Below are positions 1-64,000 of a stretch of 64,000 nt of DNA, in pieces. The DNA lies in assembly GCF_001618145.1 (NCBI RefSeq), contig NZ_LQNF01000005.1:124001-188000 (forward strand), in the 5' to 3' direction. Source of the DNA: Oceanobacillus damuensis. GTDB lineage: Bacteria; Bacillota; Bacilli; Bacillales; Amphibacillaceae. The translations under genes and the position numbers were made by a program. Below the pieces are notes generated by a model. It saw only the letters and a program-made list of their open reading frames with translations, made no database searches and was not told where the DNA came from. Within the stretch, counting starts at the first letter, position 1. Every line of letters begins with the position of its first letter.

Positions 1-929
1 TTCTCAACAAATTTGTCGACAAACGCATTATATTTATCTTTATGAACGATGATCCTGTTTAGCGCCATACAAATTTGTCCATTATGCATAAACTTGCCAA
101 ATAGTGCTGAATTTACAGCCTTATCCAAATCAGCATCTTCAAGAACAACCAATGGATTATTCCCGCCGAGTTCAAGAGCCACTTTTTTAATATTCCTTCC
201 GCAGATTTCACCGATATGACGTCCTACCGGGGTTGAACCAGTAAAGGATATTAGCCTTGGAATAGGGTGTTCGACAAATGCATCTCCAATATCCTCTATA
301 TTTGGAATAACAACGTTAAAGACCCCTTTTGGCAAGCCTGCCTCTTCAAACACTTTAGCAAGCAACAGTCCCCCGGTAACAGCTGTCTGCTCATCCGGCT
401 TCAGTACGACACCGTTTCCTACTGCCAGCGCTGGAGCCACGGAACGCATGGCAAGATACATCGGAAAATTAAACGGTCCGATTACTCCTACTACCCCCAA
501 AGGACTGCGATAAATTCTATTTTCCTTGCCTGGAACGAGAGAAGGAACAATTTCCCCGGTCATTCTTAACGGAAAGGAGGCTGCTTCTCTGGTAATTGCA
601 ATTACAAAGTCAATTTCCACATTTGCCTTAAGGTGGGAAGAACCACCTTCCCGGATCAAATGTTCCACAAATTCCTCTCTTCTTCCTTCCATAATTTCTA
701 CTGCCTTTTCCATAATGGAGGAGCGTTCGAAAGGATTGTAGTTTTCCCATTCCTTTTGAGCCTGCTGTGCGGAATTGTAAGCTTCATCAATATCTTCTTT
801 ATTGGCCATTTTAATTTTTTGCAGAACCTCGTCATTATAAGGGTTTGTCACCTCATAAGTGGTTGTCCCATTGCCATTTCTCCATTCACCGGAAATGTAA
901 TTCTTCTCAAGATTTTCATAGGCCTTCAC
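1..929 (-). CDS. Aldehyde dehydrogenase, 3'-truncated by the window edge
   Basis: NAD(P)-dependent aldehyde dehydrogenase superfamily; oxidises an aldehyde to the acid. About 309 residues are present and the C-terminus lies outside the window. Visible landmarks are the GPFNFP cofactor-binding motif, FTGSTPVG, the general-base glutamate in LELGGNNP and the catalytic cysteine in GQICM (about residue 287). The MYLAMRSVAPALAVGN stretch resembles the benzaldehyde/vanillin dehydrogenase (YfmT/XylC) branch, but the substrate is inferred. The start is taken as GTG at 929, which has AGGGAG nine bases upstream; an in-frame ATG at 938 directly abuts that ribosome binding site and is less likely. Confidence 0.9.
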   Translation of the reverse strand, partial: MKAYENLEKNYISGEWRNGNGTTTYEVTNPYNDEVLQKIKMANKEDIDEAYNSAQQAQKEWENYNPFERSSIMEKAVEIMEGRREEFVEHLIREGGSSHLKANVEIDFVIAITREAASFPLRMTGEIVPSLVPGKENRIYRSPLGVVGVIGPFNFPMYLAMRSVAPALAVGNGVVLKPDEQTAVTGGLLLAKVFEEAGLPKGVFNVVIPNIEDIGDAFVEHPIPRLISFTGSTPVGRHIGEICGRNIKKVALELGGNNPLVVLEDADLDKAVNSALFGKFMHNGQICMALNRIIVHKDKYNAFVDKFVE

Positions 930-1049
930 ACAACTCATCTCCCTTTTTCAGATTTACCTAGGTTTACCTTTAGCGAATACGAGTCTAATTATTCCATCCA
1001 TACTATTTATTTCCACTGAGTATTGTTAGTTAAACCATGGTCCGGAGAT

Positions 1050-1332
1050 GGTCCAGGGGGACGGGTTTCTCGGTCCTGGTCCATGGGGACAGGTTTCTCG
1101 GTCCAGTGATGAAATGAACAATAACTAATGTAGTAAATAGTTTTATAAGGCGTAAATACTCTAACTTCACCCATATATTACTTGTACCAAATTATATATA
1201 CTGAGTGAGTACAAGACATTAAACTAAACGTTTCTTTGAGCTTATTTTTATTATAAAAAAATCTTCCAATTAGCTACCAACATACTCAGTCTATCATGCA
1301 AAATTGGCCCGGGGTTCCTGTCCCCCTGGTCC
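1050..1332. repeat. MITE-like repeat, copy 1 (long form)
   Basis: About 255 bp (1078-1332) bounded by inverted ends: GGTCCATGGGGACAGGTTTC on the left and the complementary GGTTCCTGTCCCCCTGGTCC on the right. The left end is present twice in tandem (1050-1076 and 1078-1105). The interior is AT-rich and clearly homologous to the copy at 15571-15820, sharing stretches such as CTAATGTAGTA, ACTCAGTCTATCATGCAAAA and TGAGTGAGTACAAG. No open reading frame is carried. It fills most of the 513-bp gap between the aldehyde dehydrogenase and the symporter gene. Confidence 0.85.
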
Positions 1333-1396
1333 GCTGTTTAGATACTGATTATCAAGCTAAATTAATCCTCCTGAGAAACCTAGGAGTTATACAACA

Positions 1397-1434
1397 AAAA
1401 AATGCTTGCAATAATTCGACTGCAAGCATTTTTT
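1397..1434 (-). terminator. Rho-independent terminator of the acetate module
   Basis: Perfect 14-bp stem AAAAAATGCTTGCA / TGCAAGCATTTTTT with a 10-base loop, just beyond the symporter stop codon at 1443. It has A/T tails on both sides, so it could work in both directions. Confidence 0.85.
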
Positions 1435-1442
1435 GTATCCTT

Positions 1443-2987
1443 CTAGTGGTTCGCACCACTACTCTTATATCCCGTATTTGCTTTCACCTTAACTTCTGCA
1501 TAACGTTTCATATTCGATTCCTTCGATAAAATCGTACCTACATATCCCCCAAGGAAACCAAGTGGTACCGAAACGAGAGCTGGATTCGCAAGTGGGAAAA
1601 TCGGTTCTCCTACGAATAATGCGGCCCCTTCAATCGGCGAGAAAACACTTGGACTAAGCGATACGAGGATTAATGCTGAAAACAACCCAGTTAGCATTGC
1701 TGTAACTGCTCCCGCTGTATTGAATCTTTTCCAATATACGGTGTAAAGAATAACCGGTAAGTTGGCACTTGCAGCTATGCAAAAGGCAAGTGAGACAAGG
1801 AACGCCACGTTTAAATATTGAGCAAATAACGCTAAAACAATCGACAGAACAGATACTGCTAGGGATGCGTAACGAGCCGCTTTTACCTGCTCCGATTCCG
1901 AAACCTTCCCTTTTTTTATAATTTGGCCGTATAAATCATGGGCAAATGCCGATGCACCCGCTAGTACAAGCCCCGCTACGACCGCTAATATCGTAGCGAA
2001 GGCAACAGCAGAGATAAAGGCAAACAGTAAATCGCCACCGATTGCCTGTGCAAGAAGTGGTGCTGCCATATTCCCACCTGGATTTGCAGCAATTATAGTC
2101 TCATACCCAACAAATGCCGCAGCGCCAAAGCCCAGAAATAATGTAAGAATATAGAATAAACCGATTACCCATGTTGCGGTAATAACAGAACTTCTTGCCG
2201 TTTTGGCATCTTTCACAGTAAAAAAACGCATGAGAATGTGTGGTAACCCGGCAGTTCCAAGTACTAAAGCCAACATGAGTGACAGTGTACCCAGTGGTTC
2301 TGTATATTGTAAGCCAGGCATTAAATAAGCTGCTCCATGAGTTGTAACTGACTTCACTTCTGTAAACATCTGTCCAATGTTAAAATTGAACTTTAACATT
2401 ACGAGAAAAGCCATAATGACCATCCCAGCCATAAGAAGGACAGCTTTCACGATTTGCACCCAACTTGTTGCGATCATACCTCCAAATAATACGTAAGTTG
2501 TCATCATCACACCAACAATAAGCACAGCCAGCCAATATTCAATACCAAACAATAGTTGGATAAGTGCGCCAGCGCCAACAAGCTGTGCAATCATGTAGAA
2601 GGTACTAATCGTAATTGTGTTCAGAGCTGCTGCTCCCCTAACCTTTCTAGCATCAAAACGGGATTTGATCATGTCAGCAAGTGTATATTTACCAAGATTG
2701 CGTAATGGTTCAGCGACAAGAAATAGTACGACTAAGTAAGCAATCAAAAATCCGATACTATAGAAAAAACCATCAAATCCAAAAATTGCGATTGCTCCAG
2801 CAATTCCAAGGAAGGAAGCTGCTGACAAATAGTCTCCTGCTATTGCAAGACCATTTTGCGTTCCAGTAAGCCCTCCACCAGCAGTATAAAAGTCCCCTGC
2901 TGTTTGGGTCTTCCTAGCGGCAAAAAAAGTGATCACAAGGGTTAATGCAACAATGGCAAGAAAGAGTATAATGACAGTAGGACTCAT
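1443..2987 (-). CDS. actP: Cation/acetate symporter (SSS family, ActP/YwcA-like)
   Basis: A 514-residue integral membrane protein of the sodium:solute symporter family, closest in appearance to ActP/YwcA, which import acetate and other short carboxylates with a cation. The N-terminal AGGGLTGTQNGLAIAGDYLSAASFLG signature region and about 13 hydrophobic segments are visible. Its ATG overlaps the stop of the upstream DUF485 gene by four bases (ATGA), so translation is probably coupled. The pairing with DUF485 and with acetyl-CoA synthetase supports acetate as substrate. It is the last gene of the module, followed by a strong terminator. Confidence 0.92.
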   Translation of the reverse strand: MSPTVIILFLAIVALTLVITFFAARKTQTAGDFYTAGGGLTGTQNGLAIAGDYLSAASFLGIAGAIAIFGFDGFFYSIGFLIAYLVVLFLVAEPLRNLGKYTLADMIKSRFDARKVRGAAALNTITISTFYMIAQLVGAGALIQLLFGIEYWLAVLIVGVMMTTYVLFGGMIATSWVQIVKAVLLMAGMVIMAFLVMLKFNFNIGQMFTEVKSVTTHGAAYLMPGLQYTEPLGTLSLMLALVLGTAGLPHILMRFFTVKDAKTARSSVITATWVIGLFYILTLFLGFGAAAFVGYETIIAANPGGNMAAPLLAQAIGGDLLFAFISAVAFATILAVVAGLVLAGASAFAHDLYGQIIKKGKVSESEQVKAARYASLAVSVLSIVLALFAQYLNVAFLVSLAFCIAASANLPVILYTVYWKRFNTAGAVTAMLTGLFSALILVSLSPSVFSPIEGAALFVGEPIFPLANPALVSVPLGFLGGYVGTILSKESNMKRYAEVKVKANTGYKSSGANH

Positions 2988-3337
2988 CGACCGTCTCCCC
3001 CTTGCTCCATCTCTTTTATAATTTGATCCGCTTGCTTATCAAAGCTAGCTGCTTTCTTCACGTAAATCGTACATAAAACCCATGTCATCACAAATTGAGC
3101 TAAAGCGAATAGCCATACCCATGAAATATCTCCAATCGCCGGCGTGTTCAGAAAGGTCGTATAAGAAGTTAATATTGGTAGCATGAAGTAAAATACTAGG
3201 AAAAAAATCGTTAATGGTATAATGAATTTTTTTCGATCATGCATGAGCTTTTTAAAGGATTTACTCTCGATTACTTGCTCAAAGTCGATCTCTTCTGTAA
3301 CATACTGCCCCTGCTTATAATTTTTTTCAGCACCCAT
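2984..3337 (-). CDS. DUF485 membrane protein (YjcH/YwcB-like), ActP partner
   Basis: A small protein (117 residues) with two predicted membrane segments (about residues 37-57 and 70-92) and charged ends, matching the DUF485 family found beside ActP-type acetate symporters in many bacteria. Its exact role is unknown; an accessory or regulatory subunit of the symporter is the usual guess. The second ATG (3337) is chosen because GAGGAGG lies six bases upstream; the ATG at 3343 touches that site. The stop overlaps the symporter start. Confidence 0.88.
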   Translation of the reverse strand: MGAEKNYKQGQYVTEEIDFEQVIESKSFKKLMHDRKKFIIPLTIFFLVFYFMLPILTSYTTFLNTPAIGDISWVWLFALAQFVMTWVLCTIYVKKAASFDKQADQIIKEMEQGGDGR

Positions 3338-3426
3338 ATACATCCTCCTCGGATTGTTGAATGAAGGTTTTCTAGGCTTTTAACCCAAGAAAACCTATCA
3401 TTTCAATTGAAATCGTTTAATAGATT

Positions 3427-5151
3427 CTATTCTTCCATTGTCGAAAGGTCACCCGTTGGCAAACCGAGATCCCATGCCTTTAATACACGGCGCATGATTT
3501 TTCCACTTCTTGTTTTTGGCAAAAATTCACGAATTTCAATTTCCCTTGGCGCAGCGTGTGCGGCAAGTCCTTGCTTAACAAATAAACGAAGCTCCTCTTG
3601 TAATTCATCTGTTTTCGTGTAGCCATCCCTTAAGGCAACAAATGCTTTAATGATTTCACCACGTTCAGGATCTGGCTTCCCGATTACTGCTGCTTCTGCA
3701 ACGGCAGGATGCTCAACAAGCTTACTTTCTACTTCAAACGGACCTACCCGCTCACCCGAGGTTTGGATAACATCGTCATCCCTGCCCTCAAACCAGAAAT
3801 AGCCATCTTTATCTTTTAACGCCAAGTCCCCTGATTCAAACCAGCCATCGACTGGAAAGTATTGATTGAAACGCGCTTCATTTTTCCAAACGGCTCGGAG
3901 CACCGATGGCCACCCAGCCTTCACGCATAGTTTGCCCATTTTCCCCGGTGGAAGCTCGTTGCCCTGCTCATCTAAAATCGCTGCTTCAATACCTGGAAAT
4001 GGCTTCCCCATTGAACCAGGCTTCATTTCCATGGAACGATAATTGGCAATAATAATTCCACCTGTTTCTGTCATCCACCAATGATCATGAATCCGCAATT
4101 GGTAAACTTTCATACCCCAGTGAACGACCTCGGCATTTAACGGCTCTCCAACACTTAAAATATGTCTTAATGAACGTAAATCATATTCTTTCGTAACATT
4201 ATCTCCTACAGCCATCAGTCTTCGAAATGCTGTTGGTGCACTTAACCACACGTTCACACCGTATTTTTCAATCGTTTTATACCAATCTTCCGGACTAAAA
4301 CGACCACCCCGAATCAGATTTGATGCACCATTTAACCAGGGTCCAAAAATTCCATACGATGTACCTGTTACCCACCCGGGATCAGCTGTGCACCAATAGA
4401 TATCTTCTTCCTGCAAATCCAAAACCCATTTAGCCGTTTGATAATGTTGGATCATCGCATTATGAACATGCAGTATTCCTTTTGGCTTTCCAGTTGAACC
4501 AGATGTATAATGTAAAATCATCCCATCCTCACGATCTACCCATTCAATCTCAAAATCACGAGATGCTTTTTTCATTTCTGTTTCGTAACTGTAAAACGTT
4601 ACATCTTCTGTATTATCTGGTAGTTCCTCTTCACCGACCAAAATGATCTGATTTAAATGCGGAAGCTCTTTATATGGCACACGTGGCAAGAGTTCTTTAG
4701 TTGTAATTAGCGTAGTCGCATCACTATTTTCTAATCGATCACGAACGGCCTGTTCCATAAATGCTTCAAATAAAGGACCTACAATGGATCCATTTTTTAA
4801 AATCCCAAGCAAACTAATATAAAGCTCGGGTGATCGTGGCATGAATAAAAAGACTCGTTCTCCTTTTTCAATACCGATTGTTCGTAATACATTCCCAAAT
4901 TGATTTGATAGTAACTTCAAATCCCGAAATGTATATTTTTCATCACGTTGTTGATCACTGTAATAAAGTGCAACTTTATTCTTTCTCCAACTATTCGCAT
5001 GACGGTCAATTGCCTCATGGGCCATATTTACTTTCCCAGTTTCATGCCAGGAAAAGCTCTTCTCCACATCTTTCCAATTAAACTCCTTATATGCCTGCTC
5101 ATAATCAGGCATATTTGCTTTCTCCTTTACCGCTGCAATTGTATCAGTCAC
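3427..5151 (-). CDS. acsA: Acetyl-CoA synthetase (AMP-forming)
   Basis: Activates acetate to acetyl-CoA through acetyl-AMP. The 574-residue length agrees with Bacillus AcsA (about 572). Motifs seen: the AMP-binding P-loop YTSGSTGKPKG, the WWMTETGG core, GWFESGDLA, and the C-terminal SGKIMRR whose lysine is the usual acetylation-regulated residue. Start: GTG at 5151, preceded by AAGGGGAGG nine bases away; the frame stays open upstream to 5289, but the family N-terminus aligns with the GTG start. A cre palindrome lies about 40 bases upstream. It is followed after 89 bp by the DUF485 and actP genes, forming an acetate uptake and activation set. Confidence 0.93.
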   Translation of the reverse strand: MTDTIAAVKEKANMPDYEQAYKEFNWKDVEKSFSWHETGKVNMAHEAIDRHANSWRKNKVALYYSDQQRDEKYTFRDLKLLSNQFGNVLRTIGIEKGERVFLFMPRSPELYISLLGILKNGSIVGPLFEAFMEQAVRDRLENSDATTLITTKELLPRVPYKELPHLNQIILVGEEELPDNTEDVTFYSYETEMKKASRDFEIEWVDREDGMILHYTSGSTGKPKGILHVHNAMIQHYQTAKWVLDLQEEDIYWCTADPGWVTGTSYGIFGPWLNGASNLIRGGRFSPEDWYKTIEKYGVNVWLSAPTAFRRLMAVGDNVTKEYDLRSLRHILSVGEPLNAEVVHWGMKVYQLRIHDHWWMTETGGIIIANYRSMEMKPGSMGKPFPGIEAAILDEQGNELPPGKMGKLCVKAGWPSVLRAVWKNEARFNQYFPVDGWFESGDLALKDKDGYFWFEGRDDDVIQTSGERVGPFEVESKLVEHPAVAEAAVIGKPDPERGEIIKAFVALRDGYTKTDELQEELRLFVKQGLAAHAAPREIEIREFLPKTRSGKIMRRVLKAWDLGLPTGDLSTMEE

Positions 5152-5188
5152 TCCACATGTCCTCCCCTTATAATTTTTCCAGACCTTT

Positions 5189-5203
5189 TTGTAAGCGCTT
5201 ACT
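5189..5203 (-). promoter_or_regulatory. cre site (CcpA operator) upstream of acsA
   Basis: Contains the perfect palindrome GTAAGCGCTTAC (5191-5202), matching the catabolite-responsive element core used by CcpA in Bacillaceae. It lies 38 bases upstream of the acsA start codon, so it probably represses acsA and the downstream symporter genes when sugars are plentiful. B. subtilis acsA is known to be under CcpA control. Confidence 0.8.
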
Positions 5204-5295
5204 TTGATTATAAAGGAAGACAGCATTGCAGGTAAGAGAATTTGCTTCAACCGTTTAAATTCGCGATTGAACTGCCAAAATCTTATCATTAATGG

Positions 5296-6051
5296 TTAAT
5301 TTCCGAATAAATCAAAAAGATGCTTCCTTGCAGCCCGACTAACTGGAATTGTCGTCTGTTTTTTATCTTTTAACGTTACGTTGCTCGTCCCATTGAACCA
5401 CGGGGTAATCTCCTGAACATGATTCAAATTGACAAGGTAACTACGATGCGTTCTGAAAAAAGCATGTCCCTGCAGCTTCTTTTCCAGCTCTTGTAATGTC
5501 AGTTTACTGTGAAACACCTTATCCTCCGTATGTATTTCTAACATCCGCTTAAATGGAACGGCATAATAAATTGCATCCGGAGATAAGACAACCGTCCGAT
5601 CATTATCATCGATCAGTAATTTTGTCGTTTGCGGCATGCTTTGACTTGTTACCTGTTGCGAGGATTCTCTTTCCAATTGCTGCATTCGCTTACGAACACG
5701 ATTCATTGCTGTTTGGAATCGTTCCGTCTCATAAGGCTTAAGCATATAATCGATGGCTTCCATTTCAAACGCTTCTACTGCATAGTCATCATACGCAGTT
5801 GTAAAAACAAATAATGGGGCTTTTATATATGCAAGCTCCGTTATTTTCTTCGCTGCATCTACTCCATGCATGCCTGGCATATGAACATCAAGAAAGATAA
5901 CATCCGGCTCATGCTCTATATAGAGATCAACGAGTTGCTCCCCTGTCTGTGCACTTGGCAACAGTTTCACATCTTGTTCCTTTTCCAATAAATAGATTAA
6001 TTCTTCACGTACCAATTGTTCATCTTCTGCAATCATTGTATGGATTTTCAT
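5296..6051 (-). CDS. LytTR-family response regulator
   Basis: A 251-residue two-component response regulator. The receiver domain (about 1-120) has the acidic pair in IAEDE and the phospho-acceptor Asp55 in FLDVHMPG; the C-terminal LytTR DNA-binding domain spans about 150-250 (FFRTHRSYLVNLNHV). It follows its kinase gene by 14 bp, with an AAAGGTGGGG ribosome binding site. Position between a symporter/kinase pair and acsA suggests it controls acetate or related carboxylate use, as CrbR does in Gram-negatives; this is inference. LytT of B. subtilis, a relative, responds to pyruvate. Confidence 0.9.
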   Translation of the reverse strand: MKIHTMIAEDEQLVREELIYLLEKEQDVKLLPSAQTGEQLVDLYIEHEPDVIFLDVHMPGMHGVDAAKKITELAYIKAPLFVFTTAYDDYAVEAFEMEAIDYMLKPYETERFQTAMNRVRKRMQQLERESSQQVTSQSMPQTTKLLIDDNDRTVVLSPDAIYYAVPFKRMLEIHTEDKVFHSKLTLQELEKKLQGHAFFRTHRSYLVNLNHVQEITPWFNGTSNVTLKDKKQTTIPVSRAARKHLFDLFGN

Positions 6052-6065
6052 AAAACCCCACCTTT

Positions 6066-7805
6066 CTATTGCTCCTTATAGGGAATGAAAAAATATACTT
6101 CACTTCCACTAGGTAAATTACGTACATGTAAGCGTGCTTCCTCACCAAGCAGATTAATTAAACGTTGATTCACATTATATAAGCCAGTCCCACCATGCGG
6201 GCTTTCCGTCAACACAACATTTCCGACCTGTGATAACCCCCCCTCAGAGAATCCTCGCCCGTTATCCCGAACGCTGATTTTCACTCGATGACCGATTCGC
6301 TCCATGTTTACATCAATTCTTCCCCCTTCTGTAACATGTTCCAGCCCATGACCGATACTATTTTCTACAATCGGCTGAATCGATGACGGTGGTATAAGCA
6401 GATGGGAAATTCCTTCTGGTTGTGAAAAATTAATTTGTAATCGGCTCGTAAATCGTGTCTGAATAATCGCAATATACGCTTTTACATGTTCCGATTCCTT
6501 TTCAAGTGACACGAGATGTGTGGAGACAAGCTTTAGATTAAATCGCATAAAGTGGGCTAATTGAACGGTTATATGTCTTGCTTTTTCAGGGTCTTTGCGA
6601 AATAATGCTGCAATCATATGAAGTGTATTAAAAAGAAAATGCGGGTTTATTTGTGCTTGTAAATTACTTAGCTCTGCGTCACGTGTATGTAGTTCAAGCC
6701 TTTCCGCTTTAATCGTTTTTAATTGATTTCCAATTAATTGCCCAAGCCCCTCTGCTAACATCAGCTCAACCGGACGGATATGCTGCGCTTTGCGAAAATA
6801 TAATTTAATCAATCCAATTGTTTTACTTGCTTCCAAAATCGGGATAATAATAACAGCTTCTAATGGACAATTTTTCGTTGTACATTGAATTTCTTCTTGT
6901 GAATAAGCGACAAGCATTTGCTTCGTATCCATTGCTCTGTGCGATAGTTGTGTCGTCAGCTGGTTCCCAATTTGATGATGGTCACTTCCTAATCCTTTAT
7001 GTGCCATCACTTCCTTTTCATTTGTCACAGTGACAGCCGCTAACTTCAATCGCGCATATAGAAGGCCCGCAATCCCCTCTGCCTTTTTCTGAAAAGAATC
7101 CTCCTTTAAAAAAGGCAGCGCTTCTTCAGCAATCGTCAATGCTTGTTTTGTTGCAAATGCTGCTTCATTTTCCTGCTCCCGTAACACAATGGCGATCATT
7201 GCTGTAAAAATAGCAATGGCAATACTGTTCGATAATACAACCGGTAATCCAATCATGTTAATCATTGCAATCATTTCCCTGTCCTGTGAATCAAAAATAA
7301 GCAATAAATGCATGAGTAAAATAGGAGGAAAAATCCCGATAAATAGTGCTTTTAATGGTGATATAACCCGCTCCTGCGAAAAAAACCGTGCCGTTAACCC
7401 CGCTAATAATCCCGTTAACGGATTCACGAGGCTATTAGCAAGAAAACCAACTCCACCGAGGAAAAATAAATGTGTACCAGTAATAATCCCCGCTCCAAGA
7501 CCTACGATTGGTCCTCCCAATAACCCTGCTATGACAATTGCAACTAAACTTGAGCTTACAACCATTTGATCGTCTTGGACATTCCAGACAAACGCTTGAA
7601 TCACAGTAAAGTCACTTCCGATAACTACCCCAGTTAATGTTCCTGCAATCCCGAACAGACCAAACACACACGCATGAATACCTGCCATTTTGAAATTAAA
7701 TTCACGATATAGCAGCGATCTGAATCCCGGGCTTCGTGTAAGAACAAATGCGATAACTAGCAATAGGCCTAAACGTTCAAATAAAACGATTGTCAAATAC
7801 ATCAC
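6066..7805 (-). CDS. LytS-type sensor histidine kinase with 5TM-Lyt domain
   Basis: A 579-residue membrane sensor kinase. Order: five to six N-terminal membrane segments with the GGPIVGLGAGIITG pattern of the 5TMR-LYT domain (about 1-210), a GAF-like cytoplasmic domain (about 230-365), a LytS-type His_kinase domain with QINPHFLFNT (His389), and a C-terminal HATPase with NSIGHG and DNGRGF. The start is GTG at 7805 (AAGGAGAG seven bases upstream) or ATG at 7802; either overlaps the stop of the upstream symporter gene, so symporter and kinase are translationally coupled. This suggests that the symporter takes part in ligand sensing. Confidence 0.9.
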   Translation of the reverse strand: MMYLTIVLFERLGLLLVIAFVLTRSPGFRSLLYREFNFKMAGIHACVFGLFGIAGTLTGVVIGSDFTVIQAFVWNVQDDQMVVSSSLVAIVIAGLLGGPIVGLGAGIITGTHLFFLGGVGFLANSLVNPLTGLLAGLTARFFSQERVISPLKALFIGIFPPILLMHLLLIFDSQDREMIAMINMIGLPVVLSNSIAIAIFTAMIAIVLREQENEAAFATKQALTIAEEALPFLKEDSFQKKAEGIAGLLYARLKLAAVTVTNEKEVMAHKGLGSDHHQIGNQLTTQLSHRAMDTKQMLVAYSQEEIQCTTKNCPLEAVIIIPILEASKTIGLIKLYFRKAQHIRPVELMLAEGLGQLIGNQLKTIKAERLELHTRDAELSNLQAQINPHFLFNTLHMIAALFRKDPEKARHITVQLAHFMRFNLKLVSTHLVSLEKESEHVKAYIAIIQTRFTSRLQINFSQPEGISHLLIPPSSIQPIVENSIGHGLEHVTEGGRIDVNMERIGHRVKISVRDNGRGFSEGGLSQVGNVVLTESPHGGTGLYNVNQRLINLLGEEARLHVRNLPSGSEVYFFIPYKEQ

Positions 7806-9346
7806 GGGCGATCTCTCCTTGCATCAATCCCTGTTTGTGCCTTTAAGTGAAACAAATGAAATGGAACCGCATTTTCTTGACCTTCCCGTGAAAGAATCGC
7901 CCCAAGATATGCCCCTAAAAAACCAATCGGTATGGCAATAATCCCTGGATTATAAAGCTGTATAAGCGGTTCTCTTGCAATCCACCCTCCATCTGGATTC
8001 ATCACATGTGGTCCGACTAACAGTAACAGTAACGATGCTGTTAAACCACAGACCATTCCAGCAATTGCTCCCGTTTGGTTAAATCGACGCCAATAGATTG
8101 TTAATAATAGAACTGGTAGATTACTAGATGCTGCAACAATAAATGTTAGAGAAACAAGAAACGTTACATTCATATTTCTTAACCCAAGTGCAAATAATGT
8201 TGATAAAAGACCTATAAAAAATGCTGTCCAACGTGCAGCAAGTAAACGCTTCTTTTCCGTTGTATTTCCTTTTTTAATGATATGGTAATAAATATCGTGA
8301 GAGAAAGCAGTCGTAGCCGAGATGACTAAACCAGCTACAACTGCAACAATGGTTGTAAATGCAATCGCAGCAATAAATGCCATTAGAAAGTCGCCACCTA
8401 GGTTCTCCGCTAATAATGGTGCAGCTAAATTTCCAGATGGATCAAGCAAAACCAATTCCTCAAATCCAACTAATGCAACAGCCCCTAGGCCTAAAACAAG
8501 TGCAATCAAATAAAACACACCAATAATCCAGCTTGCAGTTAAGAGGGATTTGCGTACTTCTACCGTATTTCGAACGGTAAATAATCGAATTAAAATATGT
8601 GGTAAACCAGCTGTACCAAGGATTAATGCAAGATGGAGGGAAACCGTTTCCAAAGGATTGCTAAATAAATGACCCGGCAACGAAAAATGATCACCTAAAG
8701 GGGAGCCTAGTGTAACCTGTTCAAGGAGGTTTGAAATGCTCCAATTAAACCGGGAAAATACAATAAGTGCAAGTAGAAATGTGCCAGATAAAAGTAGTAC
8801 CGTTTTGACGATTTGTACCCATGATGTTGCAAACATCCCACCAAATACAACATAAATTGTCATGAGTAACCCTATGATTAACACGGAAGTTGAATAATTA
8901 ATATTTAACAATAATCTAATTAACAAACCTGCAGCCACTAATTGCGGAATCATATAGAAAACCGAGATAATGAGAGCTCCAGTTGCCATCATTCCTCGCA
9001 TTTTATAGCTTGGGAAACGCGCGCAAATAACATCACCTAATGAATACTTGCCTAAACGATGCACTGGCTCAGCGATAAAGAACAAGACAATTAAATAGGA
9101 AACTAAAAATCCAATCGCATATAAAAAACCATCAAAGCCATTGATTGCAATCATACCAACGATTCCCAGAAAGGAAGCCGCACTAATATAATCCCCAGCA
9201 ATGGCCATCCCATTTTGTGTACCTGTTAAACTGCCAGCAGCAATATAGAACTGATTGGTCGTTTTACTTTGCCTTGCCGCCCAATAAGTAATAATTAATG
9301 TACAAACGACAATACAGAGAAAAAATAGTAGATAGGTAATGTTCAT
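7802..9346 (-). CDS. SSS-family symporter coupled to the sensor kinase (ActP paralogue)
   Basis: A 514-residue sodium:solute symporter paralogous to the symporter at 1443-2987 along its whole length (both share AGDYxSAASFLGI, GTAGLPHIL and the same length). Unlike that gene it has no DUF485 partner and its stop overlaps the LytS-type kinase start. It may transport acetate or a related carboxylate, act as the sensory part of the kinase, or both; the sequence does not settle this. It is the first gene of the minus-strand module, with an AT-rich promoter region of about 300 bp upstream. Confidence 0.88.
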   Translation of the reverse strand: MNITYLLFFLCIVVCTLIITYWAARQSKTTNQFYIAAGSLTGTQNGMAIAGDYISAASFLGIVGMIAINGFDGFLYAIGFLVSYLIVLFFIAEPVHRLGKYSLGDVICARFPSYKMRGMMATGALIISVFYMIPQLVAAGLLIRLLLNINYSTSVLIIGLLMTIYVVFGGMFATSWVQIVKTVLLLSGTFLLALIVFSRFNWSISNLLEQVTLGSPLGDHFSLPGHLFSNPLETVSLHLALILGTAGLPHILIRLFTVRNTVEVRKSLLTASWIIGVFYLIALVLGLGAVALVGFEELVLLDPSGNLAAPLLAENLGGDFLMAFIAAIAFTTIVAVVAGLVISATTAFSHDIYYHIIKKGNTTEKKRLLAARWTAFFIGLLSTLFALGLRNMNVTFLVSLTFIVAASSNLPVLLLTIYWRRFNQTGAIAGMVCGLTASLLLLLVGPHVMNPDGGWIAREPLIQLYNPGIIAIPIGFLGAYLGAILSREGQENAVPFHLFHLKAQTGIDARRDRP

Positions 9347-9597
9347 GGACTCACCTTCATATTAGATTGTATATGGAATTTCCGTTAGTGATAAATCTGC
9401 ATGTTGGAATTACTGGAGTATATTATAAATTATGTAATAATTCACTAAATTCTTCACTTTGCTTTTATTATAAATTGTATATGATGCGGAATGAGAAGTA
9501 AAGATTTCTGTGATTCTGGAAAGCTTCCTTTAACAAAGGATTGAAGCAATTAATACGTATGTGAAATTAACGGAAAAACTCTCCAACAATCATAAAG

Positions 9598-9638
9598 GGG
9601 GTCGATCCTGCTTCCAATTAAAGGAAGTGATCGACCCC
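9598..9638. terminator. Long hairpin between FMN reductase remnant and acetate module
   Basis: Inverted repeat GGGGTCGATC / GATCGACCCC with a second inner stem CTTCC / GGAAG. It lies 11 bases past the TAA (9649) that would end the full-length reductase. The T-run on the minus strand is short (CCCTTTATG), so termination is likely but not certain. The rest of 9347-9597 is AT-rich and probably holds the promoter of the symporter/kinase operon. Confidence 0.6.
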
Positions 9639-9648
9639 GCTCTTTCAT

Positions 9649-10188
9649 TTAAGCCATCCTAACCCTCTTTCCAACCTTTTCCATAAAATAATCAAGCTGC
9701 TTCTTCGTACGAGTCAGAATCTCTGTATCAATAATCGGATTATCTCACGTTTTATCTATTTGACTATCCAAAAAGTAAAGCCCTTTTAAATTTTGTCCCT
9801 TCAAAGTTGCCAATAACGGCTTTAATGCATATTCCAGGGCCAACAAATGTGACAGGCTTCCTCCTGTCATCAAAGGAAGTACCGGTGTATCTTTTAGAAT
9901 ATCCGGCGGGAGGATGTCAAATAATGCTTTTAACACTCCCGAATATGATGCTTTATAAACCGGCGTTCCAACAATAACACCTTTTGCATCTTCTATTTGG
10001 TTAGCAATCTGTTTAACTTCAGGACTATCAAAATTGCCAAACAGCAAATCCTCTGCGGGAACATCTTTCACAGAAATATGGGTCACAGTTAAATGTTCTT
10101 TTTCAAGGAAAGATCCTAAATATTGAAGGATTCGTTCGGATCTGGATGATTCAGAAGGACTGCCGGAAACAATCACAATATCACTCAT
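9649..10188 (-). pseudogene. NAD(P)H-dependent FMN reductase (SsuE-like) with in-frame TGA
   Basis: Flavodoxin-fold FMN reductase supplying FMNH2 to flavin monooxygenases. The opening VSGSPSESSRSERIL is the FMN phosphate-binding loop; GTPVYKASYSGVLKALFD and the MTGGSLSHLLALE stretch are typical of SsuE. The frame stops at a TGA (9745-9747) after 147 codons, but continues in the same frame for 31 more codons (DNPIIDTEILTRTKKQLDYF...) to a TAA at 9649-9651. The total of 178 sense codons is the normal family length, so the TGA is an internal nonsense codon (or sequencing error) removing the C-terminal helix. The shortened product might still fold. Last gene of the sulfur-salvage cluster. Confidence 0.8.
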
Positions 10189-10226
10189 AGGAATGATCCT
10201 CTCTATTATTTACTTTCATACATGGA

Positions 10227-10252
10227 TTGCTGCCTGACTTAACAGGCAGCAA
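10227..10252. other. Intergenic hairpin
   Basis: Perfect 10-bp inverted repeat TTGCTGCCTG / CAGGCAGCAA with a six-base loop, between the glutaredoxin-like and FMN reductase genes. There is no U-tract on the minus strand, so it may be a processing, stability or attenuating structure rather than a full terminator. Confidence 0.6.
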
Positions 10253-10263
10253 GAACAAGTTTT

Positions 10264-10521
10264 TTAGTACTTTTTCAGTGCTGCTTCCAGATGTTCAATT
10301 CCTACTTCTGTCACTGCTTCATAGGCATTTCCCTGACCGATTTCCACAACAGGAACATGACGGATTCCATATTTCTGATCCAAAATATCTCTTCTGTCAT
10401 CGTGTTCAGTTACATCGATCGTTTGATACGAGATGTTTTTCTCGTCCAAATAATCTTTTACCTCTCCACAATAACTGCAACCTTGTTTTGCCCATACGAC
10501 TACGGATAAATCTTTTGCCAT
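10264..10521 (-). CDS. Glutaredoxin-like protein (YtnI-like)
   Basis: An 85-residue thioredoxin-fold protein with the active-site motif CSYC (residues 15-18), cis-proline HVPVV and the usual glutaredoxin length. In B. subtilis a similar small glutaredoxin (YtnI) sits beside a YtnJ-type monooxygenase in the ytm operon, which handles S-modified cysteines; the same pairing here (39 bp downstream of the monooxygenase) suggests it belongs to that pathway, perhaps recycling a sulfur intermediate. The pathway assignment is inference; the fold and motif are clear. Confidence 0.87.
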   Translation of the reverse strand: MAKDLSVVVWAKQGCSYCGEVKDYLDEKNISYQTIDVTEHDDRRDILDQKYGIRHVPVVEIGQGNAYEAVTEVGIEHLEAALKKY

Positions 10522-10560
10522 TTTTACTTCTTCCTCTCTATTGGTTAATTGTTCTTCTAT

Positions 10561-11874
10561 TTAAACGGAATAGCGGTTTTTCTTAAAAGGCAGACCAAGG
10601 TTTCCTCTTAGCGTGTCACTTTCATAATTGCGGTTATAGTAGCCCTTTTCTTCCAGGATTGGAATGACATGATTAATAAAATTCGTATAATCATTTCCAA
10701 GCACTTGCATATTGAGAACAAATCCATCCGCTGCTCCGTGATCAATCCATTCCATCATCTGTTCTGCCACCTGTTCATAGGAACCAAAGAAGTTGTCCTT
10801 GGGGGTGGCAACGCGTAATGCTACTTCGCGTAATGTCAGATTTTCTTTCTTCGCCGTTTGCTTGATTTCATCTGTCGTCGATTGGAAACTGTTTTTCCCC
10901 ACATCGCCTATATCCGGAAAAGCTTCATCAAGCGCAAATTGACTGAAATCAAAATGATCGAAATAGCGCCCCATAAAGTTTAATGCTTCGTCAATCGATA
11001 CCAGATTTTTGATTTCATGGTATCTTTCTTCAGCCTCCTCCATTGTTGTCCCCATGATTGGCGATAAAGCTGGCAGGATAACAATCTCTTCTTTCTTACG
11101 TCCTATTTGTGCAGCCTGCTCCTTTACATCATCATAAAATTTCTTTGCGCTTTCGAGTGATGTTGTATGGGTAAAAATTGCTTCCCCGTATTTGGCAGCA
11201 AAACTCCTCCCCGTTTTGGAAGCCCCAGCCTGAAAAATAACCGGTTGCCCCTGTTTGGAACGGTCGATATTCAATGGTCCTTTCGCTGTGAAAAAGCGTC
11301 CATTGTGATCTAATGTGTGCACCTTTTCTTTATCGAAAAATTGACCTGTTTCCCGATTTCTTACAAAAGCATCATCTTCCCAGGAATCCCATAAACCTTG
11401 GGTCACCTCCAAATACTCATCGGCCATTTCATAGCGAAGGGAATGATCTGGGTGATTTCCTTTATTAAAGTTACTTGCACTGCCTTCAAGAGGTGATGTC
11501 ACAACGTTCCAGCCAGCACGTCCATCGCTGATTTTATCCAATGATGCAAATTGACGGGCAATGTTAAAAGGCTCACTATAGGTTGTCGATACTGTTCCAA
11601 CCAACCCGATTTTGGATGTCACCATTGCTAGTGCCGATAGCAATGTTAATGGTTCAAACCGGTTTTGAAAATGAGGGATTGATTTCTCATTAATGTGTAA
11701 ACCATCGGCAATAAAGGCAAAGGAAAACCCTGCTTCTTCTGCCTGCTTTGTTACGGAGACATAATGATCAAAATTAATGCTCCCATCAGCCGGCACATCT
11801 TTAGCTCTCCAGGAATTCATATGCGCACCCGGTCCATATAAGAGAACACCAAATTTTATATCTTTTTTCGCCAT
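10561..11874 (-). CDS. LLM-class flavin-dependent monooxygenase (NtaA/SnaA/YtnJ family)
   Basis: A 437-residue FMNH2-dependent monooxygenase of the NtaA/SnaA/DszA (SoxA) group. Seen: the N-terminal beta strand ending GPGAHMNSWR, DGRAGWNVVTSP (flavin/phosphate region), PVIFQAGASKTGRSFAAKYGEAIFT, and a C-terminal DGFVLN. Relatives YtnJ and YxeK oxidise N-acetylated S-alkyl or S-succinyl cysteines in B. subtilis; the neighbouring FMN reductase, glutaredoxin-like protein, amidohydrolase and amino-acid ABC transporter fit that use. The start is ATG 11874 (AAGAAG eight bases before); a GTG at 11883 is possible. The exact substrate is not shown by the sequence. Confidence 0.9.
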   Translation of the reverse strand: MAKKDIKFGVLLYGPGAHMNSWRAKDVPADGSINFDHYVSVTKQAEEAGFSFAFIADGLHINEKSIPHFQNRFEPLTLLSALAMVTSKIGLVGTVSTTYSEPFNIARQFASLDKISDGRAGWNVVTSPLEGSASNFNKGNHPDHSLRYEMADEYLEVTQGLWDSWEDDAFVRNRETGQFFDKEKVHTLDHNGRFFTAKGPLNIDRSKQGQPVIFQAGASKTGRSFAAKYGEAIFTHTTSLESAKKFYDDVKEQAAQIGRKKEEIVILPALSPIMGTTMEEAEERYHEIKNLVSIDEALNFMGRYFDHFDFSQFALDEAFPDIGDVGKNSFQSTTDEIKQTAKKENLTLREVALRVATPKDNFFGSYEQVAEQMMEWIDHGAADGFVLNMQVLGNDYTNFINHVIPILEEKGYYNRNYESDTLRGNLGLPFKKNRYSV

Positions 11875-11936
11875 ATTTAACACTTCTTTCTAGTGTATTG
11901 GTTTTATGAATTCACCTTTTTTAAAACGTGTAAATC

Positions 11937-12728
11937 CTACTCTTCAACACTTACTGTTACATCTTCTCCAAACCATTTTTCGGATAATTCCTTTATCGTT
12001 CCATCTGCTTTAAGTTCTTCATGTGATTGATTGAGTTCTTCAATGCGCTTCTTATTTTCCTCATTTTTCACAAAGGGCATTGCTACAGGCTTTTCACCAA
12101 ACGCTTCCTCTGCTACCTTTAAAGGAATTTCTTTGTCTTTAACTTGTACCAGTAACATTTCTCTGCCAGTTACAAACGCATCGATCTTTCCTGAAGCAAC
12201 ATCCTGATACACGACTTCCGGACCTTCATAATTGATCACTTCTATCTCATTGTTTGAATCATTTTCTTTCAGAACTTCTCCATAGTTCGAACCAAGTATG
12301 TTTGCAGCTTGTTTGCCTTTTAAATCTTCTAATGTATTAATGGTGTCATTCTCTTTACTCACACCAATTCCTACTCTTGAATAGTAGTAAGGTTCCGTAT
12401 AGTCATATTTTTCCGCTCTTTCAGGAGTAAGCGCAAAACCAGCAGCCGTATCTATTTTACCTGTTTCCAGGGAAGCAAGAACTCCTGACCAATCTGAAAG
12501 CACCCATTCTGTTTCATACCCTGCATTTTCGATTATGGTCTCCATCACTTCTACAACAAATCCTTTTATTTCACTATCTTCCATATAATAAAGGGGATAT
12601 CCATCCGGTGTTGCACCTATTTTTATTACCTTGTCCTCACTTGATGACTCTGTCCCGCCTGCACTCTGACCGCAAGCTGTTAATAACAGAACAGCTACTA
12701 ACATAAGCAAACTAACTATTTTTCTCAT
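11937..12728 (-). CDS. Amino-acid ABC transporter substrate-binding lipoprotein
   Basis: Polar amino-acid binding protein (family 3 solute-binding, 263 residues). It has a lipoprotein signal peptide with lipobox LTAC (Cys19), followed by a Ser/Glu-rich linker and the periplasmic-binding fold (GFVVEVMETI, GFALTPERAEKYDYTEPYY, which is the family signature). Preceded by GGGAGG. It lies 40 bp behind the permease gene and completes an ATPase-permease-binding protein operon resembling YxeM/TcyJ systems for cystine or S-modified cysteines. Confidence 0.92.
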   Translation of the reverse strand: MRKIVSLLMLVAVLLLTACGQSAGGTESSSEDKVIKIGATPDGYPLYYMEDSEIKGFVVEVMETIIENAGYETEWVLSDWSGVLASLETGKIDTAAGFALTPERAEKYDYTEPYYYSRVGIGVSKENDTINTLEDLKGKQAANILGSNYGEVLKENDSNNEIEVINYEGPEVVYQDVASGKIDAFVTGREMLLVQVKDKEIPLKVAEEAFGEKPVAMPFVKNEENKKRIEELNQSHEELKADGTIKELSEKWFGEDVTVSVEE

Positions 12729-12768
12729 TTTGACTACCTCCCTGTTGTTTTATCTAAAGTATAGAAAG

Positions 12769-13440
12769 TTACCTTTGGTAGGCTTTACCCAACCGGTTTT
12801 CATACCATTCCTGCAGTTTGCTGTAGAGCATCGTCAGGACCCAGTAGATGAGACCAACTGCAAAATATGCCTCGAAAAACTTAAGGTTGGAAGTTGCCAT
12901 TAATTTTCCCTGTGCTAATAATTCCGTAACACCGATAGTAAATGCTAACGATGAATTTTTAATTAATCCAATAAACATATTACCCGTTGCCGGTATGGCG
13001 TTCCGTACTGCCTGAGGCAAGATAATCCCTCTTAGCGCTTCGGGATAGGTCATCCCAACTGAAATGGCAGCTTCCGCCTGGCCTTTATCAACGGATTCCA
13101 ATCCCGCCCGGAAAATCTCTGCAAGGTATGCGGATGTATTAATACTGAAAGCAATAATAGCCGCTGTTTCTGCAGATATGGAATTCAGTAATGGAAACAG
13201 CTGCGGCAAACCAAAATAAATCATTAATAATTGCACCAATGCCGGTGTTCCTCTAAAGAAAGATATATAGACTTTCGCAATCTGTAATAGAACTGGAATT
13301 TTATTTACTAGAATGAGAGCAAGAAAAACTCCGATAACGATAGCAATAATCATGGAAACGATTGCTAAGTACAATGTGATCGGAACATATTTCAACAGCT
13401 CCGGTATAATTTCTATCATATAACCAATATCAAAATTCAT
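12769..13440 (-). CDS. Amino-acid ABC transporter permease (HisM family)
   Basis: A 223-residue inner-membrane permease with about five membrane segments and the EAA loop (EAAISVGMTYPEALRGIILPQA), which contacts the ATPase; FRGTPALVQL is typical of the polar amino-acid subfamily. The open frame extends upstream to 13524, but the start is set at ATG 13440, giving the family's usual N-terminus, after a GGCGGTG ribosome binding site. It is 46 bp downstream of the ATPase gene. Confidence 0.91.
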   Translation of the reverse strand: MNFDIGYMIEIIPELLKYVPITLYLAIVSMIIAIVIGVFLALILVNKIPVLLQIAKVYISFFRGTPALVQLLMIYFGLPQLFPLLNSISAETAAIIAFSINTSAYLAEIFRAGLESVDKGQAEAAISVGMTYPEALRGIILPQAVRNAIPATGNMFIGLIKNSSLAFTIGVTELLAQGKLMATSNLKFFEAYFAVGLIYWVLTMLYSKLQEWYENRLGKAYQR

Positions 13441-13486
13441 ACAAACACCGCCATCGTATAATTTGAAGCTTCCAATAGCCGTTTCG

Positions 13487-14287
13487 CTATGTCGATAGAA
13501 GATCCCGCTTCTCAGATGAAGCATGTGAATCTACTTTTATATCTTCTGCAAATTGTTTGGTATACTCCTGTAAAAACTGTTTCGTCCGTTCATTTTTCGG
13601 GTGATCAAATATTTCCTCAGGTGTTCCTTGCTCAACGATGACACCGTCTGCCATAAATACAACTTTATCTGCCACCTGTCTGGCAAAGCCCATTTCATGT
13701 GTTACAATCAGCATCGTTTTCCGCTTATTGGCAATCCCCGAGATAACTCGGAGCACTTCGCCGACCCACTCTGGATCCAGTGAAGATGTTGGTTCATCAA
13801 AAAGGATAGCGTGTGGCTTAACAGCGAGCGCTCTTGCAATTCCTACTCGCTGTTGCTGTCCCCCTGATAGGGATACAGGATAGCTGTCAGCTTTTTGCAC
13901 CATGCCAACCTGGTTGAGGAGATCCCGTCCTATTTGATCGGCCTCATTTTTATCCATCTTTTGCGTAACGATTAACGCATGTGTAACATTCTCCAATGCT
14001 GTTTTATTTTTGAAGAGGTTATAATGCTGGAAGACCATGGATGTCTGCGTACGCAAGCGATTTATTTCGGCTCTTTTCACTCGAGTTGCGTCCACTGTTA
14101 CTTCTCCAACCTGGATTGTACCGAAATCCGGCTGCTCCAGAAAATTAAGGCAGCGCAGCAGTGTGGATTTTCCGGAACCCGAGGGACCTATAATAACAAC
14201 CACTTCTCCATCATTGACCTCAAAATTAATATTTTTTAAGACCTCCGTCTGATCAAAACGCTTCTTTAGATTAGAAACCTTAATCAT
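13487..14287 (-). CDS. Amino-acid ABC transporter ATP-binding protein
   Basis: A 266-residue ATPase with Walker [10 protein letters not shown] (about residues 34-42), Q-loop VFQHYNLF, signature [15 protein letters not shown], Walker [12 protein letters not shown] and switch histidine VTHEMGFA. It belongs to the GlnQ/TcyN group serving polar amino-acid importers. It is the first gene of the transporter operon, read from a probable promoter at 14362-14390, downstream of and co-directional with the LysR regulator gene. Confidence 0.93.
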
Positions 14288-14361
14288 TTCATCCCTCTTT
14301 TACTCAATTGGATTTAAGTAATGTATTCCGAGCAAAATACTCAACTTTAGAAAGTGAATCT

Positions 14362-14441
14362 AGTATACCATGACCGATTCGTCACAACAATACTGCTCAT
14401 TATAGATATTTTACAGGTTATATATAGAACATTTCTATATA
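14362..14441 (-). promoter_or_regulatory. Promoter and candidate LysR operator of the transporter operon
   Basis: On the minus strand: -35 TTGTTG (14385-14390), 17-bp spacer, -10 TATACT (14362-14367). Upstream lies the perfect inverted repeat TATATAGAA-CAT-TTCTATATA (14421-14441), centred near -76, the usual position of a LysR-type recognition site (T-N11-A). The regulator gene ends six bases away at 14447, so this is a reasonable operator for the adjacent LysR protein. Confidence 0.6.
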
Positions 14442-14446
14442 CAACA

Positions 14447-15352
14447 CTAACTGCTGACAGTACTTGTTAATCTGCCTTCATCCTGGGAAATTTGCAACAA
14501 GTGATCAAATATCGCAGGCTTCTGATCTTTGTAATAGATAATATCTGTTTTCAAAGATACATTTGAAAGAACGGGTATGTCGATTGCCTTTAACCTGCCA
14601 TCCGCCACTTCTTTCCGAACACATAGCTCAGGTAAAAATCCGATTCCTGTTCCATTTATGATTAGTCCTTTTGCTGCTTCCATATTGTCTACTTCATATT
14701 GGATATTTGGAAGCTCACTAAGATTATGAAAGAGATTATGGACCATGGACCAGTCCAAAGACCCGCATTCAAAAAATACAATCGGCTGTATGGCCAAATC
14801 CTCGGTATCCAATTGCTCTGCTTTTGCAAATCGATGATCTGGATGAACATACAATCGTATCGGGCTTTCGAGAACCTTCACCGATTCCGTGAGGGGATGC
14901 GGACCATTGGAGTTTTTTCGGACAAATCCAATATCCACTTCTGAATTCAATACTTTTTTCAGTATTACGTCACTCGAACCAGTGATCAGCTTGATGCGAA
15001 CATTTGGATATTTCACATTAAACAGAGGAATAACTTGGGGAATCAAGTAATTGGAAACCAATCCAGTACATCCAATAATCAATTGATCTACTGCTTCTTT
15101 TTCCTTTAGCTGTTTCTTCCCTTTTTTGTACGTTTGAATAATTCCCTCTGCATATGGGATAAACTCCCTCGCCTGATCTGTAATGATAAGCTGCTTTCCA
15201 ACACGGTCAAACAGCTTTGTATCCAGCTCCCGCTCTAGCGTCCTAATTCGCGATGTTACAGATGGCTGCGACAAAAACAATGCTTTTGCTGCCCTGTTAA
15301 TACTGCCAAAGTGATTAACAAATACAAATGCCTCTAAATTCTCAATGTTCAT
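14447..15352 (-). CDS. LysR-family transcriptional regulator
   Basis: A 301-residue LysR-type regulator: winged helix-turn-helix at residues 1-60 (GSINRAAKALFLSQPSVTSRI) and a periplasmic-binding-like co-inducer domain (about 90-290, with IIGCTGLVSNYLIP). It is the probable activator of the downstream amino-acid transporter/monooxygenase genes, by analogy with YtlI, which activates the ytm operon of B. subtilis. ATG 15352 is chosen, eight bases after AAAGGGG; TTG and GTG codons just upstream are alternatives. Confidence 0.9.
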   Translation of the reverse strand: MNIENLEAFVFVNHFGSINRAAKALFLSQPSVTSRIRTLERELDTKLFDRVGKQLIITDQAREFIPYAEGIIQTYKKGKKQLKEKEAVDQLIIGCTGLVSNYLIPQVIPLFNVKYPNVRIKLITGSSDVILKKVLNSEVDIGFVRKNSNGPHPLTESVKVLESPIRLYVHPDHRFAKAEQLDTEDLAIQPIVFFECGSLDWSMVHNLFHNLSELPNIQYEVDNMEAAKGLIINGTGIGFLPELCVRKEVADGRLKAIDIPVLSNVSLKTDIIYYKDQKPAIFDHLLQISQDEGRLTSTVSS

Positions 15353-15502
15353 CACCAATTCCCCTTTCTATTCTTAGTTGTTAGGCAAACAGGTTAACCA
15401 TACGAAAATTCCGCCCCTAGCTGACGATGAATAACATGATCGCCATACAACGACCTCTTAATAAAAACTAATTATACCAATTTACTCGGAATTAACAAGC
15501 AA

Positions 15503-15540
15503 GGTGCCTGTCACTCCCCGGTTTTTGTCAGTTTTTGTCG
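15503..15540. repeat. GTGCCTGTCAC-type intergenic repeat
   Basis: GGTGCCTGTCACTCCCCGG followed by TTTTTGTC repeated twice. One of at least seven copies of this short element in the window (others near 23863, 47122, 47867, 53550, 55028 and 58322). It lies directly upstream of MITE-like copy 2. Confidence 0.8.
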
Positions 15541-15570
15541 ACTTGTTCCTTGGTCCACACGTTATACCAA

Positions 15571-15820
15571 GGTCCGCGGGGACAGGTTCCTCGGTCCAAT
15601 AATAAAATGATCAATAAACCTAATGTAGTATATAATTGTAAGGCTCAATTAATTTTAATTTCCCTCAAATTTCACTTGTACACTTTATAGATACTCAGTG
15701 AGCACAAGCCAATAAACGAAATGTCTCTTTAAGGTTTATTTTCACAAAAAAATAGACCAAGTTTTACCAACACTCAGTCTATCATGCAAAATTGGCCCAG
15801 GGTTCCTGTCCCCGTGGACC
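15571..15820. repeat. MITE-like repeat, copy 2 (long form)
   Basis: A 250-bp element with inverted ends GGTCCGCGGGGACAGGTTCC and GGTTCCTGTCCCCGTGGACC and an interior homologous to the copy at 1078-1332. Its right end touches the stop codon of the amidohydrolase gene (15821-15823), so the messenger of that gene would end in this foldable element. With the short repeat at 15503 it fills the gap between the LysR and amidohydrolase genes. Confidence 0.88.
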
Positions 15821-17008
15821 TTACTCCAACCCATAGTAACTGCAAACAACTTGGCCAACTGATTTGGCTGCAACAAGCAGACATGCTTCATCAATATCAA
15901 ATTTGGGATGATGATTAAAATAGGCTTCCTCAACCCCTTTTGGTTTACAGCCGATGAAAAAGAAACAACCAGGGATTTTTTCAAGATAATAAGCAAAATC
16001 TTCCGACCCGGAGAGCATCGGATATTCCCCAACCTCTTTAATGTCTGGGTCATCCATGTTATTTAGACTTGCAACAACATTTGCTGTTACTTCCGGATCA
16101 TTGTAAAGAGGCGGATAATCAGCCTTGTACTCCAGCTTGCACTGTACTCCAAATTCCTCTTCAATCCCCTTCACCATTCGTTTTACTTCTTTTTCGATGA
16201 TCTGTTGGGTTTCACTCGTCATATAGCGAATATCCCCTTCAAGCTCTACATTTTCTTTAATCACATTGAATGTTCCTTTACCATCGAATGAGCCGATTGT
16301 TATCACACCCATCTCAAAAGGATTAATCCGGCGGCTGATTACAGTTTGTACCGCTGTTACAAAATGGGAAGCAGCGACAATGGCGTCATTGGCCAAATGC
16401 GGAGATGAACCATGTCCTCCTTTACCTTTGATGATTAATTTAAAAAATGACCTGCCCGCCAACGAATATTCACTGCGATAGCCGACAAAACCTGCTTGAT
16501 GTGTAGGGAAAATGTGAATGCCATATATATTGTCTACATCCTCCAGCACACCAGATTCAACAATACCTTTTGCTCCACCAGGAGGAGCTTCCTCCGCATG
16601 CTGATGGATAATTTTAATCGTTCCTTCAATCGAATCCTTCAGCTGGATCAGACAATCGGCTAGAATTAGTAAATAGGCAGTATGGGCATCATGGCCGCAA
16701 GCATGCATCACACCTTCATTTTTCGATTTAAATGGGACATCTGTTTCTTCCAAAATTGGCAGTGCATCGAAATCAGCACGAAGAGCAATCGTTTTTCCAG
16801 GCTTTCCACCTTTTATCGTTACAATAATACCGTATCCGTCCCCTGCATTTCTAAGTATTTCAACATCTTTTCCTTTGTAAAAATCAGCAATATATTGAGC
16901 AGTTTTTTCCTCTTTAAAGGAAAGTTCCGGGTTCTCATGTAAATATCGGCGAATTTGAATCATTTCATCATTGCGGGCTTCTAACATTTCCATTAATTGT
17001 TTTCTCAT
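15821..17008 (-). CDS. M20-family amidohydrolase (YxeP/YtnL/hippurate hydrolase-like)
   Basis: A 395-residue metal-dependent amidohydrolase/deacetylase of the M20D group. Metal-binding motifs are MHACGHDAHT (about 100-109) and HQHAEEAPPGG; a dimerisation domain follows (KGKGGHGSSPH) and MLSGSEDFAYY near the end. Family members remove N-acyl groups from amino acids; YxeP and YtnL act on N-acetylated S-modified cysteines. The neighbouring LysR, ABC transporter and LLM monooxygenase support that role here by inference. Good GGAGGG ribosome binding site before ATG 17008. Confidence 0.91.
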   Translation of the reverse strand: MRKQLMEMLEARNDEMIQIRRYLHENPELSFKEEKTAQYIADFYKGKDVEILRNAGDGYGIIVTIKGGKPGKTIALRADFDALPILEETDVPFKSKNEGVMHACGHDAHTAYLLILADCLIQLKDSIEGTIKIIHQHAEEAPPGGAKGIVESGVLEDVDNIYGIHIFPTHQAGFVGYRSEYSLAGRSFFKLIIKGKGGHGSSPHLANDAIVAASHFVTAVQTVISRRINPFEMGVITIGSFDGKGTFNVIKENVELEGDIRYMTSETQQIIEKEVKRMVKGIEEEFGVQCKLEYKADYPPLYNDPEVTANVVASLNNMDDPDIKEVGEYPMLSGSEDFAYYLEKIPGCFFFIGCKPKGVEEAYFNHHPKFDIDEACLLVAAKSVGQVVCSYYGLE

Positions 17009-17098
17009 TGAAATCCCTCCACATAAGTTTATATTCTAAGTGCCACAGTTCGTCTCTTTTCAATTATACCCATATTATGGAAAAATAAGCAGATATTT

Positions 17099-17297
17099 GG
17101 ACCGTGGGGACAGGTTCCTTGGTCCATGAAGTTTTATCAATGTCTCTTTGAGTTAATTTCTGCAAAGAAATAGACCAGGTGCTACCAACACACTAAGTCC
17201 ATTAGTAAAAGTTAGCCTAGGTGCCTGTGCCCCTGTTCCCTTTAGCAAAATTGGACCAGGGTTCCTGTCCCCATGGTCCCGCTGTCCCCATGGTCCC
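17099..17297. repeat. MITE-like repeat, copy 3 (intermediate, rearranged)
   Basis: About 180 bp with left end GGACCGTGGGGACAGGTTCC and right end GGTTCCTGTCCCCATGGTCC (to 17279), plus an extra terminal fragment GCTGTCCCCATGGTCC reaching 17297. The interior keeps part of the long-form core (AATGTCTCTTTGAG..., AATAGACCAGGTGCTACCAACA) and includes a GGTGCCTGTGCCCC insertion. Its right edge directly abuts the -35 hexamer of the next promoter (17298). It fills most of the 357-bp gap. Confidence 0.82.
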
Positions 17298-17346
17298 TTG
17301 ACAAACAATCCCGTATTAGTGTAATATTTACCTAGTACACTAATAC
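17298..17346 (+). promoter_or_regulatory. Promoter with palindromic YtrA/GntR-type operator
   Basis: Near-consensus sigma-A promoter: TTGACA (17298-17303), 18-bp spacer, TAATAT (17322-17327). Two perfect inverted 11-bp arms, GTATTAGTGTA (17313-17323) and TACACTAATAC (17336-17346), overlap the -10 region. The second gene of the operon encodes a YtrA-type GntR regulator, so this is almost certainly its autoregulatory operator, repressing the operon until an inducer such as a cell-wall antibiotic is sensed (inference from the YtrA family). Confidence 0.85.
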
Positions 17347-17365
17347 AAAATAAGGAGGATAATTA

Positions 17366-18151
17366 ATGAATGCTTGGTTATATCTTACGAAAAAGGAGTT
17401 TCGTCTTGGTCTGCCTGCTTTTCTCATTGCACTTATTTTATTTTCGGGAGTTATTGCTGCTGGGATTATTGCAGGCAATCGATTGGGATTTGAAGATGAG
17501 ATTATGTCAGTTACATTTATGATTGTCATTGCGCTGCACACATTTTTCCTGGCTTTTTATTTGTATTACAGTTTGAATACGGAAAGAAAACGGCTGCATT
17601 TATGGCTGCATACACCGATGTCCATCGCAGGATTATTGTCATCCAAACTTTTTACAGGTTTTGTGTTTATGCTTTCGACTTTAATCATATCCGTCATTTT
17701 AGCTATGGCGAACCTCAGTGCTACATTTAGCCTTTTTAGTCAAGAAAGCCTTTTTAACACGCTAGGAACCATTTCCATCGCAATATTGCTTGCGGCACTG
17801 TTTATTAGTGCGGTATTCCTGTTGTTATGGTCCATTTTCCTTACGTTCAGTCAAAAATGGAATGACTTTTTTAGCTTTTTGCTGACTGTTATTCTATTTT
17901 TTGTAAGTGTCTGGGCCTATGGCAGCTTCATTAGCTTGCCATTTGTACAAATGCTGACGAACTGGGGAGGCATTCAAGCGGGAGATATTATTACCGGGTT
18001 TGAAGTAACCTATAGGGAGGAAGCGGTTGATGTCCAGACGATGAAGGATGCAACGGTTTTCTATATTGGTAATTTTGTTAGGGATCTAATACTTGCGGTT
18101 ATCATGTTCATTGCTGCATGCTGGATCATCGAGCGAAAAGTAGAGGTGTAA
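17366..18151 (+). CDS. ABC-type exporter membrane protein
   Basis: A 261-residue polytopic membrane protein with about six hydrophobic segments and no soluble domain; paired with an ATPase (18532-19221) and a GntR regulator in one operon, like the ytr-type and bcrAB-type exporters of Firmicutes. It is probably the permease half. Specificity cannot be read from the sequence. Ribosome binding site AAGGAGG lies seven bases before ATG 17366; its stop is three bases before the GntR start. Confidence 0.85.
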   Translation: MNAWLYLTKKEFRLGLPAFLIALILFSGVIAAGIIAGNRLGFEDEIMSVTFMIVIALHTFFLAFYLYYSLNTERKRLHLWLHTPMSIAGLLSSKLFTGFVFMLSTLIISVILAMANLSATFSLFSQESLFNTLGTISIAILLAALFISAVFLLLWSIFLTFSQKWNDFFSFLLTVILFFVSVWAYGSFISLPFVQMLTNWGGIQAGDIITGFEVTYREEAVDVQTMKDATVFYIGNFVRDLILAVIMFIAACWIIERKVEV

Positions 18152-18154
18152 TTG

Positions 18155-18535
18155 ATGTCAGATATATTCCAATCCTCTCAGCCCATTTATCAACAATTGG
18201 CTGAACGGATGAAAAGACAGATCATACGTGGAGAGCTGTCACCTGGCGATAAGCTCCCATCTGTCCGGGAAACCGGCCTTGAGGTAAACGTGAATCCGAA
18301 CACGGTGCAGCGGACATATCGCGAATTGGAAAGCATGGAAATTGTTGAAACAAAACGCGGGCAAGGAACATTTGTAACGGAAAATCAATCAACCCTAGAT
18401 TCCTTACGTGAAGAGATGAAAACAAAAGCAATTACTGAATTTGTTCAGGGAATGCAGGAAATGGGATATTTGGACGAGGAAATACAGAGCGGATTAACGA
18501 AATATTTAAAGGAGAAGGGAGAGACGAATGCATGA
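18155..18535 (+). CDS. GntR-family regulator, YtrA subfamily
   Basis: A 126-residue regulator: N-terminal GntR winged helix (residues 8-75; GDKLPSVRETGLEVNVNPNTV, the family signature) and only a short helical C-terminal dimerisation tail, which defines the YtrA subfamily. Such regulators repress ABC-transporter operons in which they are encoded. ATG 18155 is used with GAGGTG upstream; a TTG at 18152 is adjacent. The stop overlaps the ATPase start (ATGA). Confidence 0.92.
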   Translation: MSDIFQSSQPIYQQLAERMKRQIIRGELSPGDKLPSVRETGLEVNVNPNTVQRTYRELESMEIVETKRGQGTFVTENQSTLDSLREEMKTKAITEFVQGMQEMGYLDEEIQSGLTKYLKEKGETNA

Positions 18536-19221
18536 TTACGTTAACGGATGTAACAAAAAAATATGGAAGTAAAAAAGCATTGGACCACGTGAATCTGGAG
18601 TTGACTCCCGGAAAGTTGATTGGTCTTGTCGGGGAAAACGGCAGTGGAAAATCAACGACCCTCAAGCTGATTGCCGGGCTTAACTATCCTACAAAAGGAG
18701 AAATAAAGGTAGATGGGAATAAAGTAAATCGAAAAATTGCCAAGTCTGTTTCTTATTTATCCGAATTGGATGAGTATTATCGGTTTTTTACTGTCAAACA
18801 ATCCATTGCATTTTACGCAAGTCAATTTGCGGATTTTAATGAGGAAAAAGCCTATGAAATTTTGAGATTTATGAAGCTCAATCCAAATGATAAACTGAAA
18901 CATCTATCAAAAGGGAATCGTGGCCGGCTAAAAATTGTTTTATCATTGTCGCGGAATGTTCCGGTCATCCTCATGGACGAACCATTATCTGGTCTTGATC
19001 CGATGGTCCGTGATTCCATTGTTAAGGGACTGATCTCCTTCATTGACCTTGAAAAGCAGCTTGTACTGATTACAACACATGAAATCCGGGAAGTTGAAAA
19101 CGTTTTGGATGAAGTGGTTGCCATTAAGGATGGCTCTATTATCGGTCACCATAATGTTGAACAGCTGCGGGAGGAAAAGCATACGGGCATTGTTGACTGG
19201 ATGACAGAAATTTATGGATAG
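18532..19221 (+). CDS. ABC transporter ATP-binding protein
   Basis: A 229-residue ATPase with Walker A GENGSGKST, a slightly divergent signature LSKGNRGRLKI, Walker B VILMDEPLSGLD and switch TTHEI. It is the YtrB-like ATPase expected to energise the membrane protein encoded two genes upstream. Translationally coupled to the GntR gene by a four-base overlap. Last gene of the operon, followed by a terminator at 19256-19317. Confidence 0.92.
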   Translation: MITLTDVTKKYGSKKALDHVNLELTPGKLIGLVGENGSGKSTTLKLIAGLNYPTKGEIKVDGNKVNRKIAKSVSYLSELDEYYRFFTVKQSIAFYASQFADFNEEKAYEILRFMKLNPNDKLKHLSKGNRGRLKIVLSLSRNVPVILMDEPLSGLDPMVRDSIVKGLISFIDLEKQLVLITTHEIREVENVLDEVVAIKDGSIIGHHNVEQLREEKHTGIVDWMTEIYG

Positions 19222-19255
19222 TGAATGAGGCTGGGACTGAAGCGGTTTATTTATA

Positions 19256-19317
19256 GAAAAATCCGAACTACGATTCAGAGTTCTTTAGTTAGAACTCGAA
19301 ATAGTTCGGATTTTTTC
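19256..19317 (+). terminator. Terminator of the ABC/GntR operon
   Basis: Long stem GAAAAATCCGAACTA / TAGTTCGGATTTTTTC with an inner GAGTTCT / AGAACTC arm, followed by T-rich sequence; 35 bases past the ATPase stop. The rest of the gap to 19535 shows no further gene. Confidence 0.85.
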
Positions 19318-19535
19318 TTATTTAAAACCTGCTTACCTTAGTTATGCCCCCCACTTCTTCTTGTCTCCATCTATCCTACTCGATATTAGGTAACAGCCTT
19401 GAATAATTCATGGGTAAAGTACCTTTACGCTTCTATTATTTGAGCATTATTTTCAAAAGAGTTAGAAAATACTATATTTAAATGATTCAATCTAGTATAA
19501 TAGTCTTACAAAATGGATTAAAGGTGATGGAAAGA

Positions 19536-22500
19536 ATGCGTGAAGTTCGAATCATGATAACGGGATTATGCTGCATGCTTTTCATTCTTTCATACAACCC
19601 CGAGAGATCATCTGCGGAAATCCTTCTGCAGGAAGGAAAAGAGAACTATCCAATCGGTTCCGTCATCGAACTGCTGGAGGATATGGAAGGAAAATGGGAT
19701 ATTGGTGATATCGCAAGCGGAAAGCTGGATGATCACTTTTTCCAATATCCGGGGGATGTTCCAAGCTATGGCTATACAGAGTCTACATTTTGGGCCCGCA
19801 TTACTGTTACCAATGATTCCCCCAACGAGGATTGGCTGCTGGATATGGCATATCCGCCACATGACTGGATCGGTCTTTATATTCCAGCAGGAGGCAATGG
19901 ATATGAACTTCGTGAGACAGGAGATCATCTACCCTTTTCAGCAAGAGACATTTATCATCGTAATTTTGTCTACAGGCTCACCATTCCCCAAGGCGAGACG
20001 GTGACATATTATCTGCAAGTTGATACGGCCGGATCGATGCAGTTACCGATGACACTTTGGTCGGAGGATGATTTTTACAGGCATAGTCTGGTAGAATATA
20101 TTCTTCTTGGAATCTACTTTGGTTTTGGCCTGATAATGATTTTGTATAACTTATTTTTATTTATCTCGCTTCGTTTTACCAGTTATCTGTGGTATGTCCT
20201 CTTCATCCTGTCGATCATGCTTTGTCATTTCACCTTGAATGGACTCGCTTTCCAATACTTCTGGCCGGAGATGATGTGGTGGAACAATCGGGCCATCCTG
20301 TTTTTTATTGCAAGTGCAAATATCAGTGCCATGCTGTTTACGAAATCATTTCTTCATCTAAAAACAAATACACCCAGATTACATACACTCATTAACTTGT
20401 TTATTATCACACAACCGGTTTTCATCATAATTCTGGCGATCAGCTATGAGGATGCATTAAACCTAATCATGGGATCGACCATCAGTTTGGTGCTGATTGT
20501 CAATACCGCGGCCATCCTATCTTGGAAAAATGGCTATGATCCGGCCAAGTATTTCTTTTTCGGATGGGTTATTTTCCTCATGGGTGTAACCTGCAGTTCC
20601 CTGGCCGACATGGGCTTCATTCCAGTCACATTTATTACGAAATATGCTTCACAACTGGGTTCTGGTATTGAAATCGTTTTGTTCTCCCTTGCGCTGACTG
20701 AAAAGATCAAACGACTGCGCAGGGAGAAGGAAGCAGCAGAACAGCATGCTCTAAAGAGTCAGGAGCTTGCGGTCAAACATCTGCAAAAGGCAAATAAAAT
20801 AAAGGATGAATTTCTGGCAAATACCTCCCATGAATTGCGAACACCATTACATGGCATGATCGGAATCGCTGAATCATTACAGGAGAATCCAGGTATCGAT
20901 GAACGGATGAACAAGAATCTTTCTTTGATCGTGACGAGCGGAAAACGGCTTACCCATCTGATCAATGATTTGCTAGATGCATCGAAACTAAACCACCATG
21001 AATTGGACCTGGAAATTGAGCCTGTTTCCTTAAGGGAATTGGCTGAAGTGATCTGTACTGTCTCATCCACCATACATTCAGAAAAACCGGTTGCTATACG
21101 GAATCGGATACCATCTACCCTTCCTGCTGCCGCTGCAGATGAAAATCGACTGCAGCAGATTATGTACAATCTGGTAGGGAATGCCATCAAGTACACCGAT
21201 TCGGGCGAGATTACCGTATCTGCCGTGGAGGAGGAAGAAGAAATAATCCTATCTGTAGAAGACACAGGTATCGGTATCTCCGAACAAAATTTGAGAATAA
21301 TCTTTGACAGCTTTGAAAGAGGCACAACCCGTCAGAATAGATTCACCACTGGAACTGGTTTGGGACTCAGCATAACAAAACAACTCATCGAATTGCATGG
21401 CGGAGATATAACAATCCAATCCACTGTTGGAAAAGGCACGACAGTATCATTTTCGGTTCCGATTTACCGAGGGAAAAAACTGCTATCCAAGCCTATCATT
21501 TCGAACCCATCTTCCCATGACCAGCAGCAAGCAGCAATCCAAGAGGAAATGGCAGCAGAATCCATAGCTGAAAATCAAAAGCAACGAATTTTAATTGCAG
21601 ATGATGAACCTGTAAATATTCAAGTCCTGCAGAATCATCTGTCCACGGCCGGATATCAGATCGTAGTTGCCTATAACGGAGAAAGTGTACTCAACCATTT
21701 AGCCGAAAATGCTGCCTTCGATCTGGTAATTCTTGATATCATGCTGCCAAAGCAGTCAGGATTTGAAATCGCAAAAAAATTAAGAGCGCAGTATTCATTA
21801 ACCGAGCTTCCCATTTTAATGCTGACCGCTCGTTCCCAAACAGATGATATCGTAACAGCCTTTGAAATGGGAGCAAATGATTATTTGACCAAACCATGTT
21901 CCAAAGAAGAACTGCTATCCCGTGTAAAGACACTTCTATCCTTAAAACAGGTGATGGAGGAAGTGGTTTCCATTAATATGGAGCTTTCTCATCTAAATCA
22001 TTCACTGGAAACGCAGGTGATCAAGCGAACACAGGAACTGGAAGTAAGTACAGAACAGCTCAGAAGAACGGAAAGCTCAAGAAAACAGCTAATGTCCAAC
22101 ATTTCGCACGAGCTTGGCACACCAATGACATCTGTCAAAGGGTATGTGAAAGCAATGATAGATGGTGTCGTCGATGCCAGAGACCATAACTACCTGAAAA
22201 TTGTGTACCAGAAAATTTTATTTATCGATAGGCTCATTCAGGATCTGTATGAACTGTCGAGGCTGGAATCAGGACAGTTAAGCTTCCAGTGGAAACAACA
22301 GGCTGCTGGTGATTTGCCGGCGATACTCCTTCAAAAATATGAAATAGATGTAAAATCTCACGGATTAGTGTTTGAGATACAGGATGAATTAGAAGAATCC
22401 GATCGTATGGGATTGGTGACAATTGATTTCGACAGAATCGATCAGGTTATGCAAAACCTAATCTTTAATGCGATTCGCTTTACCAGTGAACCCGGATTGA

Positions 22501-22850
22501 TTAAAATTACTCTAAAGAAAACAAATTCAATTCCGGTTCAACAGAATGAAGCTGGGGCATCTCTGGAGGATCCGTCAGATACTTCCTTTTTACAGGTAAG
22601 TGTCCGTGATACCGGGGAAGGAATGGACCCAGAAACGATTCCACTCATATTTGATCGCTTCTATCAGGCTGATAAAACGAGTAAGGAAAAAGGTACCAAT
22701 ACAGGGCTTGGACTCTCTATATCCAAACAGATCATGGAGTATCATCATGGTTGCTTATGGGCAGAAAGCAACCTTGGCAAAGGAAGCACATTTCATTTCA
22801 TACTTCCTTTACTTTACACCCAATCGGTACAAAGAGGTGAACAGACTTGA
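19536..22850 (+). CDS. 7TMR-DISM hybrid sensor kinase with two kinase cores and a receiver
   Basis: About 1104 residues. Order seen: signal peptide (1-25); extracellular 7TMR-DISMED2-like beta domain (about 30-165); seven membrane segments (about 180-390); coiled coil; first HisKA with NTSHELRTPLHG (His432) and HATPase (N-box NLVGNAIKY, G-boxes DTGIGIS and GTGLGLS); receiver domain with phospho-acceptor Asp734 in VILDIMLP; linker; second HisKA with NISHELGTPM (His858) and second HATPase (DTGEGMD, NTGLGLS). Two complete kinase cores around one receiver is unusual. The ATG at 19536 follows AAAGGTG by nine bases; in-frame TTG/GTG/ATG codons upstream (19524, 19527) are alternatives. Stop overlaps the response regulator start. 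The ligand is unknown; DISM domains often bind carbohydrates. Confidence 0.9.
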   Translation: MREVRIMITGLCCMLFILSYNPERSSAEILLQEGKENYPIGSVIELLEDMEGKWDIGDIASGKLDDHFFQYPGDVPSYGYTESTFWARITVTNDSPNEDWLLDMAYPPHDWIGLYIPAGGNGYELRETGDHLPFSARDIYHRNFVYRLTIPQGETVTYYLQVDTAGSMQLPMTLWSEDDFYRHSLVEYILLGIYFGFGLIMILYNLFLFISLRFTSYLWYVLFILSIMLCHFTLNGLAFQYFWPEMMWWNNRAILFFIASANISAMLFTKSFLHLKTNTPRLHTLINLFIITQPVFIIILAISYEDALNLIMGSTISLVLIVNTAAILSWKNGYDPAKYFFFGWVIFLMGVTCSSLADMGFIPVTFITKYASQLGSGIEIVLFSLALTEKIKRLRREKEAAEQHALKSQELAVKHLQKANKIKDEFLANTSHELRTPLHGMIGIAESLQENPGIDERMNKNLSLIVTSGKRLTHLINDLLDASKLNHHELDLEIEPVSLRELAEVICTVSSTIHSEKPVAIRNRIPSTLPAAAADENRLQQIMYNLVGNAIKYTDSGEITVSAVEEEEEIILSVEDTGIGISEQNLRIIFDSFERGTTRQNRFTTGTGLGLSITKQLIELHGGDITIQSTVGKGTTVSFSVPIYRGKKLLSKPIISNPSSHDQQQAAIQEEMAAESIAENQKQRILIADDEPVNIQVLQNHLSTAGYQIVVAYNGESVLNHLAENAAFDLVILDIMLPKQSGFEIAKKLRAQYSLTELPILMLTARSQTDDIVTAFEMGANDYLTKPCSKEELLSRVKTLLSLKQVMEEVVSINMELSHLNHSLETQVIKRTQELEVSTEQLRRTESSRKQLMSNISHELGTPMTSVKGYVKAMIDGVVDARDHNYLKIVYQKILFIDRLIQDLYELSRLESGQLSFQWKQQAAGDLPAILLQKYEIDVKSHGLVFEIQDELEESDRMGLVTIDFDRIDQVMQNLIFNAIRFTSEPGLIKITLKKTNSIPVQQNEAGASLEDPSDTSFLQVSVRDTGEGMDPETIPLIFDRFYQADKTSKEKGTNTGLGLSISKQIMEYHHGCLWAESNLGKGSTFHFILPLLYTQSVQRGEQT

Positions 22851-23548
22851 AAAAGGAGACGATCTTAATTGTGGAGGATGACGCCGATATCCGTCATTTG
22901 ATCCAACTTTATCTTGAAAGGGAATATCATGTCATCATGGCGGAAGATGGTAAAAAAGCTCTCGAACGATTCAATTCCAGTAAGCCTGACCTTATTCTGC
23001 TGGACATTCTCCTGCCCGAAATTAGTGGATTGGATGTCTGCAGGGAAATTCGAACCGTCAATGAAAAGATTCCGATTTTATTTTTGAGTTCCCGGAGTGA
23101 ATATGAAGACCGTATTCTCGGTTTGGATTCTGGTGCTGATGACTATATTATCAAGCCTTTTGATCCTGGAGAAGTCCTTGCGCGCGTGAAGGCACATTTA
23201 AGAAGAAAAGAGATTGCTTTCAGACATTCAAATGAAAAAGCGTCCATTATGAATTTTGGGGAGCTTGTGTTAAATATGGATAATTATACGGTTCTTCGGA
23301 ATGGTGAACACGTCCATTTGTATGCCAAAGAGATCCAGCTGCTTTTTTTCCTGGTTCAGCATCCCAATCAGGTATTCTCCATTGAACAGCTCTACGACAG
23401 AATTTGGGGAGAAGATAAATTGGGGGATTATAAAACCATCAAAGTTCATATCAGTAATATTCGAAAAAAGTTAGAGGAAAATCCAGCACAACCAGACTAC
23501 ATACTTACAGTTAGAGGATTTGGATATAAATTTTCACCAGAAAGATAA
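22847..23548 (+). CDS. OmpR/PhoB-family response regulator
   Basis: A 233-residue response regulator: receiver with the acidic pair VEDDADIR, Asp in LILLDILLPE (about residue 51), and the conserved Lys in IIKPF; winged-helix DNA-binding domain about 130-230 (VKVHISNIRKKLE-type recognition helix, RGFGYKF at the end). It starts with TTG, seven bases after AGAGGTG, and overlaps the stop of the hybrid kinase by four bases, so the two form a cognate pair. A possible target lies immediately downstream (direct repeats at 23565-23581). Confidence 0.92.
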   Translation: MKKETILIVEDDADIRHLIQLYLEREYHVIMAEDGKKALERFNSSKPDLILLDILLPEISGLDVCREIRTVNEKIPILFLSSRSEYEDRILGLDSGADDYIIKPFDPGEVLARVKAHLRRKEIAFRHSNEKASIMNFGELVLNMDNYTVLRNGEHVHLYAKEIQLLFFLVQHPNQVFSIEQLYDRIWGEDKLGDYKTIKVHISNIRKKLEENPAQPDYILTVRGFGYKFSPER

Positions 23549-23564
23549 ATATCACAATATTTTA

Positions 23565-23594
23565 AACCTTCTTTTAACCTTTCCCCATTACAAT
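23565..23594 (+). promoter_or_regulatory. Direct-repeat promoter upstream of the SinI-like gene
   Basis: Two AACCTT motifs (23565-23570 and 23576-23581) spaced exactly 11 bp, the spacing typical for OmpR/PhoB-type regulators, followed by a -10 box TACAAT (23589-23594). The repeats cover the place of the -35 box, which itself is poor, as expected for an activator-dependent promoter. The adjacent OmpR-type regulator is the obvious candidate activator. Confidence 0.55.
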
Positions 23595-23651
23595 GAAACA
23601 AGACAGAAGTTAAGGTGAATTTTTTCGGGGGAAGGGTGAACGGAAATAGAG

Positions 23652-23828
23652 ATGCATTCACAACGATCGTTTGACATATCAGAGTTGGACCAGGAATGGC
23701 TGCAATTAATACGGGAAGCTAGAAATATCGGTCTGTCCATTGAGGAAGTAAGTAATTTCCTGCAACAGAAAAGCAACTCAAAATTTATTTTACATAGGAA
23801 TCCAGAAGTGAAACATTCCGGTTCCTAA
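23652..23828 (+). CDS. SinI-like anti-repressor, 58 aa
   Basis: A 58-residue protein whose residues 10-40 (ELDQEWLQLIREARNIGLS, then IEEVSNFLQQKS) match the SinI/SinR dimerisation helix-hairpin; B. subtilis SinI has ELDQEWVELMVEAKEANIS at the same place. SinI-type proteins bind a SinR-like repressor and free biofilm or sporulation genes. No DNA-binding domain is present, so it would act as an anti-repressor. It lies 103 bp downstream of the response regulator behind its own putative promoter. The ribosome binding site is weak. No SinR homologue is in the window. Confidence 0.82.
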   Translation: MHSQRSFDISELDQEWLQLIREARNIGLSIEEVSNFLQQKSNSKFILHRNPEVKHSGS

Positions 23829-23831
23829 ACA

Positions 23832-23896
23832 CAACGGGTGCCAACACGACGGGTGCCCACGACGGGTGCCTGTCACTCCCCGAATTTTGTCGAAAA
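23832..23896. repeat. GTGCCTGTCAC-type repeat with tandem ACGGGTGCC units
   Basis: Three ACGGGTGCC units in tandem (AACGGGTGCCA, GACGGGTGCCC, GACGGGTGCCTGTCAC), the last leading into the standard element CTCCCCGAATTTTGTCGAA. It suggests that the first half of the repeat was amplified locally. Confidence 0.75.
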
Positions 23897-24106
23897 AAGT
23901 TTATAAGGTACCGTAATTTGTTTCACACAAGAGGACCTCTATTAAGAGATCTTGGTCTATTTTCATGTTAAGATTGAAGCACCCCTTTAGTTCAATATTG
24001 ATCTTCACTTATTTCTCACTCTTTTTCAAAGACCACAATTTAACAAGGGTGTCCTAGCGTATGTTAGTAATACTTATAAAACTTAGTGATATCCTTGGCT
24101 TATTAA

Positions 24107-24157
24107 TAAAAGGCGTCTGCCCCCCACTACATTAAAAGCGGTGCGGGACAGGCATCT
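24107..24157 (-). terminator. Probable terminator of the PBP gene
   Basis: Imperfect inverted repeat, GATGCCTGTCCCGCAC pairing with GTGGGGGGCAGACGCC on the minus strand, followed by TTTTATT; 22 bases past the PBP stop. It looks like a decayed pair of GTGCCTGTC repeats recruited as a terminator. The remainder of the 23829-24179 gap has no gene. Confidence 0.5.
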
Positions 24158-24179
24158 TGACATTCCATTGATTATATAT

Positions 24180-26303
24180 TTATTCTTCATCTCCTGACCT
24201 ATCTTCGTTCTCCCCTTCTCCATCCTCACTCTCCTCATCCCTTTCTTCTTTCAAGCCAAAATACGTATCAAGAATTCTTCTCCCGATATTATGGTGGGTT
24301 GGATGATCATTATTTAAGCCAGTATATGGGACAACAATCGCAAAGGCGATTTCCGGATCATTGTCAGGAGCATACCCAATGAGGTTATGATTCACGGTTT
24401 CTGCCTTTTTCTCACTATCTTCAAAATAATCAATTTCTGCTGTTCCCGTTTTTCCAGCAGGATCATAGTTTACATCATTAAAATATTTATATGCGGTACC
24501 ACCAGATTCCTGGTAAACTTGACGAAATCCCTCCTGGACGCGATCGATATGGTCCTCACTCATTACGATTTTATTAAGAACTTCTGTATTTATTGATTTG
24601 TATACAGGACCAAGTTGATTTTGGGATGCAATTGGCTCATGGATCTGCTTTACAAAGTGTGGACGCACACGGTAGCCGCCATTGCCAATGGTTGAAGCAT
24701 ATTGTGCCAACTGCAACGTCGTATACTGATCAAACTGACCAATACCATGATTCATCATATCACCGGCTTTGTTGCCATCTCCTTGATAACCGGTTGATTC
24801 ACTAGGAAAATCAATTCCAGTAGAAACTCCTAAGCCAAACTGGTTGAAATAATTTCGTAAATCTTGGAAAGCATTGGGGTTATCTCTTTGGACAGATTCA
24901 CCATCTGGAAATGGATAGCGGTATTCTCCCATTAATCTTAAGGAAATATAGTACATATACACATTAGATGATCTTTTTAGTGCCGCAATATCGTCTACTG
25001 CTCCGATATTATTTGAATAAGACCGCATGATCGGTGTTGAAGCAATGTTGATTGGTCGGTCATAAATTACCTCCCGAGGCGATATTACACCCGAATCCAG
25101 CCCCGCAAGCACCGTTGCACCCTTTACGACAGAACCAGGTGTATGCGCATTTGACAGTGCTTTGAAGCCTGCATCCTCATATTCTTGTTTATCTTTGTTA
25201 TAATGGCTTGCCGATACAGCGAGCAGTTCGCCAGTTTTCGGATCCATGACAACTGCAAGTGCATCGGTCAAATATTGATTATCATACGGATACTGACTTT
25301 TGGCTGCCTGCAGTTCCTCCAGGACAATTTTGTCAACTTCCTGCTGAAACTCCATATCAATCGTCAGGACAAGATCTTTTCCACGCTTTCCTTCAACTAC
25401 CGTTTCAAAATCAATGACTGTCCCATCTTTTTTGGTTGTGTACTGGATTTGTTCCTTTCTTCCGCGAAGCAGATCTTCATATTGCGTCTCCAGACCACTT
25501 TTTCCAACTCGGTCATTTAAGCTGTATCCTTTACTTACAAACGTCTCTTTTGCTTCGGCAGGAATCCCTTCTTCTTGAGAAGTAATCGTACCGAGCATGC
25601 TGGATAGTGTAGAATCATATGGATACTCCCTATTCCAGTCTGTCGTTGCATTGATGCCTGATAGTTCATTAAGATTTTCTGCTATTCCCGCGTACTCTTC
25701 CATACTGACATTCTCGTTCTTTACGATTTGAGGGGTCAGCGAGTAGCCTTTATCCAGCTCTTTCTTTATCGCAATAACCTCCAGCTCTTGATTGCTGAAG
25801 CCGCTGATTTCCTGCTCTGTTATTTTATCCAGTGTTGCATTATAGATTTCGGCATTGCTCAATCCTTCCTTTTCCCTGGAAGTAAGTCGCTTATCTGCTT
25901 TCTCTCTATTCTTCAGATACCAGTATTCTTTTTTATTCCTTTCGGTGATACCCTCAAGAATTTCTTTATCATCCATAGAAATATAGACAGCTAGATTCTC
26001 TGCAGTTTCAAGTTTGTCATCTGCCTGGACTCCTTTTGGCGGTGTGTATGTGATTGAATACACCGGCCTATTAACTACAATTGGATTTCCATTCACATCG
26101 TAGATTTCTCCCCTCGGTACAGCAATCTTTGTTGTATCGAGGTTTGTCCGTTCAATCTCCTCTTGGAAGTCTTCCCCTTTAAGTATCTGAACAATGCCTA
26201 GTTGAAGAATCAGCATGGAAAACAATAAAAACACAATAAAAAATAATAGATTAACTCGAAAAGGAAGCTTTGCTCTCTTTTTTTTCTCTTTTTCTCTTTT
26301 CAT
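24180..26303 (-). CDS. Class B penicillin-binding protein (PbpA/PbpH, MrdA-like)
   Basis: A 707-residue peptidoglycan transpeptidase: short cytoplasmic Lys/Arg-rich N-terminus, one membrane anchor (about 18-40), dimerisation domain with the RGEIYDVNGN motif, and transpeptidase domain with SVVK (serine nucleophile), SSN and KTGTAE. A highly acidic C-terminal tail (EERDEESEDGEGENEDRSG) follows. It acts outside the membrane in cell-wall elongation, as PBP2A/PbpH do in B. subtilis. ATG 26303 is used, seven bases after GGGGGAG; upstream codons in the open frame do not look coding. Confidence 0.92.
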   Translation of the reverse strand: MKREKEKKKRAKLPFRVNLLFFIVFLLFSMLILQLGIVQILKGEDFQEEIERTNLDTTKIAVPRGEIYDVNGNPIVVNRPVYSITYTPPKGVQADDKLETAENLAVYISMDDKEILEGITERNKKEYWYLKNREKADKRLTSREKEGLSNAEIYNATLDKITEQEISGFSNQELEVIAIKKELDKGYSLTPQIVKNENVSMEEYAGIAENLNELSGINATTDWNREYPYDSTLSSMLGTITSQEEGIPAEAKETFVSKGYSLNDRVGKSGLETQYEDLLRGRKEQIQYTTKKDGTVIDFETVVEGKRGKDLVLTIDMEFQQEVDKIVLEELQAAKSQYPYDNQYLTDALAVVMDPKTGELLAVSASHYNKDKQEYEDAGFKALSNAHTPGSVVKGATVLAGLDSGVISPREVIYDRPINIASTPIMRSYSNNIGAVDDIAALKRSSNVYMYYISLRLMGEYRYPFPDGESVQRDNPNAFQDLRNYFNQFGLGVSTGIDFPSESTGYQGDGNKAGDMMNHGIGQFDQYTTLQLAQYASTIGNGGYRVRPHFVKQIHEPIASQNQLGPVYKSINTEVLNKIVMSEDHIDRVQEGFRQVYQESGGTAYKYFNDVNYDPAGKTGTAEIDYFEDSEKKAETVNHNLIGYAPDNDPEIAFAIVVPYTGLNNDHPTHHNIGRRILDTYFGLKEERDEESEDGEGENEDRSGDEE

Positions 26304-26862
26304 TATTGCTTCTCCCCCTAATCTTCGCTCTACTAAAACACATAATAAGTGCCTATTATTACCTTTCGACAAAATTCATTAAAAACCCTTCAATTTTTTC
26401 CAGATATTCTCAATAAAAATGAACAGATCTACCAACTTCAAACAAACCATCTTTTATTTACAATAGATTCTCCCTATTACACGTGCTATACTAATTATTT
26501 GATATGAATTCTTATATGAAATGGATTAAGTTGAGGCCCTGGAACTAAAAGAACTGCTTTCTTATCCGCCTAAAAACAGCTGGGGCAATCATCCCCCCAA
26601 GGAAGTTTATCGAATTTCTTCTTTTGTTACCCTTCTAGTCAAGTAATGTTTCAGCAATTGAAAATGACTACTGATAAGTAATTACATTTTGGACCAAGAT
26701 AGGCATAAGATTTAATGAAGAGTCTTTGCAGCTTTTCATAAAATTTCTGAATGAGCTGAGAGTTCATCCCAGATTTTCTTGCCGATAATTCTTTTTTTGA
26801 GTCCAAGCGTTCCCAAAGCGAGTGGATTGCGTGGAATGTGCAAAGGATAGTGGAGGTTTGCC
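26304..26862. other. Gap without a recognisable gene
   Basis: About 560 bp. The part near 26304-26480 probably holds the PBP promoter. The rest contains neither a convincing coding frame nor a copy of the window's repeat families; it could be decayed coding sequence. The first YibE-like gene begins right after a GTGGAGG ribosome binding site at 26849-26855. Confidence 0.5.
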
Positions 26863-28002
26863 TTGGAAACGATCGTAAACAAAATTAAAAAAATCACCTA
26901 TAAACAATATATGTTATACAGCATATTAGCACTCTGTTGTGCTGTCTCTGTGTTCTTTGTTTATCACAATTATTCATTTTATGAACGTACTATAGCCAAA
27001 GTTACAGAATCGAACCTTGAACATTCAGAGGAAATCCTGGGTAGGAATAATAATCAAGATTATCTGTTTATCCAGCAGATTGTAGCAGAAATAAAAAATG
27101 GGAATGAAAAAGGACAAAATATCCATCTAACGAATGAATATTCTGCATCTGGAGCCTATGATCAAGAATACCATGCCGGAGATGAAATTTTTGTTTCAAT
27201 AGATGAGAACACAGCTGGAAATACGGAATTGACTGGAGCTATTCTTGATGTAAAACGGGATAAATACATTGTAATAGTTGCATGGATTTTTATCTTTACT
27301 TTATTAATTGTCGGAAAGAAGCAAGGTCTGTATTCGATCATAAGTTTGGCAGTTAATATCGCTTTAATTTCCTATGCACTAGATGTCTATATTCATACCT
27401 CCAACATAAGCCTGTTATGGATATGCGGTATCAGCGCAATTTTATTTACGGGTATTACCTTATTGCTCGTAAATGGTGTTAACGAGAAAACCTATGCAGC
27501 CATAGTGGCGACTTTGCTAGGAACCTTTCTTTCCCTGTTCATAACCTACCTTGTTATTATGTTAACATCCGCAAACGGCCTGCGTTTTGAGGGAATGGGA
27601 TTTCTCACTCGCCCCCCTTATGTCGTGTTTATAGCAGGTTTATTCATCGGATCTTTAGGGGCAGTAATGGATGTCGCCGTAACGATGTCTTCTTCCCTAT
27701 TTAGCTTATATGAAAAAAATAACACTATATCTGTACAGGCTCTAAAAACTTCAGGTATAGAAATTGGGAAGGATATTATGGGAACTATGACGAATATTTT
27801 GTTTTTTGCCTATATCAGCGGCTCCATTCCGACGCTTATTTTGTATTTAAAGAATGGTTCACTGCTGACGTATACTTTTTCTATTAACCTTTCATTGGAA
27901 TTGACCCGAGCACTGGCAGGTGGGATTGGTATTGTAATCACCATTCCAATAGGTTTATATACGGCTTTATTTTTCGTTAACCGAAAGAGGAAGAGATTAT
28001 GA
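26863..28002 (+). CDS. YibE/F-family membrane protein (YibE-like)
   Basis: A 379-residue membrane protein of the YibE/F family: one N-terminal membrane segment, an extracytoplasmic domain of about 100 residues containing a beta-rich GDEIFVSIDEN stretch, then about seven membrane helices (IAGLFIGSLGAVMDVAVTMSSS is the conserved family core). The function is unknown; a transport role has been proposed for the family. Starts with TTG about seven bases after GTGGAGG and overlaps the next gene by four bases. Confidence 0.87.
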   Translation: METIVNKIKKITYKQYMLYSILALCCAVSVFFVYHNYSFYERTIAKVTESNLEHSEEILGRNNNQDYLFIQQIVAEIKNGNEKGQNIHLTNEYSASGAYDQEYHAGDEIFVSIDENTAGNTELTGAILDVKRDKYIVIVAWIFIFTLLIVGKKQGLYSIISLAVNIALISYALDVYIHTSNISLLWICGISAILFTGITLLLVNGVNEKTYAAIVATLLGTFLSLFITYLVIMLTSANGLRFEGMGFLTRPPYVVFIAGLFIGSLGAVMDVAVTMSSSLFSLYEKNNTISVQALKTSGIEIGKDIMGTMTNILFFAYISGSIPTLILYLKNGSLLTYTFSINLSLELTRALAGGIGIVITIPIGLYTALFFVNRKRKRL

Positions 28003-28763
28003 ATACATTAGTTTTGCTTACGGGAATTCTATTTATATTAATGGTTCTTATTGGCGGCAGAAAAGGGATTAGGTCGTTTATCGCTTTATTCCTGAACTTC
28101 GTTGTTCTCCTTTTCACGATATTTATTATGTTAGATCCAACTGCTGATCCGATTATCTTAACTATTATTGCAAGTACTGCAATTAGCTTTATTACACTCT
28201 TTTATATTAGTGAAGTGAACAGCACGACAAAAACGGCATTCATTTCTACGGTCATAACCATTGTTATTTTAATCTTTTTTATTATGTACGTAACAGAAAA
28301 AGCGATGATTCAAGGGTTTGGTGAAGAAGAAATTGGAGAACTTTATATATTTGATTTATATATTGGGGTAGACTTTGTAAAAATTGGCACCGCAATGATT
28401 ATTATGAGTGCAATAGGAGCTATAACGGATATCACCATCTCCATTGCATCTCCTATGCGTGAAATATTTCATCATCACCCGTCAATGAGCAGAAGAGATT
28501 TATTCCAATCAGGACTGAGTATCGGCAGAGATATCTTAGGTACCAATTCAAACACGCTATTTTTCGCCTTTTTCGGTGGCTATCTAGCATTGTTGATCTG
28601 GTTTAAAGATTTATCCTATTCACTTGGAGAGATTGTAAATTCAAAAGTATTTACCGCTGAAATACTGACCATACTGTGCGCCGGAATCGGTATAGCTTTG
28701 GCTATTCCGATCACTTCCTGGATTACTTCCTATTTTTTAGTAAAGAGGAGAGAAAAGAACTAG
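27999..28763 (+). CDS. YibE/F-family membrane protein (YibF-like)
   Basis: A 254-residue protein, almost wholly membrane-embedded (about seven helices), paralogous to the membrane half of the preceding gene: IIMSAIGAITDITISIASPM and GRDILGTNSNTLFFAFFGG correspond to its IAGLFIGSLGAVMDVAV and GKDIMGTMTNILFFAYISG. The two are translationally coupled and probably form one heteromeric complex. A weak hairpin (TGAACCCA / TGGGTTCA, 28766-28790) follows. Confidence 0.87.
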   Translation: MNTLVLLTGILFILMVLIGGRKGIRSFIALFLNFVVLLFTIFIMLDPTADPIILTIIASTAISFITLFYISEVNSTTKTAFISTVITIVILIFFIMYVTEKAMIQGFGEEEIGELYIFDLYIGVDFVKIGTAMIIMSAIGAITDITISIASPMREIFHHHPSMSRRDLFQSGLSIGRDILGTNSNTLFFAFFGGYLALLIWFKDLSYSLGEIVNSKVFTAEILTILCAGIGIALAIPITSWITSYFLVKRREKN

Positions 28764-28958
28764 GAATGAACCCAGCAGAATTGGGTTCATACCATTTTGT
28801 TCATGATCATAACAGAGTGTATTTAGTGAGCTAGGATACAGGGGAGATGAATCCACACATTAACCCAAGTCTATTCAAATAAAAAACATCAGGTTCCCAT
28901 TGCATTGCATGATGTTCCATGCAATGAGGGACTGATACGCTAAACCAGTGCGTGCATA

Positions 28959-29249
28959 TCATTTATTTATTGTTCTTCTCTCTGTTATTTCCTCATTAAC
29001 CATGCTATACAATTTTTCCACACCCTCCTCGGATGCCTCAAATTCATAGGCACTTTCCTCACTAATTCCGATACGATCCGCTTCCTTGACTGCATCGATG
29101 TTTGCTCCTAAAAATATAAACTCCCAATGATAGGTTTCCTGCTGCTGCTTGATCATTGAATTAAATCCACCTATTGTGTCCTTTTCCAGTCCAGCCATCG
29201 ACCCACTGCGGTCCAGTAAAAATATAATTTCTGTCAGTTCTCTATTCAT
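28959..29249 (-). pseudogene. vWA-domain protein with a large internal in-frame deletion
   Basis: A 96-residue remnant of a von Willebrand factor A-type protein. The N-terminus keeps the MIDAS opening DRSGSMAGLEKDTIGGFN and the C-terminal half keeps WEFIFLGANIDAV, but the two lie only seven residues apart. In the usual Bacillaceae protein (about 200-230 residues, from memory) roughly 100 residues separate them, carrying the remaining metal-site residues and the TDGxEN loop. The frame stays open, so this is a clean deletion; the product is unlikely to fold as a vWA domain. ATG 29249 is used. Confidence 0.72.
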
Positions 29250-29347
29250 TCGAATCATCCTTTCAGATTAGTTACTATGCTATAATCATATTGGATGATT
29301 TCCATTAATTGGTCGCCCACAAAGCGACATTTCGGGGAGGCAGTGTC

Positions 29348-29830
29348 ATGCTAAATCAAGAATTCTTACTGGATTTGGAGGCATTTTTACAAGAGCATTT
29401 GGATGATTATCCAATCCTTTACAATGAAAGTAGCATGCATCAATTTGATCTCAAAGAGATGGAACTGGATGTTTACATCGAAAATAACCGTCAGCCGACC
29501 TTTCAGCAGGTCTTATTTGACTATATTAATCAATCAGGGCTCACTGACCCGCAAGTCTATAAAAAGGCAGGTATGGATCGCAGACATTTTTCAAAGATTC
29601 GCAGCAATACCGACTACCTTCCGAAGAAAAACAGCCTGATTGCCCTTGCTTTTGCGCTTGAGCTGACACTAGAAGAAACCGATTCTCTCCTTCAATCTGC
29701 CGGCTACTCCCTGTCCAGAAGTGATAAGAAAGATTTGATGGTGGAGTTCTTTCTGAAAAAGAAGCAATATAATTTATTTGATTTGAACGAAACACTGGAC
29801 CTTTACGGATTGGAGCCATTACTGAAATAG
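29348..29830 (+). CDS. Hypothetical protein with HTH-like region
   Basis: A 160-residue soluble protein not assigned to a named family. The middle (about 60-135; FDYINQSGLTDPQVYKKAGMDRRHFSKI, then NSLIALAFALELTLEETDSLLQSAGYSLS) reads like a lambda-repressor-type helix-turn-helix followed by the helix found in XRE proteins. It may be a DNA-binding regulator. Divergent from the broken vWA gene with about 98 bp between starts; similar pairs are familiar in Firmicutes. ATG 29348 follows GGGGAGG by seven bases. Confidence 0.75.
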   Translation: MLNQEFLLDLEAFLQEHLDDYPILYNESSMHQFDLKEMELDVYIENNRQPTFQQVLFDYINQSGLTDPQVYKKAGMDRRHFSKIRSNTDYLPKKNSLIALAFALELTLEETDSLLQSAGYSLSRSDKKDLMVEFFLKKKQYNLFDLNETLDLYGLEPLLK

Positions 29831-29987
29831 AGAATTATTTAGAAGGGATGCAAGCCCCAAACTGCTTTAGATAAAGAGTTAGGGGCATCTGGAATGATTG
29901 GGTAAACAATTGAGATACATTAAAAAACCTGTACCCAGCATTTCCACGAACCTACTGTCTAATGCTATTGATCCGAACAAACGACAA

Positions 29988-30016
29988 ACCGGCCCATCCT
30001 TTATGAGCCGGTTGCG
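29988..30016 (-). terminator. Hairpin downstream of the DinB gene
   Basis: AACCGGCTCAT / ATGGGCCGGTT arms with a short loop on the minus strand, followed by TGTCGTTTG. A weak T-tract; probable terminator of the DinB-like gene. Confidence 0.5.
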
Positions 30017-30110
30017 ATTTTCATATACAAGAATGTCCAATTCGGTATTCGCTCTATGTCCGATTTTCCTTTTCTATGTCTTATGTTTCGGTTGCGGTGT
30101 ACCCAGTAGA

Positions 30111-30587
30111 TCAGTAACCGCCCTGTTCTTTCGTTGGTCCCATTACCCCTGGAACATGCAAGCCTGCCTGGCGCAATAAAACCGTCATCTGTCCGCGGTG
30201 ATGTGTTTGATGGTGGATTACATCTCTTAGAACTGCGCCCCGGGGGGTTTGTCTGCCGAATTGATCTACTTCCTCCATCATTTTTTCGTCCGAAAGCTTC
30301 TGCTTTATCTCTTGAATGAGTTTTTCTGAAACCTCTTTATAGGTTTGAGCAATGACCGCTGCTTCCTTTGGTACAGAATCTTGTGTAGGGACGGTTACAT
30401 CCAGTCCGACCAATTCAGCAAAAAAAGCCGTGCTTGTCGTAATATGCCAGCCTAGCCAACCCAATGTACTATGCCCCTCAACAATAGCCTGGTCCAGCTT
30501 ATCGTCTGTCAATGATTCCAAAACCTGGATGGTGCCATTTGCAGAATGTGTCCAATCCCCTAGAAAGTCTTATACTGTACGATACAT
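30111..30587 (-). pseudogene. DinB-family protein with an early stop codon
   Basis: DinB/YfiT-type four-helix metalloprotein of 158 codons. A natural start is present (ATG 30587, seven bases after GGGAGTG), reading MYRTV, then TAA (30570-30572) at codon six, then DFLGDWTHSANGTIQVLESL in frame through to the end. The expected CAA (Gln) has become TAA by one base change. The metal-binding histidines are otherwise intact (GWLGWHITTS, HHQTHHRGQ). Restart within the frame could only use rare TTG codons, so the gene is probably inactive. Confidence 0.82.
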
Positions 30588-30760
30588 TCTTATCACTCCC
30601 AGTTATTGTTTTCTAATTATAGACTACCCGTTTTGCTGGATTTCTACAATTGGAAAGGCTAAAAAACTGTCAAGTTTATCTATTTTTATAGTTTTTTTCT
30701 TACTTATATTTGGACGAATTTTGTATTCAATAGTACAAGCAATTTAATAGACTAAATATT

Positions 30761-30778
30761 ATATATTATATATAATAT
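30761..30778 (+). promoter_or_regulatory. AT-only palindrome upstream of the SDR gene
   Basis: Perfect 18-bp palindrome TATATTATATATAATATA. Its 13-base right part, TATATATAATATA, recurs at 32351-32363 just upstream of the GntR gene at 31675-32337, making it a candidate operator of that regulator. The low complexity of the sequence weakens the case. Confidence 0.4.
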
Positions 30779-30845
30779 ATTTATACAAAATAATATAATA
30801 ATTTTATTTTGTTTACGACATTATATTGATCAAGGGGGATTTAGA

Positions 30846-31610
30846 ATGAGTAGATTGACAGGGAAAGTAGCTATTATCACGGGTGCAGGTAGTGGTATGG
30901 GTGCAGAACAAGCTCGTTTATTTGGAAGAGAAGGGGCAAAAGTGGTTGGAGCCGACATGAACGTAGAAGCCCTTCAAAAAGTAGTTGATGAAATTAAAGC
31001 GGATGGCGGAGATGCGATTGCAATTAAACTAAATATTTCCTCTCCGGAAGAATGGGAAAATGCTATTAATACTGCTGTAGAAACGTATGGTAAAGTTAAT
31101 GTTTTAGTAAACACTGCAGGAGTCGCTGGTCCATTTGTAGCAAAAGCGCATGAACACGATCCAGACGAATGGGATAAACTTCTGGCAATTAACTTAAAAG
31201 GTGCCTTCCTCGGAAGCAAATATGCTATTCCTGAAATGATTAAAGATGGAGGAGGTTCCATTGTAACCATTTCTTCTATCGCTGCTACACTTGGTGGACA
31301 AGGTGGTACTGGGTACGGGGCTGCTAAGGCAGGTTTAATCGGTTTAACTAAAAATATAGCTGTGGATTATGGGAAAGAAAATGTCAGAGCGAACGTTATT
31401 TTACCAGGTCAAATCAGCACACCGATGTCTGCAGCACTTGAAACAGAAGAAGCAAAGGAAGTAAAACAATACTACTTAAATAAAACTCCATTAGGTCAAT
31501 TTGGAGATCCTAGTGATATTGCTAATGCTGCATTATTCCTTGCATCGGAAGAATCTAAATTCATTACTGGCATAGAACTTTACGTTGATGGCGGCGTAAT
31601 GGCCAACTAA
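30846..31610 (+). CDS. Short-chain dehydrogenase/reductase (FabG-like)
   Basis: A 254-residue classical SDR oxidoreductase: NAD(P)-binding TGAGSGMG (residues 13-20), VNTAG (normally NNAG), catalytic Ser in ISSIAA and YGAAK. An acidic residue at the end of the second strand (GADMN) suggests a preference for NAD. The substrate is unknown; a hydroxy-acid or secondary alcohol is plausible. Convergent with a GntR regulator that may control it. Good AAGGGGGA ribosome binding site. Confidence 0.9.
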   Translation: MSRLTGKVAIITGAGSGMGAEQARLFGREGAKVVGADMNVEALQKVVDEIKADGGDAIAIKLNISSPEEWENAINTAVETYGKVNVLVNTAGVAGPFVAKAHEHDPDEWDKLLAINLKGAFLGSKYAIPEMIKDGGGSIVTISSIAATLGGQGGTGYGAAKAGLIGLTKNIAVDYGKENVRANVILPGQISTPMSAALETEEAKEVKQYYLNKTPLGQFGDPSDIANAALFLASEESKFITGIELYVDGGVMAN

Positions 31611-31616
31611 TAAGAT

Positions 31617-31650
31617 GAGAGACAGATTCAATAACGCTGTCTCTCTTTCT
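31617..31650 (+). terminator. Terminator of the SDR gene
   Basis: Perfect stem GAGAGACAG / CTGTCTCTC with an 11-base loop, then TTTCTT; starts seven bases after the stop codon. Confidence 0.85.
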
Positions 31651-31674
31651 TAACCAACCAAATTCAGTTTTTGT

Positions 31675-32337
31675 TTATAACATTTCAAAACTTAAGGATT
31701 GTCTCGTCAATATTTCAAACGCTTCTTTTGCCTGCTCGAAATTGGAATGGACAAGGGAATCTACCAATGCTTCTAAATGCATATAACGTTCTTTTGTTTT
31801 TTCAACATCGCCCCACATCATTTGGGAATATGCATTTGTAATAAATGTTATGTTAGAATAAAATTTGATAAATGCCCTATTTTCTGCAACGTCAAATATA
31901 TAGCCGCATAATCGATGTACCTTTACCACATATTGCAGTATATTATTTTCCAGTAGCATTTCGTTTGCTTCTTTTAAATACTGTTTCAAATGATTACGTT
32001 TTTCATCATCCCACTTAGAGGCCGAATAATCGACTCCTAGCCGAAACAATTCAATTAATGCATCCGTATAGTCCCTCATTTCTTGTTGCGTTATCGCTTT
32101 TACCCGTACACCTTTTCTTGGTAACCTTTCGATAATGCCAGTATTTTGTAAAATATAGAACGCTTCCCGGACAGGAATATTACTAACATTTAGTTCTTTA
32201 GCAATTTCAGATTCAATCAGTCGTCTACCTTGTGAGAGTTCACCTATAAATATCTTTGTTAATATATAATTTGCAACCTGTTCAGGTAACGAGTAGTTTT
32301 TACCTTCCATTAACGAAGAGAAATTAAAACTTTCCAT
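31675..32337 (-). CDS. GntR-family regulator with FCD domain
   Basis: A 220-residue FadR-type regulator: winged helix at about 15-85 (IAKELNVSNIPVREAFYIL is the GntR recognition signature) and an all-helical FCD ligand domain (about 95-215). Such proteins usually sense organic acids and regulate nearby catabolic genes; the convergent SDR gene is the likely target. AAGGGG lies just upstream of ATG 32337. Confidence 0.9.
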   Translation of the reverse strand: MESFNFSSLMEGKNYSLPEQVANYILTKIFIGELSQGRRLIESEIAKELNVSNIPVREAFYILQNTGIIERLPRKGVRVKAITQQEMRDYTDALIELFRLGVDYSASKWDDEKRNHLKQYLKEANEMLLENNILQYVVKVHRLCGYIFDVAENRAFIKFYSNITFITNAYSQMMWGDVEKTKERYMHLEALVDSLVHSNFEQAKEAFEILTRQSLSFEML

Positions 32338-32459
32338 TATTTACCCCTTCTATATATAATATACAGTTAATATTATACTAATAATCGGCAAAATTGAAGC
32401 TTTTTTAGCAACCGATTGAAGGGTTTTACCGGACTTCTCGTCTCGCTGCCCCTTAGTCG

Positions 32460-33239
32460 CTACAGTAAACCAACCATTTTAAGCCCATGATATATACCAT
32501 CTTCATCTACCGATTTGGTTACATATCTGGCGACTGATTTGATTTCGTCTCTTGCATTTCCCATCGCTACACTATGATGGATGTTCGTAAGCATTTCCCG
32601 GTCATTGAGGCCATCTCCGAAAGCATATTGTCTTTCCTTAGGAAAACCTAGCTTTTGGACAATTTTTCCGATTCCTTCAGCTTTCGATCCCCCGGCAGGC
32701 AGAACATCAACAGCAACCGGATGCCATCTGACAATGTCAAAGTCTTTATATTTTTGTTCATATTGCTTTTCTTCCCCTTCCGCACAGAAAAGGAGTGTCT
32801 GATAGATGGGGCGATCTTTATAATAATTGGGATCATGTGTCGGAAAACGGCCAATTTTTAACGTGCTGATACTTTCCGTTATATAGTCATGATCCGGGAC
32901 ATTCGTTGTCATGTCTTCGTGATCCATAAAGACAACTGGATGATCATTTCCGAGCGCCTCTTCGGTTAATTGTCCAAGGGAGGCAAGATCTAATGCATTT
33001 GTATGGATAACCTCGCCATTCAGTACAACATACTGTCCGTTATAGCTGACATATGTATGAATATCCAGCTCTTTCCGCAAATCCTCAAACATAAATGGGG
33101 CACGTCCAGTTGCAATTGCCACTTCATGTCCAGCTTCCTTTAAAGTTAAAATAGCCTTTTTAGTCAAGACAGGCAATTTTTTATCATGATTCAATAATGT
33201 ACCGTCTATATCAAAAAAAATAATACTTTTCTCTGTCAT
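32460..33239 (-). CDS. HAD-superfamily phosphatase, Cof type
   Basis: A 259-residue Cof-type (class IIB) HAD hydrolase: motif I FFDIDGTL (nucleophile Asp10), motif II ATGRAP, conserved Lys in GGSKAEGI, and motif IV FGDGLNDREML. These enzymes dephosphorylate sugar phosphates or flavin-type metabolites; the substrate is unclear here. The ribosome binding site is poor. Confidence 0.92.
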   Translation of the reverse strand: MTEKSIIFFDIDGTLLNHDKKLPVLTKKAILTLKEAGHEVAIATGRAPFMFEDLRKELDIHTYVSYNGQYVVLNGEVIHTNALDLASLGQLTEEALGNDHPVVFMDHEDMTTNVPDHDYITESISTLKIGRFPTHDPNYYKDRPIYQTLLFCAEGEEKQYEQKYKDFDIVRWHPVAVDVLPAGGSKAEGIGKIVQKLGFPKERQYAFGDGLNDREMLTNIHHSVAMGNARDEIKSVARYVTKSVDEDGIYHGLKMVGLL

Positions 33240-33324
33240 GCTAACGCCAACTTTCCTTGTAATTAATATTTTACCTCCATTCTAGCGCAAAATGAGACAG
33301 ATGGACAGGAAAGCTGTCATTTAT

Positions 33325-33425
33325 GGGACGTGGGGATATGGGACGTGGGGACAGGAAAGGTGGTCCATTTTTCAAATATTCGGAAATCAGTTCAAAGAAT
33401 GTCTCTCCGGGCCACATGTCCCACC
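33325..33425. repeat. Short GGGGACAGG repeat element
   Basis: Contains GGGACGTGGGGACAGGAAAG and GGTCCATTTTTC at the left and CGGGCCACATGTCCCACC at the right; a degenerate short form of the MITE-like family, in the 199-bp gap beside the DUF2935 gene. The first unit GGGACGTGGGG is duplicated. Confidence 0.65.
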
Positions 33426-33438
33426 TTTGTCTTACTCT

Positions 33439-34203
33439 TTACGATGCACGCGATGCTTCTGCAAGCTTAGTCAAGTAATATTGTTCTTCCCTTGCCATAT
33501 GATCTGCCATTGAGGCCGTGAATGTCCCAAGCACTTCTGCACTTAATTCCATTTCTTCCAGTTCATTTAGAAATGTTTTGAACAATTCCATTTCAATTTC
33601 CACATTGTCATTAAACCGGTTTAAAGCAGGGAATTTTGCAATGTTCGCCCTCAAGTAACCAGTCAGCTCCACCGCTTTCAAATAAAATTGTTCAAAGTGC
33701 TTTGTAAACATTTCGCTTTTTTCCTTGAGCCTTTTTTCCACAGCATCCATCCGATCATTGATCGCGCCCGCGTGACCGGAGGCATCCAGCAGCCAAACCA
33801 AGTGATGGTGCAATTCATGGAATACTGGAGGTACTTCCCCTTTTTCCAGATAGCTCAGCACCAATTGATACTCTTCCAATTCATTGACCATATGGTTAAC
33901 AAAGGTTGGTGACAGGTGAATGTCGATTTCATTCACTAAATTCCGTCTGATGATTGATAGTTTAAAATCCTTCAATTGCTCGGTAACTTGCTGGACGGCC
34001 TCAGCGAAAGCAATTGCATTTGTTTCGTTGAGAGAACGAACCTGAGACAAAAGCCGATCGTATTGCTCAATAAAATAAGCAGCCCTTGCAATATCTTCCT
34101 TTTCAGAGGGATAAAGTGAATCATGGATAAAACGGGAATGATCTCCAAGTACCTGAAGCCAAAACTTGTGTTCAAAAGCAGCACTGTTTAAATAGTTTGC
34201 CAC
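33439..34203 (-). CDS. DUF2935 family protein
   Basis: A 254-residue all-helical protein of the DUF2935 family: two related four-helix units (about 5-125 and 130-250) with repeated acidic/histidine positions (FEHKFWLQVLGDHSRFIHDSL; ADHMAREEQYYLTKL). The metal-binding look (His/Glu pairs) recalls hemerythrin- or ferritin-like bundles; the function is unknown. Starts with GTG at 34203. Flanked on both sides by short GGGGACAGG elements. Confidence 0.85.
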   Translation of the reverse strand: MANYLNSAAFEHKFWLQVLGDHSRFIHDSLYPSEKEDIARAAYFIEQYDRLLSQVRSLNETNAIAFAEAVQQVTEQLKDFKLSIIRRNLVNEIDIHLSPTFVNHMVNELEEYQLVLSYLEKGEVPPVFHELHHHLVWLLDASGHAGAINDRMDAVEKRLKEKSEMFTKHFEQFYLKAVELTGYLRANIAKFPALNRFNDNVEIEMELFKTFLNELEEMELSAEVLGTFTASMADHMAREEQYYLTKLAEASRAS

Positions 34204-34278
34204 GCCGCATGCAACTCCTTTTTTATACTTCGTAGCAACTTATTCAACGATAGACCAGTTTATGTGCATTTTTTGGGT

Positions 34279-34354
34279 GGGTCAGGGGGACAGGAAAGGC
34301 GGTCCATTTTTATATTATTCAAAAATTGGACCGAGAAACCTGTCCCCGCGGACC
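34279..34354. repeat. Short GGGGACAGG palindromic element
   Basis: A 76-bp element consisting almost only of the two family ends: GGTCAGGGGGACAGG...GGTCCATTTTT and AAAAATTGGACCG...CCTGTCCCCGCGGACC, with a short AT centre. It would fold into one long hairpin. It lies in the 321-bp gap upstream of the DUF1292 gene. Confidence 0.82.
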
Positions 34355-34524
34355 ACGTACCGCCTAGGCCGAGGATGGAGTTGGCCCCGCATACCGGGGA
34401 AAAGTACCATAGCTAATTGTTGCATTAAACGCTTAAATGAAGTAAAACTAAAGAAAAAGGATGTTGGAAACAGGGTGGGGTAATTCGAGAGAACTGTTCC
34501 AGCGTTCTGATGGAGGTTAATTGT

Positions 34525-34791
34525 ATGGATAAAATTGAAGTTGGTGAAGTTTTTACGATTAGCGATGAACTGGATGAAGATCAGGAAGTTGAAGTGCTTG
34601 CAAAGGTTACATTGGAAGGCACAGATTATGTGGCTGTCAGCTTTTTAGAGGATGTACAGGCTGAAAGTGAAGAAGATATCGATGTATTTTTCCTTAAAAT
34701 TGATGAAGATGGGGAACTCTCGGCGATTGAGACGGATGAGGAATTTGATAAGGTATCCGAAGCTTTTGATGAGATTTTCGAAGAGGAATAA
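34525..34791 (+). CDS. DUF1292 family protein
   Basis: An 88-residue, very acidic protein of the DUF1292 family (small beta-rich proteins of Firmicutes, function unknown; YrzB-type). The core EVLAKVTLEGTDYVAVSFLE is typical. ATG 34525 has GGAGG seven bases upstream. Followed by a strong terminator. Confidence 0.85.
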   Translation: MDKIEVGEVFTISDELDEDQEVEVLAKVTLEGTDYVAVSFLEDVQAESEEDIDVFFLKIDEDGELSAIETDEEFDKVSEAFDEIFEEE

Positions 34792-34795
34792 ACAA

Positions 34796-34840
34796 CAAGG
34801 CGATGGTCTCCTGAACTAAAGGAGATCATCGCCTTGTTTG
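34796..34840 (+). terminator. Terminator after the DUF1292 gene
   Basis: Stem CAAGGCGATGGTCTCC / GGAGATCATCGCCTTG with an eight-base loop, followed by TTTG. Confidence 0.85.
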
Positions 34841-34878
34841 TATATCTTTCAACCTTAAAGTGCTGTTTTAAAAAAGTT

Positions 34879-34925
34879 TTAGAAAACTTGGAATGCGCCA
34901 AGCCTTTTCGGCGAATGCCTTAGTT
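34879..34925. repeat. AAACTTGG-type repeat, copy 1
   Basis: AGAAAACTTGGAATGCGCCAAGCCTTTTCGGCGAATGCCT region; shares AAAACTTGG, CAAGCCTTTTCGGCGAATG with 53687-53735 and a more diverged copy at 60268-60318. CTTGG and CCAAG form a small hairpin. Confidence 0.75.
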
Positions 34926-34967
34926 ACCCTTATGCAAGTAAGAAAGTTTATATTCCTTACTTGCCAA

Positions 34968-35010
34968 AAAAATGGTCCAACAAACCTGTCCCCGCGGTCC
35001 ACCCGCGGGC
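34968..35010. repeat. Partial GGGGACAGG element
   Basis: Only the right-hand end of the family is present (ATGGTCCAACAAACCTGTCC, CCGCGGTCC), followed by a GC-rich CCCGCGGGCC palindrome, immediately beyond the stop codon of the RND transporter gene. Confidence 0.65.
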
Positions 35011-35016
35011 CACGCG

Positions 35017-38000
35017 TCATCCTGCCAGTTCTTTTGCCTCATCCTGGGCTTTTCTTTTTTTCTTCTTAGATAACCTTCCAAATCCATTTCCAGCTGCATT
35101 GAACATTCGATAGACAGCAGGAATCAAGACTAATGTGATCATTGTTGCGAACAGAAGTCCGGAGATGATCACGGTTGCCATCGGTGCCTGATAATTGCCT
35201 GTTGTGCCTGATGCTAACGCAAGTGGGAGCATGCCGCCGATTGTCGTAAATGTCGTCATGAATATCGGCCGCAGACGATCCTTGCCAGCCCTGCTGATTG
35301 CTTCATTTGCAGTAGCTCCCCCTCTTCTTAACTGATTAGCACGGTCAATTAATAATATTACATTGTTTAACACAATACCAATGAGCATAATGATTCCCAT
35401 TCCCGACATCACGCTAAGTTCCCGCTGCGTAATAAACAATCCAAGGATGACGCCAACAATTGTCATTGGGATTACGGACATAACAATTATCGGATGTGCC
35501 AAATGATTAAATTGCACGGACATCACCAAGTACACGAGGAAAATCGATATGACGAGAATCAGAACCATATCATATAGAAGCTCCTGCTGCGTTTCAAGAT
35601 CGCCCCCAGCAGAAATCGTGTAGCCAGCTGGCGTTTCGAAATCATCGATCAGATTCTGTACTTCTCTGTTTACTGTCCCTAAATCGGTATTTTCAATATC
35701 CGCAGAAACTGTTATATAACGCTCTCCATCGATATGCGAAATTTCATTCGGCATATCGACACTACGTAATTGTACAAAATCGGATAGGCTCCTTTCCCCT
35801 TCAGGAGTTGGAACTTCCAGATCAAGCAGGCTTTCCTCATTTACTATTTCTTCATTCCACTTCGCTACTATAGGAACACTTTTTTCATCGATTGCTACTT
35901 CACCAATTGGCATATGGAGAAATGCTTCCTGTATGTATTGGCGAATCTGAATTTCCGATAAACCGGCATCTTCCAACGCTTCTTCGTCCACTTCCACGAC
36001 CTTTTCAACGGAAGTGCGCTCAATCGAATTCGTGACCCCAGTAAGTCCCTCGATACCTTCCAGCTCTTGTGTAAAATCATTTACGAGCACTTGCAGTTCT
36101 TCATAATTTTCACCTTTCATCTGTATTTGAACCGGCTGTCCGGAACTTACAGACATTGCACTCTGAACACTTTTAATCGGGAAATCTTCCTCTAAGTCAC
36201 GCAAGGAGCTTAATATCTCCTCATTGACTTCTTTCTGTTCTCTTGTAATTTCATTGCCTTTGGTCATATTAATCAGCATGTAGAACATGGATCCATCATC
36301 AATAATGTAACTTGTTTCCACATCATCAATTGACGCCAGTGTTTCATTCATTTTCTGCACGACTTCTTCCTGTTCTGCTGCAGAAACTCCTGTCTCAAGG
36401 TCAATCATTAACTCCGCATAGCGATTTAGCACATCCGGCATAATCGTCATTGGAATTTTAAATACGAGAAACATCGATCCTGCGAACATAAGGAAAAAGA
36501 TAAAGATCATTGCTATGCTGTTGCGTTTTTTCTTTACGATCCAGGAAACGAATTCTCCATACCTTTTAACAATGCTTCCTTCTTTCCCCTTATTCTTGAT
36601 GCGGATTTTAAGGAATTTCTCGGACAAGGATGGAATTAAAGTAAAGGATACAATAACCGAGCTGATTAGTGTAACGGCAACCACCGCAGACAGGATGACC
36701 ATAAACTGTCCGACATCTCCGCCCATCAAGCCGATTGGCAAAAATACGACTATTGTGGTCAGCATCGAAGCGATCACTGCCGAAGCAACTTCTCTTGTTC
36801 CTTCCAGCACCGATTCCAATGGTTTTAATCCTTGTTCTTTTTTCTTGTAAATCGACTCTAAAATAACAATTGATGAATCTACCATCATTCCAATACCCAG
36901 ACCAAGGGCAATAAGTGATAGCATATTGAAGCTGTAATCTAAAACCCACATTGTAATAAAGGTTAATAGAATCGAAGTTGGAATGGAGATCCCGATAATG
37001 ACCGTTGCCCGAACATTGCGCAGGAACAACAGTAAGATGACAATTGCCAAAATCCCTCCAATAAGGATATTACTGGAGACCCCATCAATGGATTCTTTTA
37101 CATAATCAGCTTGTGCAACGAGCTCATTTAACTCAAATCCCTTTACCAGTCCTTCATCTCTGATTTGTTGAACTTCTTCCCGGATTGCCTCGGCCATTTC
37201 GATTTGTGTCACATCGGACGTCCGGCCGATTTGAACAAATATAAAATCCTTCGTTCCATCTTTCCAGACATAGGAAGCATTCTCCATTGGCTGTATAGAA
37301 ATATCAGCAATCTCATCCAATTCTATAAAACCTGCCTGTGTTGGAATTTTTATGTTTTCCACATCTTCCATCGAATTTAAATTGGTTTCCCAGCGAATAG
37401 ATGGCTGTGCACCTTGCTCCTCGATTTCCCCTAATGTGGCTTCTGTATTCGTCTGCTGGATAGTGGAAATAACTTGTGAACTATCCAGTGCGTGTTCTGC
37501 CAGCTTATCCCGGTCGAATTCGATGCTCATTTCATTTTCCTGTATTCCCATAAGAGAAACATCTCTTACCTCGGAAAGCTCCTCCAAACGAGGTTCCAGA
37601 ACATCCTCCGCAAAAGCTGTCAGTTCTTCCATTTCCCCATTTGAAACATCCATGTAAAATTCGTAGTTTGCACTTAAACTCATCTGTTCCGCGATTACTT
37701 CTGTAACACCTGCAACATTGGAGGTAACAGTACTTGCAGCAGTCTGGATATCTTTTGAAACTTCCTCACCGAGACCTTTCTCAATCATAATCTGTAAACT
37801 GCTTTGTCCGATTGTGCTCGTGGAATAGATCTCTTCTACACCATCAATTCCGAGAATACTCTGTTCGAGCTGTGTCGTAATTTTTCTTTCCACTTCAATA
37901 GCAGCCATGTCCCCTGCACTGACAGAAATATATGCTCCATCGAACTCTACAGGTGGAAATAGCTCTTCATCAAGATTTGTTAATGAATAACCCCCTAAAA

Positions 38001-38061
38001 TAAGTACTAAAACTGTAGTCAACCCTACCAAAATTTTGCGATTAACAATAAATTTCAGCAA
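35017..38061 (-). CDS. swrC: RND-family efflux transporter (SwrC/AcrB-like)
   Basis: A 1014-residue proton-driven exporter: TM1 at the N-terminus, large extracytoplasmic porter loops (about 35-320 and 550-830), and two sets of membrane helices, with the GLGIGMMVDSSIVILESI region of TM4 carrying the usual proton-relay Asp and a second GIGIVLNN-type segment. Length and N-terminus (ELFPPVEFDG) match SwrC/YerP of B. subtilis, which exports surfactin-like lipopeptides and drugs. The start is TTG 38061 or the adjacent CTG after GGGGAAG. No adaptor protein gene is adjacent. Confidence 0.9.
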   Translation of the reverse strand: MLKFIVNRKILVGLTTVLVLILGGYSLTNLDEELFPPVEFDGAYISVSAGDMAAIEVERKITTQLEQSILGIDGVEEIYSTSTIGQSSLQIMIEKGLGEEVSKDIQTAASTVTSNVAGVTEVIAEQMSLSANYEFYMDVSNGEMEELTAFAEDVLEPRLEELSEVRDVSLMGIQENEMSIEFDRDKLAEHALDSSQVISTIQQTNTEATLGEIEEQGAQPSIRWETNLNSMEDVENIKIPTQAGFIELDEIADISIQPMENASYVWKDGTKDFIFVQIGRTSDVTQIEMAEAIREEVQQIRDEGLVKGFELNELVAQADYVKESIDGVSSNILIGGILAIVILLLFLRNVRATVIIGISIPTSILLTFITMWVLDYSFNMLSLIALGLGIGMMVDSSIVILESIYKKKEQGLKPLESVLEGTREVASAVIASMLTTIVVFLPIGLMGGDVGQFMVILSAVVAVTLISSVIVSFTLIPSLSEKFLKIRIKNKGKEGSIVKRYGEFVSWIVKKKRNSIAMIFIFFLMFAGSMFLVFKIPMTIMPDVLNRYAELMIDLETGVSAAEQEEVVQKMNETLASIDDVETSYIIDDGSMFYMLINMTKGNEITREQKEVNEEILSSLRDLEEDFPIKSVQSAMSVSSGQPVQIQMKGENYEELQVLVNDFTQELEGIEGLTGVTNSIERTSVEKVVEVDEEALEDAGLSEIQIRQYIQEAFLHMPIGEVAIDEKSVPIVAKWNEEIVNEESLLDLEVPTPEGERSLSDFVQLRSVDMPNEISHIDGERYITVSADIENTDLGTVNREVQNLIDDFETPAGYTISAGGDLETQQELLYDMVLILVISIFLVYLVMSVQFNHLAHPIIVMSVIPMTIVGVILGLFITQRELSVMSGMGIIMLIGIVLNNVILLIDRANQLRRGGATANEAISRAGKDRLRPIFMTTFTTIGGMLPLALASGTTGNYQAPMATVIISGLLFATMITLVLIPAVYRMFNAAGNGFGRLSKKKKRKAQDEAKELAG

Positions 38062-38445
38062 TTCTTCCCCGTCCCTCGCTTTTATTTATAAACCCTAAAC
38101 AGTATACTAAAAAAACAGTGCAATTTGTTATAGATCATTCATAATTTACAAAAATTTTAAGTATATAGACCCTGGTCCTTAAGCACCTTTTTTATTTCGG
38201 TTTTAAATGAAACATTCTATAATCACCTGCCATTTCTGATTCTAACTGCCTTTATATTAAACTGTTTTTATTTTTCAGACATTACCCCTCGGCCTGATTT
38301 CATCTAGAACTTTAGACTTAGACGGACATGGGGACGAGAAGATGCCAGATTTCAATATCGGTTGACGCAATACGGCCGTCTTGAAGAAAACCTTCAAGAC
38401 GACCAGTATTTTCATCACAACTTTGACTAGTTTGTATTAACCCAA
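38062..38445. other. Intergenic gap with one hairpin
   Basis: 384 bp. It includes the probable promoter of the RND gene (38090-38200, AT-rich), a degenerate ACATGGGGACGAGAAG stretch (38328-38343) recalling the GGGGACAGG family, and a hairpin GTCTTGAAG / CTTCAAGAC at about 38390-38408 that may end the DUF6438 gene. No coding frame seen. Confidence 0.5.
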
Positions 38446-39036
38446 CTAATCAAAGCTTTCATCGCTTTTCATCACAACATACGGAAATAGCGAGCCTGTT
38501 GTATCTTTCCCGATCTTGTTTACCTTACATTGCATTTCCGGTTCTGCCAGGTTTACTGCCTCTTCTTGATTAGGTGCAGAAACAACATAAGCAGAACCTT
38601 TTGCCCTTATATGATAAATGAATAGGTATTGTTCTACATAATGTTTTGTTCCGATTATTCGCTCCACCCGCTTTTCAAATTTTTCGAGACTCGTAAGTGA
38701 ATGTTTGAGATGATTTTCCCTCTGATCGATATCTCCCAAATAGTGATCGACCTCTTTAACAAAACCATCTTCATATTCAACCCTTGTGATGCAATGTGGC
38801 ATATCTGTAGCGAACAGGTCCCCCTCTTTATAAGTGAATACACGATAATCAAAGCTTTCCAGAAGTGACGCCAGCTGTTGTACTTTTTTTTCAGAAATCT
38901 GAAAGGTTGTCTGCCCCATAAAAGAAACATGACCTTCCCCGTTCCAGTAAACCATTCCATCAGGTGTGACCTCCACTTGATATATCGGACATGTTCCATA
39001 GCATTCAGTACGTTCCAGAGACAATTTTTTAAACAT
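38446..39036 (-). CDS. DUF6438-domain protein
   Basis: A 196-residue soluble protein. The N-terminal half (RTECYGTCPIYQVEVTPDG, then VYWNGEGHV) is the DUF6438 signature with its CYGTCP motif; the C-terminal region is unassigned. Function unknown. It lies 24 bp downstream of a co-directional hypothetical gene, so both are probably co-transcribed. GGAGG is present ten bases before ATG 39036. Confidence 0.8.
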   Translation of the reverse strand: MFKKLSLERTECYGTCPIYQVEVTPDGMVYWNGEGHVSFMGQTTFQISEKKVQQLASLLESFDYRVFTYKEGDLFATDMPHCITRVEYEDGFVKEVDHYLGDIDQRENHLKHSLTSLEKFEKRVERIIGTKHYVEQYLFIYHIRAKGSAYVVSAPNQEEAVNLAEPEMQCKVNKIGKDTTGSLFPYVVMKSDESFD

Positions 39037-39060
39037 CGAATCATAACCTCCTGGAAAATT

Positions 39061-39507
39061 TTAATTTTTACGTTGCCGGAATTCCAAGACCTTTCCTTTT
39101 TTTTCATCAAAAATACCTTTTAGCCGTGCAATTACCCAGACTCCATCCGTACCAAGGATGCTCATCACATAGTCCATACCGGCAGGAGTGCCAAATATCA
39201 AGCGGTCCAGTTCCTTATCATCATATTTCGGATGGCTCAGCTGATAATAAATCCCGAGTCTTACCGTTTCACTTATAATGTTGTCTGACGCTGTGTCGTA
39301 TAAGTACCAATCATCGAAATGAATATTCTTCACGACGCCAAGACCTAAAATATTTATTAGTGCGTAATCAATGCGAAGATTTCCCACCCCATACAGCCTT
39401 TCCACCGCTCCTTCTGTAAATGTCGTATCTGTAACCACTTCAAAATCCACTCCGTTAACCAGTTCCGTTGCATCGAGAAAGAACATTTCTTTTTGCTTCA
39501 CGTTCAC
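39061..39507 (-). CDS. Hypothetical protein, paralogue of 48010-48450
   Basis: A 148-residue protein with no recognised family. It is a clear paralogue of the protein at 48010-48450: shared segments include EGAVERLYGV, LGVVKN, GIYYQ, YDDKELDR and KKGKVLEFR, at the same spacing. No signal peptide or membrane segment. Starts with GTG seven bases after AGGAGGG. Upstream of the DUF6438 gene in a likely two-gene operon. Confidence 0.78.
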   Translation of the reverse strand: MNVKQKEMFFLDATELVNGVDFEVVTDTTFTEGAVERLYGVGNLRIDYALINILGLGVVKNIHFDDWYLYDTASDNIISETVRLGIYYQLSHPKYDDKELDRLIFGTPAGMDYVMSILGTDGVWVIARLKGIFDEKKGKVLEFRQRKN

Positions 39508-39841
39508 TTGAATCCCTCCTGAGAATAAATAGTTACGCTGCTACGCGATTTTTATTTCGGTTGTATACTCTTTTTCAGCGCTGCTGTTTGTCTTTACCCA
39601 AGTTTAACAGGGTGGTTATACAATTTAGCGCTCAGGACAGGTGTTTGGGTATTTGAAAGGGTGTTCCGGAAATATTTCCTAAATTTATCTGCTGAAAAGA
39701 AATAAGGCAGGAAATACAGCAATATATTTCTATTTTAACGGTATCACACTATTCTTGTGCCGTTTGACAACTCTTAAGTTATGAAGCTGTTTCTTTTAAT
39801 GAAATAAAAAAAGCCGCCATATTGACAGCATAAATTCCCAA
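39508..39841. other. Gap without a recognisable feature
   Basis: 334 bp of AT-rich sequence between two minus-strand genes. It probably contains the promoter of the hypothetical gene pair, but no clear hexamers, hairpin or repeat was picked out. Confidence 0.4.
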
Positions 39842-40390
39842 TTACATCTCATTTTTTAAAATTCCATAATACACCAAGTCCTCATATCGATTTTCCTTCA
39901 TGACATGTTCTCTTAAAACACCTTCCTTTCTCATGCCTATTTTGTGTAAAACTCTGCCAGAAGCCGGATTTGAGTTAAAGTGACGAGCATATACTTTATG
40001 CAATTGCTTTTCAATAAAGGCAAATTTGAGTATAGAATGGGACGCCTCGGTAGCATAACCGCTCCCCCAGAATTCCTCCCCAATCCAAAAGGCAATTTCA
40101 CCATGATTAAATTTTTGATTGTTAGATAATGCTATTGCTCCATATAATTTACCTGTTATTTTATCTGTAACGGCAAATTCATAGGATCTGTTATCATTAA
40201 AGTTAGAAACATGATTTTCTATCCAGGATAGAGCATCCGTTATCACATATGGATATGGCAAATACAAAGTATTTTTATAAATATTATAATTGTTACAAAG
40301 CTTGGTAACCTCTGTCGCATCAGAGGTTTCAAACAGCCTTAACATTAATCTTTCAGCAGAAATGGTTTTATTTTGGCGATCGTAAATCAA
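39842..40390 (-). CDS. GNAT acetyltransferase (RimJ/RimL type)
   Basis: A 182-residue N-acetyltransferase: LRLFETSDATEVTKL, the acetyl-CoA-binding region GSGYATEASHSILKFAF and the closing HKVYARHFNSNPASGRVLHKIG typical of the RimJ/RimL (ribosomal-protein-serine) subfamily. The true acceptor is unknown. Starts with TTG seven bases after GGGGG. It lies 21 bp downstream of the frameshifted lipoprotein gene. Confidence 0.88.
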   Translation of the reverse strand: MIYDRQNKTISAERLMLRLFETSDATEVTKLCNNYNIYKNTLYLPYPYVITDALSWIENHVSNFNDNRSYEFAVTDKITGKLYGAIALSNNQKFNHGEIAFWIGEEFWGSGYATEASHSILKFAFIEKQLHKVYARHFNSNPASGRVLHKIGMRKEGVLREHVMKENRYEDLVYYGILKNEM

Positions 40391-40411
40391 TTGGATTCCC
40401 CCAGTATATGC

Positions 40412-40898
40412 TTATTTCTTTACCTGTTGGAAACTTTCATCATAGACTCGTAATCCACCAGACATCCCAAAAGGAATTTCTCTATTTTTTTCTTTAACAT
40501 AACCTTTTAGCTCAATACTTGGATTTTCAATATCAAGTAAATCTGTGCTGGTAAAAACCTCACTTATGGGGGCCGAGACAGTGAACTGCATTGTTTTATC
40601 TGCATTGAGGTTTGCTGGTCTCCCTATGTTATCTGGTATTCCTTCAATCACAAATGGATTGCTCTTAGTCCCATTTGGTGTTTTTATAGGGTAACTCAAA
40701 TGAAACGTCAGATGGGTTAAGTCAAAACCAGATTCATTAGATATTTCAATTGTATATGTTAAACCCTTCCGTTGATTCAGTTTTGACTACATTAAAAATG
40801 ATATTTTCATCACTAAATTGTTCCTGCTTTGCTGAACATCCAAATATTGCAGCAAGTAAAATAGGAAAACTGATTAAAATCAAATACTCTTTCTTCAC
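40412..40898 (-). pseudogene. Lipoprotein gene with a frameshift
   Basis: Starts at GTG 40898 after GGTGGGG, encoding a lipoprotein signal (KKEYLILISFPILLAAIFGC) and about 30 further residues up to VVKTESTE. At about 40764-40767 the frame is lost: the starting frame soon ends in FNIYN-stop, while the other frame continues with LTYTIEISNESGFDLTHL and runs to 40412 (95 residues from an internal ATG at 40699). One extra base in a G-run explains it. The C-terminal part looks like an immunoglobulin-like beta domain. Function unknown. Confidence 0.75.
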
Positions 40899-41311
40899 TT
40901 TATCCCCACCAATCTGAAATACAATCCTACTATCACTTTCTCCCCTTTTATACTACCATAATATTCAAAAAATTCTTACTGAAGAAAAAGACAACCATTT
41001 TTGCTGATTTAAAATACTAAAATGCCTGATTTCTATCTTTATCCATTATCTCCAAGTATAATTTTTTATCCCTCGCCCAATCAACAAATTTTTCTTGTTC
41101 AAGACTGCACTAATACGGAGCAAAATGAAGGAAATTATCGGCTTCCCTACTAAAAGCGGGCATTTTCAGACTCTATGTTCTATATGCACAAAAATAACAG
41201 AATACACTGGTTGATTTATATAAAGAAAAAATATAAAATTTTAAGTTAGTTGTTGCTTAATTTACGTTATAGGAAAAGCAGCAAATAAGTAATAAAGGAG
41301 TTTTATACATC
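40899..41311. other. Intergenic gap upstream of the OpuAC-like gene
   Basis: 413 bp, AT-rich. The part near 41200-41290 probably holds the promoter of the substrate-binding protein. At about 41053-41142 (minus strand) a 29-codon open stretch (LEQEKFVDWARDKKLYLEIM) looks like the end of a lost gene, but has no start. Confidence 0.4.
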
Positions 41312-42247
41312 ATGTTTAATTTCAGACTGAAGAGATTGGGAATCATTGCTGGTTTATCTTTATCACTTGCAGCTGCTGGTTGTGGCCAAGAAGATACAGA
41401 TGATACCGCGAGTGCGAGCGATGGTGCAGATGAGGCTAGCACAAATGTTAGTGAAGAAATGGAATATACCATTACTGGTGTTGAACCTGGTGCAGGGCAA
41501 ACGGAAACTACTGACAATGCTATAGCTGCGTATGAAAGTCTTGCTGGCTGGGAACAGGAATCAGCATCGACAGCTGCAATGTTAACTGAATTGGGTGAAG
41601 CCATCGAAAATGAAGAACCAATAATTGTCACAGGATGGTCACCTCACTATAAATTTGCCAAATATGATCTTAAGTACTTAGAAGATCCTAAAGGTATGTT
41701 TGGAGAAGAAGAACATATTACAACAATCGTACGAAAAGGCTTAAAAGATGATATGCCTAACGCCCATACGATTCTTGATAGAATCCATTTGGAACTATCC
41801 GCAATGGAATCAGCCATGCTTAAAGCTCAAGAAATGAATTTTGAATATGAAAAAGTAGCCCAGCAATGGGTGGATGATAATACCGAAACAGTTGCAGAAT
41901 GGACAGAAGGTGTTGAGCCTGTAGACGGCACTTCTATAGAACTGGCGACAACTCAATGGGATGACGCACTTTTCACAGCTAATGTAGCTAAAATAGTATT
42001 AGAACAACAAGGGTTTAATGTTACGCTTACACCAGTTGACCCGGCTATTTTATTTGAAGCAATTGCAACAGGCGATGCGGATGCTTCTCTGTCTCCATGG
42101 ATGCCTGCAACTCACGGTGCTTTCTATGCAAAGTATGAAGACGATTTTGAGGACTTAGGAGCAAACCTTGAAGGTGCCAAAATAGGAGTGGTCGTACCTT
42201 CTTATATGGACATCGACTCCATTGAAGATCTGGAACCAAAAGAGTAA
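41312..42247 (+). CDS. Glycine betaine-type ABC substrate-binding lipoprotein (OpuAC-like)
   Basis: A 311-residue lipoprotein with lipobox AAGC (Cys24), an acidic linker and the OpuAC fold. As in B. subtilis OpuAC the two lobes are in permuted order: GVEPGAGQTETTDNAI, ITGWSPHYKFAKYDLKYL first, and ELATTQWDDALFTANVAK, TGDADASLSPWMPATH second. The tryptophans of the betaine cage region are present. It should deliver glycine betaine or a similar osmoprotectant, but neither an ATPase nor a permease gene is nearby, so it must work with a system encoded elsewhere. Confidence 0.9.
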   Translation: MFNFRLKRLGIIAGLSLSLAAAGCGQEDTDDTASASDGADEASTNVSEEMEYTITGVEPGAGQTETTDNAIAAYESLAGWEQESASTAAMLTELGEAIENEEPIIVTGWSPHYKFAKYDLKYLEDPKGMFGEEEHITTIVRKGLKDDMPNAHTILDRIHLELSAMESAMLKAQEMNFEYEKVAQQWVDDNTETVAEWTEGVEPVDGTSIELATTQWDDALFTANVAKIVLEQQGFNVTLTPVDPAILFEAIATGDADASLSPWMPATHGAFYAKYEDDFEDLGANLEGAKIGVVVPSYMDIDSIEDLEPKE

Positions 42248-42283
42248 GTACACTTAATTGAGAAAAACAAGGGTTATATAAAT

Positions 42284-42325
42284 AGACACCCCATCAGGTA
42301 TCCCGGATACTTTGATAGGGTGTCT
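42284..42325 (+). terminator. Terminator of the OpuAC-like gene
   Basis: AGACACCC / GGGTGTCT stem with an inner ATCAGGTATCC / GGATACTTTGAT arm; then TCAT. 36 bases past the stop codon. Confidence 0.7.
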
Positions 42326-42345
42326 TCATATGACTACAGGGAATA

Positions 42346-42579
42346 TTAACGTAACTCTTCATACGCGAGAAGGAATTGCCGGTAACTTTCTTTTCCTAAT
42401 GTCTTTGTATCATTTCTGAACAATCGTTGAAAAGTCACTTCCTTCGCTTGTTCAACAGGGCATTGCATTGTGTTCATGACTAATGTTAAATACGAAATAA
42501 AATATTCTTTCCTTAGAGCACCACCATGATTAATAACCACTTTATTACCTACCTTCTTTGTAAATGAAAAAGCTATCAT
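42346..42579 (-). CDS. Hypothetical protein, 77 aa
   Basis: A small soluble protein with no recognised family. Its ATG (42579) overlaps the stop of the acetyltransferase gene (ATGA), which suggests translational coupling and supports it being real; composition is ordinary. Confidence 0.6.
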   Translation of the reverse strand: MIAFSFTKKVGNKVVINHGGALRKEYFISYLTLVMNTMQCPVEQAKEVTFQRLFRNDTKTLGKESYRQFLLAYEELR

Positions 42580-43061
42580 AATTTTTTCTCGAGCAGTATA
42601 ACATCTCTCCATACACCATCAAGTTGAGCAATCTTTTCCCTTCTGCCCACTTCACTGAATCCGAATTTCTTATGCATTGCCAAGCTCGCCCGATTTTCAG
42701 GAAAAATACTCGATTGAAGGGTCCACATTCGCTGTTCTTTGCCATAGTTAATGATGGATTTCATGAGAAGTGACCCAATTCCCTTATTTTTAAAGGTAGA
42801 ATCAATATATATGCTAAGTTCAGCAACCCCACGATATACATACCTGGAAGAATAGGGAGACAAGGCAACCCACCCCACTATTTTTTCATCTATACAAGCC
42901 ACGAATCGCCCATTATCCAGATGGTTCCTGTCCCAATTCTCCCAAGATGGAGCTTCCGTTTCAAAGGTCGCATTTCTTGTTTCCATCCCTTGTATATAAA
43001 TATTTTTTACTGATTCCCAGTCTTCCTTCTTTATTGTTCGAAGTCCTATTATTTCCTGCAT
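42576..43061 (-). CDS. GNAT acetyltransferase (phosphinothricin acetyltransferase-like)
   Basis: A 161-residue GNAT enzyme of the PAT/Bar/YwnH type: LRTIKKEDWESVKNIYIQG, ETEAPSWENWDRNH (substrate side), RGVAELSIYIDSTFKNKGIG (acetyl-CoA pyrophosphate loop) and ENRASLAMHKKFGFSEVG. Relatives acetylate phosphinothricin or methionine sulfoximine-type amines. Start uncertain: ATG 43061 is used; in-frame ATGs at 43070 and 43097 are possible. Overlaps the small downstream gene. Confidence 0.87.
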   Translation of the reverse strand: MQEIIGLRTIKKEDWESVKNIYIQGMETRNATFETEAPSWENWDRNHLDNGRFVACIDEKIVGWVALSPYSSRYVYRGVAELSIYIDSTFKNKGIGSLLMKSIINYGKEQRMWTLQSSIFPENRASLAMHKKFGFSEVGRREKIAQLDGVWRDVILLEKKL

Positions 43062-43129
43062 CTGATTCATCCTAACAAATGATTTGGAGAAAGGCATACA
43101 TTTTCGCTTCTTCTGCTTGTATTATATTC

Positions 43130-43306
43130 CTAGCCTTCTGACTTTTTAATCATCACTTGTCGAATCAACATCACAACTGCTGCTAACAACAAAACTAATA
43201 TCGGTCTTTCACTTCTTTCAGTAAAGAAATAAATAAATAGACTTCCTATACATACAAGAATCAAACAAAATATTGTTACTATTATTTTTGGACTTTTCAC
43301 ATCCAT
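43130..43306 (-). CDS. Small two-helix membrane protein, 58 aa or shorter
   Basis: A 58-codon frame encoding two hydrophobic helices (IIVTIFCLILVCIGSLFIYF and PILVLLLAAVVMLI) joined by TERSER, ending KKSEG. With ATG 43306 the GGGGG site is too close; the in-frame GTG at 43300 has it six bases upstream and may be the real start (56 aa). Function unknown. Confidence 0.6.
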   Translation of the reverse strand: MDVKSPKIIVTIFCLILVCIGSLFIYFFTERSERPILVLLLAAVVMLIRQVMIKKSEG

Positions 43307-43457
43307 CCCCCGTTTTCAAATATAAGTTGTACTAATGTCTATTTTTACCTTTCTTGCACTTAAATACTGCCAGAAAGTTTAACAACACTTCTTACAATCT
43401 TCATATATTTTATCATAACTTTCTAATTATTCATCAGACTGATTGCAAAAAACAAAC

Positions 43458-43492
43458 CATGCCAATGGGCTTAACCCATTGGCATGATTTTA
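43458..43492. terminator. Bidirectional terminator downstream of trpB
   Basis: Perfect 12-bp stem CATGCCAATGGG / CCCATTGGCATG with a five-base loop; T-runs follow in both directions (GTTTGTTTTTT on the minus strand). Confidence 0.88.
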
Positions 43493-43508
43493 TTTTGCGG
43501 GATATTTT

Positions 43509-44672
43509 CTATTTCAACATATCATACACCTGGTTAACATCCTTATCTCCTCTACCGGAAAGATTAACGATAATCACATCATCTTCAGCTAGTTCTGTTG
43601 CCAGCTTCATGGCATGTGCGACGGCGTGAGAGCTTTCTAAAGCCGGTATGATTCCTTCTATTTTTGATAAGTCCTGAAATGCTTGCAGTGCTTCCTGGCC
43701 TGTTGCGGTTACATATTCCCCTCTGCCAGTCGAGTTCAAATAGCTGTGTTCCGGGCCAACTCCTTGATAATCAAGTCCTGCAGCGATGGAATTCGTCGGT
43801 TTGGGATCTCCATTTTCATCCAGCAAGGTCAATGATCGATATCCTTGGAAAACTGCTGGAATACCTTGTGAGATGGATGGTGCTTCTGCAGGCTCCACTC
43901 CGATTAATCGAACTTCTTTATCATCGATATAGTTGGCGAAAGCACCAATTGCATTACTTCCTCCACCCGCACAGGCAACTATGGCAGTCGGCAATTTCCC
44001 TTCTTTCTCAAGAATCTGCTTTTTCGATTCTTCACTGATAACCGATTGGAAATACTTTACCATCTCCGGATACGGATACGGCCCAACAGCAGAACCGATT
44101 AAGTAGAAGGTGTCTTCCTGATTTGCGACAAGGTCGGCAAACGCTTCATCGACAGCTTCCTTCAGTCTCCCGCGTCCTTTATTGACCGCAACCACTTCAG
44201 CACCGAGCAATTCCATCCGAAATACATTCAATGCTTGTCTTTCCGTATCCACTTTTCCCATGTAAATCGTACATGGCAGTCCTACCATCGCACTCGCTGT
44301 CGCTGTTGCAACACCATGCTGGCCTGCACCTGTTTCCGCAATGATCCGTTTCTTGCCCATTCGTTTTGCGAGAAGAATTTGTCCAAGCGCATTATTGATT
44401 TTATGTGCCCCTGTATGGTTCAGGTCCTCCCGTTTCAGATAAATTTTTGCTCCGCCAATTTTATCCGTAAGATTTTTTGCCAACGTCAGTGGATTTTCAC
44501 GCCCCACATATTCTTTTAGATAATAGCGATACTCCTCCAGAAATTTTGGATCGTCTTTATATTTATGAAATTCACTTCCGATTTTATCCAATGGACGTTT
44601 CAGTTCATCCGGCACAAAACTGCCACCAAACTCACCAAAATACCCTTGCTCAACTACACTCTCTCTACTCAT
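43509..44672 (-). CDS. trpB: Tryptophan synthase beta subunit
   Basis: A 387-residue PLP enzyme converting indole plus serine to tryptophan. Motifs: REDLNHTGAHKINNA with the PLP lysine (Lys91), the catalytic Glu in AETGAGQHG, the phosphate-binding CAGGGSNAIG and the C-terminal LSGRGDKD. It is a TrpB1-type protein, normally paired with TrpA, yet no other trp gene is adjacent. No T-box or TRAP-like leader was seen upstream. Confidence 0.95.
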   Translation of the reverse strand: MSRESVVEQGYFGEFGGSFVPDELKRPLDKIGSEFHKYKDDPKFLEEYRYYLKEYVGRENPLTLAKNLTDKIGGAKIYLKREDLNHTGAHKINNALGQILLAKRMGKKRIIAETGAGQHGVATATASAMVGLPCTIYMGKVDTERQALNVFRMELLGAEVVAVNKGRGRLKEAVDEAFADLVANQEDTFYLIGSAVGPYPYPEMVKYFQSVISEESKKQILEKEGKLPTAIVACAGGGSNAIGAFANYIDDKEVRLIGVEPAEAPSISQGIPAVFQGYRSLTLLDENGDPKPTNSIAAGLDYQGVGPEHSYLNSTGRGEYVTATGQEALQAFQDLSKIEGIIPALESSHAVAHAMKLATELAEDDVIIVNLSGRGDKDVNQVYDMLK

Positions 44673-44927
44673 AATTACCTCAGCTCCTATTTGTAAATAT
44701 GAGTTCTATTATATATGAAAAGTTAAAAAATTTAAAAGAAACTGCACTAGGTCTTTAAAACGGCTCTTCTTTTCTTGGTAAATGGGTAAATTTATGCAAA
44801 AGAAAAAAGTGTCTGCCCTTACTGTTTAAGCTTTAACACAATAGGGAACAGCCACTTTGAATGAAAACATACTGGGGAATGCCGCTTGCATCCCTGCTTA
44901 TATAGTTAGAAGATTTTTTCCAATGTC

Positions 44928-45365
44928 CTATGATTGAGGTGCAGATGGTGTTGAAATACTTGAAAGTGCCTGTTCAGCCTCATTCGCATATTGATTTTGT
45001 ACAGCGAGGTCTCCCAATGCGACCATTCCTACGATCTGGCCGTTTTCGACAACCGGCAGCCGGCGGATTTGCTGTTGTGCCATTAACTGTGCAGCCTGGT
45101 GCACATCCATATCAGGTGTACCCTGAACCACTTGCTGTGCTGTCATTACTTGGGAAACTTGTGTTTGCGCGTTTTGCCCTTGTGCTGTTGTACGTAAAGT
45201 AATGTCCCGGTCGGTTATAATACCAACCATCTGTCCACTATTATTTACGACCGGGATTGCCCCAACATTGTACTGGCTCATAAGAGCAGCCGCTTCTTGA
45301 ACAGATTGCGTTTCGTTAACTGTCATAACATGAGACGTCATAATATCTCTTAATGATTGTGACAT
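44928..45365 (-). CDS. CBS-domain pair protein
   Basis: A 145-residue protein made of two CBS domains (about 5-60: VNETQSVQEAAALMSQYNVGAIPV; about 70-125: MDVHQAAQLMAQQQIRRLPV) and a short Gln/Ser-rich tail. Such stand-alone proteins bind adenine nucleotides and resemble YhcV/YkuL-type stress proteins; the target is unknown. Strong GGAGG ribosome binding site. Confidence 0.92.
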   Translation of the reverse strand: MSQSLRDIMTSHVMTVNETQSVQEAAALMSQYNVGAIPVVNNSGQMVGIITDRDITLRTTAQGQNAQTQVSQVMTAQQVVQGTPDMDVHQAAQLMAQQQIRRLPVVENGQIVGMVALGDLAVQNQYANEAEQALSSISTPSAPQS

Positions 45366-45652
45366 ACATTTTACCTCCCTATTTTTGATACATTATAGGT
45401 TGGTTTATTTTTGGAAAGTTATGCATAACAGGTTTTTTACACTAATATCTCGAGGCTGTCGGAGGTTTTGGAGCGTTCGAGCTATGTGATAAAGGATGCT
45501 GCGCTTATTTTCATTTTTCAGCATTGAGGAAGTGCGGGAGGCTCATAACCTTGTTATCAGAGAGGCTTCTTTATTGATAACAATTACTGCCAGGTATATG
45601 ATATATCTTATGAATACTTCGCATTTCGTCAATTCTAATTGGGGGTAAAAAG

Positions 45653-47119
45653 ATGAGTGAATCTCTAGACAGCGCCAGTCGTCCGAAGTATGGTATCCTT
45701 GCCATTTTGATGATTGGTGCCTTTATTTCGTTTTTAAATAATACATTATTGAACGTTGCACTGCCTTCAATTATGGTAGATTTAAACGTTACGACGGCTA
45801 CTGCCCAATGGTTGAGTACAGGCTATATGTTAGTTAACGGTATCTTGATCCCGGCTACCGCCTTTCTCATACAAAAGTTTTCCGTGCGCCATTTATTTTT
45901 GGCGGCAATGCTCCTATTTTCCTTAGGGACGGTGCTGGCCGGATTTGCTCCAGTATTCGAGGTCCTGCTTGCAGGCCGCATGATTCAGGCATCCGGTTCA
46001 GCGATCATGATGCCGCTTTTAATGAATGTTATCCTTGTTAGTTTCCCTGTGGCAAAACGTGGTTCTGCCATGGGGGTGCTTGGACTGATTCTCATGTTCG
46101 CACCAGCCATCGGCCCGACGCTTTCCGGTTGGATTGTGGAGCATTATAATTGGAGAATGCTGTTCCACTTTATTGCACCAATCGCGATTGCTATTCTTCT
46201 GCTCGGCTTTTTCTTATTAAAGGATAAGAAAGATAAAGTGAACATTGATTTTGATGGTTTCTCCCTCATCTTATCCAGCATTGGCTTTGGTGGTTTGCTT
46301 TACGGATTCAGCTCCGCGGGGTCCCTTGGGTGGAGCAATCCTCAAGTTTATATTTCACTTGTTGCCGGTATTATTTCGCTGGTCTTGTTTATTCTGCGTC
46401 AGAGCAAATTAAAACAGCCGATGCTGCATTTTGGTGTGTTCCGCTTTCCCATGTTTTCATTGGCCGCAATTCTTATGATTGTAATTAACATGGCGATGTT
46501 TTCGGGATTTATGCTATTGCCGATCTACGTACAGACAATTCTTGGAGTTTCCCCGATGGAAGCCGGATTAATGCTATTACCGGGAGCGATTGTCAGTGCA
46601 TTAATGTCTCCGGTGACCGGAAGACTGTTTGATAAGTATGGCGGGAAAATCCTGGCAATTACAGGGTTGACCCTGATGATGGGAACGACTTATGCGCTTA
46701 GCAATTTAACGTTCGAAACGGGCTATTACTACTTAATGCTCGTCCATGTTATCCGGATGTTTGGGATGTCCATGGTGATGATGCCTGTGCAGACCAATGG
46801 TTTGAATCAATTGCCGGTCGAATTTTATCCGCATGGTACAGCAATGAACAATACATTGAACCAAATATCAGGCGCAATCGGTACTGCCCTGATCATTACC
46901 GTTATGGCCACTCGTGAAAAGGGCTACGCTGACAAGTTAACGGAAGCAGTAGTTGGACAGCCAACTGCTGAGGTACAACAGCAAATCGCACTGGAAGCAA
47001 TGCTTGGCGGAATCAATGATGCGTTCTTCGTGTCCACCCTTGTCATTATTGTGGCACTAATTCTAGCATTCTTTATGAAACGCGCCACCCCAGCAGACGA
47101 TAAGATCCAACTTAAATAA
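45653..47119 (+). CDS. MFS drug exporter, DHA2 (EmrB/QacA) family
   Basis: A 488-residue transporter with about 14 membrane helices. Family marks: FLNNTLLNVALPSIMVDL (motif D1), WLSTGYMLVNGILIP, RMIQASGSAIMMPL and GPTLSGWIVEHYNWRMLF (motif C). It probably exports drugs, lipids or similar by proton antiport (LmrB-like). Single-gene unit with a GGGGG ribosome binding site; no adjacent regulator. Confidence 0.92.
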   Translation: MSESLDSASRPKYGILAILMIGAFISFLNNTLLNVALPSIMVDLNVTTATAQWLSTGYMLVNGILIPATAFLIQKFSVRHLFLAAMLLFSLGTVLAGFAPVFEVLLAGRMIQASGSAIMMPLLMNVILVSFPVAKRGSAMGVLGLILMFAPAIGPTLSGWIVEHYNWRMLFHFIAPIAIAILLLGFFLLKDKKDKVNIDFDGFSLILSSIGFGGLLYGFSSAGSLGWSNPQVYISLVAGIISLVLFILRQSKLKQPMLHFGVFRFPMFSLAAILMIVINMAMFSGFMLLPIYVQTILGVSPMEAGLMLLPGAIVSALMSPVTGRLFDKYGGKILAITGLTLMMGTTYALSNLTFETGYYYLMLVHVIRMFGMSMVMMPVQTNGLNQLPVEFYPHGTAMNNTLNQISGAIGTALIITVMATREKGYADKLTEAVVGQPTAEVQQQIALEAMLGGINDAFFVSTLVIIVALILAFFMKRATPADDKIQLK

Positions 47120-47121
47120 TA

Positions 47122-47150
47122 GGTGCCTGTCACTTCTCGGTTTTTGTCGA
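47122..47150. repeat. GTGCCTGTCAC-type repeat
   Basis: GGTGCCTGTCACTTCTCGG then TTTTTGTCGA; begins two bases after the MFS stop codon (47119). The remaining 47151-47430 shows no gene or clear promoter. Confidence 0.75.
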
Positions 47151-47430
47151 ATAATATTTATAGTTGTGCAGCCCGAAGAGTGCAGGCTTGTTCCGGTACC
47201 AAGTATTTCTGTTGAAAAATAAAAACAAAAAAAACCTTCCATTTTCTCTTTGATGAAAATTAAAAGACTATTTATTTACATCGGATCCGGCCTTGCTGCA
47301 CTCCAGCAGAAAGTGGTTTCACACAGCAAGCCGGACTAGCCTTGTTGGTTTCGTGAAGCTGCATATGGGTAATATTACTAATGGATTCTTAATAAGCTCA
47401 AATGTATGGATTCAGACAGGAGGTTATCAA

Positions 47431-47862
47431 ATGGCAAGTGGAAAACACACTGTTCCAGTGGAACGTCCAATTGAAACGGTATGGGATTTTGTCAGCAATA
47501 TCAATAATTGGGCGCCATTGGTTCCTGGCTATATAGAGCATAAGATTATAGATGACAAACAGTCCACATGGAAATTTGTCAGTGATATTGGCGTCATCAA
47601 AAGGACACTGCATATGAAGGTAACTATCACAAACTGGCAGGAGCCGACCAAAGTAACCTTTGACCTGAAAGGAATCAATGAAAAATTTACAGGCTCTGGT
47701 TATTTTGAAGCGGAACAAATAACGGATACCAGTACGAGCATTACGGGTTATCTTGAAATAAAACCAGGTGGCCTACTTGCACCTGCAATCAAACCGGCAC
47801 TCAAATCAGTGATACCGAAAACGACAAAAGGGCTTACCGAAGCAATCGCCACCGAAGTCTAG
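47431..47862 (+). CDS. SRPBCC-family protein (CoxG-like)
   Basis: A 143-residue START/Bet v1-like protein of the CoxG (carbon monoxide dehydrogenase subunit G-like) group: VPVERPIETVWDFVSNINNWAPLVPG at the N-terminus and a closing amphipathic helix. Binds a hydrophobic ligand; no CO dehydrogenase genes are nearby, so the name is structural only. ATG 47431 follows AGGAGGT by seven bases; the open frame extends further upstream but does not look coding. Confidence 0.87.
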   Translation: MASGKHTVPVERPIETVWDFVSNINNWAPLVPGYIEHKIIDDKQSTWKFVSDIGVIKRTLHMKVTITNWQEPTKVTFDLKGINEKFTGSGYFEAEQITDTSTSITGYLEIKPGGLLAPAIKPALKSVIPKTTKGLTEAIATEV

Positions 47863-47866
47863 ATGC

Positions 47867-47935
47867 GGTGCCTGTCACTTCCCGAATTTTGTCGAAAACC
47901 GAACAGTGCCAGGCACCACCCGAATTTTGTCGAAA
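47867..47935. repeat. Inverted pair of GTGCCTGTCAC-type repeats
   Basis: GGTGCCTGTCACTTCCCG and, after 26 bases, the inverted GTGCCAGGCACC followed by CCCGAATTTTGTCGAAAG. The arms can pair, so the two units form one hairpin. It lies right after the CoxG-like gene. Confidence 0.78.
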
Positions 47936-47939
47936 GAGA

Positions 47940-47977
47940 AAGGCTGTCCAAGGGGAAGGAATTCTCCAGACAGCCTT
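47940..47977. terminator. Terminator between convergent genes
   Basis: AAGGCTGTC / GACAGCCTT stem with an inner AAGG/CCTT-like loop region; T-rich on the minus strand (TTTCTCTTTC) and moderately on the plus (ACTTCTT). Confidence 0.75.
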
Positions 47978-48009
47978 ACTTCTTATTAGTATGGATGGAT
48001 GGGTAATTA

Positions 48010-48450
48010 CTATTGCGCTCTAAACTCCAGCACTTTACCTTTCTTGCTTTTAAAAATATCGTTCAACAGACTTAAAATGCATGCTCCATCTTTCGGAAAA
48101 AGATTCAGTATGTAGTCTACTCCCTCTTCATTTCCGAATATCCAACGATCCAATTCCTTATCATCATAGTCCGGATGGGTGATCTGGTAATAGATTCCGA
48201 CCTTAATTGTCTCATTAAAGAAATTGCCCCCTGTTGGATCGTAAATAAAGCATTCATCATTGTATTGATTTTTGACAACGCCAAGTCTGAGCTTTCTTAT
48301 CAAATTATAATTAAGAATATGATCCTCCACTCCATACAACCTTTCGACTGCCCCCTCCTCGAAAGGTGTATTTGTAACCACATCAAACCTGTTCCACTGG
48401 TTCAGTTCTGATAAATCCACATAAAACATATTCTTTTTCTTCAAATGCAT
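48010..48450 (-). CDS. Hypothetical protein, paralogue of 39061-39507
   Basis: A 146-residue soluble protein of unknown family; shares EGAVERLYGV, LGVVKN, VGIYYQITHPDYDDKELDR and KKGKVLEFR with the protein at 39061-39507. A good AGGAGGGG ribosome binding site precedes ATG 48450. Single-gene unit. Confidence 0.78.
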   Translation of the reverse strand: MHLKKKNMFYVDLSELNQWNRFDVVTNTPFEEGAVERLYGVEDHILNYNLIRKLRLGVVKNQYNDECFIYDPTGGNFFNETIKVGIYYQITHPDYDDKELDRWIFGNEEGVDYILNLFPKDGACILSLLNDIFKSKKGKVLEFRAQ

Positions 48451-48570
48451 TTTAGACCCCTCCTTTAGAATCTGTCTGTATATTTTAGACTATACTCAAC
48501 CATAAAAAGCAGTATAGATCAACCAAATCCTCTTTTTTAATTTTGACAAACTGATAGTTCAATATCCTAC

Positions 48571-49014
48571 TCAGGCCTCTGCAACATGTTTGACTCGTTC
48601 GACAAATTCAACAACCACTTTATCAGATGCAAACATTAATGGGAATCTGGCAAACCATCTCAAGGGATGGTTGGTAGTCGTATATTTGAAGTAAGTTTTG
48701 TTTTCATTTAACTTTTTCATTTCATATCGGGCCGTAATTTCAAACATATCGGCAAGTGTAAAACTAATTTTAAGATTTTTATACTCTGGTTTGTTTAAAT
48801 ATTCCACTGTCTCCACATCATACTCCTCGATGCGTTTTCCTTCCTTATATTTTTCCCGATACACACTTCCAACCACTTTCTTTGTTATTTTCACAGGTTT
48901 ACGGACAACAACTTGAGGCATAATTTGCTGCGTATTTTCCAGAGGCCCATCAAAAAAAAGCCAGACTAGTTCGATGGGTGCGTTTATTTCTAACGCTTTT
49001 GACCATTCCTTCAC
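48571..49014 (-). CDS. SRPBCC-family protein
   Basis: A 147-residue START/Bet v1-like protein (KALEINAPIELVWLFFDGPLEN at the N-terminus; predicted beta-rich core; C-terminal helix VVVEFVERVKHVAE). Probably binds a small hydrophobic ligand; specific function unknown. Starts with GTG seven bases after GGAGG. Confidence 0.8.
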   Translation of the reverse strand: MKEWSKALEINAPIELVWLFFDGPLENTQQIMPQVVVRKPVKITKKVVGSVYREKYKEGKRIEEYDVETVEYLNKPEYKNLKISFTLADMFEITARYEMKKLNENKTYFKYTTTNHPLRWFARFPLMFASDKVVVEFVERVKHVAEA

Positions 49015-49152
49015 TCGAATACCTCCATCAGGATTAGGTCTATGATAAACATATCACTATCTTTTCCCAGCCATCGTATCATTCCTTATTAATGTCATTC
49101 ATTCAATCAAGATTGTATACTAGGATTATATCAAATAAGGGAGGATTTCAAT

Positions 49153-49491
49153 ATGTTTATTGTTACGAATAGAATCAAGACTAAAAAGGGAATGGCGGCA
49201 AAAATGGCTCCAATGTTCACCAAACCAGGCCCACTTCAGAAAATGGAAGGTTTTCATAAAGTAGAAGTATTAGTAACCCAAAATATCGAAGAATACGATG
49301 AAATGAATGTCAATATGTATTGGGAAAATCTCGAAAACTTCACGGTCTGGAGAAACAGTGATCATTTCAGAGAGGCCCACAGTGGCAGTAAACCTGATCC
49401 GGAAAAAGAATCACCGATTATCGGAAGTGAAATCGTTATTTCAGAAATTGCATCAACTATTAATGCTCTTCCCGAAGCTGAACAGGAATAG
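49153..49491 (+). CDS. Heme-degrading monooxygenase, HmoA-like
   Basis: A 112-residue ABM-fold (IsdG/HmoA-type) protein: FIVTNRIKTKKGMAAKMAPM at the N-terminus, VEVLVTQNIEEYDEMNVNMYW, then WRNSDHFREAHSG with the histidine that binds heme iron in this family. It would open heme to release iron. GGGAGG precedes ATG 49153. Single-gene unit. Confidence 0.87.
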   Translation: MFIVTNRIKTKKGMAAKMAPMFTKPGPLQKMEGFHKVEVLVTQNIEEYDEMNVNMYWENLENFTVWRNSDHFREAHSGSKPDPEKESPIIGSEIVISEIASTINALPEAEQE

Positions 49492-49596
49492 GGTTAGTTG
49501 TTCCATAACCAGTATTTCCATATCAGAAACTTTGGCAGGTGGTTTGCTGCACTGGTGAAAACAGGAAATCTTATGCCTTCCTATTCGCAAATAACC

Positions 49597-49626
49597 AAAC
49601 CCCTTTCTCTTCTTGGAAGGGGTTTT
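49597..49626 (+). terminator. Terminator downstream of the HmoA-like gene
   Basis: AAACCCCTT / AAGGGGTTT stem with a 12-base loop, followed by TAAATTGC; also usable for the minus-strand small gene. Confidence 0.75.
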
Positions 49627-49678
49627 AAATTGCATTAAAAGATTTCTGGCGCGTAACTAGAGATGGAGAGCACCGTTT

Positions 49679-49834
49679 CTAAAAAAGAAAATTTCTCAGT
49701 GAAAGTATCCCGTACAGCAAAACAGCACCGACAACAAGAAATAATCCAATGATTGTAAATCCATATAAAAATCCTTTTCCTGCCGAAAATAAATCCATAA
49801 ATAAATTCCTGAAAGAATCAAGTACCTTGTTCAT
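49679..49834 (-). CDS. Small membrane protein, 51 aa
   Basis: A 51-residue protein with one hydrophobic helix (GFTIIGLFLVVGAVLLYGIL) preceded by an amphipathic MNKVLDSFRNLFMDLFSAGK. GGGAGTG lies seven bases before ATG 49834. Function unknown. Confidence 0.65.
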   Translation of the reverse strand: MNKVLDSFRNLFMDLFSAGKGFLYGFTIIGLFLVVGAVLLYGILSLRNFLF

Positions 49835-49928
49835 CTATCGACACTCCCTGCGACACACTATTGTTAAAGACATCCATTACGATTGATTGATCTTTTCTCT
49901 TAACCCAAAGTAAAAGATTTTATACGAT

Positions 49929-50258
49929 CTAAAGGATTTTTGTACCATTTTCAACAAATTCATCAGGCTTTAAAAGAACAACATCCCCTTCTTCCGGAAC
50001 ACCACCAATTACCAATACTTCTGATTTAAAACCTGCAATGCGTCTTGGGGGAAAATTTACTACTGCAGTAACTTGGCGGCCGATAAGTTTTTTTGGTTCA
50101 TACCTTTTGGTGATTTGTGCAGAAGAATTTTTCACACCTATTTCCCCGAAATCAATCTCTAATTTTATTGCTGGTTTTCTCGCTTCCGGAAATGGTTCTG
50201 CCTTCGTCACCGTACCAATCCGAATGTCCAGCTTCATAAAATCTTCAATCGTTACCAA
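49929..50258 (-). CDS. csaA: CsaA, tRNA-binding-domain chaperone
   Basis: A 109-residue tRNA_bind (OB-fold) protein. The sequence [20 protein letters not shown] and [35 protein letters not shown] match B. subtilis CsaA nearly residue for residue; CsaA is described as a dimeric chaperone linked to protein export. Starts with TTG at 50258 after AAAGGGGTG. Confidence 0.93.
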
Positions 50259-50472
50259 AACAACACCCCTTTTTTTGTAATTTTAGCATTTCATCTCAAA
50301 ATTTGATATATTATTCCGTAATTTAATTTTATCACAAGTATACAAACTATTGGAATAAAACAAATTTCTTATAAAATAATATGGAATTTAAAATTACTCC
50401 CTTCACTTAAGTTGCTGTCACTTCCCGAAATTAGCGTTTCCTGCCAATTCAATAACTATATCAAAATTATAT

Positions 50473-51168
50473 TTAAGACAAGATCCCTCTCCTGAACAAT
50501 TCAGCTACTGCGTGAACGCGATTGGATGCATCCAATTTCTTTATTGCCAATTTGACATACTGTTTGACTGTTAGTTCACTGATACCCAGGGAGTGAGCAA
50601 TTTCTTTTGTAGTCTCCCCAGAGGATATTTTTTTCATTACTTCAAATTCTCTATTGCTTAATAGTTTATCATTCTCATTATAGGAGGGGGCTTGCAGGAT
50701 TAACCCAACCTGCTTGCTGAATTCAGTCAGGCAACTTAGCATTTCCTCGCCAAATTCTGCGTCATTTTCAATTCTTTCACTATAAATAAAACCTATGACC
50801 GATGTTCCGCTTAGAATCGGTGTTATTAAAAAAGAAGTTATATTCGAATCGATGACATAGTTGCTGCTCGTTTTCTCAAAAAGTTCACGGTCCCCATAAA
50901 ACTTTGCTTGCTTTTGATTGATAGCTGCCATGATCGTGGGTAGAGTTCTGATATCATATCTCAAATCATGAATATACTTAATCTCATTTTGTTGCATCGA
51001 GATGATCCCTTCTCCCAGGTACCCAATTGGAGAGTAGCGGCAAAGGAATGCATCCAAGACTGGAAATATATCTATATATGTCTCAAGTACTGCAATTATT
51101 TGTTTTTCGTGTGAAGCTACGTTCTCTATTTCATATAATTTCTCTAAAAAGGTAGACGTTTTTATCAT
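50473..51168 (-). CDS. LuxR-type regulator with GAF-like domain
   Basis: A 231-residue regulator: N-terminal GAF-like sensory domain (about 15-155; FLITPILSGTSVIGFIYSER) and a C-terminal LuxR helix-turn-helix (about 165-231; LSNREFEVMKKISSGETTKEIAHSLGISELTVKQYV). It is divergent from the alcohol dehydrogenase gene with 163 bp between starts, so it probably regulates it. ATG 51168 follows AAGGAGTT; the open frame extends upstream to 51228. Confidence 0.88.
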   Translation of the reverse strand: MIKTSTFLEKLYEIENVASHEKQIIAVLETYIDIFPVLDAFLCRYSPIGYLGEGIISMQQNEIKYIHDLRYDIRTLPTIMAAINQKQAKFYGDRELFEKTSSNYVIDSNITSFLITPILSGTSVIGFIYSERIENDAEFGEEMLSCLTEFSKQVGLILQAPSYNENDKLLSNREFEVMKKISSGETTKEIAHSLGISELTVKQYVKLAIKKLDASNRVHAVAELFRRGILS

Positions 51169-51331
51169 GATACTAACTCCTTTTAGGGTAGATGAACTAT
51201 ACAATTTTGGTAATATACTAATTTCCATGAATATTATACCATTAAATCATGAAAGCGTTATCTAAAAATATTGAGAACGAAATATTATTAAAGATGCTTT
51301 TCAAATAAAAAATAGACAGGGAGAGATTCTA

Positions 51332-52366
51332 ATGAAAGCTCTAGTATTGGAAGATATTCAAAAAGCAGTAGTAAAGGACGTTCCTGCACCTGAAATCGAT
51401 CACGATGGCATTTTAATCAAAACAATGGCAAATGGCGTTTGCAGAAGTGATTGGCATGTGTGGGTAGGAGATCATGGTATTGTACAGCCAATCATCGGTC
51501 ATGAATTCTGTGGGATTGTTGAGGAAGTTGGTAATAACGTGAAGAATTTCAAGCGTGGCGATCGAGTCATTATTCCTTTTTCGGGTAGTGATGGAACATG
51601 CCCACATTGTATTGCCGGTGACACCCACCTTTGTGATTCCTTCATTGTACCTGGGACTGCATACCAAGGAGGGTATGGTGAATATGTTGCAGTGCCTAAG
51701 GGAGATAGAAATGCGATTCCTTTGCCGGAGAATCTTAGTTTCTCAGATGCTGCAGCATTAGGATGTCGGTTCATGACTGCCTATCACGGAGTTGTAGATC
51801 GTGTACATGTACTGCCTGGAGAAAATGTTGTCGTTTATGGTTGTGGCGGAATTGGTCTATCTGCTATTCATATTGCTTCTTCCATGGGGGCAAATGTAAT
51901 TGGCGTAGATATAAATGACTCAAATCTTGAACTCGCAAAAAAGCTTGGGGCAGATTACACCATCAACAGCAAAAACAATGACCCGGTAGAAGCAGTAAAA
52001 GAGCTGACAAAAGGCGGAGCGGATGTTTCCGTTGATGCATTGGGAATTACAGAAACATGCCTGAACGGAATCAACAGTTTGAAAAAAGGCGGCCGTCATC
52101 TACAGGTTGGAGTTACATCAAAAAAAGAAGCTGGCTTTATATCAATCCCAGTAGATGACATGGTTCTCAATGAAAAATCATTTATCACCACTCTTGGAAT
52201 TCCCGCATATCGATTTGGTTCCCTTTTGGAACAAGTGGCACAGGATAAATTGCAGCCCGGTAAAATGGTAACACGAAACATTAAACTGTCCGAGGTAGAA
52301 GGAATTTTTGAAGATATGAGTAATTTCAAAACTACAGGGACGTTTGTAGTTACGGATTACAGCTAA
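51332..52366 (+). CDS. Zinc-dependent alcohol dehydrogenase
   Basis: A 344-residue medium-chain dehydrogenase: catalytic-zinc ligands Cys (GVCRSDWHVW) and GHEFCG, a reduced structural-zinc loop CPHCIAGDTHLC, and the NAD-binding GCGGIGLSAIHIASSMGANV. The acidic residue after strand two (GVDIND) points to NAD. Substrate unknown. Single gene, divergent from a LuxR-type regulator; followed by a terminator. Confidence 0.92.
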   Translation: MKALVLEDIQKAVVKDVPAPEIDHDGILIKTMANGVCRSDWHVWVGDHGIVQPIIGHEFCGIVEEVGNNVKNFKRGDRVIIPFSGSDGTCPHCIAGDTHLCDSFIVPGTAYQGGYGEYVAVPKGDRNAIPLPENLSFSDAAALGCRFMTAYHGVVDRVHVLPGENVVVYGCGGIGLSAIHIASSMGANVIGVDINDSNLELAKKLGADYTINSKNNDPVEAVKELTKGGADVSVDALGITETCLNGINSLKKGGRHLQVGVTSKKEAGFISIPVDDMVLNEKSFITTLGIPAYRFGSLLEQVAQDKLQPGKMVTRNIKLSEVEGIFEDMSNFKTTGTFVVTDYS

Positions 52367-52373
52367 GTTTCCC

Positions 52374-52404
52374 AAAGGGCTGTTTCTGTTAAAGGCAGCC
52401 CTTT
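52374..52404 (+). terminator. Terminator of the alcohol dehydrogenase gene
   Basis: AAAGGGCTG / CAGCCCTTT perfect 9-bp stem; 8 bases past the stop codon. Confidence 0.82.
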
Positions 52405-52463
52405 ATCACGTCTGTCCTTTACTGGTAACCAGAGATGTGCAAAAGATAAGATGTGCAACTTAC

Positions 52464-53441
52464 TTACAAATCCATTTTTATTCTCTTTATTTCATCTACT
52501 GATAACCCGGTTACTTCTGATATTAATTCCATTGATAGGTCCTTGTTCAACATACCACGTGCTGCCTGTTCTATACCTTTTTCGATTCCCTGTTCAATTC
52601 CCTTTTTAATACCATGTTCGATTCCCTGTTTCATTCCTTTTCTTTTTCCCCGTTCTTCCCACGAATTGGATAGCTTAAAAATTTCCTCTGCATTTTCCAT
52701 TTCTGAAATCTCTTTCATCAGATTTTCCTCCTCTTTTTTATCAAGTTTTAAATAAGTTTCAAAAAAGTCATTTACAAACCGGGAGTCTGCTGGGTTTAAC
52801 CGCATACGTACAAGCATATTCAGAAATTCCTTTTTGACCTGGACTTTCTCATTTTCCTTGTAGCCCATCTTACTCAGCAGCGCGGCAGCTACAGGGTTAT
52901 CTGATTTGAGGTAATCCCGCCAATTTTTCTTTTTCAATTCCAAAATAAAAAAATTGAACGTCAAGACGTGAAAAAAAGGAAATCTAAGCTCGATTCTGTC
53001 GCTCTCATTGCGATTTTCACTGTAGCTGAATACGGCTATCGGTAAGATTGGTTTTCTATACCTATTATACAACAAAGTGAAATATTGAAACATTCTCTCT
53101 GGAAAGTTTGGATCTGGATAGCTCTGCGGCTCAATATGGATAATGATAAAAGTTTCCTCACCACTCAATTTCGTTTCGATAACGATATCCGCCTTCCGAT
53201 TTGTTCCTTTTAAAAGATCTGTAAACACTTCTTCCGATAAAGGCTTAACTGAAGTAAAATCGATATTTGCCTGAACCTCAGGAAAAAAAGCTTCCAGAAA
53301 TTCTTCAAAATAGCTGTGAATCAGTTGTTTAAATAATTGGTCGTGACTTGTGTATTCATGGGAGGGTTGTTCAAGTTCTGCAGGTTGGGGCTTTTCATTG
53401 TACACTTCATGGTCTTCCAGTACGTGGGTTTTTGCAGGCAT
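52464..53441 (-). CDS. Rpn-family recombination-promoting nuclease/putative transposase
   Basis: A 325-residue PD-(D/E)XK-type protein of the Rpn/YhgA (Transposase_31-like) family: HDQLFKQLIHSYFEEFLEAFFP, catalytic NRKADIVIETK and FIIIHIEPQSY. The C-terminus carries a run of tandem GIEQGIEKGIE-type units (about residues 268-292), typical of this family. Family members are implicated in horizontal transfer-independent recombination or in defence; activity here is inferred. No flanking inverted repeat of its own was noticed. Confidence 0.9.
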   Translation of the reverse strand: MPAKTHVLEDHEVYNEKPQPAELEQPSHEYTSHDQLFKQLIHSYFEEFLEAFFPEVQANIDFTSVKPLSEEVFTDLLKGTNRKADIVIETKLSGEETFIIIHIEPQSYPDPNFPERMFQYFTLLYNRYRKPILPIAVFSYSENRNESDRIELRFPFFHVLTFNFFILELKKKNWRDYLKSDNPVAAALLSKMGYKENEKVQVKKEFLNMLVRMRLNPADSRFVNDFFETYLKLDKKEEENLMKEISEMENAEEIFKLSNSWEERGKRKGMKQGIEHGIKKGIEQGIEKGIEQAARGMLNKDLSMELISEVTGLSVDEIKRIKMDL

Positions 53442-53549
53442 ATTTACACATCCTTTATTACTTAGTTAGCAGTCTTACTAGGATGTATTTCTAACTAAAT
53501 TATATCATAATCAATAAATGGAAACAAGCGTTCTGTCTAGCCATCAGAA

Positions 53550-53578
53550 GTGCCTGTCACTTCCCGAATTTTGTCGAA
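53550..53578. repeat. GTGCCTGTCAC-type repeat
   Basis: AGTGCCTGTCACTTCCCG followed by AATTTTGTCGAAG, in the 358-bp gap between the Rpn and DHH genes. Confidence 0.75.
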
Positions 53579-53686
53579 GAATTTAATCTCCTGTCAGCCA
53601 TTAGAACCCGATTGTCACCAAGCCCTTTAGTGAGGTGACAGACTTATTCGAATGATGCAGGTAGATAGGCTTTTACCTTTTATCTG

Positions 53687-53735
53687 TTAGAAAACTTGGC
53701 ATGTGTCAAGCCTTTTCGGCGAATGACGTACTTAA
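53687..53735. repeat. AAACTTGG-type repeat, copy 2
   Basis: TTAGAAAACTTGGCATGTGT, then CAAGCCTTTTCGGCGAATGA; nearly the same as 34879-34925 over about 40 bases. Confidence 0.78.
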
Positions 53736-53737
53736 GA

Positions 53738-53767
53738 AAAAAAGCCATAGCATTGCTGCCATGGCTT
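53738..53767 (-). terminator. Terminator of the DHH gene
   Basis: On the minus strand, stem AAGCCAT / ATGGCTT with loop GGCAGCAATGCT, followed by TTTTTTTCT; directly after repeat copy 2. Confidence 0.85.
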
Positions 53768-53799
53768 CACTGTTAAGCTCGGGATATTCCAAAGACGCA

Positions 53800-54993
53800 T
53801 TAACTCATATCTATTTTATCTATACTTCCTATCGTCTCCATCAAATAACTCACAAATATATTGTCTCTGACAAGCCAGGCCTCATAATTGCGTTTCAGAA
53901 AGGTTTCCGCCTCTTCAAAGCTTGCAAAGTGTTGATCTATTTTTGTTTTGTTTTCCTCGATTACCCAATGGTCATTTTCAGGATAGAGCAGGAAAATGAC
54001 ATCTGAACGATTTTTATACATGGAACCAAAAGAAGATTGCTTCATATTATATCGGTTTCTTTTTGCATCTTCTGTCAGCGGATCTAGTGGGAACGTATTT
54101 TCCACGAATAACTTATATGCTTCATCGGTTAACGAGCAGCCGGATGCTTTTGCGTGCCCGCCTCCAGCGAATCTGCCTGCAACTTCAGAGACATCGACAT
54201 GATTATGGATTGTTCGGAACCCTGCACGCTTTCCGCCCATATTTAAAATAACAATATAATCAAGATGGGGATACTCTTTGCCAAGTTCATTTCCGAGCTC
54301 CGAGTGATATGATTCCGCATGCACAACTCCCGCATAATAATCGCCTATTTTTGTTTGTACGAGCTGTCGTCTTTTCCGGCGGATATAGCGATCAATCTTA
54401 TCGTCTTCCATATCGAGGATTCTCTTCTCGAAGTCATCAAAATGGAAAAACTCGCTTTTTTGCAAGCGTTCGAGCATGACTTCTTCAAATTCTTCAATCG
54501 AAACGAGAAAAAACAGGGCATTAAGCTGTCTTGCTCTTTGGTTATCATTTTTCTCCCATTCCCAAGTGTCATATTGTCTGATGAGCTCCACAAATTCCGC
54601 GATTGTATCTGAAGCCTGAAGCAGACCATGTTCCAGCAGGTATTCATAAAATAAGGACGTAGCGGAAGTTAATTTTCCATCTTTATCTTCAACTGTAACA
54701 GAACCCCACTCATATTCATTCAAATGAAGTGCTGTTTTATGATGATCAAGAAATTGTACTTTCCCCCCGCCCTGGTAAAATGTTTCCAGCCTTTTCTCAT
54801 TCTCTTCATTTACGGACAAATCAGTAATGAATAAAAGTGTATCCTTATCCTCATTGTCCAAAAACCACTCCACTTCCCGATTCAGGCTGGCAATGGAATT
54901 GTAGCGAACCCTAACTTCTTTGCCAAAAGCAAGCTTGGCCAATATACCGCAGCCAACCCCATCCAAATCATTATGAGTCAACAACTTATACAT
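53800..54993 (-). CDS. DHH-family phosphoesterase
   Basis: A 397-residue DHH/DHHA1 phosphoesterase: THNDLDGVGCG (metal-binding Asp), LFITDLSV, the defining FLDHHKTA motif, and DHHA1 domain FAGGGHAKASGCSL. Families with this order degrade nanoRNA or cyclic dinucleotides; the closest role cannot be told from the sequence. A long insertion of acidic/basic character separates the two domains (about 150-230). ATG 54993 with GAGGTG six bases upstream is used; GTG 55002 is possible. Confidence 0.9.
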   Translation of the reverse strand: MYKLLTHNDLDGVGCGILAKLAFGKEVRVRYNSIASLNREVEWFLDNEDKDTLLFITDLSVNEENEKRLETFYQGGGKVQFLDHHKTALHLNEYEWGSVTVEDKDGKLTSATSLFYEYLLEHGLLQASDTIAEFVELIRQYDTWEWEKNDNQRARQLNALFFLVSIEEFEEVMLERLQKSEFFHFDDFEKRILDMEDDKIDRYIRRKRRQLVQTKIGDYYAGVVHAESYHSELGNELGKEYPHLDYIVILNMGGKRAGFRTIHNHVDVSEVAGRFAGGGHAKASGCSLTDEAYKLFVENTFPLDPLTEDAKRNRYNMKQSSFGSMYKNRSDVIFLLYPENDHWVIEENKTKIDQHFASFEEAETFLKRNYEAWLVRDNIFVSYLMETIGSIDKIDMS

Positions 54994-55027
54994 ATTCTTC
55001 ACCTCACCTCCTAGTATGTATTAAATC

Positions 55028-55057
55028 GGTGCCTGTCACTCCCCGAATTTTGTCGAA
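55028..55057. repeat. GTGCCTGTCAC-type repeat
   Basis: GGTGCCTGTCACTCCCCG followed by AATTTTGTCGAATAG, 26 bases upstream of the DHH reading frame. The region up to 55206 shows no gene. Confidence 0.75.
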
Positions 55058-55206
55058 TAGATTGGACCTGGCAGTTAACCCAACATCAACGAAAGCATTG
55101 TATCTTATCCGCGTTAATTCTTCCAAAGCTTATTTGTCAGTTCACTCTCCGCCGCATGCTTCAAAAAAACACCCTTGTCCCTCGACAAAGGTGTTCCGCT
55201 GTCCAT

Positions 55207-55848
55207 TTACAGACCGACTGTTTTAAACCATTCCCGCAAGTCTTTATAGTTCTCCTGGGAAACAGTGTGGCCACTTGCATATTGCTTAAAAGTCACACTT
55301 GCTCCCTGCTCTTTATAAAATTTTTCATTTGCAGGAGCCCATTCAAATGGCAATACCTGATCCAATTGACCATGGGAAATAAAAATGGATAAATTGCTTA
55401 CATCCTTTTTGTCATATTCATTTTTTACAAAGTCCGGAATGTATCCGCTCAGTGCTGCAATTCCTTTAACTCGACTGCCAAGCACTACGCCAAGTGTCAT
55501 GGAAAGAATCGCTCCCTGGCTGAATCCCGAAAGATATAGCTTATCCTGATCGATTGGATAGCTGTCACAAGTATAATCGATAAAATCAGTCAATTTGGTA
55601 ACAGCCTCATCAAATACTTCACGGTGTGGTTTGCCGAACCCTTCAATTGTAAAAAAGGCATATCCCGGTGGCTGACTGATTGGTCCTCTCACACTGAATA
55701 TGTAGCAGGATTCTTCCAGTCCCTGAACCAACCCCAAAAGGTCCTGTTCATTGCTTCCCATGCCATGGATCAGATACAGTGCCGGATAAGACCTTCCCTC
55801 TTCCACTATAGCAGGCTTTCGCATTTCATAAATCAATGGTGCAGTCAT
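55207..55848 (-). CDS. Alpha/beta-hydrolase, phospholipase/carboxylesterase family
   Basis: A 213-residue esterase: oxyanion HGMG near residue 30, nucleophile GFSQGA, catalytic Asp in HGQLDQVLP and catalytic His in SGHTVS. The order and spacing are those of the carboxylesterase/lysophospholipase (YodD-like) family. Substrate unknown. ATG 55848 has GGAGG seven bases upstream; ATG 55854 abuts it. Confidence 0.88.
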   Translation of the reverse strand: MTAPLIYEMRKPAIVEEGRSYPALYLIHGMGSNEQDLLGLVQGLEESCYIFSVRGPISQPPGYAFFTIEGFGKPHREVFDEAVTKLTDFIDYTCDSYPIDQDKLYLSGFSQGAILSMTLGVVLGSRVKGIAALSGYIPDFVKNEYDKKDVSNLSIFISHGQLDQVLPFEWAPANEKFYKEQGASVTFKQYASGHTVSQENYKDLREWFKTVGL

Positions 55849-56205
55849 TTTCATTCCTCCTCTTTTCCACTATCATAACCGCTTTTGTCTGGCGAAGGAA
55901 ATAATTGTTCCTTCATTAACAGCACCACGATTCGCTGTTAATTTTGTTCCATTTGAGTAAACTAGGAGAAAAAATTCAAACGGTGTTGGTTTCCCCTCAT
56001 TCTCCAACAATTGTCAGCATCCAAGGGGTTAACCGGAAGTATCTGAAACAGATCGGGCATTTATAAAGGGAATTTTCCATCCCTTAAACCCCTTCTTGCA
56101 TGGTAGCTTTTTAAGGCGAATATCCAACCGTCCGTTACGGTATGGGCTAAAATGAACTATATTTTAACTTTGAAATTAAGGGATCAGCGCTCTTTTGCCA
56201 CATAA

Positions 56206-56263
56206 TTTACACAAATTTTACACAAAAAACATTTTGACTTAACATATTATCTTGTTATATAAT
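56206..56263 (+). promoter_or_regulatory. LTA synthase promoter with PhoP/WalR-like box
   Basis: Direct repeat TTTACA-N5-TTTACA (56206-56211 and 56217-56222), matching the PhoP box spacing; read on the other strand it is TGTAAA-N5-TGTAAA, which fits the WalR consensus. It is followed by -35 TTGACT (56234-56239), an 18-bp spacer and -10 TATAAT (56258-56263). The rest of 55855-56200 holds no gene; a GGAAATAATTGTTCC hairpin lies near 55899. Confidence 0.7.
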
Positions 56264-56333
56264 TGCAACTTGCAGCTAAATAAAAAATCATAGATACATT
56301 GTTCTTTTAAAAGCAGGAGTCGAGGTGAAGAAA

Positions 56334-58280
56334 ATGACTAAATTATTTTCAACGAAGATGGGATTCTTCGCAATCGCAGTAGTTCTTTTCTGGATAAAAA
56401 CATATGCTATATATAAAATAGAATTTAAACTTGGTGTCAGTGGTTCGATGCAGGAATTTCTGCTATTCTTTAACCCATTAAGTACCGGACTGCTTTTCCT
56501 TGGACTGGCATTATTCGCCAAAGGGAAAAGAGCAGGGCGCAGGATTATTATTCTTGACATTATTTTAGCATTTATTCTGTATTCAAATGTTGTTTATTAT
56601 CGCTTTAACAGTGACTTTATTACAGTGGCAACACTAAAGTCAACCGATAATTTTGGCAGTTTGGGTGGCAGTATTGCGGGCTTGATGGCATCGCATGACA
56701 TCCTTTATCTACTGGACATTATTATCTTGATCGTTTTATATAACATGTTCAAATCAAACTGGTCCACAGAACGTTTGCAGCTTCGTAAGCCGTTCATCGT
56801 ATTGGCTGCAGGCCTGATTGCTTTCGGGGTCAACCTGGGTCTGGCTGAACAGGATAGACCACAGTTATTGGAACGGACATTTGACCGGAATTATCTGGTG
56901 AAATATCTTGGTGCCTATAATTTCATCATTTATGACGCCATCCAGAACTTTCAGACGTCATCACAGCGGGTGTTGGCCGACAGCAGTGATATCACGGAAG
57001 TTGAGAACTATACAAAATATAAATATGCCGAGCCAAACCCGGAGCTATTTGGGACAGGAGAAGGCAAAAATATCATCAAGATTCACCTGGAGTCATTCCA
57101 GTCTTTCCTGATTGACTATGAATTGCATGGCGAGGAAGTAACACCGTTCCTGAACTCACTCGTTCATGATCAGACTCAGGATTACACGTATTTCGATAAC
57201 TTTTTCCATCAAACAGAACAGGGAAAAACAGCCGATGCCGAATTGACGACAGACACGTCGCTATATGGTCTGCCGCAAGGTGCTGCATTTGTGACCAAAG
57301 GAGATAACACGTATCAGGCATTGCCGGCAATATTGGATCAGCGTCAAGGTTATACGAGCGCCGTGTTCCATGGAGACGGGAAATCATTCTGGAATCGGGA
57401 TGAAGTCTATAAACATCTTGGCGTCAACGAATACTATTATGATCGTTTTTATGATATGAGCGAAGAGAATGTTATTAACTACGGCTTGAAGGATAAACCA
57501 TTCTTTGAAGAATCCATTGAATTGCTTGAAGAAATGGACCAGCCCTTTTATGCGCATATGATGACACTGACACATCATCATCCATTTATTCTAGATGAAG
57601 AAGATGCAAGCCTTGCACCGGCGGAGACTGGAAACGGAACGGTTGACCGCTACTTCCAGACAGCGCGATATCTTGATGAAGCGCTGGAACAATTCTTTAC
57701 CGATTTGAAAGAGGCTGGCTTGTATGAAGATTCCATTATCATGATTTATGGTGATCATTATGGCATCTCCCAAAACCATAATCGTGCAATGGAAGAAATA
57801 ATTGGTGAAGAAATTACACCTTTAAAAAATGCGGAATTGCAGCGTGTGCCATTTATGATCCGAATACCGGGAGTGGAAGGCCAAGGGATTAATCACGAAT
57901 TCTCCAGTCTTGTTGATGTAATGCCTACCCTCTTGCATATCCTTGGCATAGATGCACAAGATTATATTTTATTTGGTACCGACATGTTTTCTGAAGACCA
58001 TAAAGAGTTCGTACCGTTCCGTAATGGTGATTTTGTAACGGATCAATACAGCTTCGTTAATGGCATATATTATGATAATGCAACGAAAGAAGTTATTGAA
58101 GAACCGACGGAAGAAATGCTTGAAATGAAAGAGACCGTTCTTCACGAATTGGAGCTTTCCGATAAAGTTTTGAATGGAGACCTTTTACGATTCTACACAC
58201 CTAATGAGCATTGGGAACCTGTAGATGTGAACGATTATTTTTACGGGGAAGTCAACTCCTTAGATAAACTGAACAAATAA
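56334..58280 (+). CDS. Lipoteichoic acid synthase family protein (LtaS-like)
   Basis: A 648-residue membrane phosphoglycerol transferase: five membrane helices (about 1-215), then an extracellular sulfatase-like domain with metal ligand Glu in IIKIHLESFQ, catalytic Thr in EQGKTADAE, WNRDE, and YGDHYG with the last metal ligands. It polymerises glycerol phosphate from phosphatidylglycerol into lipoteichoic acid. ATG 56334 has GAGGTG six bases upstream (a GTG at 56325 is possible). Single-gene unit with its own promoter. Confidence 0.92.
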   Translation: MTKLFSTKMGFFAIAVVLFWIKTYAIYKIEFKLGVSGSMQEFLLFFNPLSTGLLFLGLALFAKGKRAGRRIIILDIILAFILYSNVVYYRFNSDFITVATLKSTDNFGSLGGSIAGLMASHDILYLLDIIILIVLYNMFKSNWSTERLQLRKPFIVLAAGLIAFGVNLGLAEQDRPQLLERTFDRNYLVKYLGAYNFIIYDAIQNFQTSSQRVLADSSDITEVENYTKYKYAEPNPELFGTGEGKNIIKIHLESFQSFLIDYELHGEEVTPFLNSLVHDQTQDYTYFDNFFHQTEQGKTADAELTTDTSLYGLPQGAAFVTKGDNTYQALPAILDQRQGYTSAVFHGDGKSFWNRDEVYKHLGVNEYYYDRFYDMSEENVINYGLKDKPFFEESIELLEEMDQPFYAHMMTLTHHHPFILDEEDASLAPAETGNGTVDRYFQTARYLDEALEQFFTDLKEAGLYEDSIIMIYGDHYGISQNHNRAMEEIIGEEITPLKNAELQRVPFMIRIPGVEGQGINHEFSSLVDVMPTLLHILGIDAQDYILFGTDMFSEDHKEFVPFRNGDFVTDQYSFVNGIYYDNATKEVIEEPTEEMLEMKETVLHELELSDKVLNGDLLRFYTPNEHWEPVDVNDYFYGEVNSLDKLNK

Positions 58281-58284
58281 CCAT

Positions 58285-58321
58285 AAAAAACCATCAGCAT
58301 TCAAACCCTGATGGTTTTTTT
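58285..58321 (+). terminator. Terminator of the LTA synthase gene
   Basis: Perfect 13-bp stem AAAAAACCATCAG / CTGATGGTTTTTT with a 10-base loop. Confidence 0.9.
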
Positions 58322-58360
58322 GGTGCCTGTCACTCCCCGGTTTTTGTCGGATTTTGTCGG
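58322..58360. repeat. GTGCCTGTCAC-type repeat
   Basis: GGTGCCTGTCACTCCCCGG, then TTTTTGTCGG and ATTTTGTCGG in tandem, immediately after the LTA synthase terminator. Confidence 0.78.
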
Positions 58361-58529
58361 CATGAAATTTGAAGACACAGTTCACAGTTCCCTGTTCTCT
58401 GTTCACCACCAAAATGAGTATTATTCACAATTAAGCCAGACAGCAAAAAACCTGTACTATATTTAAACTATAATTGCAGTACAGGTCTTTTAATATTCTT
58501 TGTAAGCACACTCCAATGAATAATTCAGG

Positions 58530-58889
58530 CTATTCCGTATCCCTCGGTGACTTTCTTTCAGTTTCAGAAGGATGTAATGGAAATTCTGAACGATTATATA
58601 ATTCTGCTTCTGTTTCTGTTTCTTCACCAAACTCTGTTCCATAATTCAAATTTCCAGTTTCTCTACGCTCACCGGTTTCCTCATTATTAGTCACATCCAT
58701 TGGGTTAAACAGAGATACTATATAGTAAAGAGCACTCAACCCAACAAGACCATATACAAGTCTTGATAAGAAAGCATCCTGCCCACCAAAAATTGCTGCT
58801 ACTAAATCAAATTGAAAAAAAGCAATCAGACCCCAGTTAAGAGCGCCAATAATGATTAACGTTAAAGCTATCGTCTTTAAAGTTCGCAT
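58530..58889 (-). CDS. DUF378 membrane protein
   Basis: A 119-residue protein with two membrane helices (about 6-26 and 43-62) forming the DUF378 domain (IIGALNWGLIAFF, VYGLVGLSALYYIV) and a long charged Glu/Thr-rich tail. Function unknown; widespread in Firmicutes. Strong AAGGAGGTG ribosome binding site. Confidence 0.9.
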   Translation of the reverse strand: MRTLKTIALTLIIIGALNWGLIAFFQFDLVAAIFGGQDAFLSRLVYGLVGLSALYYIVSLFNPMDVTNNEETGERRETGNLNYGTEFGEETETEAELYNRSEFPLHPSETERKSPRDTE

Positions 58890-59051
58890 TTATTTCACAC
58901 CTCCTTGACTATTTACTCCAATTCTCTTCCATAGCTTTTGTTTTTTTTCAAATTTAATACATAGCGCTTTTCCCTGTTCGTTTTTCCTAACATCATTCAT
59001 TCCCATATTGTTTATGGTTGCATATGCTAATGAAAAAGCGGAGGAATGCAA

Positions 59052-60260
59052 ATGTATTACTATTACCCTTATTATTTACCAGCCTATTATGCTCCGGTAA
59101 GTTATTATGATTCATCTCCTTTGGATATGCGGCAACAGCCGAATGTACAGCAGGTCATGCAGATTCTGAGAGCCCAGCACAGCAATTTATATACACAATT
59201 GGTGCAGGCGGGGATGAGCAGACAGATCGTTGATTATGTATTTTTCTTTGTTGTGAGCTATACGCTCAATCAAGCAACTACCAACTTGTCGGCTAACCAG
59301 CTGTATCAACGATTTCAGCGGCAAGTGCCTTGGTTCAATCTTTTGTTCAGACAATTTAATGTTCCGCAAAGCTTAGTAAATCGTGTTTTGATTAGAGTGA
59401 TTGAAATTACGTTAGATGCACTGGGAGATGTTGATGGACCACCGTCACCAGGCTGGTCTGGCTGGGAAAACTTAGGTGGCACGTTGACATCTGCACCAGC
59501 AGTGGCGTCATGGCAGCCAAATCGTCTGGATGTCTTTGCTCGTGGAACAGATCAAAGTCTTTACCATATATGGTGGGACGGACGAAGCTGGAGCAATTGG
59601 GAAAGCCTTGGCGGCATATTGACATCCCCACCGGCAGCTGTCTCTTGGGGACCTAACCGCATCGATGTCTTTGTACGCGGTACAGATCAGGCGCTTTATC
59701 ATAAATGGTGGGATGGACAAAGATGGAGTGATTGGGAGAGTCTTGGAGGCACATTAACGAGCGGCCCGGCAGTATCTTCTCGTCGCACAAATCAACTTGA
59801 TGTCTTTGTACGTGGCACAGGTAATCGGCTTTATAAAAAAACATGGAATGGTTCACGCTGGGAGGATTGGGAAGATCTTGGGGGAACATTAACATCCGAA
59901 CCGGCAGCTGTCTCCTGGGGACCTAACCGAATCGATGTCTTTGCCAGAGGACAAAATCAAGATTTAATTCATAAGTGGTGGGATGGCCGAAGCTGGAGTG
60001 ACTGGGAAAGCCTTGGTGGTACATTAACGAGTGCCCCAACCGTATCTTCCCTTCGTCCAAACCGACTCGACGTATTTGCTCGAGGAACAAATAACCGCCT
60101 TTATAAGCGAACATGGAATGGTACACGCTGGCTGGATTGGGAAAACCTTGGAGGCACATTAACATCCGCCCCTGCTGCAGTTTCATGGGGACCGAATCGA
60201 ACCGATGTTTTTGCAAGAGGCCAGAATAATAATCTTATTCACATTTATCGTGGAAACTAA
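59052..60260 (+). CDS. Lectin-like protein with six tandem DUF346-type repeats
   Basis: A 402-residue protein. N-terminus: Tyr/Pro-rich ([19 protein letters not shown]) then a helical domain (about 20-130) with no recognised family. From about residue 134 come six tandem repeats of 45 residues (135 bp each, 59452 to 60260), each reading roughly W-x-x-WE-x-LGG-x-LTS-x-PA...NR-x-DVF-x-RG...L-Y/I-x-K-x-W-x-G. They match the DUF346 / PLL-like beta-propeller lectin pattern, so sugar binding is likely. Repeats 2, 4 and 6 share [10 protein letters not shown], while 3 and 5 share N-RLYK-TWNG, which points to duplication of a two-repeat unit. No signal peptide. The Tyr-rich start recalls spore-coat proteins (inference). 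GGAGG lies seven bases before ATG 59052. Confidence 0.82.
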
Positions 60261-60267
60261 AAATAAT

Positions 60268-60318
60268 TACGAAACTTGGATTGCGCCAAACCTATGGGTG
60301 AATGGCTTCGTAGTAATT
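60268..60318. repeat. AAACTTGG-type repeat, copy 3 (diverged)
   Basis: TTACGAAACTTGGATTGCGC, CAAACCTATGGGTGAATGGC; keeps AAACTTGG, TGCGCCAA and GAATG of the copies at 34879 and 53687. Confidence 0.6.
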
Positions 60319-60321
60319 AGC

Positions 60322-60359
60322 AAAAAACCGAACAGTGACTGGCACTGTTCGGTTTTTTT
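60322..60359. terminator. Bidirectional terminator
   Basis: Perfect 16-bp stem AAAAAACCGAACAGTG / CACTGTTCGGTTTTTT with a five-base loop, between the lectin-like gene (plus) and the FAD oxidase (minus). Confidence 0.9.
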
Positions 60360-60362
60360 ACT

Positions 60363-61715
60363 CTAAAATATTTTACCTGGATTCAAAATGCCGTTTGGAT
60401 CATACATGTGCTTCGTTCTTTTCATTATCTCCAATGCAGCGCCGTGTTCAGCCTCCTGGAATTTCATCTTACCGAGTCCGACTCCGTGTTCTCCAGTGCA
60501 TGTGCCACCAGCTTGAATGGCATACATAACGATGTCGTCATTCGTCTTATCCGCTATTTCAAACTCTCCATCAACACTTGGGTCATACATTATGCTCGTA
60601 TGGAAATTTCCATCACCGACATGACCCCAAATCGCTCCATTCAGTCCACTTTTGTCCATTAGGTTTCGTGCATAGGTTACCATCTCCGGCATGCGTGAAA
60701 TCGGCACACAGACATCACCACCGATTTCCTCGATTCCTTCCTGACAAGCAATGGCGTAGTTCAAATCTTTTCTTGCTTTCCAGATTTCATCTTTCTTTTT
60801 CTCATCATTTGCTGCTGTCCAATTTTCGCAACCAAGCTTATGCATCAATTCAGATGCAAGTGTAACTTCTTCTTCCACCGATTTCCTTGGACCGGCAAAT
60901 TCAAAGAACAACGAGTGATTCACCGGAAAGTTTTCCCCACTATGTCGGTTGATCATCGAAATACTGGATGCATCAATCAGCTCCATCCGCAGAACAGGAA
61001 TGCCAGCCTGCAATATAGTTTGTGCTGCTCTGGCGCAAAGTTCAATTGAATCAAACGTGCATCTGGCCATCATCGAATATTCCGGAATGCTATGCAATTT
61101 CAATGTAATTTCAGTAATAACCCCAAGCGTGCCCTCCGAACCGGTAAACAGTCCGGTTAAATTGTAGCCGGAAGAGGATTTTTTCGCCAGTGTACCGGTA
61201 TGCATGATTGTTCCATCAGCCAATACTACTTCCAAATCAAGCAATTGGTCGCGCATCGCCCCATAACGTACAGCGGTTGTTCCGCTTGCGTTTGTCGCCA
61301 CCATGCCACCGATCATTGCATCTGCTCCAGGATCAACCGAAAACATCAGCCCGTGATCATTTACCAGTTTGTTTAACTGCAGTCTTGTTACCCCTGCCTG
61401 AACCGTTATCCTCATATCTTCCGGAGAAAAATTCAATATTTTATTCATTCGTTCAAAATTTATTACGATTCCTTTTTGAACTGGAATTGCCTGTCCTTCC
61501 AGTCCTGATCCTGCACCAAATGGCGTGACAGGCACTTGGTAGTCCGAAGCAATTTTAAGAACCTCCACTACATCTTCCCTTGATTCAATAAAACACACCA
61601 CATCAGGCAAAACTGCTGCATGGATCGATTCATCCCTGCTATGCCGAATTAAATCTGCTTCTTTTTGACTTATTTTTTCCTTGCCAAGTTTGTCAATGAG
61701 TTGTTGTAAATACAA
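60363..61715 (-). CDS. FAD-binding oxidase (GlcD / D-lactate dehydrogenase family)
   Basis: About 450 residues. FAD-binding PCMH domain (about 30-215; TPFGAGSGLEGQAIPV, DPGADAMIGGMVATNASGTTAVRYG, SEGTLGVITEITLKL) and the FAD_oxidase_C domain (about 215-450; WGHVGDGNFH, GTCTGEHGVGLGK, DPNGILNPGKIF). Oxidises glycolate, D-lactate or a related 2-hydroxy acid. Start uncertain: TTG 61715 has AGGCGGTG six bases upstream; GTG 61724 and TTG 61733 are alternatives. Last gene of an operon with a YjiH-type transporter and a class III aminotransferase. Confidence 0.9.
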   Translation of the reverse strand: MYLQQLIDKLGKEKISQKEADLIRHSRDESIHAAVLPDVVCFIESREDVVEVLKIASDYQVPVTPFGAGSGLEGQAIPVQKGIVINFERMNKILNFSPEDMRITVQAGVTRLQLNKLVNDHGLMFSVDPGADAMIGGMVATNASGTTAVRYGAMRDQLLDLEVVLADGTIMHTGTLAKKSSSGYNLTGLFTGSEGTLGVITEITLKLHSIPEYSMMARCTFDSIELCARAAQTILQAGIPVLRMELIDASSISMINRHSGENFPVNHSLFFEFAGPRKSVEEEVTLASELMHKLGCENWTAANDEKKKDEIWKARKDLNYAIACQEGIEEIGGDVCVPISRMPEMVTYARNLMDKSGLNGAIWGHVGDGNFHTSIMYDPSVDGEFEIADKTNDDIVMYAIQAGGTCTGEHGVGLGKMKFQEAEHGAALEIMKRTKHMYDPNGILNPGKIF

Positions 61716-61739
61716 TGATAGCACCGCCTGCAAGTAAAA

Positions 61740-63113
61740 TTAGTATATAATATGTGCGATTAAAGCAATGATTGGTAATGAAATGATCGTACGTTCCATA
61801 AATATGATCAATAAATGGCTGAATTTGATCGGAATTTTAGAGATAAGCAAAAGGGTCCCCATTTCCGTCAGATAGATGATCTGTACCAATGATAGGGCAC
61901 CGATGACAAATCGAGTTATTTCTGCCTCAATTCCGGATGCCAGTACAGCCGGCAGGAACATATCAATAAATCCGATAATCGTTGCCGGTGCTGCTGCAGC
62001 TGCTTCCGGGATTTGCAGAAGGTTCAATACAGGAACCATCGGCTGTGAAATCCATTGGAAAACAGGTGTGAATTCGGCAATGATCAGTGCAATCGTACCA
62101 ATTGCCATCACTTGTGGAAGCAAAACAAACACGATACTCAAGAAAATTTCCGAACCTTGTTTTAATTGGTCCATAAATGTACCGGCACGTTTTGCGCGCT
62201 TAACGGCCTGATTTACACCCCATTTGAACGCAGAGGTATTCTCAGGAATTTCCTCCTGGATCTGGCTTTTCTTGTAATACGTATCCGGTATTCTGGAAAT
62301 CGGCGGGATTCTCGGAATGATAACCGCACTAATCACACCTGCAATAACGATCGTCAAATAAAAGATCGGAAACATATGGCCGACGTCAAGCATATTTGCG
62401 ATTACAAGACAGAAAGGAAGCGATACGGTAGAGAAGCATGTCGCAATCGCTGCTGCTTCCCGTCCGGTATAAGACCCATCCTGATATTGCTCTCTCGTGA
62501 TAACAACCCCGACATTAACATTACCAACCCATGATGCGAGCAAGTCAATGGCTGACCGGCCTGGCAATGTAAAAAGTGGCTTGATAACGCCACGAAGCAA
62601 TGTTCCAACGAATTCCATTGCTCCAAAATTAATTAAATATGGCAGAAGGTAGGATGCAACGAAAAACCATATAATCAGGCTTGTCAGCAATCCGAACATT
62701 ACTTGCCCAGTAATTTCCGAGTTAATGAATGTAAAACCGGTCTCGTGATAGGTCATTATCGCAAAAATGGTACCTAGCACACGCACAACCGTCCAAAATA
62801 TAGAAACAAAAAAGAGAGATTTAAGGAATTCAGATTTCATCATAAAATTCGGCTTAACAATAATTGCAAAAAGCGTAAGAACGGTCGATATAACCATCGT
62901 GTATGTGATGATGGCAGGCAGCCAACCTGCTAACAGGTCAATAATATATTCGGTAATGATTCCAAGCGGAATGTTGAATGAATTTCCATCCATAATCGGG
63001 AAAAGAAAAATCATCACACCGAATAAGGAAGGAATAATAAACTTCATCAGATCTTTTGTCGTATAATTTTCATCAACAGCGTTCGCTTGTTTTTGGTTAC
63101 TCTTACTAGCCAC
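61740..63113 (-). CDS. YjiH-family transporter (nucleoside-recognition GATE domain)
   Basis: A 457-residue polytopic membrane protein of the YjiH family with about ten helices; the GATE/nucleoside-recognition core includes GTLLRGVIKPLFTLPGRSAIDLLASWVGNVNVGVV and the C-terminal AAPATIIGFIDMFLPAVLASGIE. Probably imports a small organic substrate. Starts with GTG 63113, seven bases after GAGGAGG. It lies between the aminotransferase and the oxidase, so it probably feeds substrate to that pathway (inference). Confidence 0.88.
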   Translation of the reverse strand: MASKSNQKQANAVDENYTTKDLMKFIIPSLFGVMIFLFPIMDGNSFNIPLGIITEYIIDLLAGWLPAIITYTMVISTVLTLFAIIVKPNFMMKSEFLKSLFFVSIFWTVVRVLGTIFAIMTYHETGFTFINSEITGQVMFGLLTSLIIWFFVASYLLPYLINFGAMEFVGTLLRGVIKPLFTLPGRSAIDLLASWVGNVNVGVVITREQYQDGSYTGREAAAIATCFSTVSLPFCLVIANMLDVGHMFPIFYLTIVIAGVISAVIIPRIPPISRIPDTYYKKSQIQEEIPENTSAFKWGVNQAVKRAKRAGTFMDQLKQGSEIFLSIVFVLLPQVMAIGTIALIIAEFTPVFQWISQPMVPVLNLLQIPEAAAAAPATIIGFIDMFLPAVLASGIEAEITRFVIGALSLVQIIYLTEMGTLLLISKIPIKFSHLLIIFMERTIISLPIIALIAHIIY

Positions 63114-63171
63114 TTGGGGACCTCCTCGGGTTGTTAGATGGAGCAAGAGACATCCCTTGCTCCTTATTGTG

Positions 63172-64000
63172 TTAAATTGATGCCAGCACTTCTTCTAATA
63201 CTTTTATGCCATCATCAATTTGTTCTTTTGTCACTGTGAGTGGTGGAATCATCCGAATTACTTCCCCTGCATTTCCGCATAAATAGAAAAGTACACCTTT
63301 TTCCAGACAGCCATCCAGCACTTTCATTACTGCTTCTCCGTCCGGCTCGCCTGTTTCCGTGTTTTGCAAGGCAAATCCAATCATCAATCCGACGCCACGC
63401 ACATCGCGGATTACCGGGAACTTACTTTTCAGCTCCTCCAGACGGCTAACCGCATATTCCCCAACGTCACGGGAGTTCTCAAGCAGTTTTTCCTCTTTAA
63501 TCACTTCGATTGATGCTCTTGCAGCTGCACAGGCGACAGGATTGCCACCAAATGTTGTTGCATGGGTTCCCATCGGCCACTGCTCCATTAACTCTTTGGA
63601 AGCGATCGTCACACCAAGCGGCATACCGGCTGCAATCCCTTTGGCAACTGCCATGATATCCGGAGTCACATCAAAGGTTTGAGCTGCGAACCAGTTTCCT
63701 GTACGGCCAAATCCTGTCTGTACTTCATCAAAAATAAGTAAAATACCGTGACGATCACAAATTTCACGAATTTTTTTCAGCCAGGACTTCGGTGGAATGA
63801 TATATCCACCTTCCCCGAGTACCGGTTCGACAATCATGCAGGCCACTTCTTCCGGATCTACCTGGTGACGGAAAAGTTTTGCTGCTTCTTTTTCCAGTTT
63901 TTCCGCGAAAAATTCCTCCGGATCCGCACCTGCTGGACAATCTTCAGGATTTGTATATGGCAGCTGGTACGTTAACCATGATGGCTGCAGATGTTTACGG
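63172..64000 (-). CDS. Class III aminotransferase, 5'-truncated by the window edge
   Basis: The C-terminal 275 or so residues of a PLP-dependent class III (GabT/ArgD-type) aminotransferase; the N-terminus lies beyond 64000. The frame is open to the window end ([21 protein letters not shown]...). Seen: [31 protein letters not shown] with the PLP-contact Asp, the PLP lysine in [24 protein letters not shown]. Likely substrate is 4-aminobutyrate, a beta-alanine-type amine or similar. First known gene of the operon with the YjiH and GlcD-type genes. Confidence 0.9.

Follow-up and report, generated by a model that had tools for sequence, protein, structure and literature searches.

A set of genes for the use of acetate that contains two related symporters, one of them adjoining a sensor kinase, raises the question of what the additional symporter is for. 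Such a locus was found in a 64,000-nucleotide stretch of the genome of Oceanobacillus damuensis (hereafter, the window), where six intact genes lie on the minus strand. In the order of that strand, they encode a kinase-linked symporter of the ActP/MctC type, hereafter SSS1, which we propose to be a sensing subunit (7802..9346; PF00474, 330.2 bits); a LytS-type histidine kinase with 5TMR-LYT, His_kinase and HATPase_c domains (6066..7805); a LytTR response regulator, with Response_reg and LytTR domains and the phospho-acceptor Asp55 (5296..6051); the acetate--CoA ligase AcsA (3427..5151; PRK04319, 953.7 bits, over the cut-off); a small membrane protein of the DUF485 family, YjcH type (2984..3343; PF04341, 92.9 bits); and a second symporter of the ActP/MctC type, proposed to be the working importer (1443..2987; PF00474, 388.7 bits). 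These are the genes listed in the original prediction, which had also described SSS1 and the kinase as translationally fused. The overlap of stop and start was confirmed, but not the fusion: these are separate genes sharing 4 nt (GTGA), formed by the SSS1 stop TGA and the kinase start GTG, and they are probably translation-coupled. The acsA start is probably GTG 5151 rather than ATG 5289, because the PRK04319 match to this frame begins at residue 49 and a ribosome-binding site is located at 5168-5160, ahead of the GTG; a promoter of about 144 nt would therefore fit between the regulator and acsA.

With moderate confidence, we read the locus as a two-component system that is coupled to a transporter and devoted to acetate, or to a related monocarboxylate; SSS1 and the kinase would together form the receptor, with sensing assigned to SSS1. 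The original prediction, which had also raised a sensor role for SSS1, had seen a split system resembling CrbS/CrbR, with which the locus does share a list of parts (SSS symporter, kinase, regulator, acs and actP) and a presumed target. This kinship did not hold. SSS1 is of the ActP type, with 40% identity to E. coli ActP, versus no significant BLASTP match (E 0.036) to the SSS domain of a CrbS-like hybrid kinase from Alkalimonas (L287). The window kinase was rightly predicted to belong to another family, as it carries a PF06580 His_kinase domain without PAS or REC, versus PAS_7, HisKA and Response_reg in L287; a Pfam STAC match was found neither in the window kinase nor in L287. CrbR is a LuxR-type regulator, unlike the LytTR protein found here. 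Nor were a symporter and a kinase combined in any of the 35 open frames that reached 950 aa. When Aeromonas popoffii and six other genomes, reached via proteobacterial loci, were searched with SSS1, symporters and no CrbS-like frame were obtained; the Alkalimonas frame was recovered by a family search over six of these seven genomes. A split CrbS was thus rejected as extremely improbable, since the symporter, kinase and regulator come from other lineages and no fused frame was seen among these 35; on sequence comparison, the likeness to CrbS/CrbR is functional and arose independently. CrbS/CrbR (MxtR/ErdR), CbrA/CbrB and RpuS/RpuR also link an SSS module to a kinase but do so in one polypeptide, with STAC, PAS, HisKA and REC domains and an SSS module of another lineage. 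CrbS/CrbR is described as controlling acs and, reportedly, actP (PMC7918813).

A search of the family (159 genomes) for kinases with at least 45% identity to that of the window (linked kinases) gave such a kinase in 73, the window's own genome among them. We compared 102 fetched loci, 74 with a linked kinase and 28 with an ordinary LytS kinase, the latter being part of all those found in the family search. A boundary of 58% kinase identity divided the linked loci into groups g1 (n = 56) and g2 (n = 18); L063, at 57.9%, was counted as g2, yet it groups with g1 in both trees described below. As the original prediction implied, the gene pair was conserved in related genomes: SSS1 was directly upstream of the kinase in 72 of the 74 linked loci (55/56 in g1, 17/18 in g2), with the 4-nt overlap in 49 g1 and 5 g2 loci, versus none of the 28 ordinary LytS loci. 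The kinase-linked symporters, SSS1 among them, formed a single clade (SH-aLRT 100), and the SSS1 and kinase trees exhibited a single origin and matching branching order; both trees included every third g1 locus and all g2 loci, and the kinase tree included all g3 loci as well. Chance adjacency was rejected on the basis of these counts and trees. An exception in arrangement was observed in Brevibacillus (L141), where a symporter of the SSS1 clade lies downstream of the kinase, with no overlap.

Co-inheritance was also apparent from the symporter side. Of the loci matched in 397 genomes across the order, 50 were examined; among these, all 11 symporters of the SSS1 clade adjoined a linked kinase, as opposed to none of the 39 ActP-type symporters. 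Of the 159 genomes, 86 lacked the linked kinase; in the 15 of these that were searched, SSS1 was never found, and DUF485-ActP alone was retained in four. SSS1 was thus never seen without the kinase in the genomes searched, whereas homologues of the 1443-2987 ActP, 82-93% identical and present in most g1 loci, also occur without kinase and SSS1. Such a pattern might arise from an operon of importer and regulator, SSS1 being an ordinary second importer and the kinase sensing some other small ligand directly via a remodelled membrane cavity. We regard this as rather unlikely. It agrees with the presence of a DUF485 gene before SSS1, as for ActP genes, in 30 of the 102 fetched loci (24/56 in g1, 6/18 in g2), and it does not lead one to expect that SSS1, unlike ActP, was never found without the kinase. 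Nor does it account for the evolutionary rates: across 48 genomes, the partial correlation between kinase and SSS1, given ActP, was 0.749 (0 of 2000 permutations as high), tighter than that between the kinase and its own regulator (0.635). This comparison covered the 48 of 56 g1 loci with SSS1, ActP and regulator; L121, where SSS1 is split into two frames, was left out. Against our reading, the acsA gene was nearby in only 16 of the 56 g1 loci. Among the matches listed in named organisms (80 loci), at least three, in Neobacillus mesonae, Lentibacillus sediminis and Brevibacillus porteri, belonged to the linked type, and a search of the phylum at E 1e-128 gave at least one of 398 genomes (the window's own), a lower bound on spread, as three candidates were scored per genome.

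The kinase itself belongs to the same family as BtsS, and BtsS/BtsR, PyrS/PyrR (YpdA/YpdB) and LytS/LytTR share both the kinase and the regulator families of the window. Its 5TM-5TMR_LYT, His_kinase and HATPase_c domains, like the LytTR domain of the regulator, scored above the gathering scores, GAF_3 being below its cut-off. The catalytic His389 was present in all 74 linked kinases, and an Asp occupied the position of Asp55 in each regulator aligned from the fetched loci (100 of 100). BtsS/BtsR is described as controlling a pyruvate transporter gene, and BtsS as binding pyruvate via Arg72, Arg99, Cys110 and Ser113 (PMC10653868); in the window kinase, these residues are replaced by Ser, Leu, Asn and Val, respectively. 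No symporter gene was found adjoining btsS at the btsS locus. Arg72 and Arg99 were each kept in 0 of the 74 linked kinases versus 27 of the 28 ordinary LytS kinases, the sole exception (L079) falling inside the linked clade, in a genome that has lost SSS1. Both arginines were also missing from the kinases of L322 and of Brevibacillus L141, whereas eight of nine further LytS kinases from named records, all with the sensor domain intact, had both, and the ninth, from Paludibacterium, had R99 only. The 74 cases are not independent, because the loss is a single event on the tree.

Arginine loss in a kinase with a co-inherited transporter copy suggests that sensing for acetate use has shifted to this copy. 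The loss of both arginines would be unexpected in a carboxylate receptor, which weakens the reading of SSS1 as a second importer; on the other hand, the replacements are themselves conserved in g1 (Ser70 in 53/56, Ser72 in 56/56, Asn110 in 55/56 and Asn114 in 56/56, BtsS numbering), which a remodelled ligand site would also explain. Another reading, which we hold to be improbable, is that the kinase responds to an internal signal via its GAF-like domain, with SSS1 merely supplying substrate. Cys308, Cys313 and His277, on which it draws, were each present in 74 of 74 linked kinases; however, they also occur in BtsS and in 22, 24 and 23, respectively, of the 28 ordinary LytS kinases, and so fail to explain the link with SSS1. 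A structure model of the kinase (mean pLDDT 81.4, pTM 0.47) matched solved structures via the kinase part, with no S-component among the best 50 of 953 matches.

SSS1 is 52% identical to the 1443-2987 ActP. Both window symporters matched MctC and ActP models best, yet below the cut-offs of 670 (MctC) and 750 (ActP subfamily): 509.5 and 500.8, respectively, for SSS1, and 633.5 and 594.3 for the downstream ActP. We compared the symporters of 48 of the 56 g1 loci and the window, leaving out of the ActP set the downstream symporters of g1 that are not of the ActP type (L040, L046, L056, L060 and L065). SSS1 retained 133 of 189 ActP-invariant columns, as a second importer would, and may therefore still transport. 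At other positions where ActP is invariant, it exhibited fixed or nearly fixed changes (A134P, G138A, A182T, D260N and A345T), which argue against an ordinary importer. Thus, of the original proposal that SSS1 may be a sensor subunit rather than a nutrient importer, the first part is strengthened by arginine loss and co-inheritance, whereas, given the retained columns, the second may not hold. Known co-sensor transporters are described as still transporting (PMC7096432).

In the favoured reading of SSS1 as the sensing subunit, the two proteins, made together from overlapping genes, would be in contact as a two-subunit membrane receptor. The kinase cavity would no longer be able to bind a carboxylate in the way that BtsS binds pyruvate, and the substrate, acetate or a related monocarboxylate, would therefore be sensed by SSS1, whose bound or transporting state would be passed on to the kinase. 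The latter would phosphorylate the LytTR regulator, which in turn may bind repeats with 21-bp spacing upstream of acsA (or of DUF485-actP), activating uptake and conversion to acetyl-CoA. A wider form of this proposal, to which we give slightly less than even weight, is that of a new kind of receptor, in which a pocket-disabled 5TMR (S-component-type) kinase reads the conformation of a dedicated SSS symporter that is no longer a bulk importer. One and the same receptor pair would have come to serve DUF485-ActP as effector in most g1 loci and, in g2, an unrelated effector, DUF4212 with a VC_2705-type symporter; it would be an SSS-based transceptor with an origin independent of the CrbS/CbrA fusions.

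This working mode resembles that of UhpC/UhpB or DctA/DcuS. In the UhpC-UhpB-UhpA-UhpT system for glucose-6-phosphate in E. coli, a transporter paralogue with a membrane kinase switches on the true transporter; its parts are an MFS symporter, a MASE1 kinase and a LuxR-type regulator, in contrast to the SSS, 5TMR-LYT and LytTR proteins found here. UhpC is described as both contacting the kinase and transporting (PMC7096432). In DctA/DcuS of E. coli and DctA/DctB/DctS of B. subtilis, a separate secondary transporter is the co-sensor (PMC6978683); unlike here, it is the working importer itself, from another transporter family, and the kinase reportedly senses C4-dicarboxylates itself. We found no description of the present system among the papers that full-text searches of the open-access literature gave, as judged by titles and abstract openings. 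If our reading is true, acetate sensing via a symporter has evolved at least twice, by fusion (CrbS) and by the pairing of two proteins, and a small, separable system would be available for acetate biosensors. With its arginine-free pocket, the pair would form a natural series together with the uncoupled, early-branching version of Brevibacillus and the orphaned kinase of genome G112, in which the hand-over of sensing from receptor to transporter could be studied.

Like the loss of the pyruvate-binding arginines in the kinase clade, repeats in the acsA/actP promoter go beyond the original prediction. Three direct repeats spaced by 21 bp (minus strand, 5297-5289, 5276-5268 and 5255-5247), the first overlapping the TAA stop codon of the regulator, provide the latter with a candidate binding site ahead of acsA. 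Among motif pairs, offsets of 21 (18 pairs) and 42 (5 pairs) predominated over those of 10 and 31 (one each). The strict motif was present in 22 of 55 promoters with the system and missing from many; pairs of a relaxed motif at 21 bp were observed in 26 of these 55, whereas none of the 24 ActP promoters from genomes lacking the kinase had any (Fisher 1.1e-5, relatedness not corrected for), one genome without the kinase (L320) having a degenerate 21-bp pair that the search pattern missed. A scan of the window's own genome gave 75 matches at up to three mismatches versus 41 with the reversed pattern; the window's own site was absent from these, so the pattern was too strict for finding targets. 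Autoregulation of SSS1, kinase and regulator via the same site was rejected, the strict motif being found in 0 of 57 upstream regions (g1 and the window); a less strict motif occurred upstream of SSS1 at the shuffled level (4 versus 3.98), and in these AT-rich regions the self-similarity at lag 21 was raised as well, at 52 versus a mean of 14.6, with a higher value, 57, at lag 52. The acsA promoter has a -10 box, TATAAT (minus strand, 5207..5212), which aligns at the same place in relatives. It is directly followed by a cre-like site, AGTAAGCGCTTACA (5190..5203), which resembles the CcpA consensus, and CcpA would probably repress this promoter when a better carbon source is present. The cre core was found in 44 of the 55 promoters with the system and also in 8 of the 24 ActP promoters without the kinase.

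All six genes lie on the minus strand, transcribed in the order first predicted, as seen from the window sequence and domain matches: an ActP/MctC-type symporter (SSS1; 9346-7802), a LytS-type kinase (7805-6066), a LytTR regulator (6051-5296), acsA, a DUF485 protein (3343-2984) and an ActP-type symporter (2987-1443), the last 52% identical to SSS1. The acsA open frame begins at ATG 5289, but the start was taken as GTG 5151, because the family match begins only at residue 49 and a ribosome-binding site lies 5' of this GTG. The original prediction described SSS1 as translationally fused to the kinase by a stop/start overlap; the two genes do overlap, with four bases in common. A fused SSS1-kinase frame was looked for and not found among 35 open frames of at least 950 aa.

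In a family-wide search, kinase matches were found in 104 of 159 genomes, 73 of which (the window's own counted) carried a match of at least 45% identity. The neighbourhood set (n = 102) comprised the 72 other loci at or above this threshold, L079 (43%), 27 ordinary LytS loci, plus L139 and L141 from named records. These were divided into g1 (kinase identity at least 58%; n = 56), g2 (45-58%; n = 18) and g3 (ordinary LytS below 45%, plus L079; n = 28). The kinase-symporter pair was retained in related genomes: SSS1 was located immediately 5' of the kinase in 55 of the 56 g1 loci, with a 4-nt overlap in 49, the exception (L121) having SSS1 as two frames; an SSS1-type symporter was upstream in 17/18 g2 loci, the exception being L141 (Brevibacillus); and an upstream symporter was present in 0/28 g3 loci. 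Downstream of the g1 pair were DUF485 (54/56), a symporter (54/56) and acsA (16/56), and DUF485 preceded SSS1 in 24/56; a downstream symporter was present in 18/18 g2 loci.

Across the order, SSS1 matches at E 1e-100 were found in 136 of 397 genomes, and the neighbourhoods of 50 matches were examined. The ten with at least 65% identity to SSS1 all adjoined the linked kinase, and the next 20 were ActP-type, with DUF485 and without a kinase. Among 20 more from other families, one (L322) was g2-type and beside a linked kinase, and 19 were ActP-type without one. Fifteen genomes without a linked kinase, searched with SSS1, contained DUF485-ActP in four cases and SSS1 in none.

Phylogenetic trees were quick ones, without bootstraps and built from a subset of the g1 loci, and drew a long-branch warning from the tool; in these, the g1 and g2 kinase-linked symporters formed a single clade apart from ActP (SH-aLRT 100), and the second downstream symporter of L141 grouped with them (SH-aLRT 95). 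The linked kinases also formed one clade (SH-aLRT 100), branching as in the symporter tree, with L141 first, then g2 versus g1. L141 (Brevibacillus porteri, 3932-10138), in the order kinase, regulator, DUF485, ActP and second symporter, has its SSS1-clade symporter last, with no overlap with the kinase, and is an early-branching version of the system. The orphan kinase of L079 fell within g1, at the end of a long branch (1.39); this locus retains a linked-type kinase and regulator in the small genome G112, which has no SSS1, and is a natural loss of the kinase's partner. In g2, the downstream transporter of L073, the only one scanned with family models, was a symporter of the VC_2705 type, accompanied by a DUF4212 subunit; a set of 16 g2 downstream symporters formed one clade distant from ActP. 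The downstream transporter thus differs in g2, so that within the system the receptor pair stays constant and the effector transporter varies.

The pyruvate receptor BtsS of E. coli binds its ligand via Arg72, Arg99, Cys110 and Ser113, and both arginines are described as highly conserved across LytS kinases (PMC10653868). In an alignment of BtsS, PyrS, the 102 kinases and the window kinase, Arg72 and Arg99 were each retained in 27/28 g3 kinases, 0/56 g1 and 0/18 g2; the sole g3 kinase without them was that of L079, a member of the linked clade. The L141 kinase has Thr and Val at these positions, and the Cys110 position was Asn in 72 of the 74 linked kinases. The catalytic His was present in every aligned kinase. 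Nine further LytS kinases, taken from named records, had an intact sensor domain; of these, eight (L142-L149) had both arginines, and the ninth (Paludibacterium, L151) had lost Arg72. One of the eight, L147 (Propionispora, 6041-10422), has a distant symporter, 23% identical to ActP, 499 bp upstream of the kinase; this is either an unrelated neighbourhood or another coupling. The 5TMR domain has the fold of ECF transporter S-components, and its cavity is lined by an NXR motif (PMC11109136); here this motif reads SSS. The predicted kinase structure (mean pLDDT 81.4, pTM 0.47) matched solved kinase domains, and in a search with this model no S-component was among the 50 matches listed of 953.

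We consider it fairly probable that the kinase has SSS1 as its sensing subunit, and that together they switch on the uptake and activation of acetate. In the main alternative, which appears rather unlikely to us, the kinase would have a new direct ligand and SSS1 would be a plain importer; in favour of this alternative, of 189 positions with conservation of 97% or more among 74 ActP-type proteins, SSS1 still has 133, with 124 in g2 copies and 164 in the uncoupled Brevibacillus copy. Conservation was lower in SSS1 than in ActP for 1169 of 1176 genome pairs. Changes fixed or nearly so in g1 and g2 and absent from Brevibacillus included A134P, G138A, V158I, A182T and D260N; A345T was fixed in both groups, with Ser in Brevibacillus. 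Kinase and SSS1 distances were correlated (0.901; partial correlation given ActP 0.749, 0/2000 permutations as high), compared with 0.635 for kinase and regulator. This covariation is supportive only, because neighbouring genes may share history for other reasons. For SSS1 as sensing subunit, the two closest working analogies are UhpC/UhpB (PMC7096432) and DctA/DcuS (PMC6978683). Kinship to CrbS/CrbR was rejected, because SSS1, compared with the SSS domain of one CrbS-like protein, gave no significant match and the kinase families differ.

In relatives, the interval from the regulator to acsA or DUF485 contains direct repeats of the AACCATTCA or AACCGTTGA type at 21-bp spacing, followed 3' by a -10 box, then a cre-like site. 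Repeats two helical turns apart are suitable for LytTR regulators. Pairs of the motif AC[ACG][GA]TT[CG]A downstream of the regulator were offset by 21 (18 times), 42 (5), 10 (1) and 31 (1). A relaxed-motif 21-bp pair was found in 26/55 promoters with the system versus 0/24 ActP promoters of loci that lack the kinase (Fisher 1.1e-5, uncorrected for relatedness). Self-similarity of g2 regions at lag 21 was in excess, 31 versus a mean of 1.8. Several observations speak against this operator: the strict motif was found in only 22/55 promoters; by the general similarity measure, lag 21 was raised upstream of SSS1 too; a degenerate 21-bp pair occurs in L320, which lacks the kinase; and the cre core was also present in 8/24 promoters without the kinase. 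The window has three candidate operator repeats (5297-5289, 5276-5268 and 5255-5247), the first overlapping the TAA stop codon of the regulator (TAACCATT); in g1 regulators, TAA was followed by CCAT in 19/55, and TGA or TAG by CCAT in 4 more. LytTR regulators, AgrA among them, bind a pair of direct repeats 5' of their promoters (PMC4227749). The proposed role of CcpA is based on the cre-like site, which we take to be a CcpA site.

In L320 (genome G058, without a linked kinase), a degenerate 21-bp repeat pair 5' of DUF485-ActP may be left over from a system since lost. The regulator-DUF4212 interval of g2 loci (e.g., L066, L069 and L073) contains a hairpin (ATACTGAATAT / ATATTCAGTAT type), then a T run, which overlap the -10 box of the downstream promoter in the three loci folded. 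This looks like a terminator when read from upstream; transcripts starting at the downstream promoter would lack the 5' arm of the hairpin.

Finally, window positions 9745-14287 (minus strand) encode an SsuE-like FMN reductase, a glutaredoxin-like protein, an NtaA/DmoA-type monooxygenase and a cystine-like ABC transporter, which together resemble a cluster for the uptake and cleavage of organosulfur compounds, adjoining the acetate genes. The FMN reductase frame (9745-10188) stops at a TGA after 147 aa, versus a 171-position model, and past this TGA no further stop follows in frame for about 30 codons; the TGA is possibly a nonsense change or a sequencing error.
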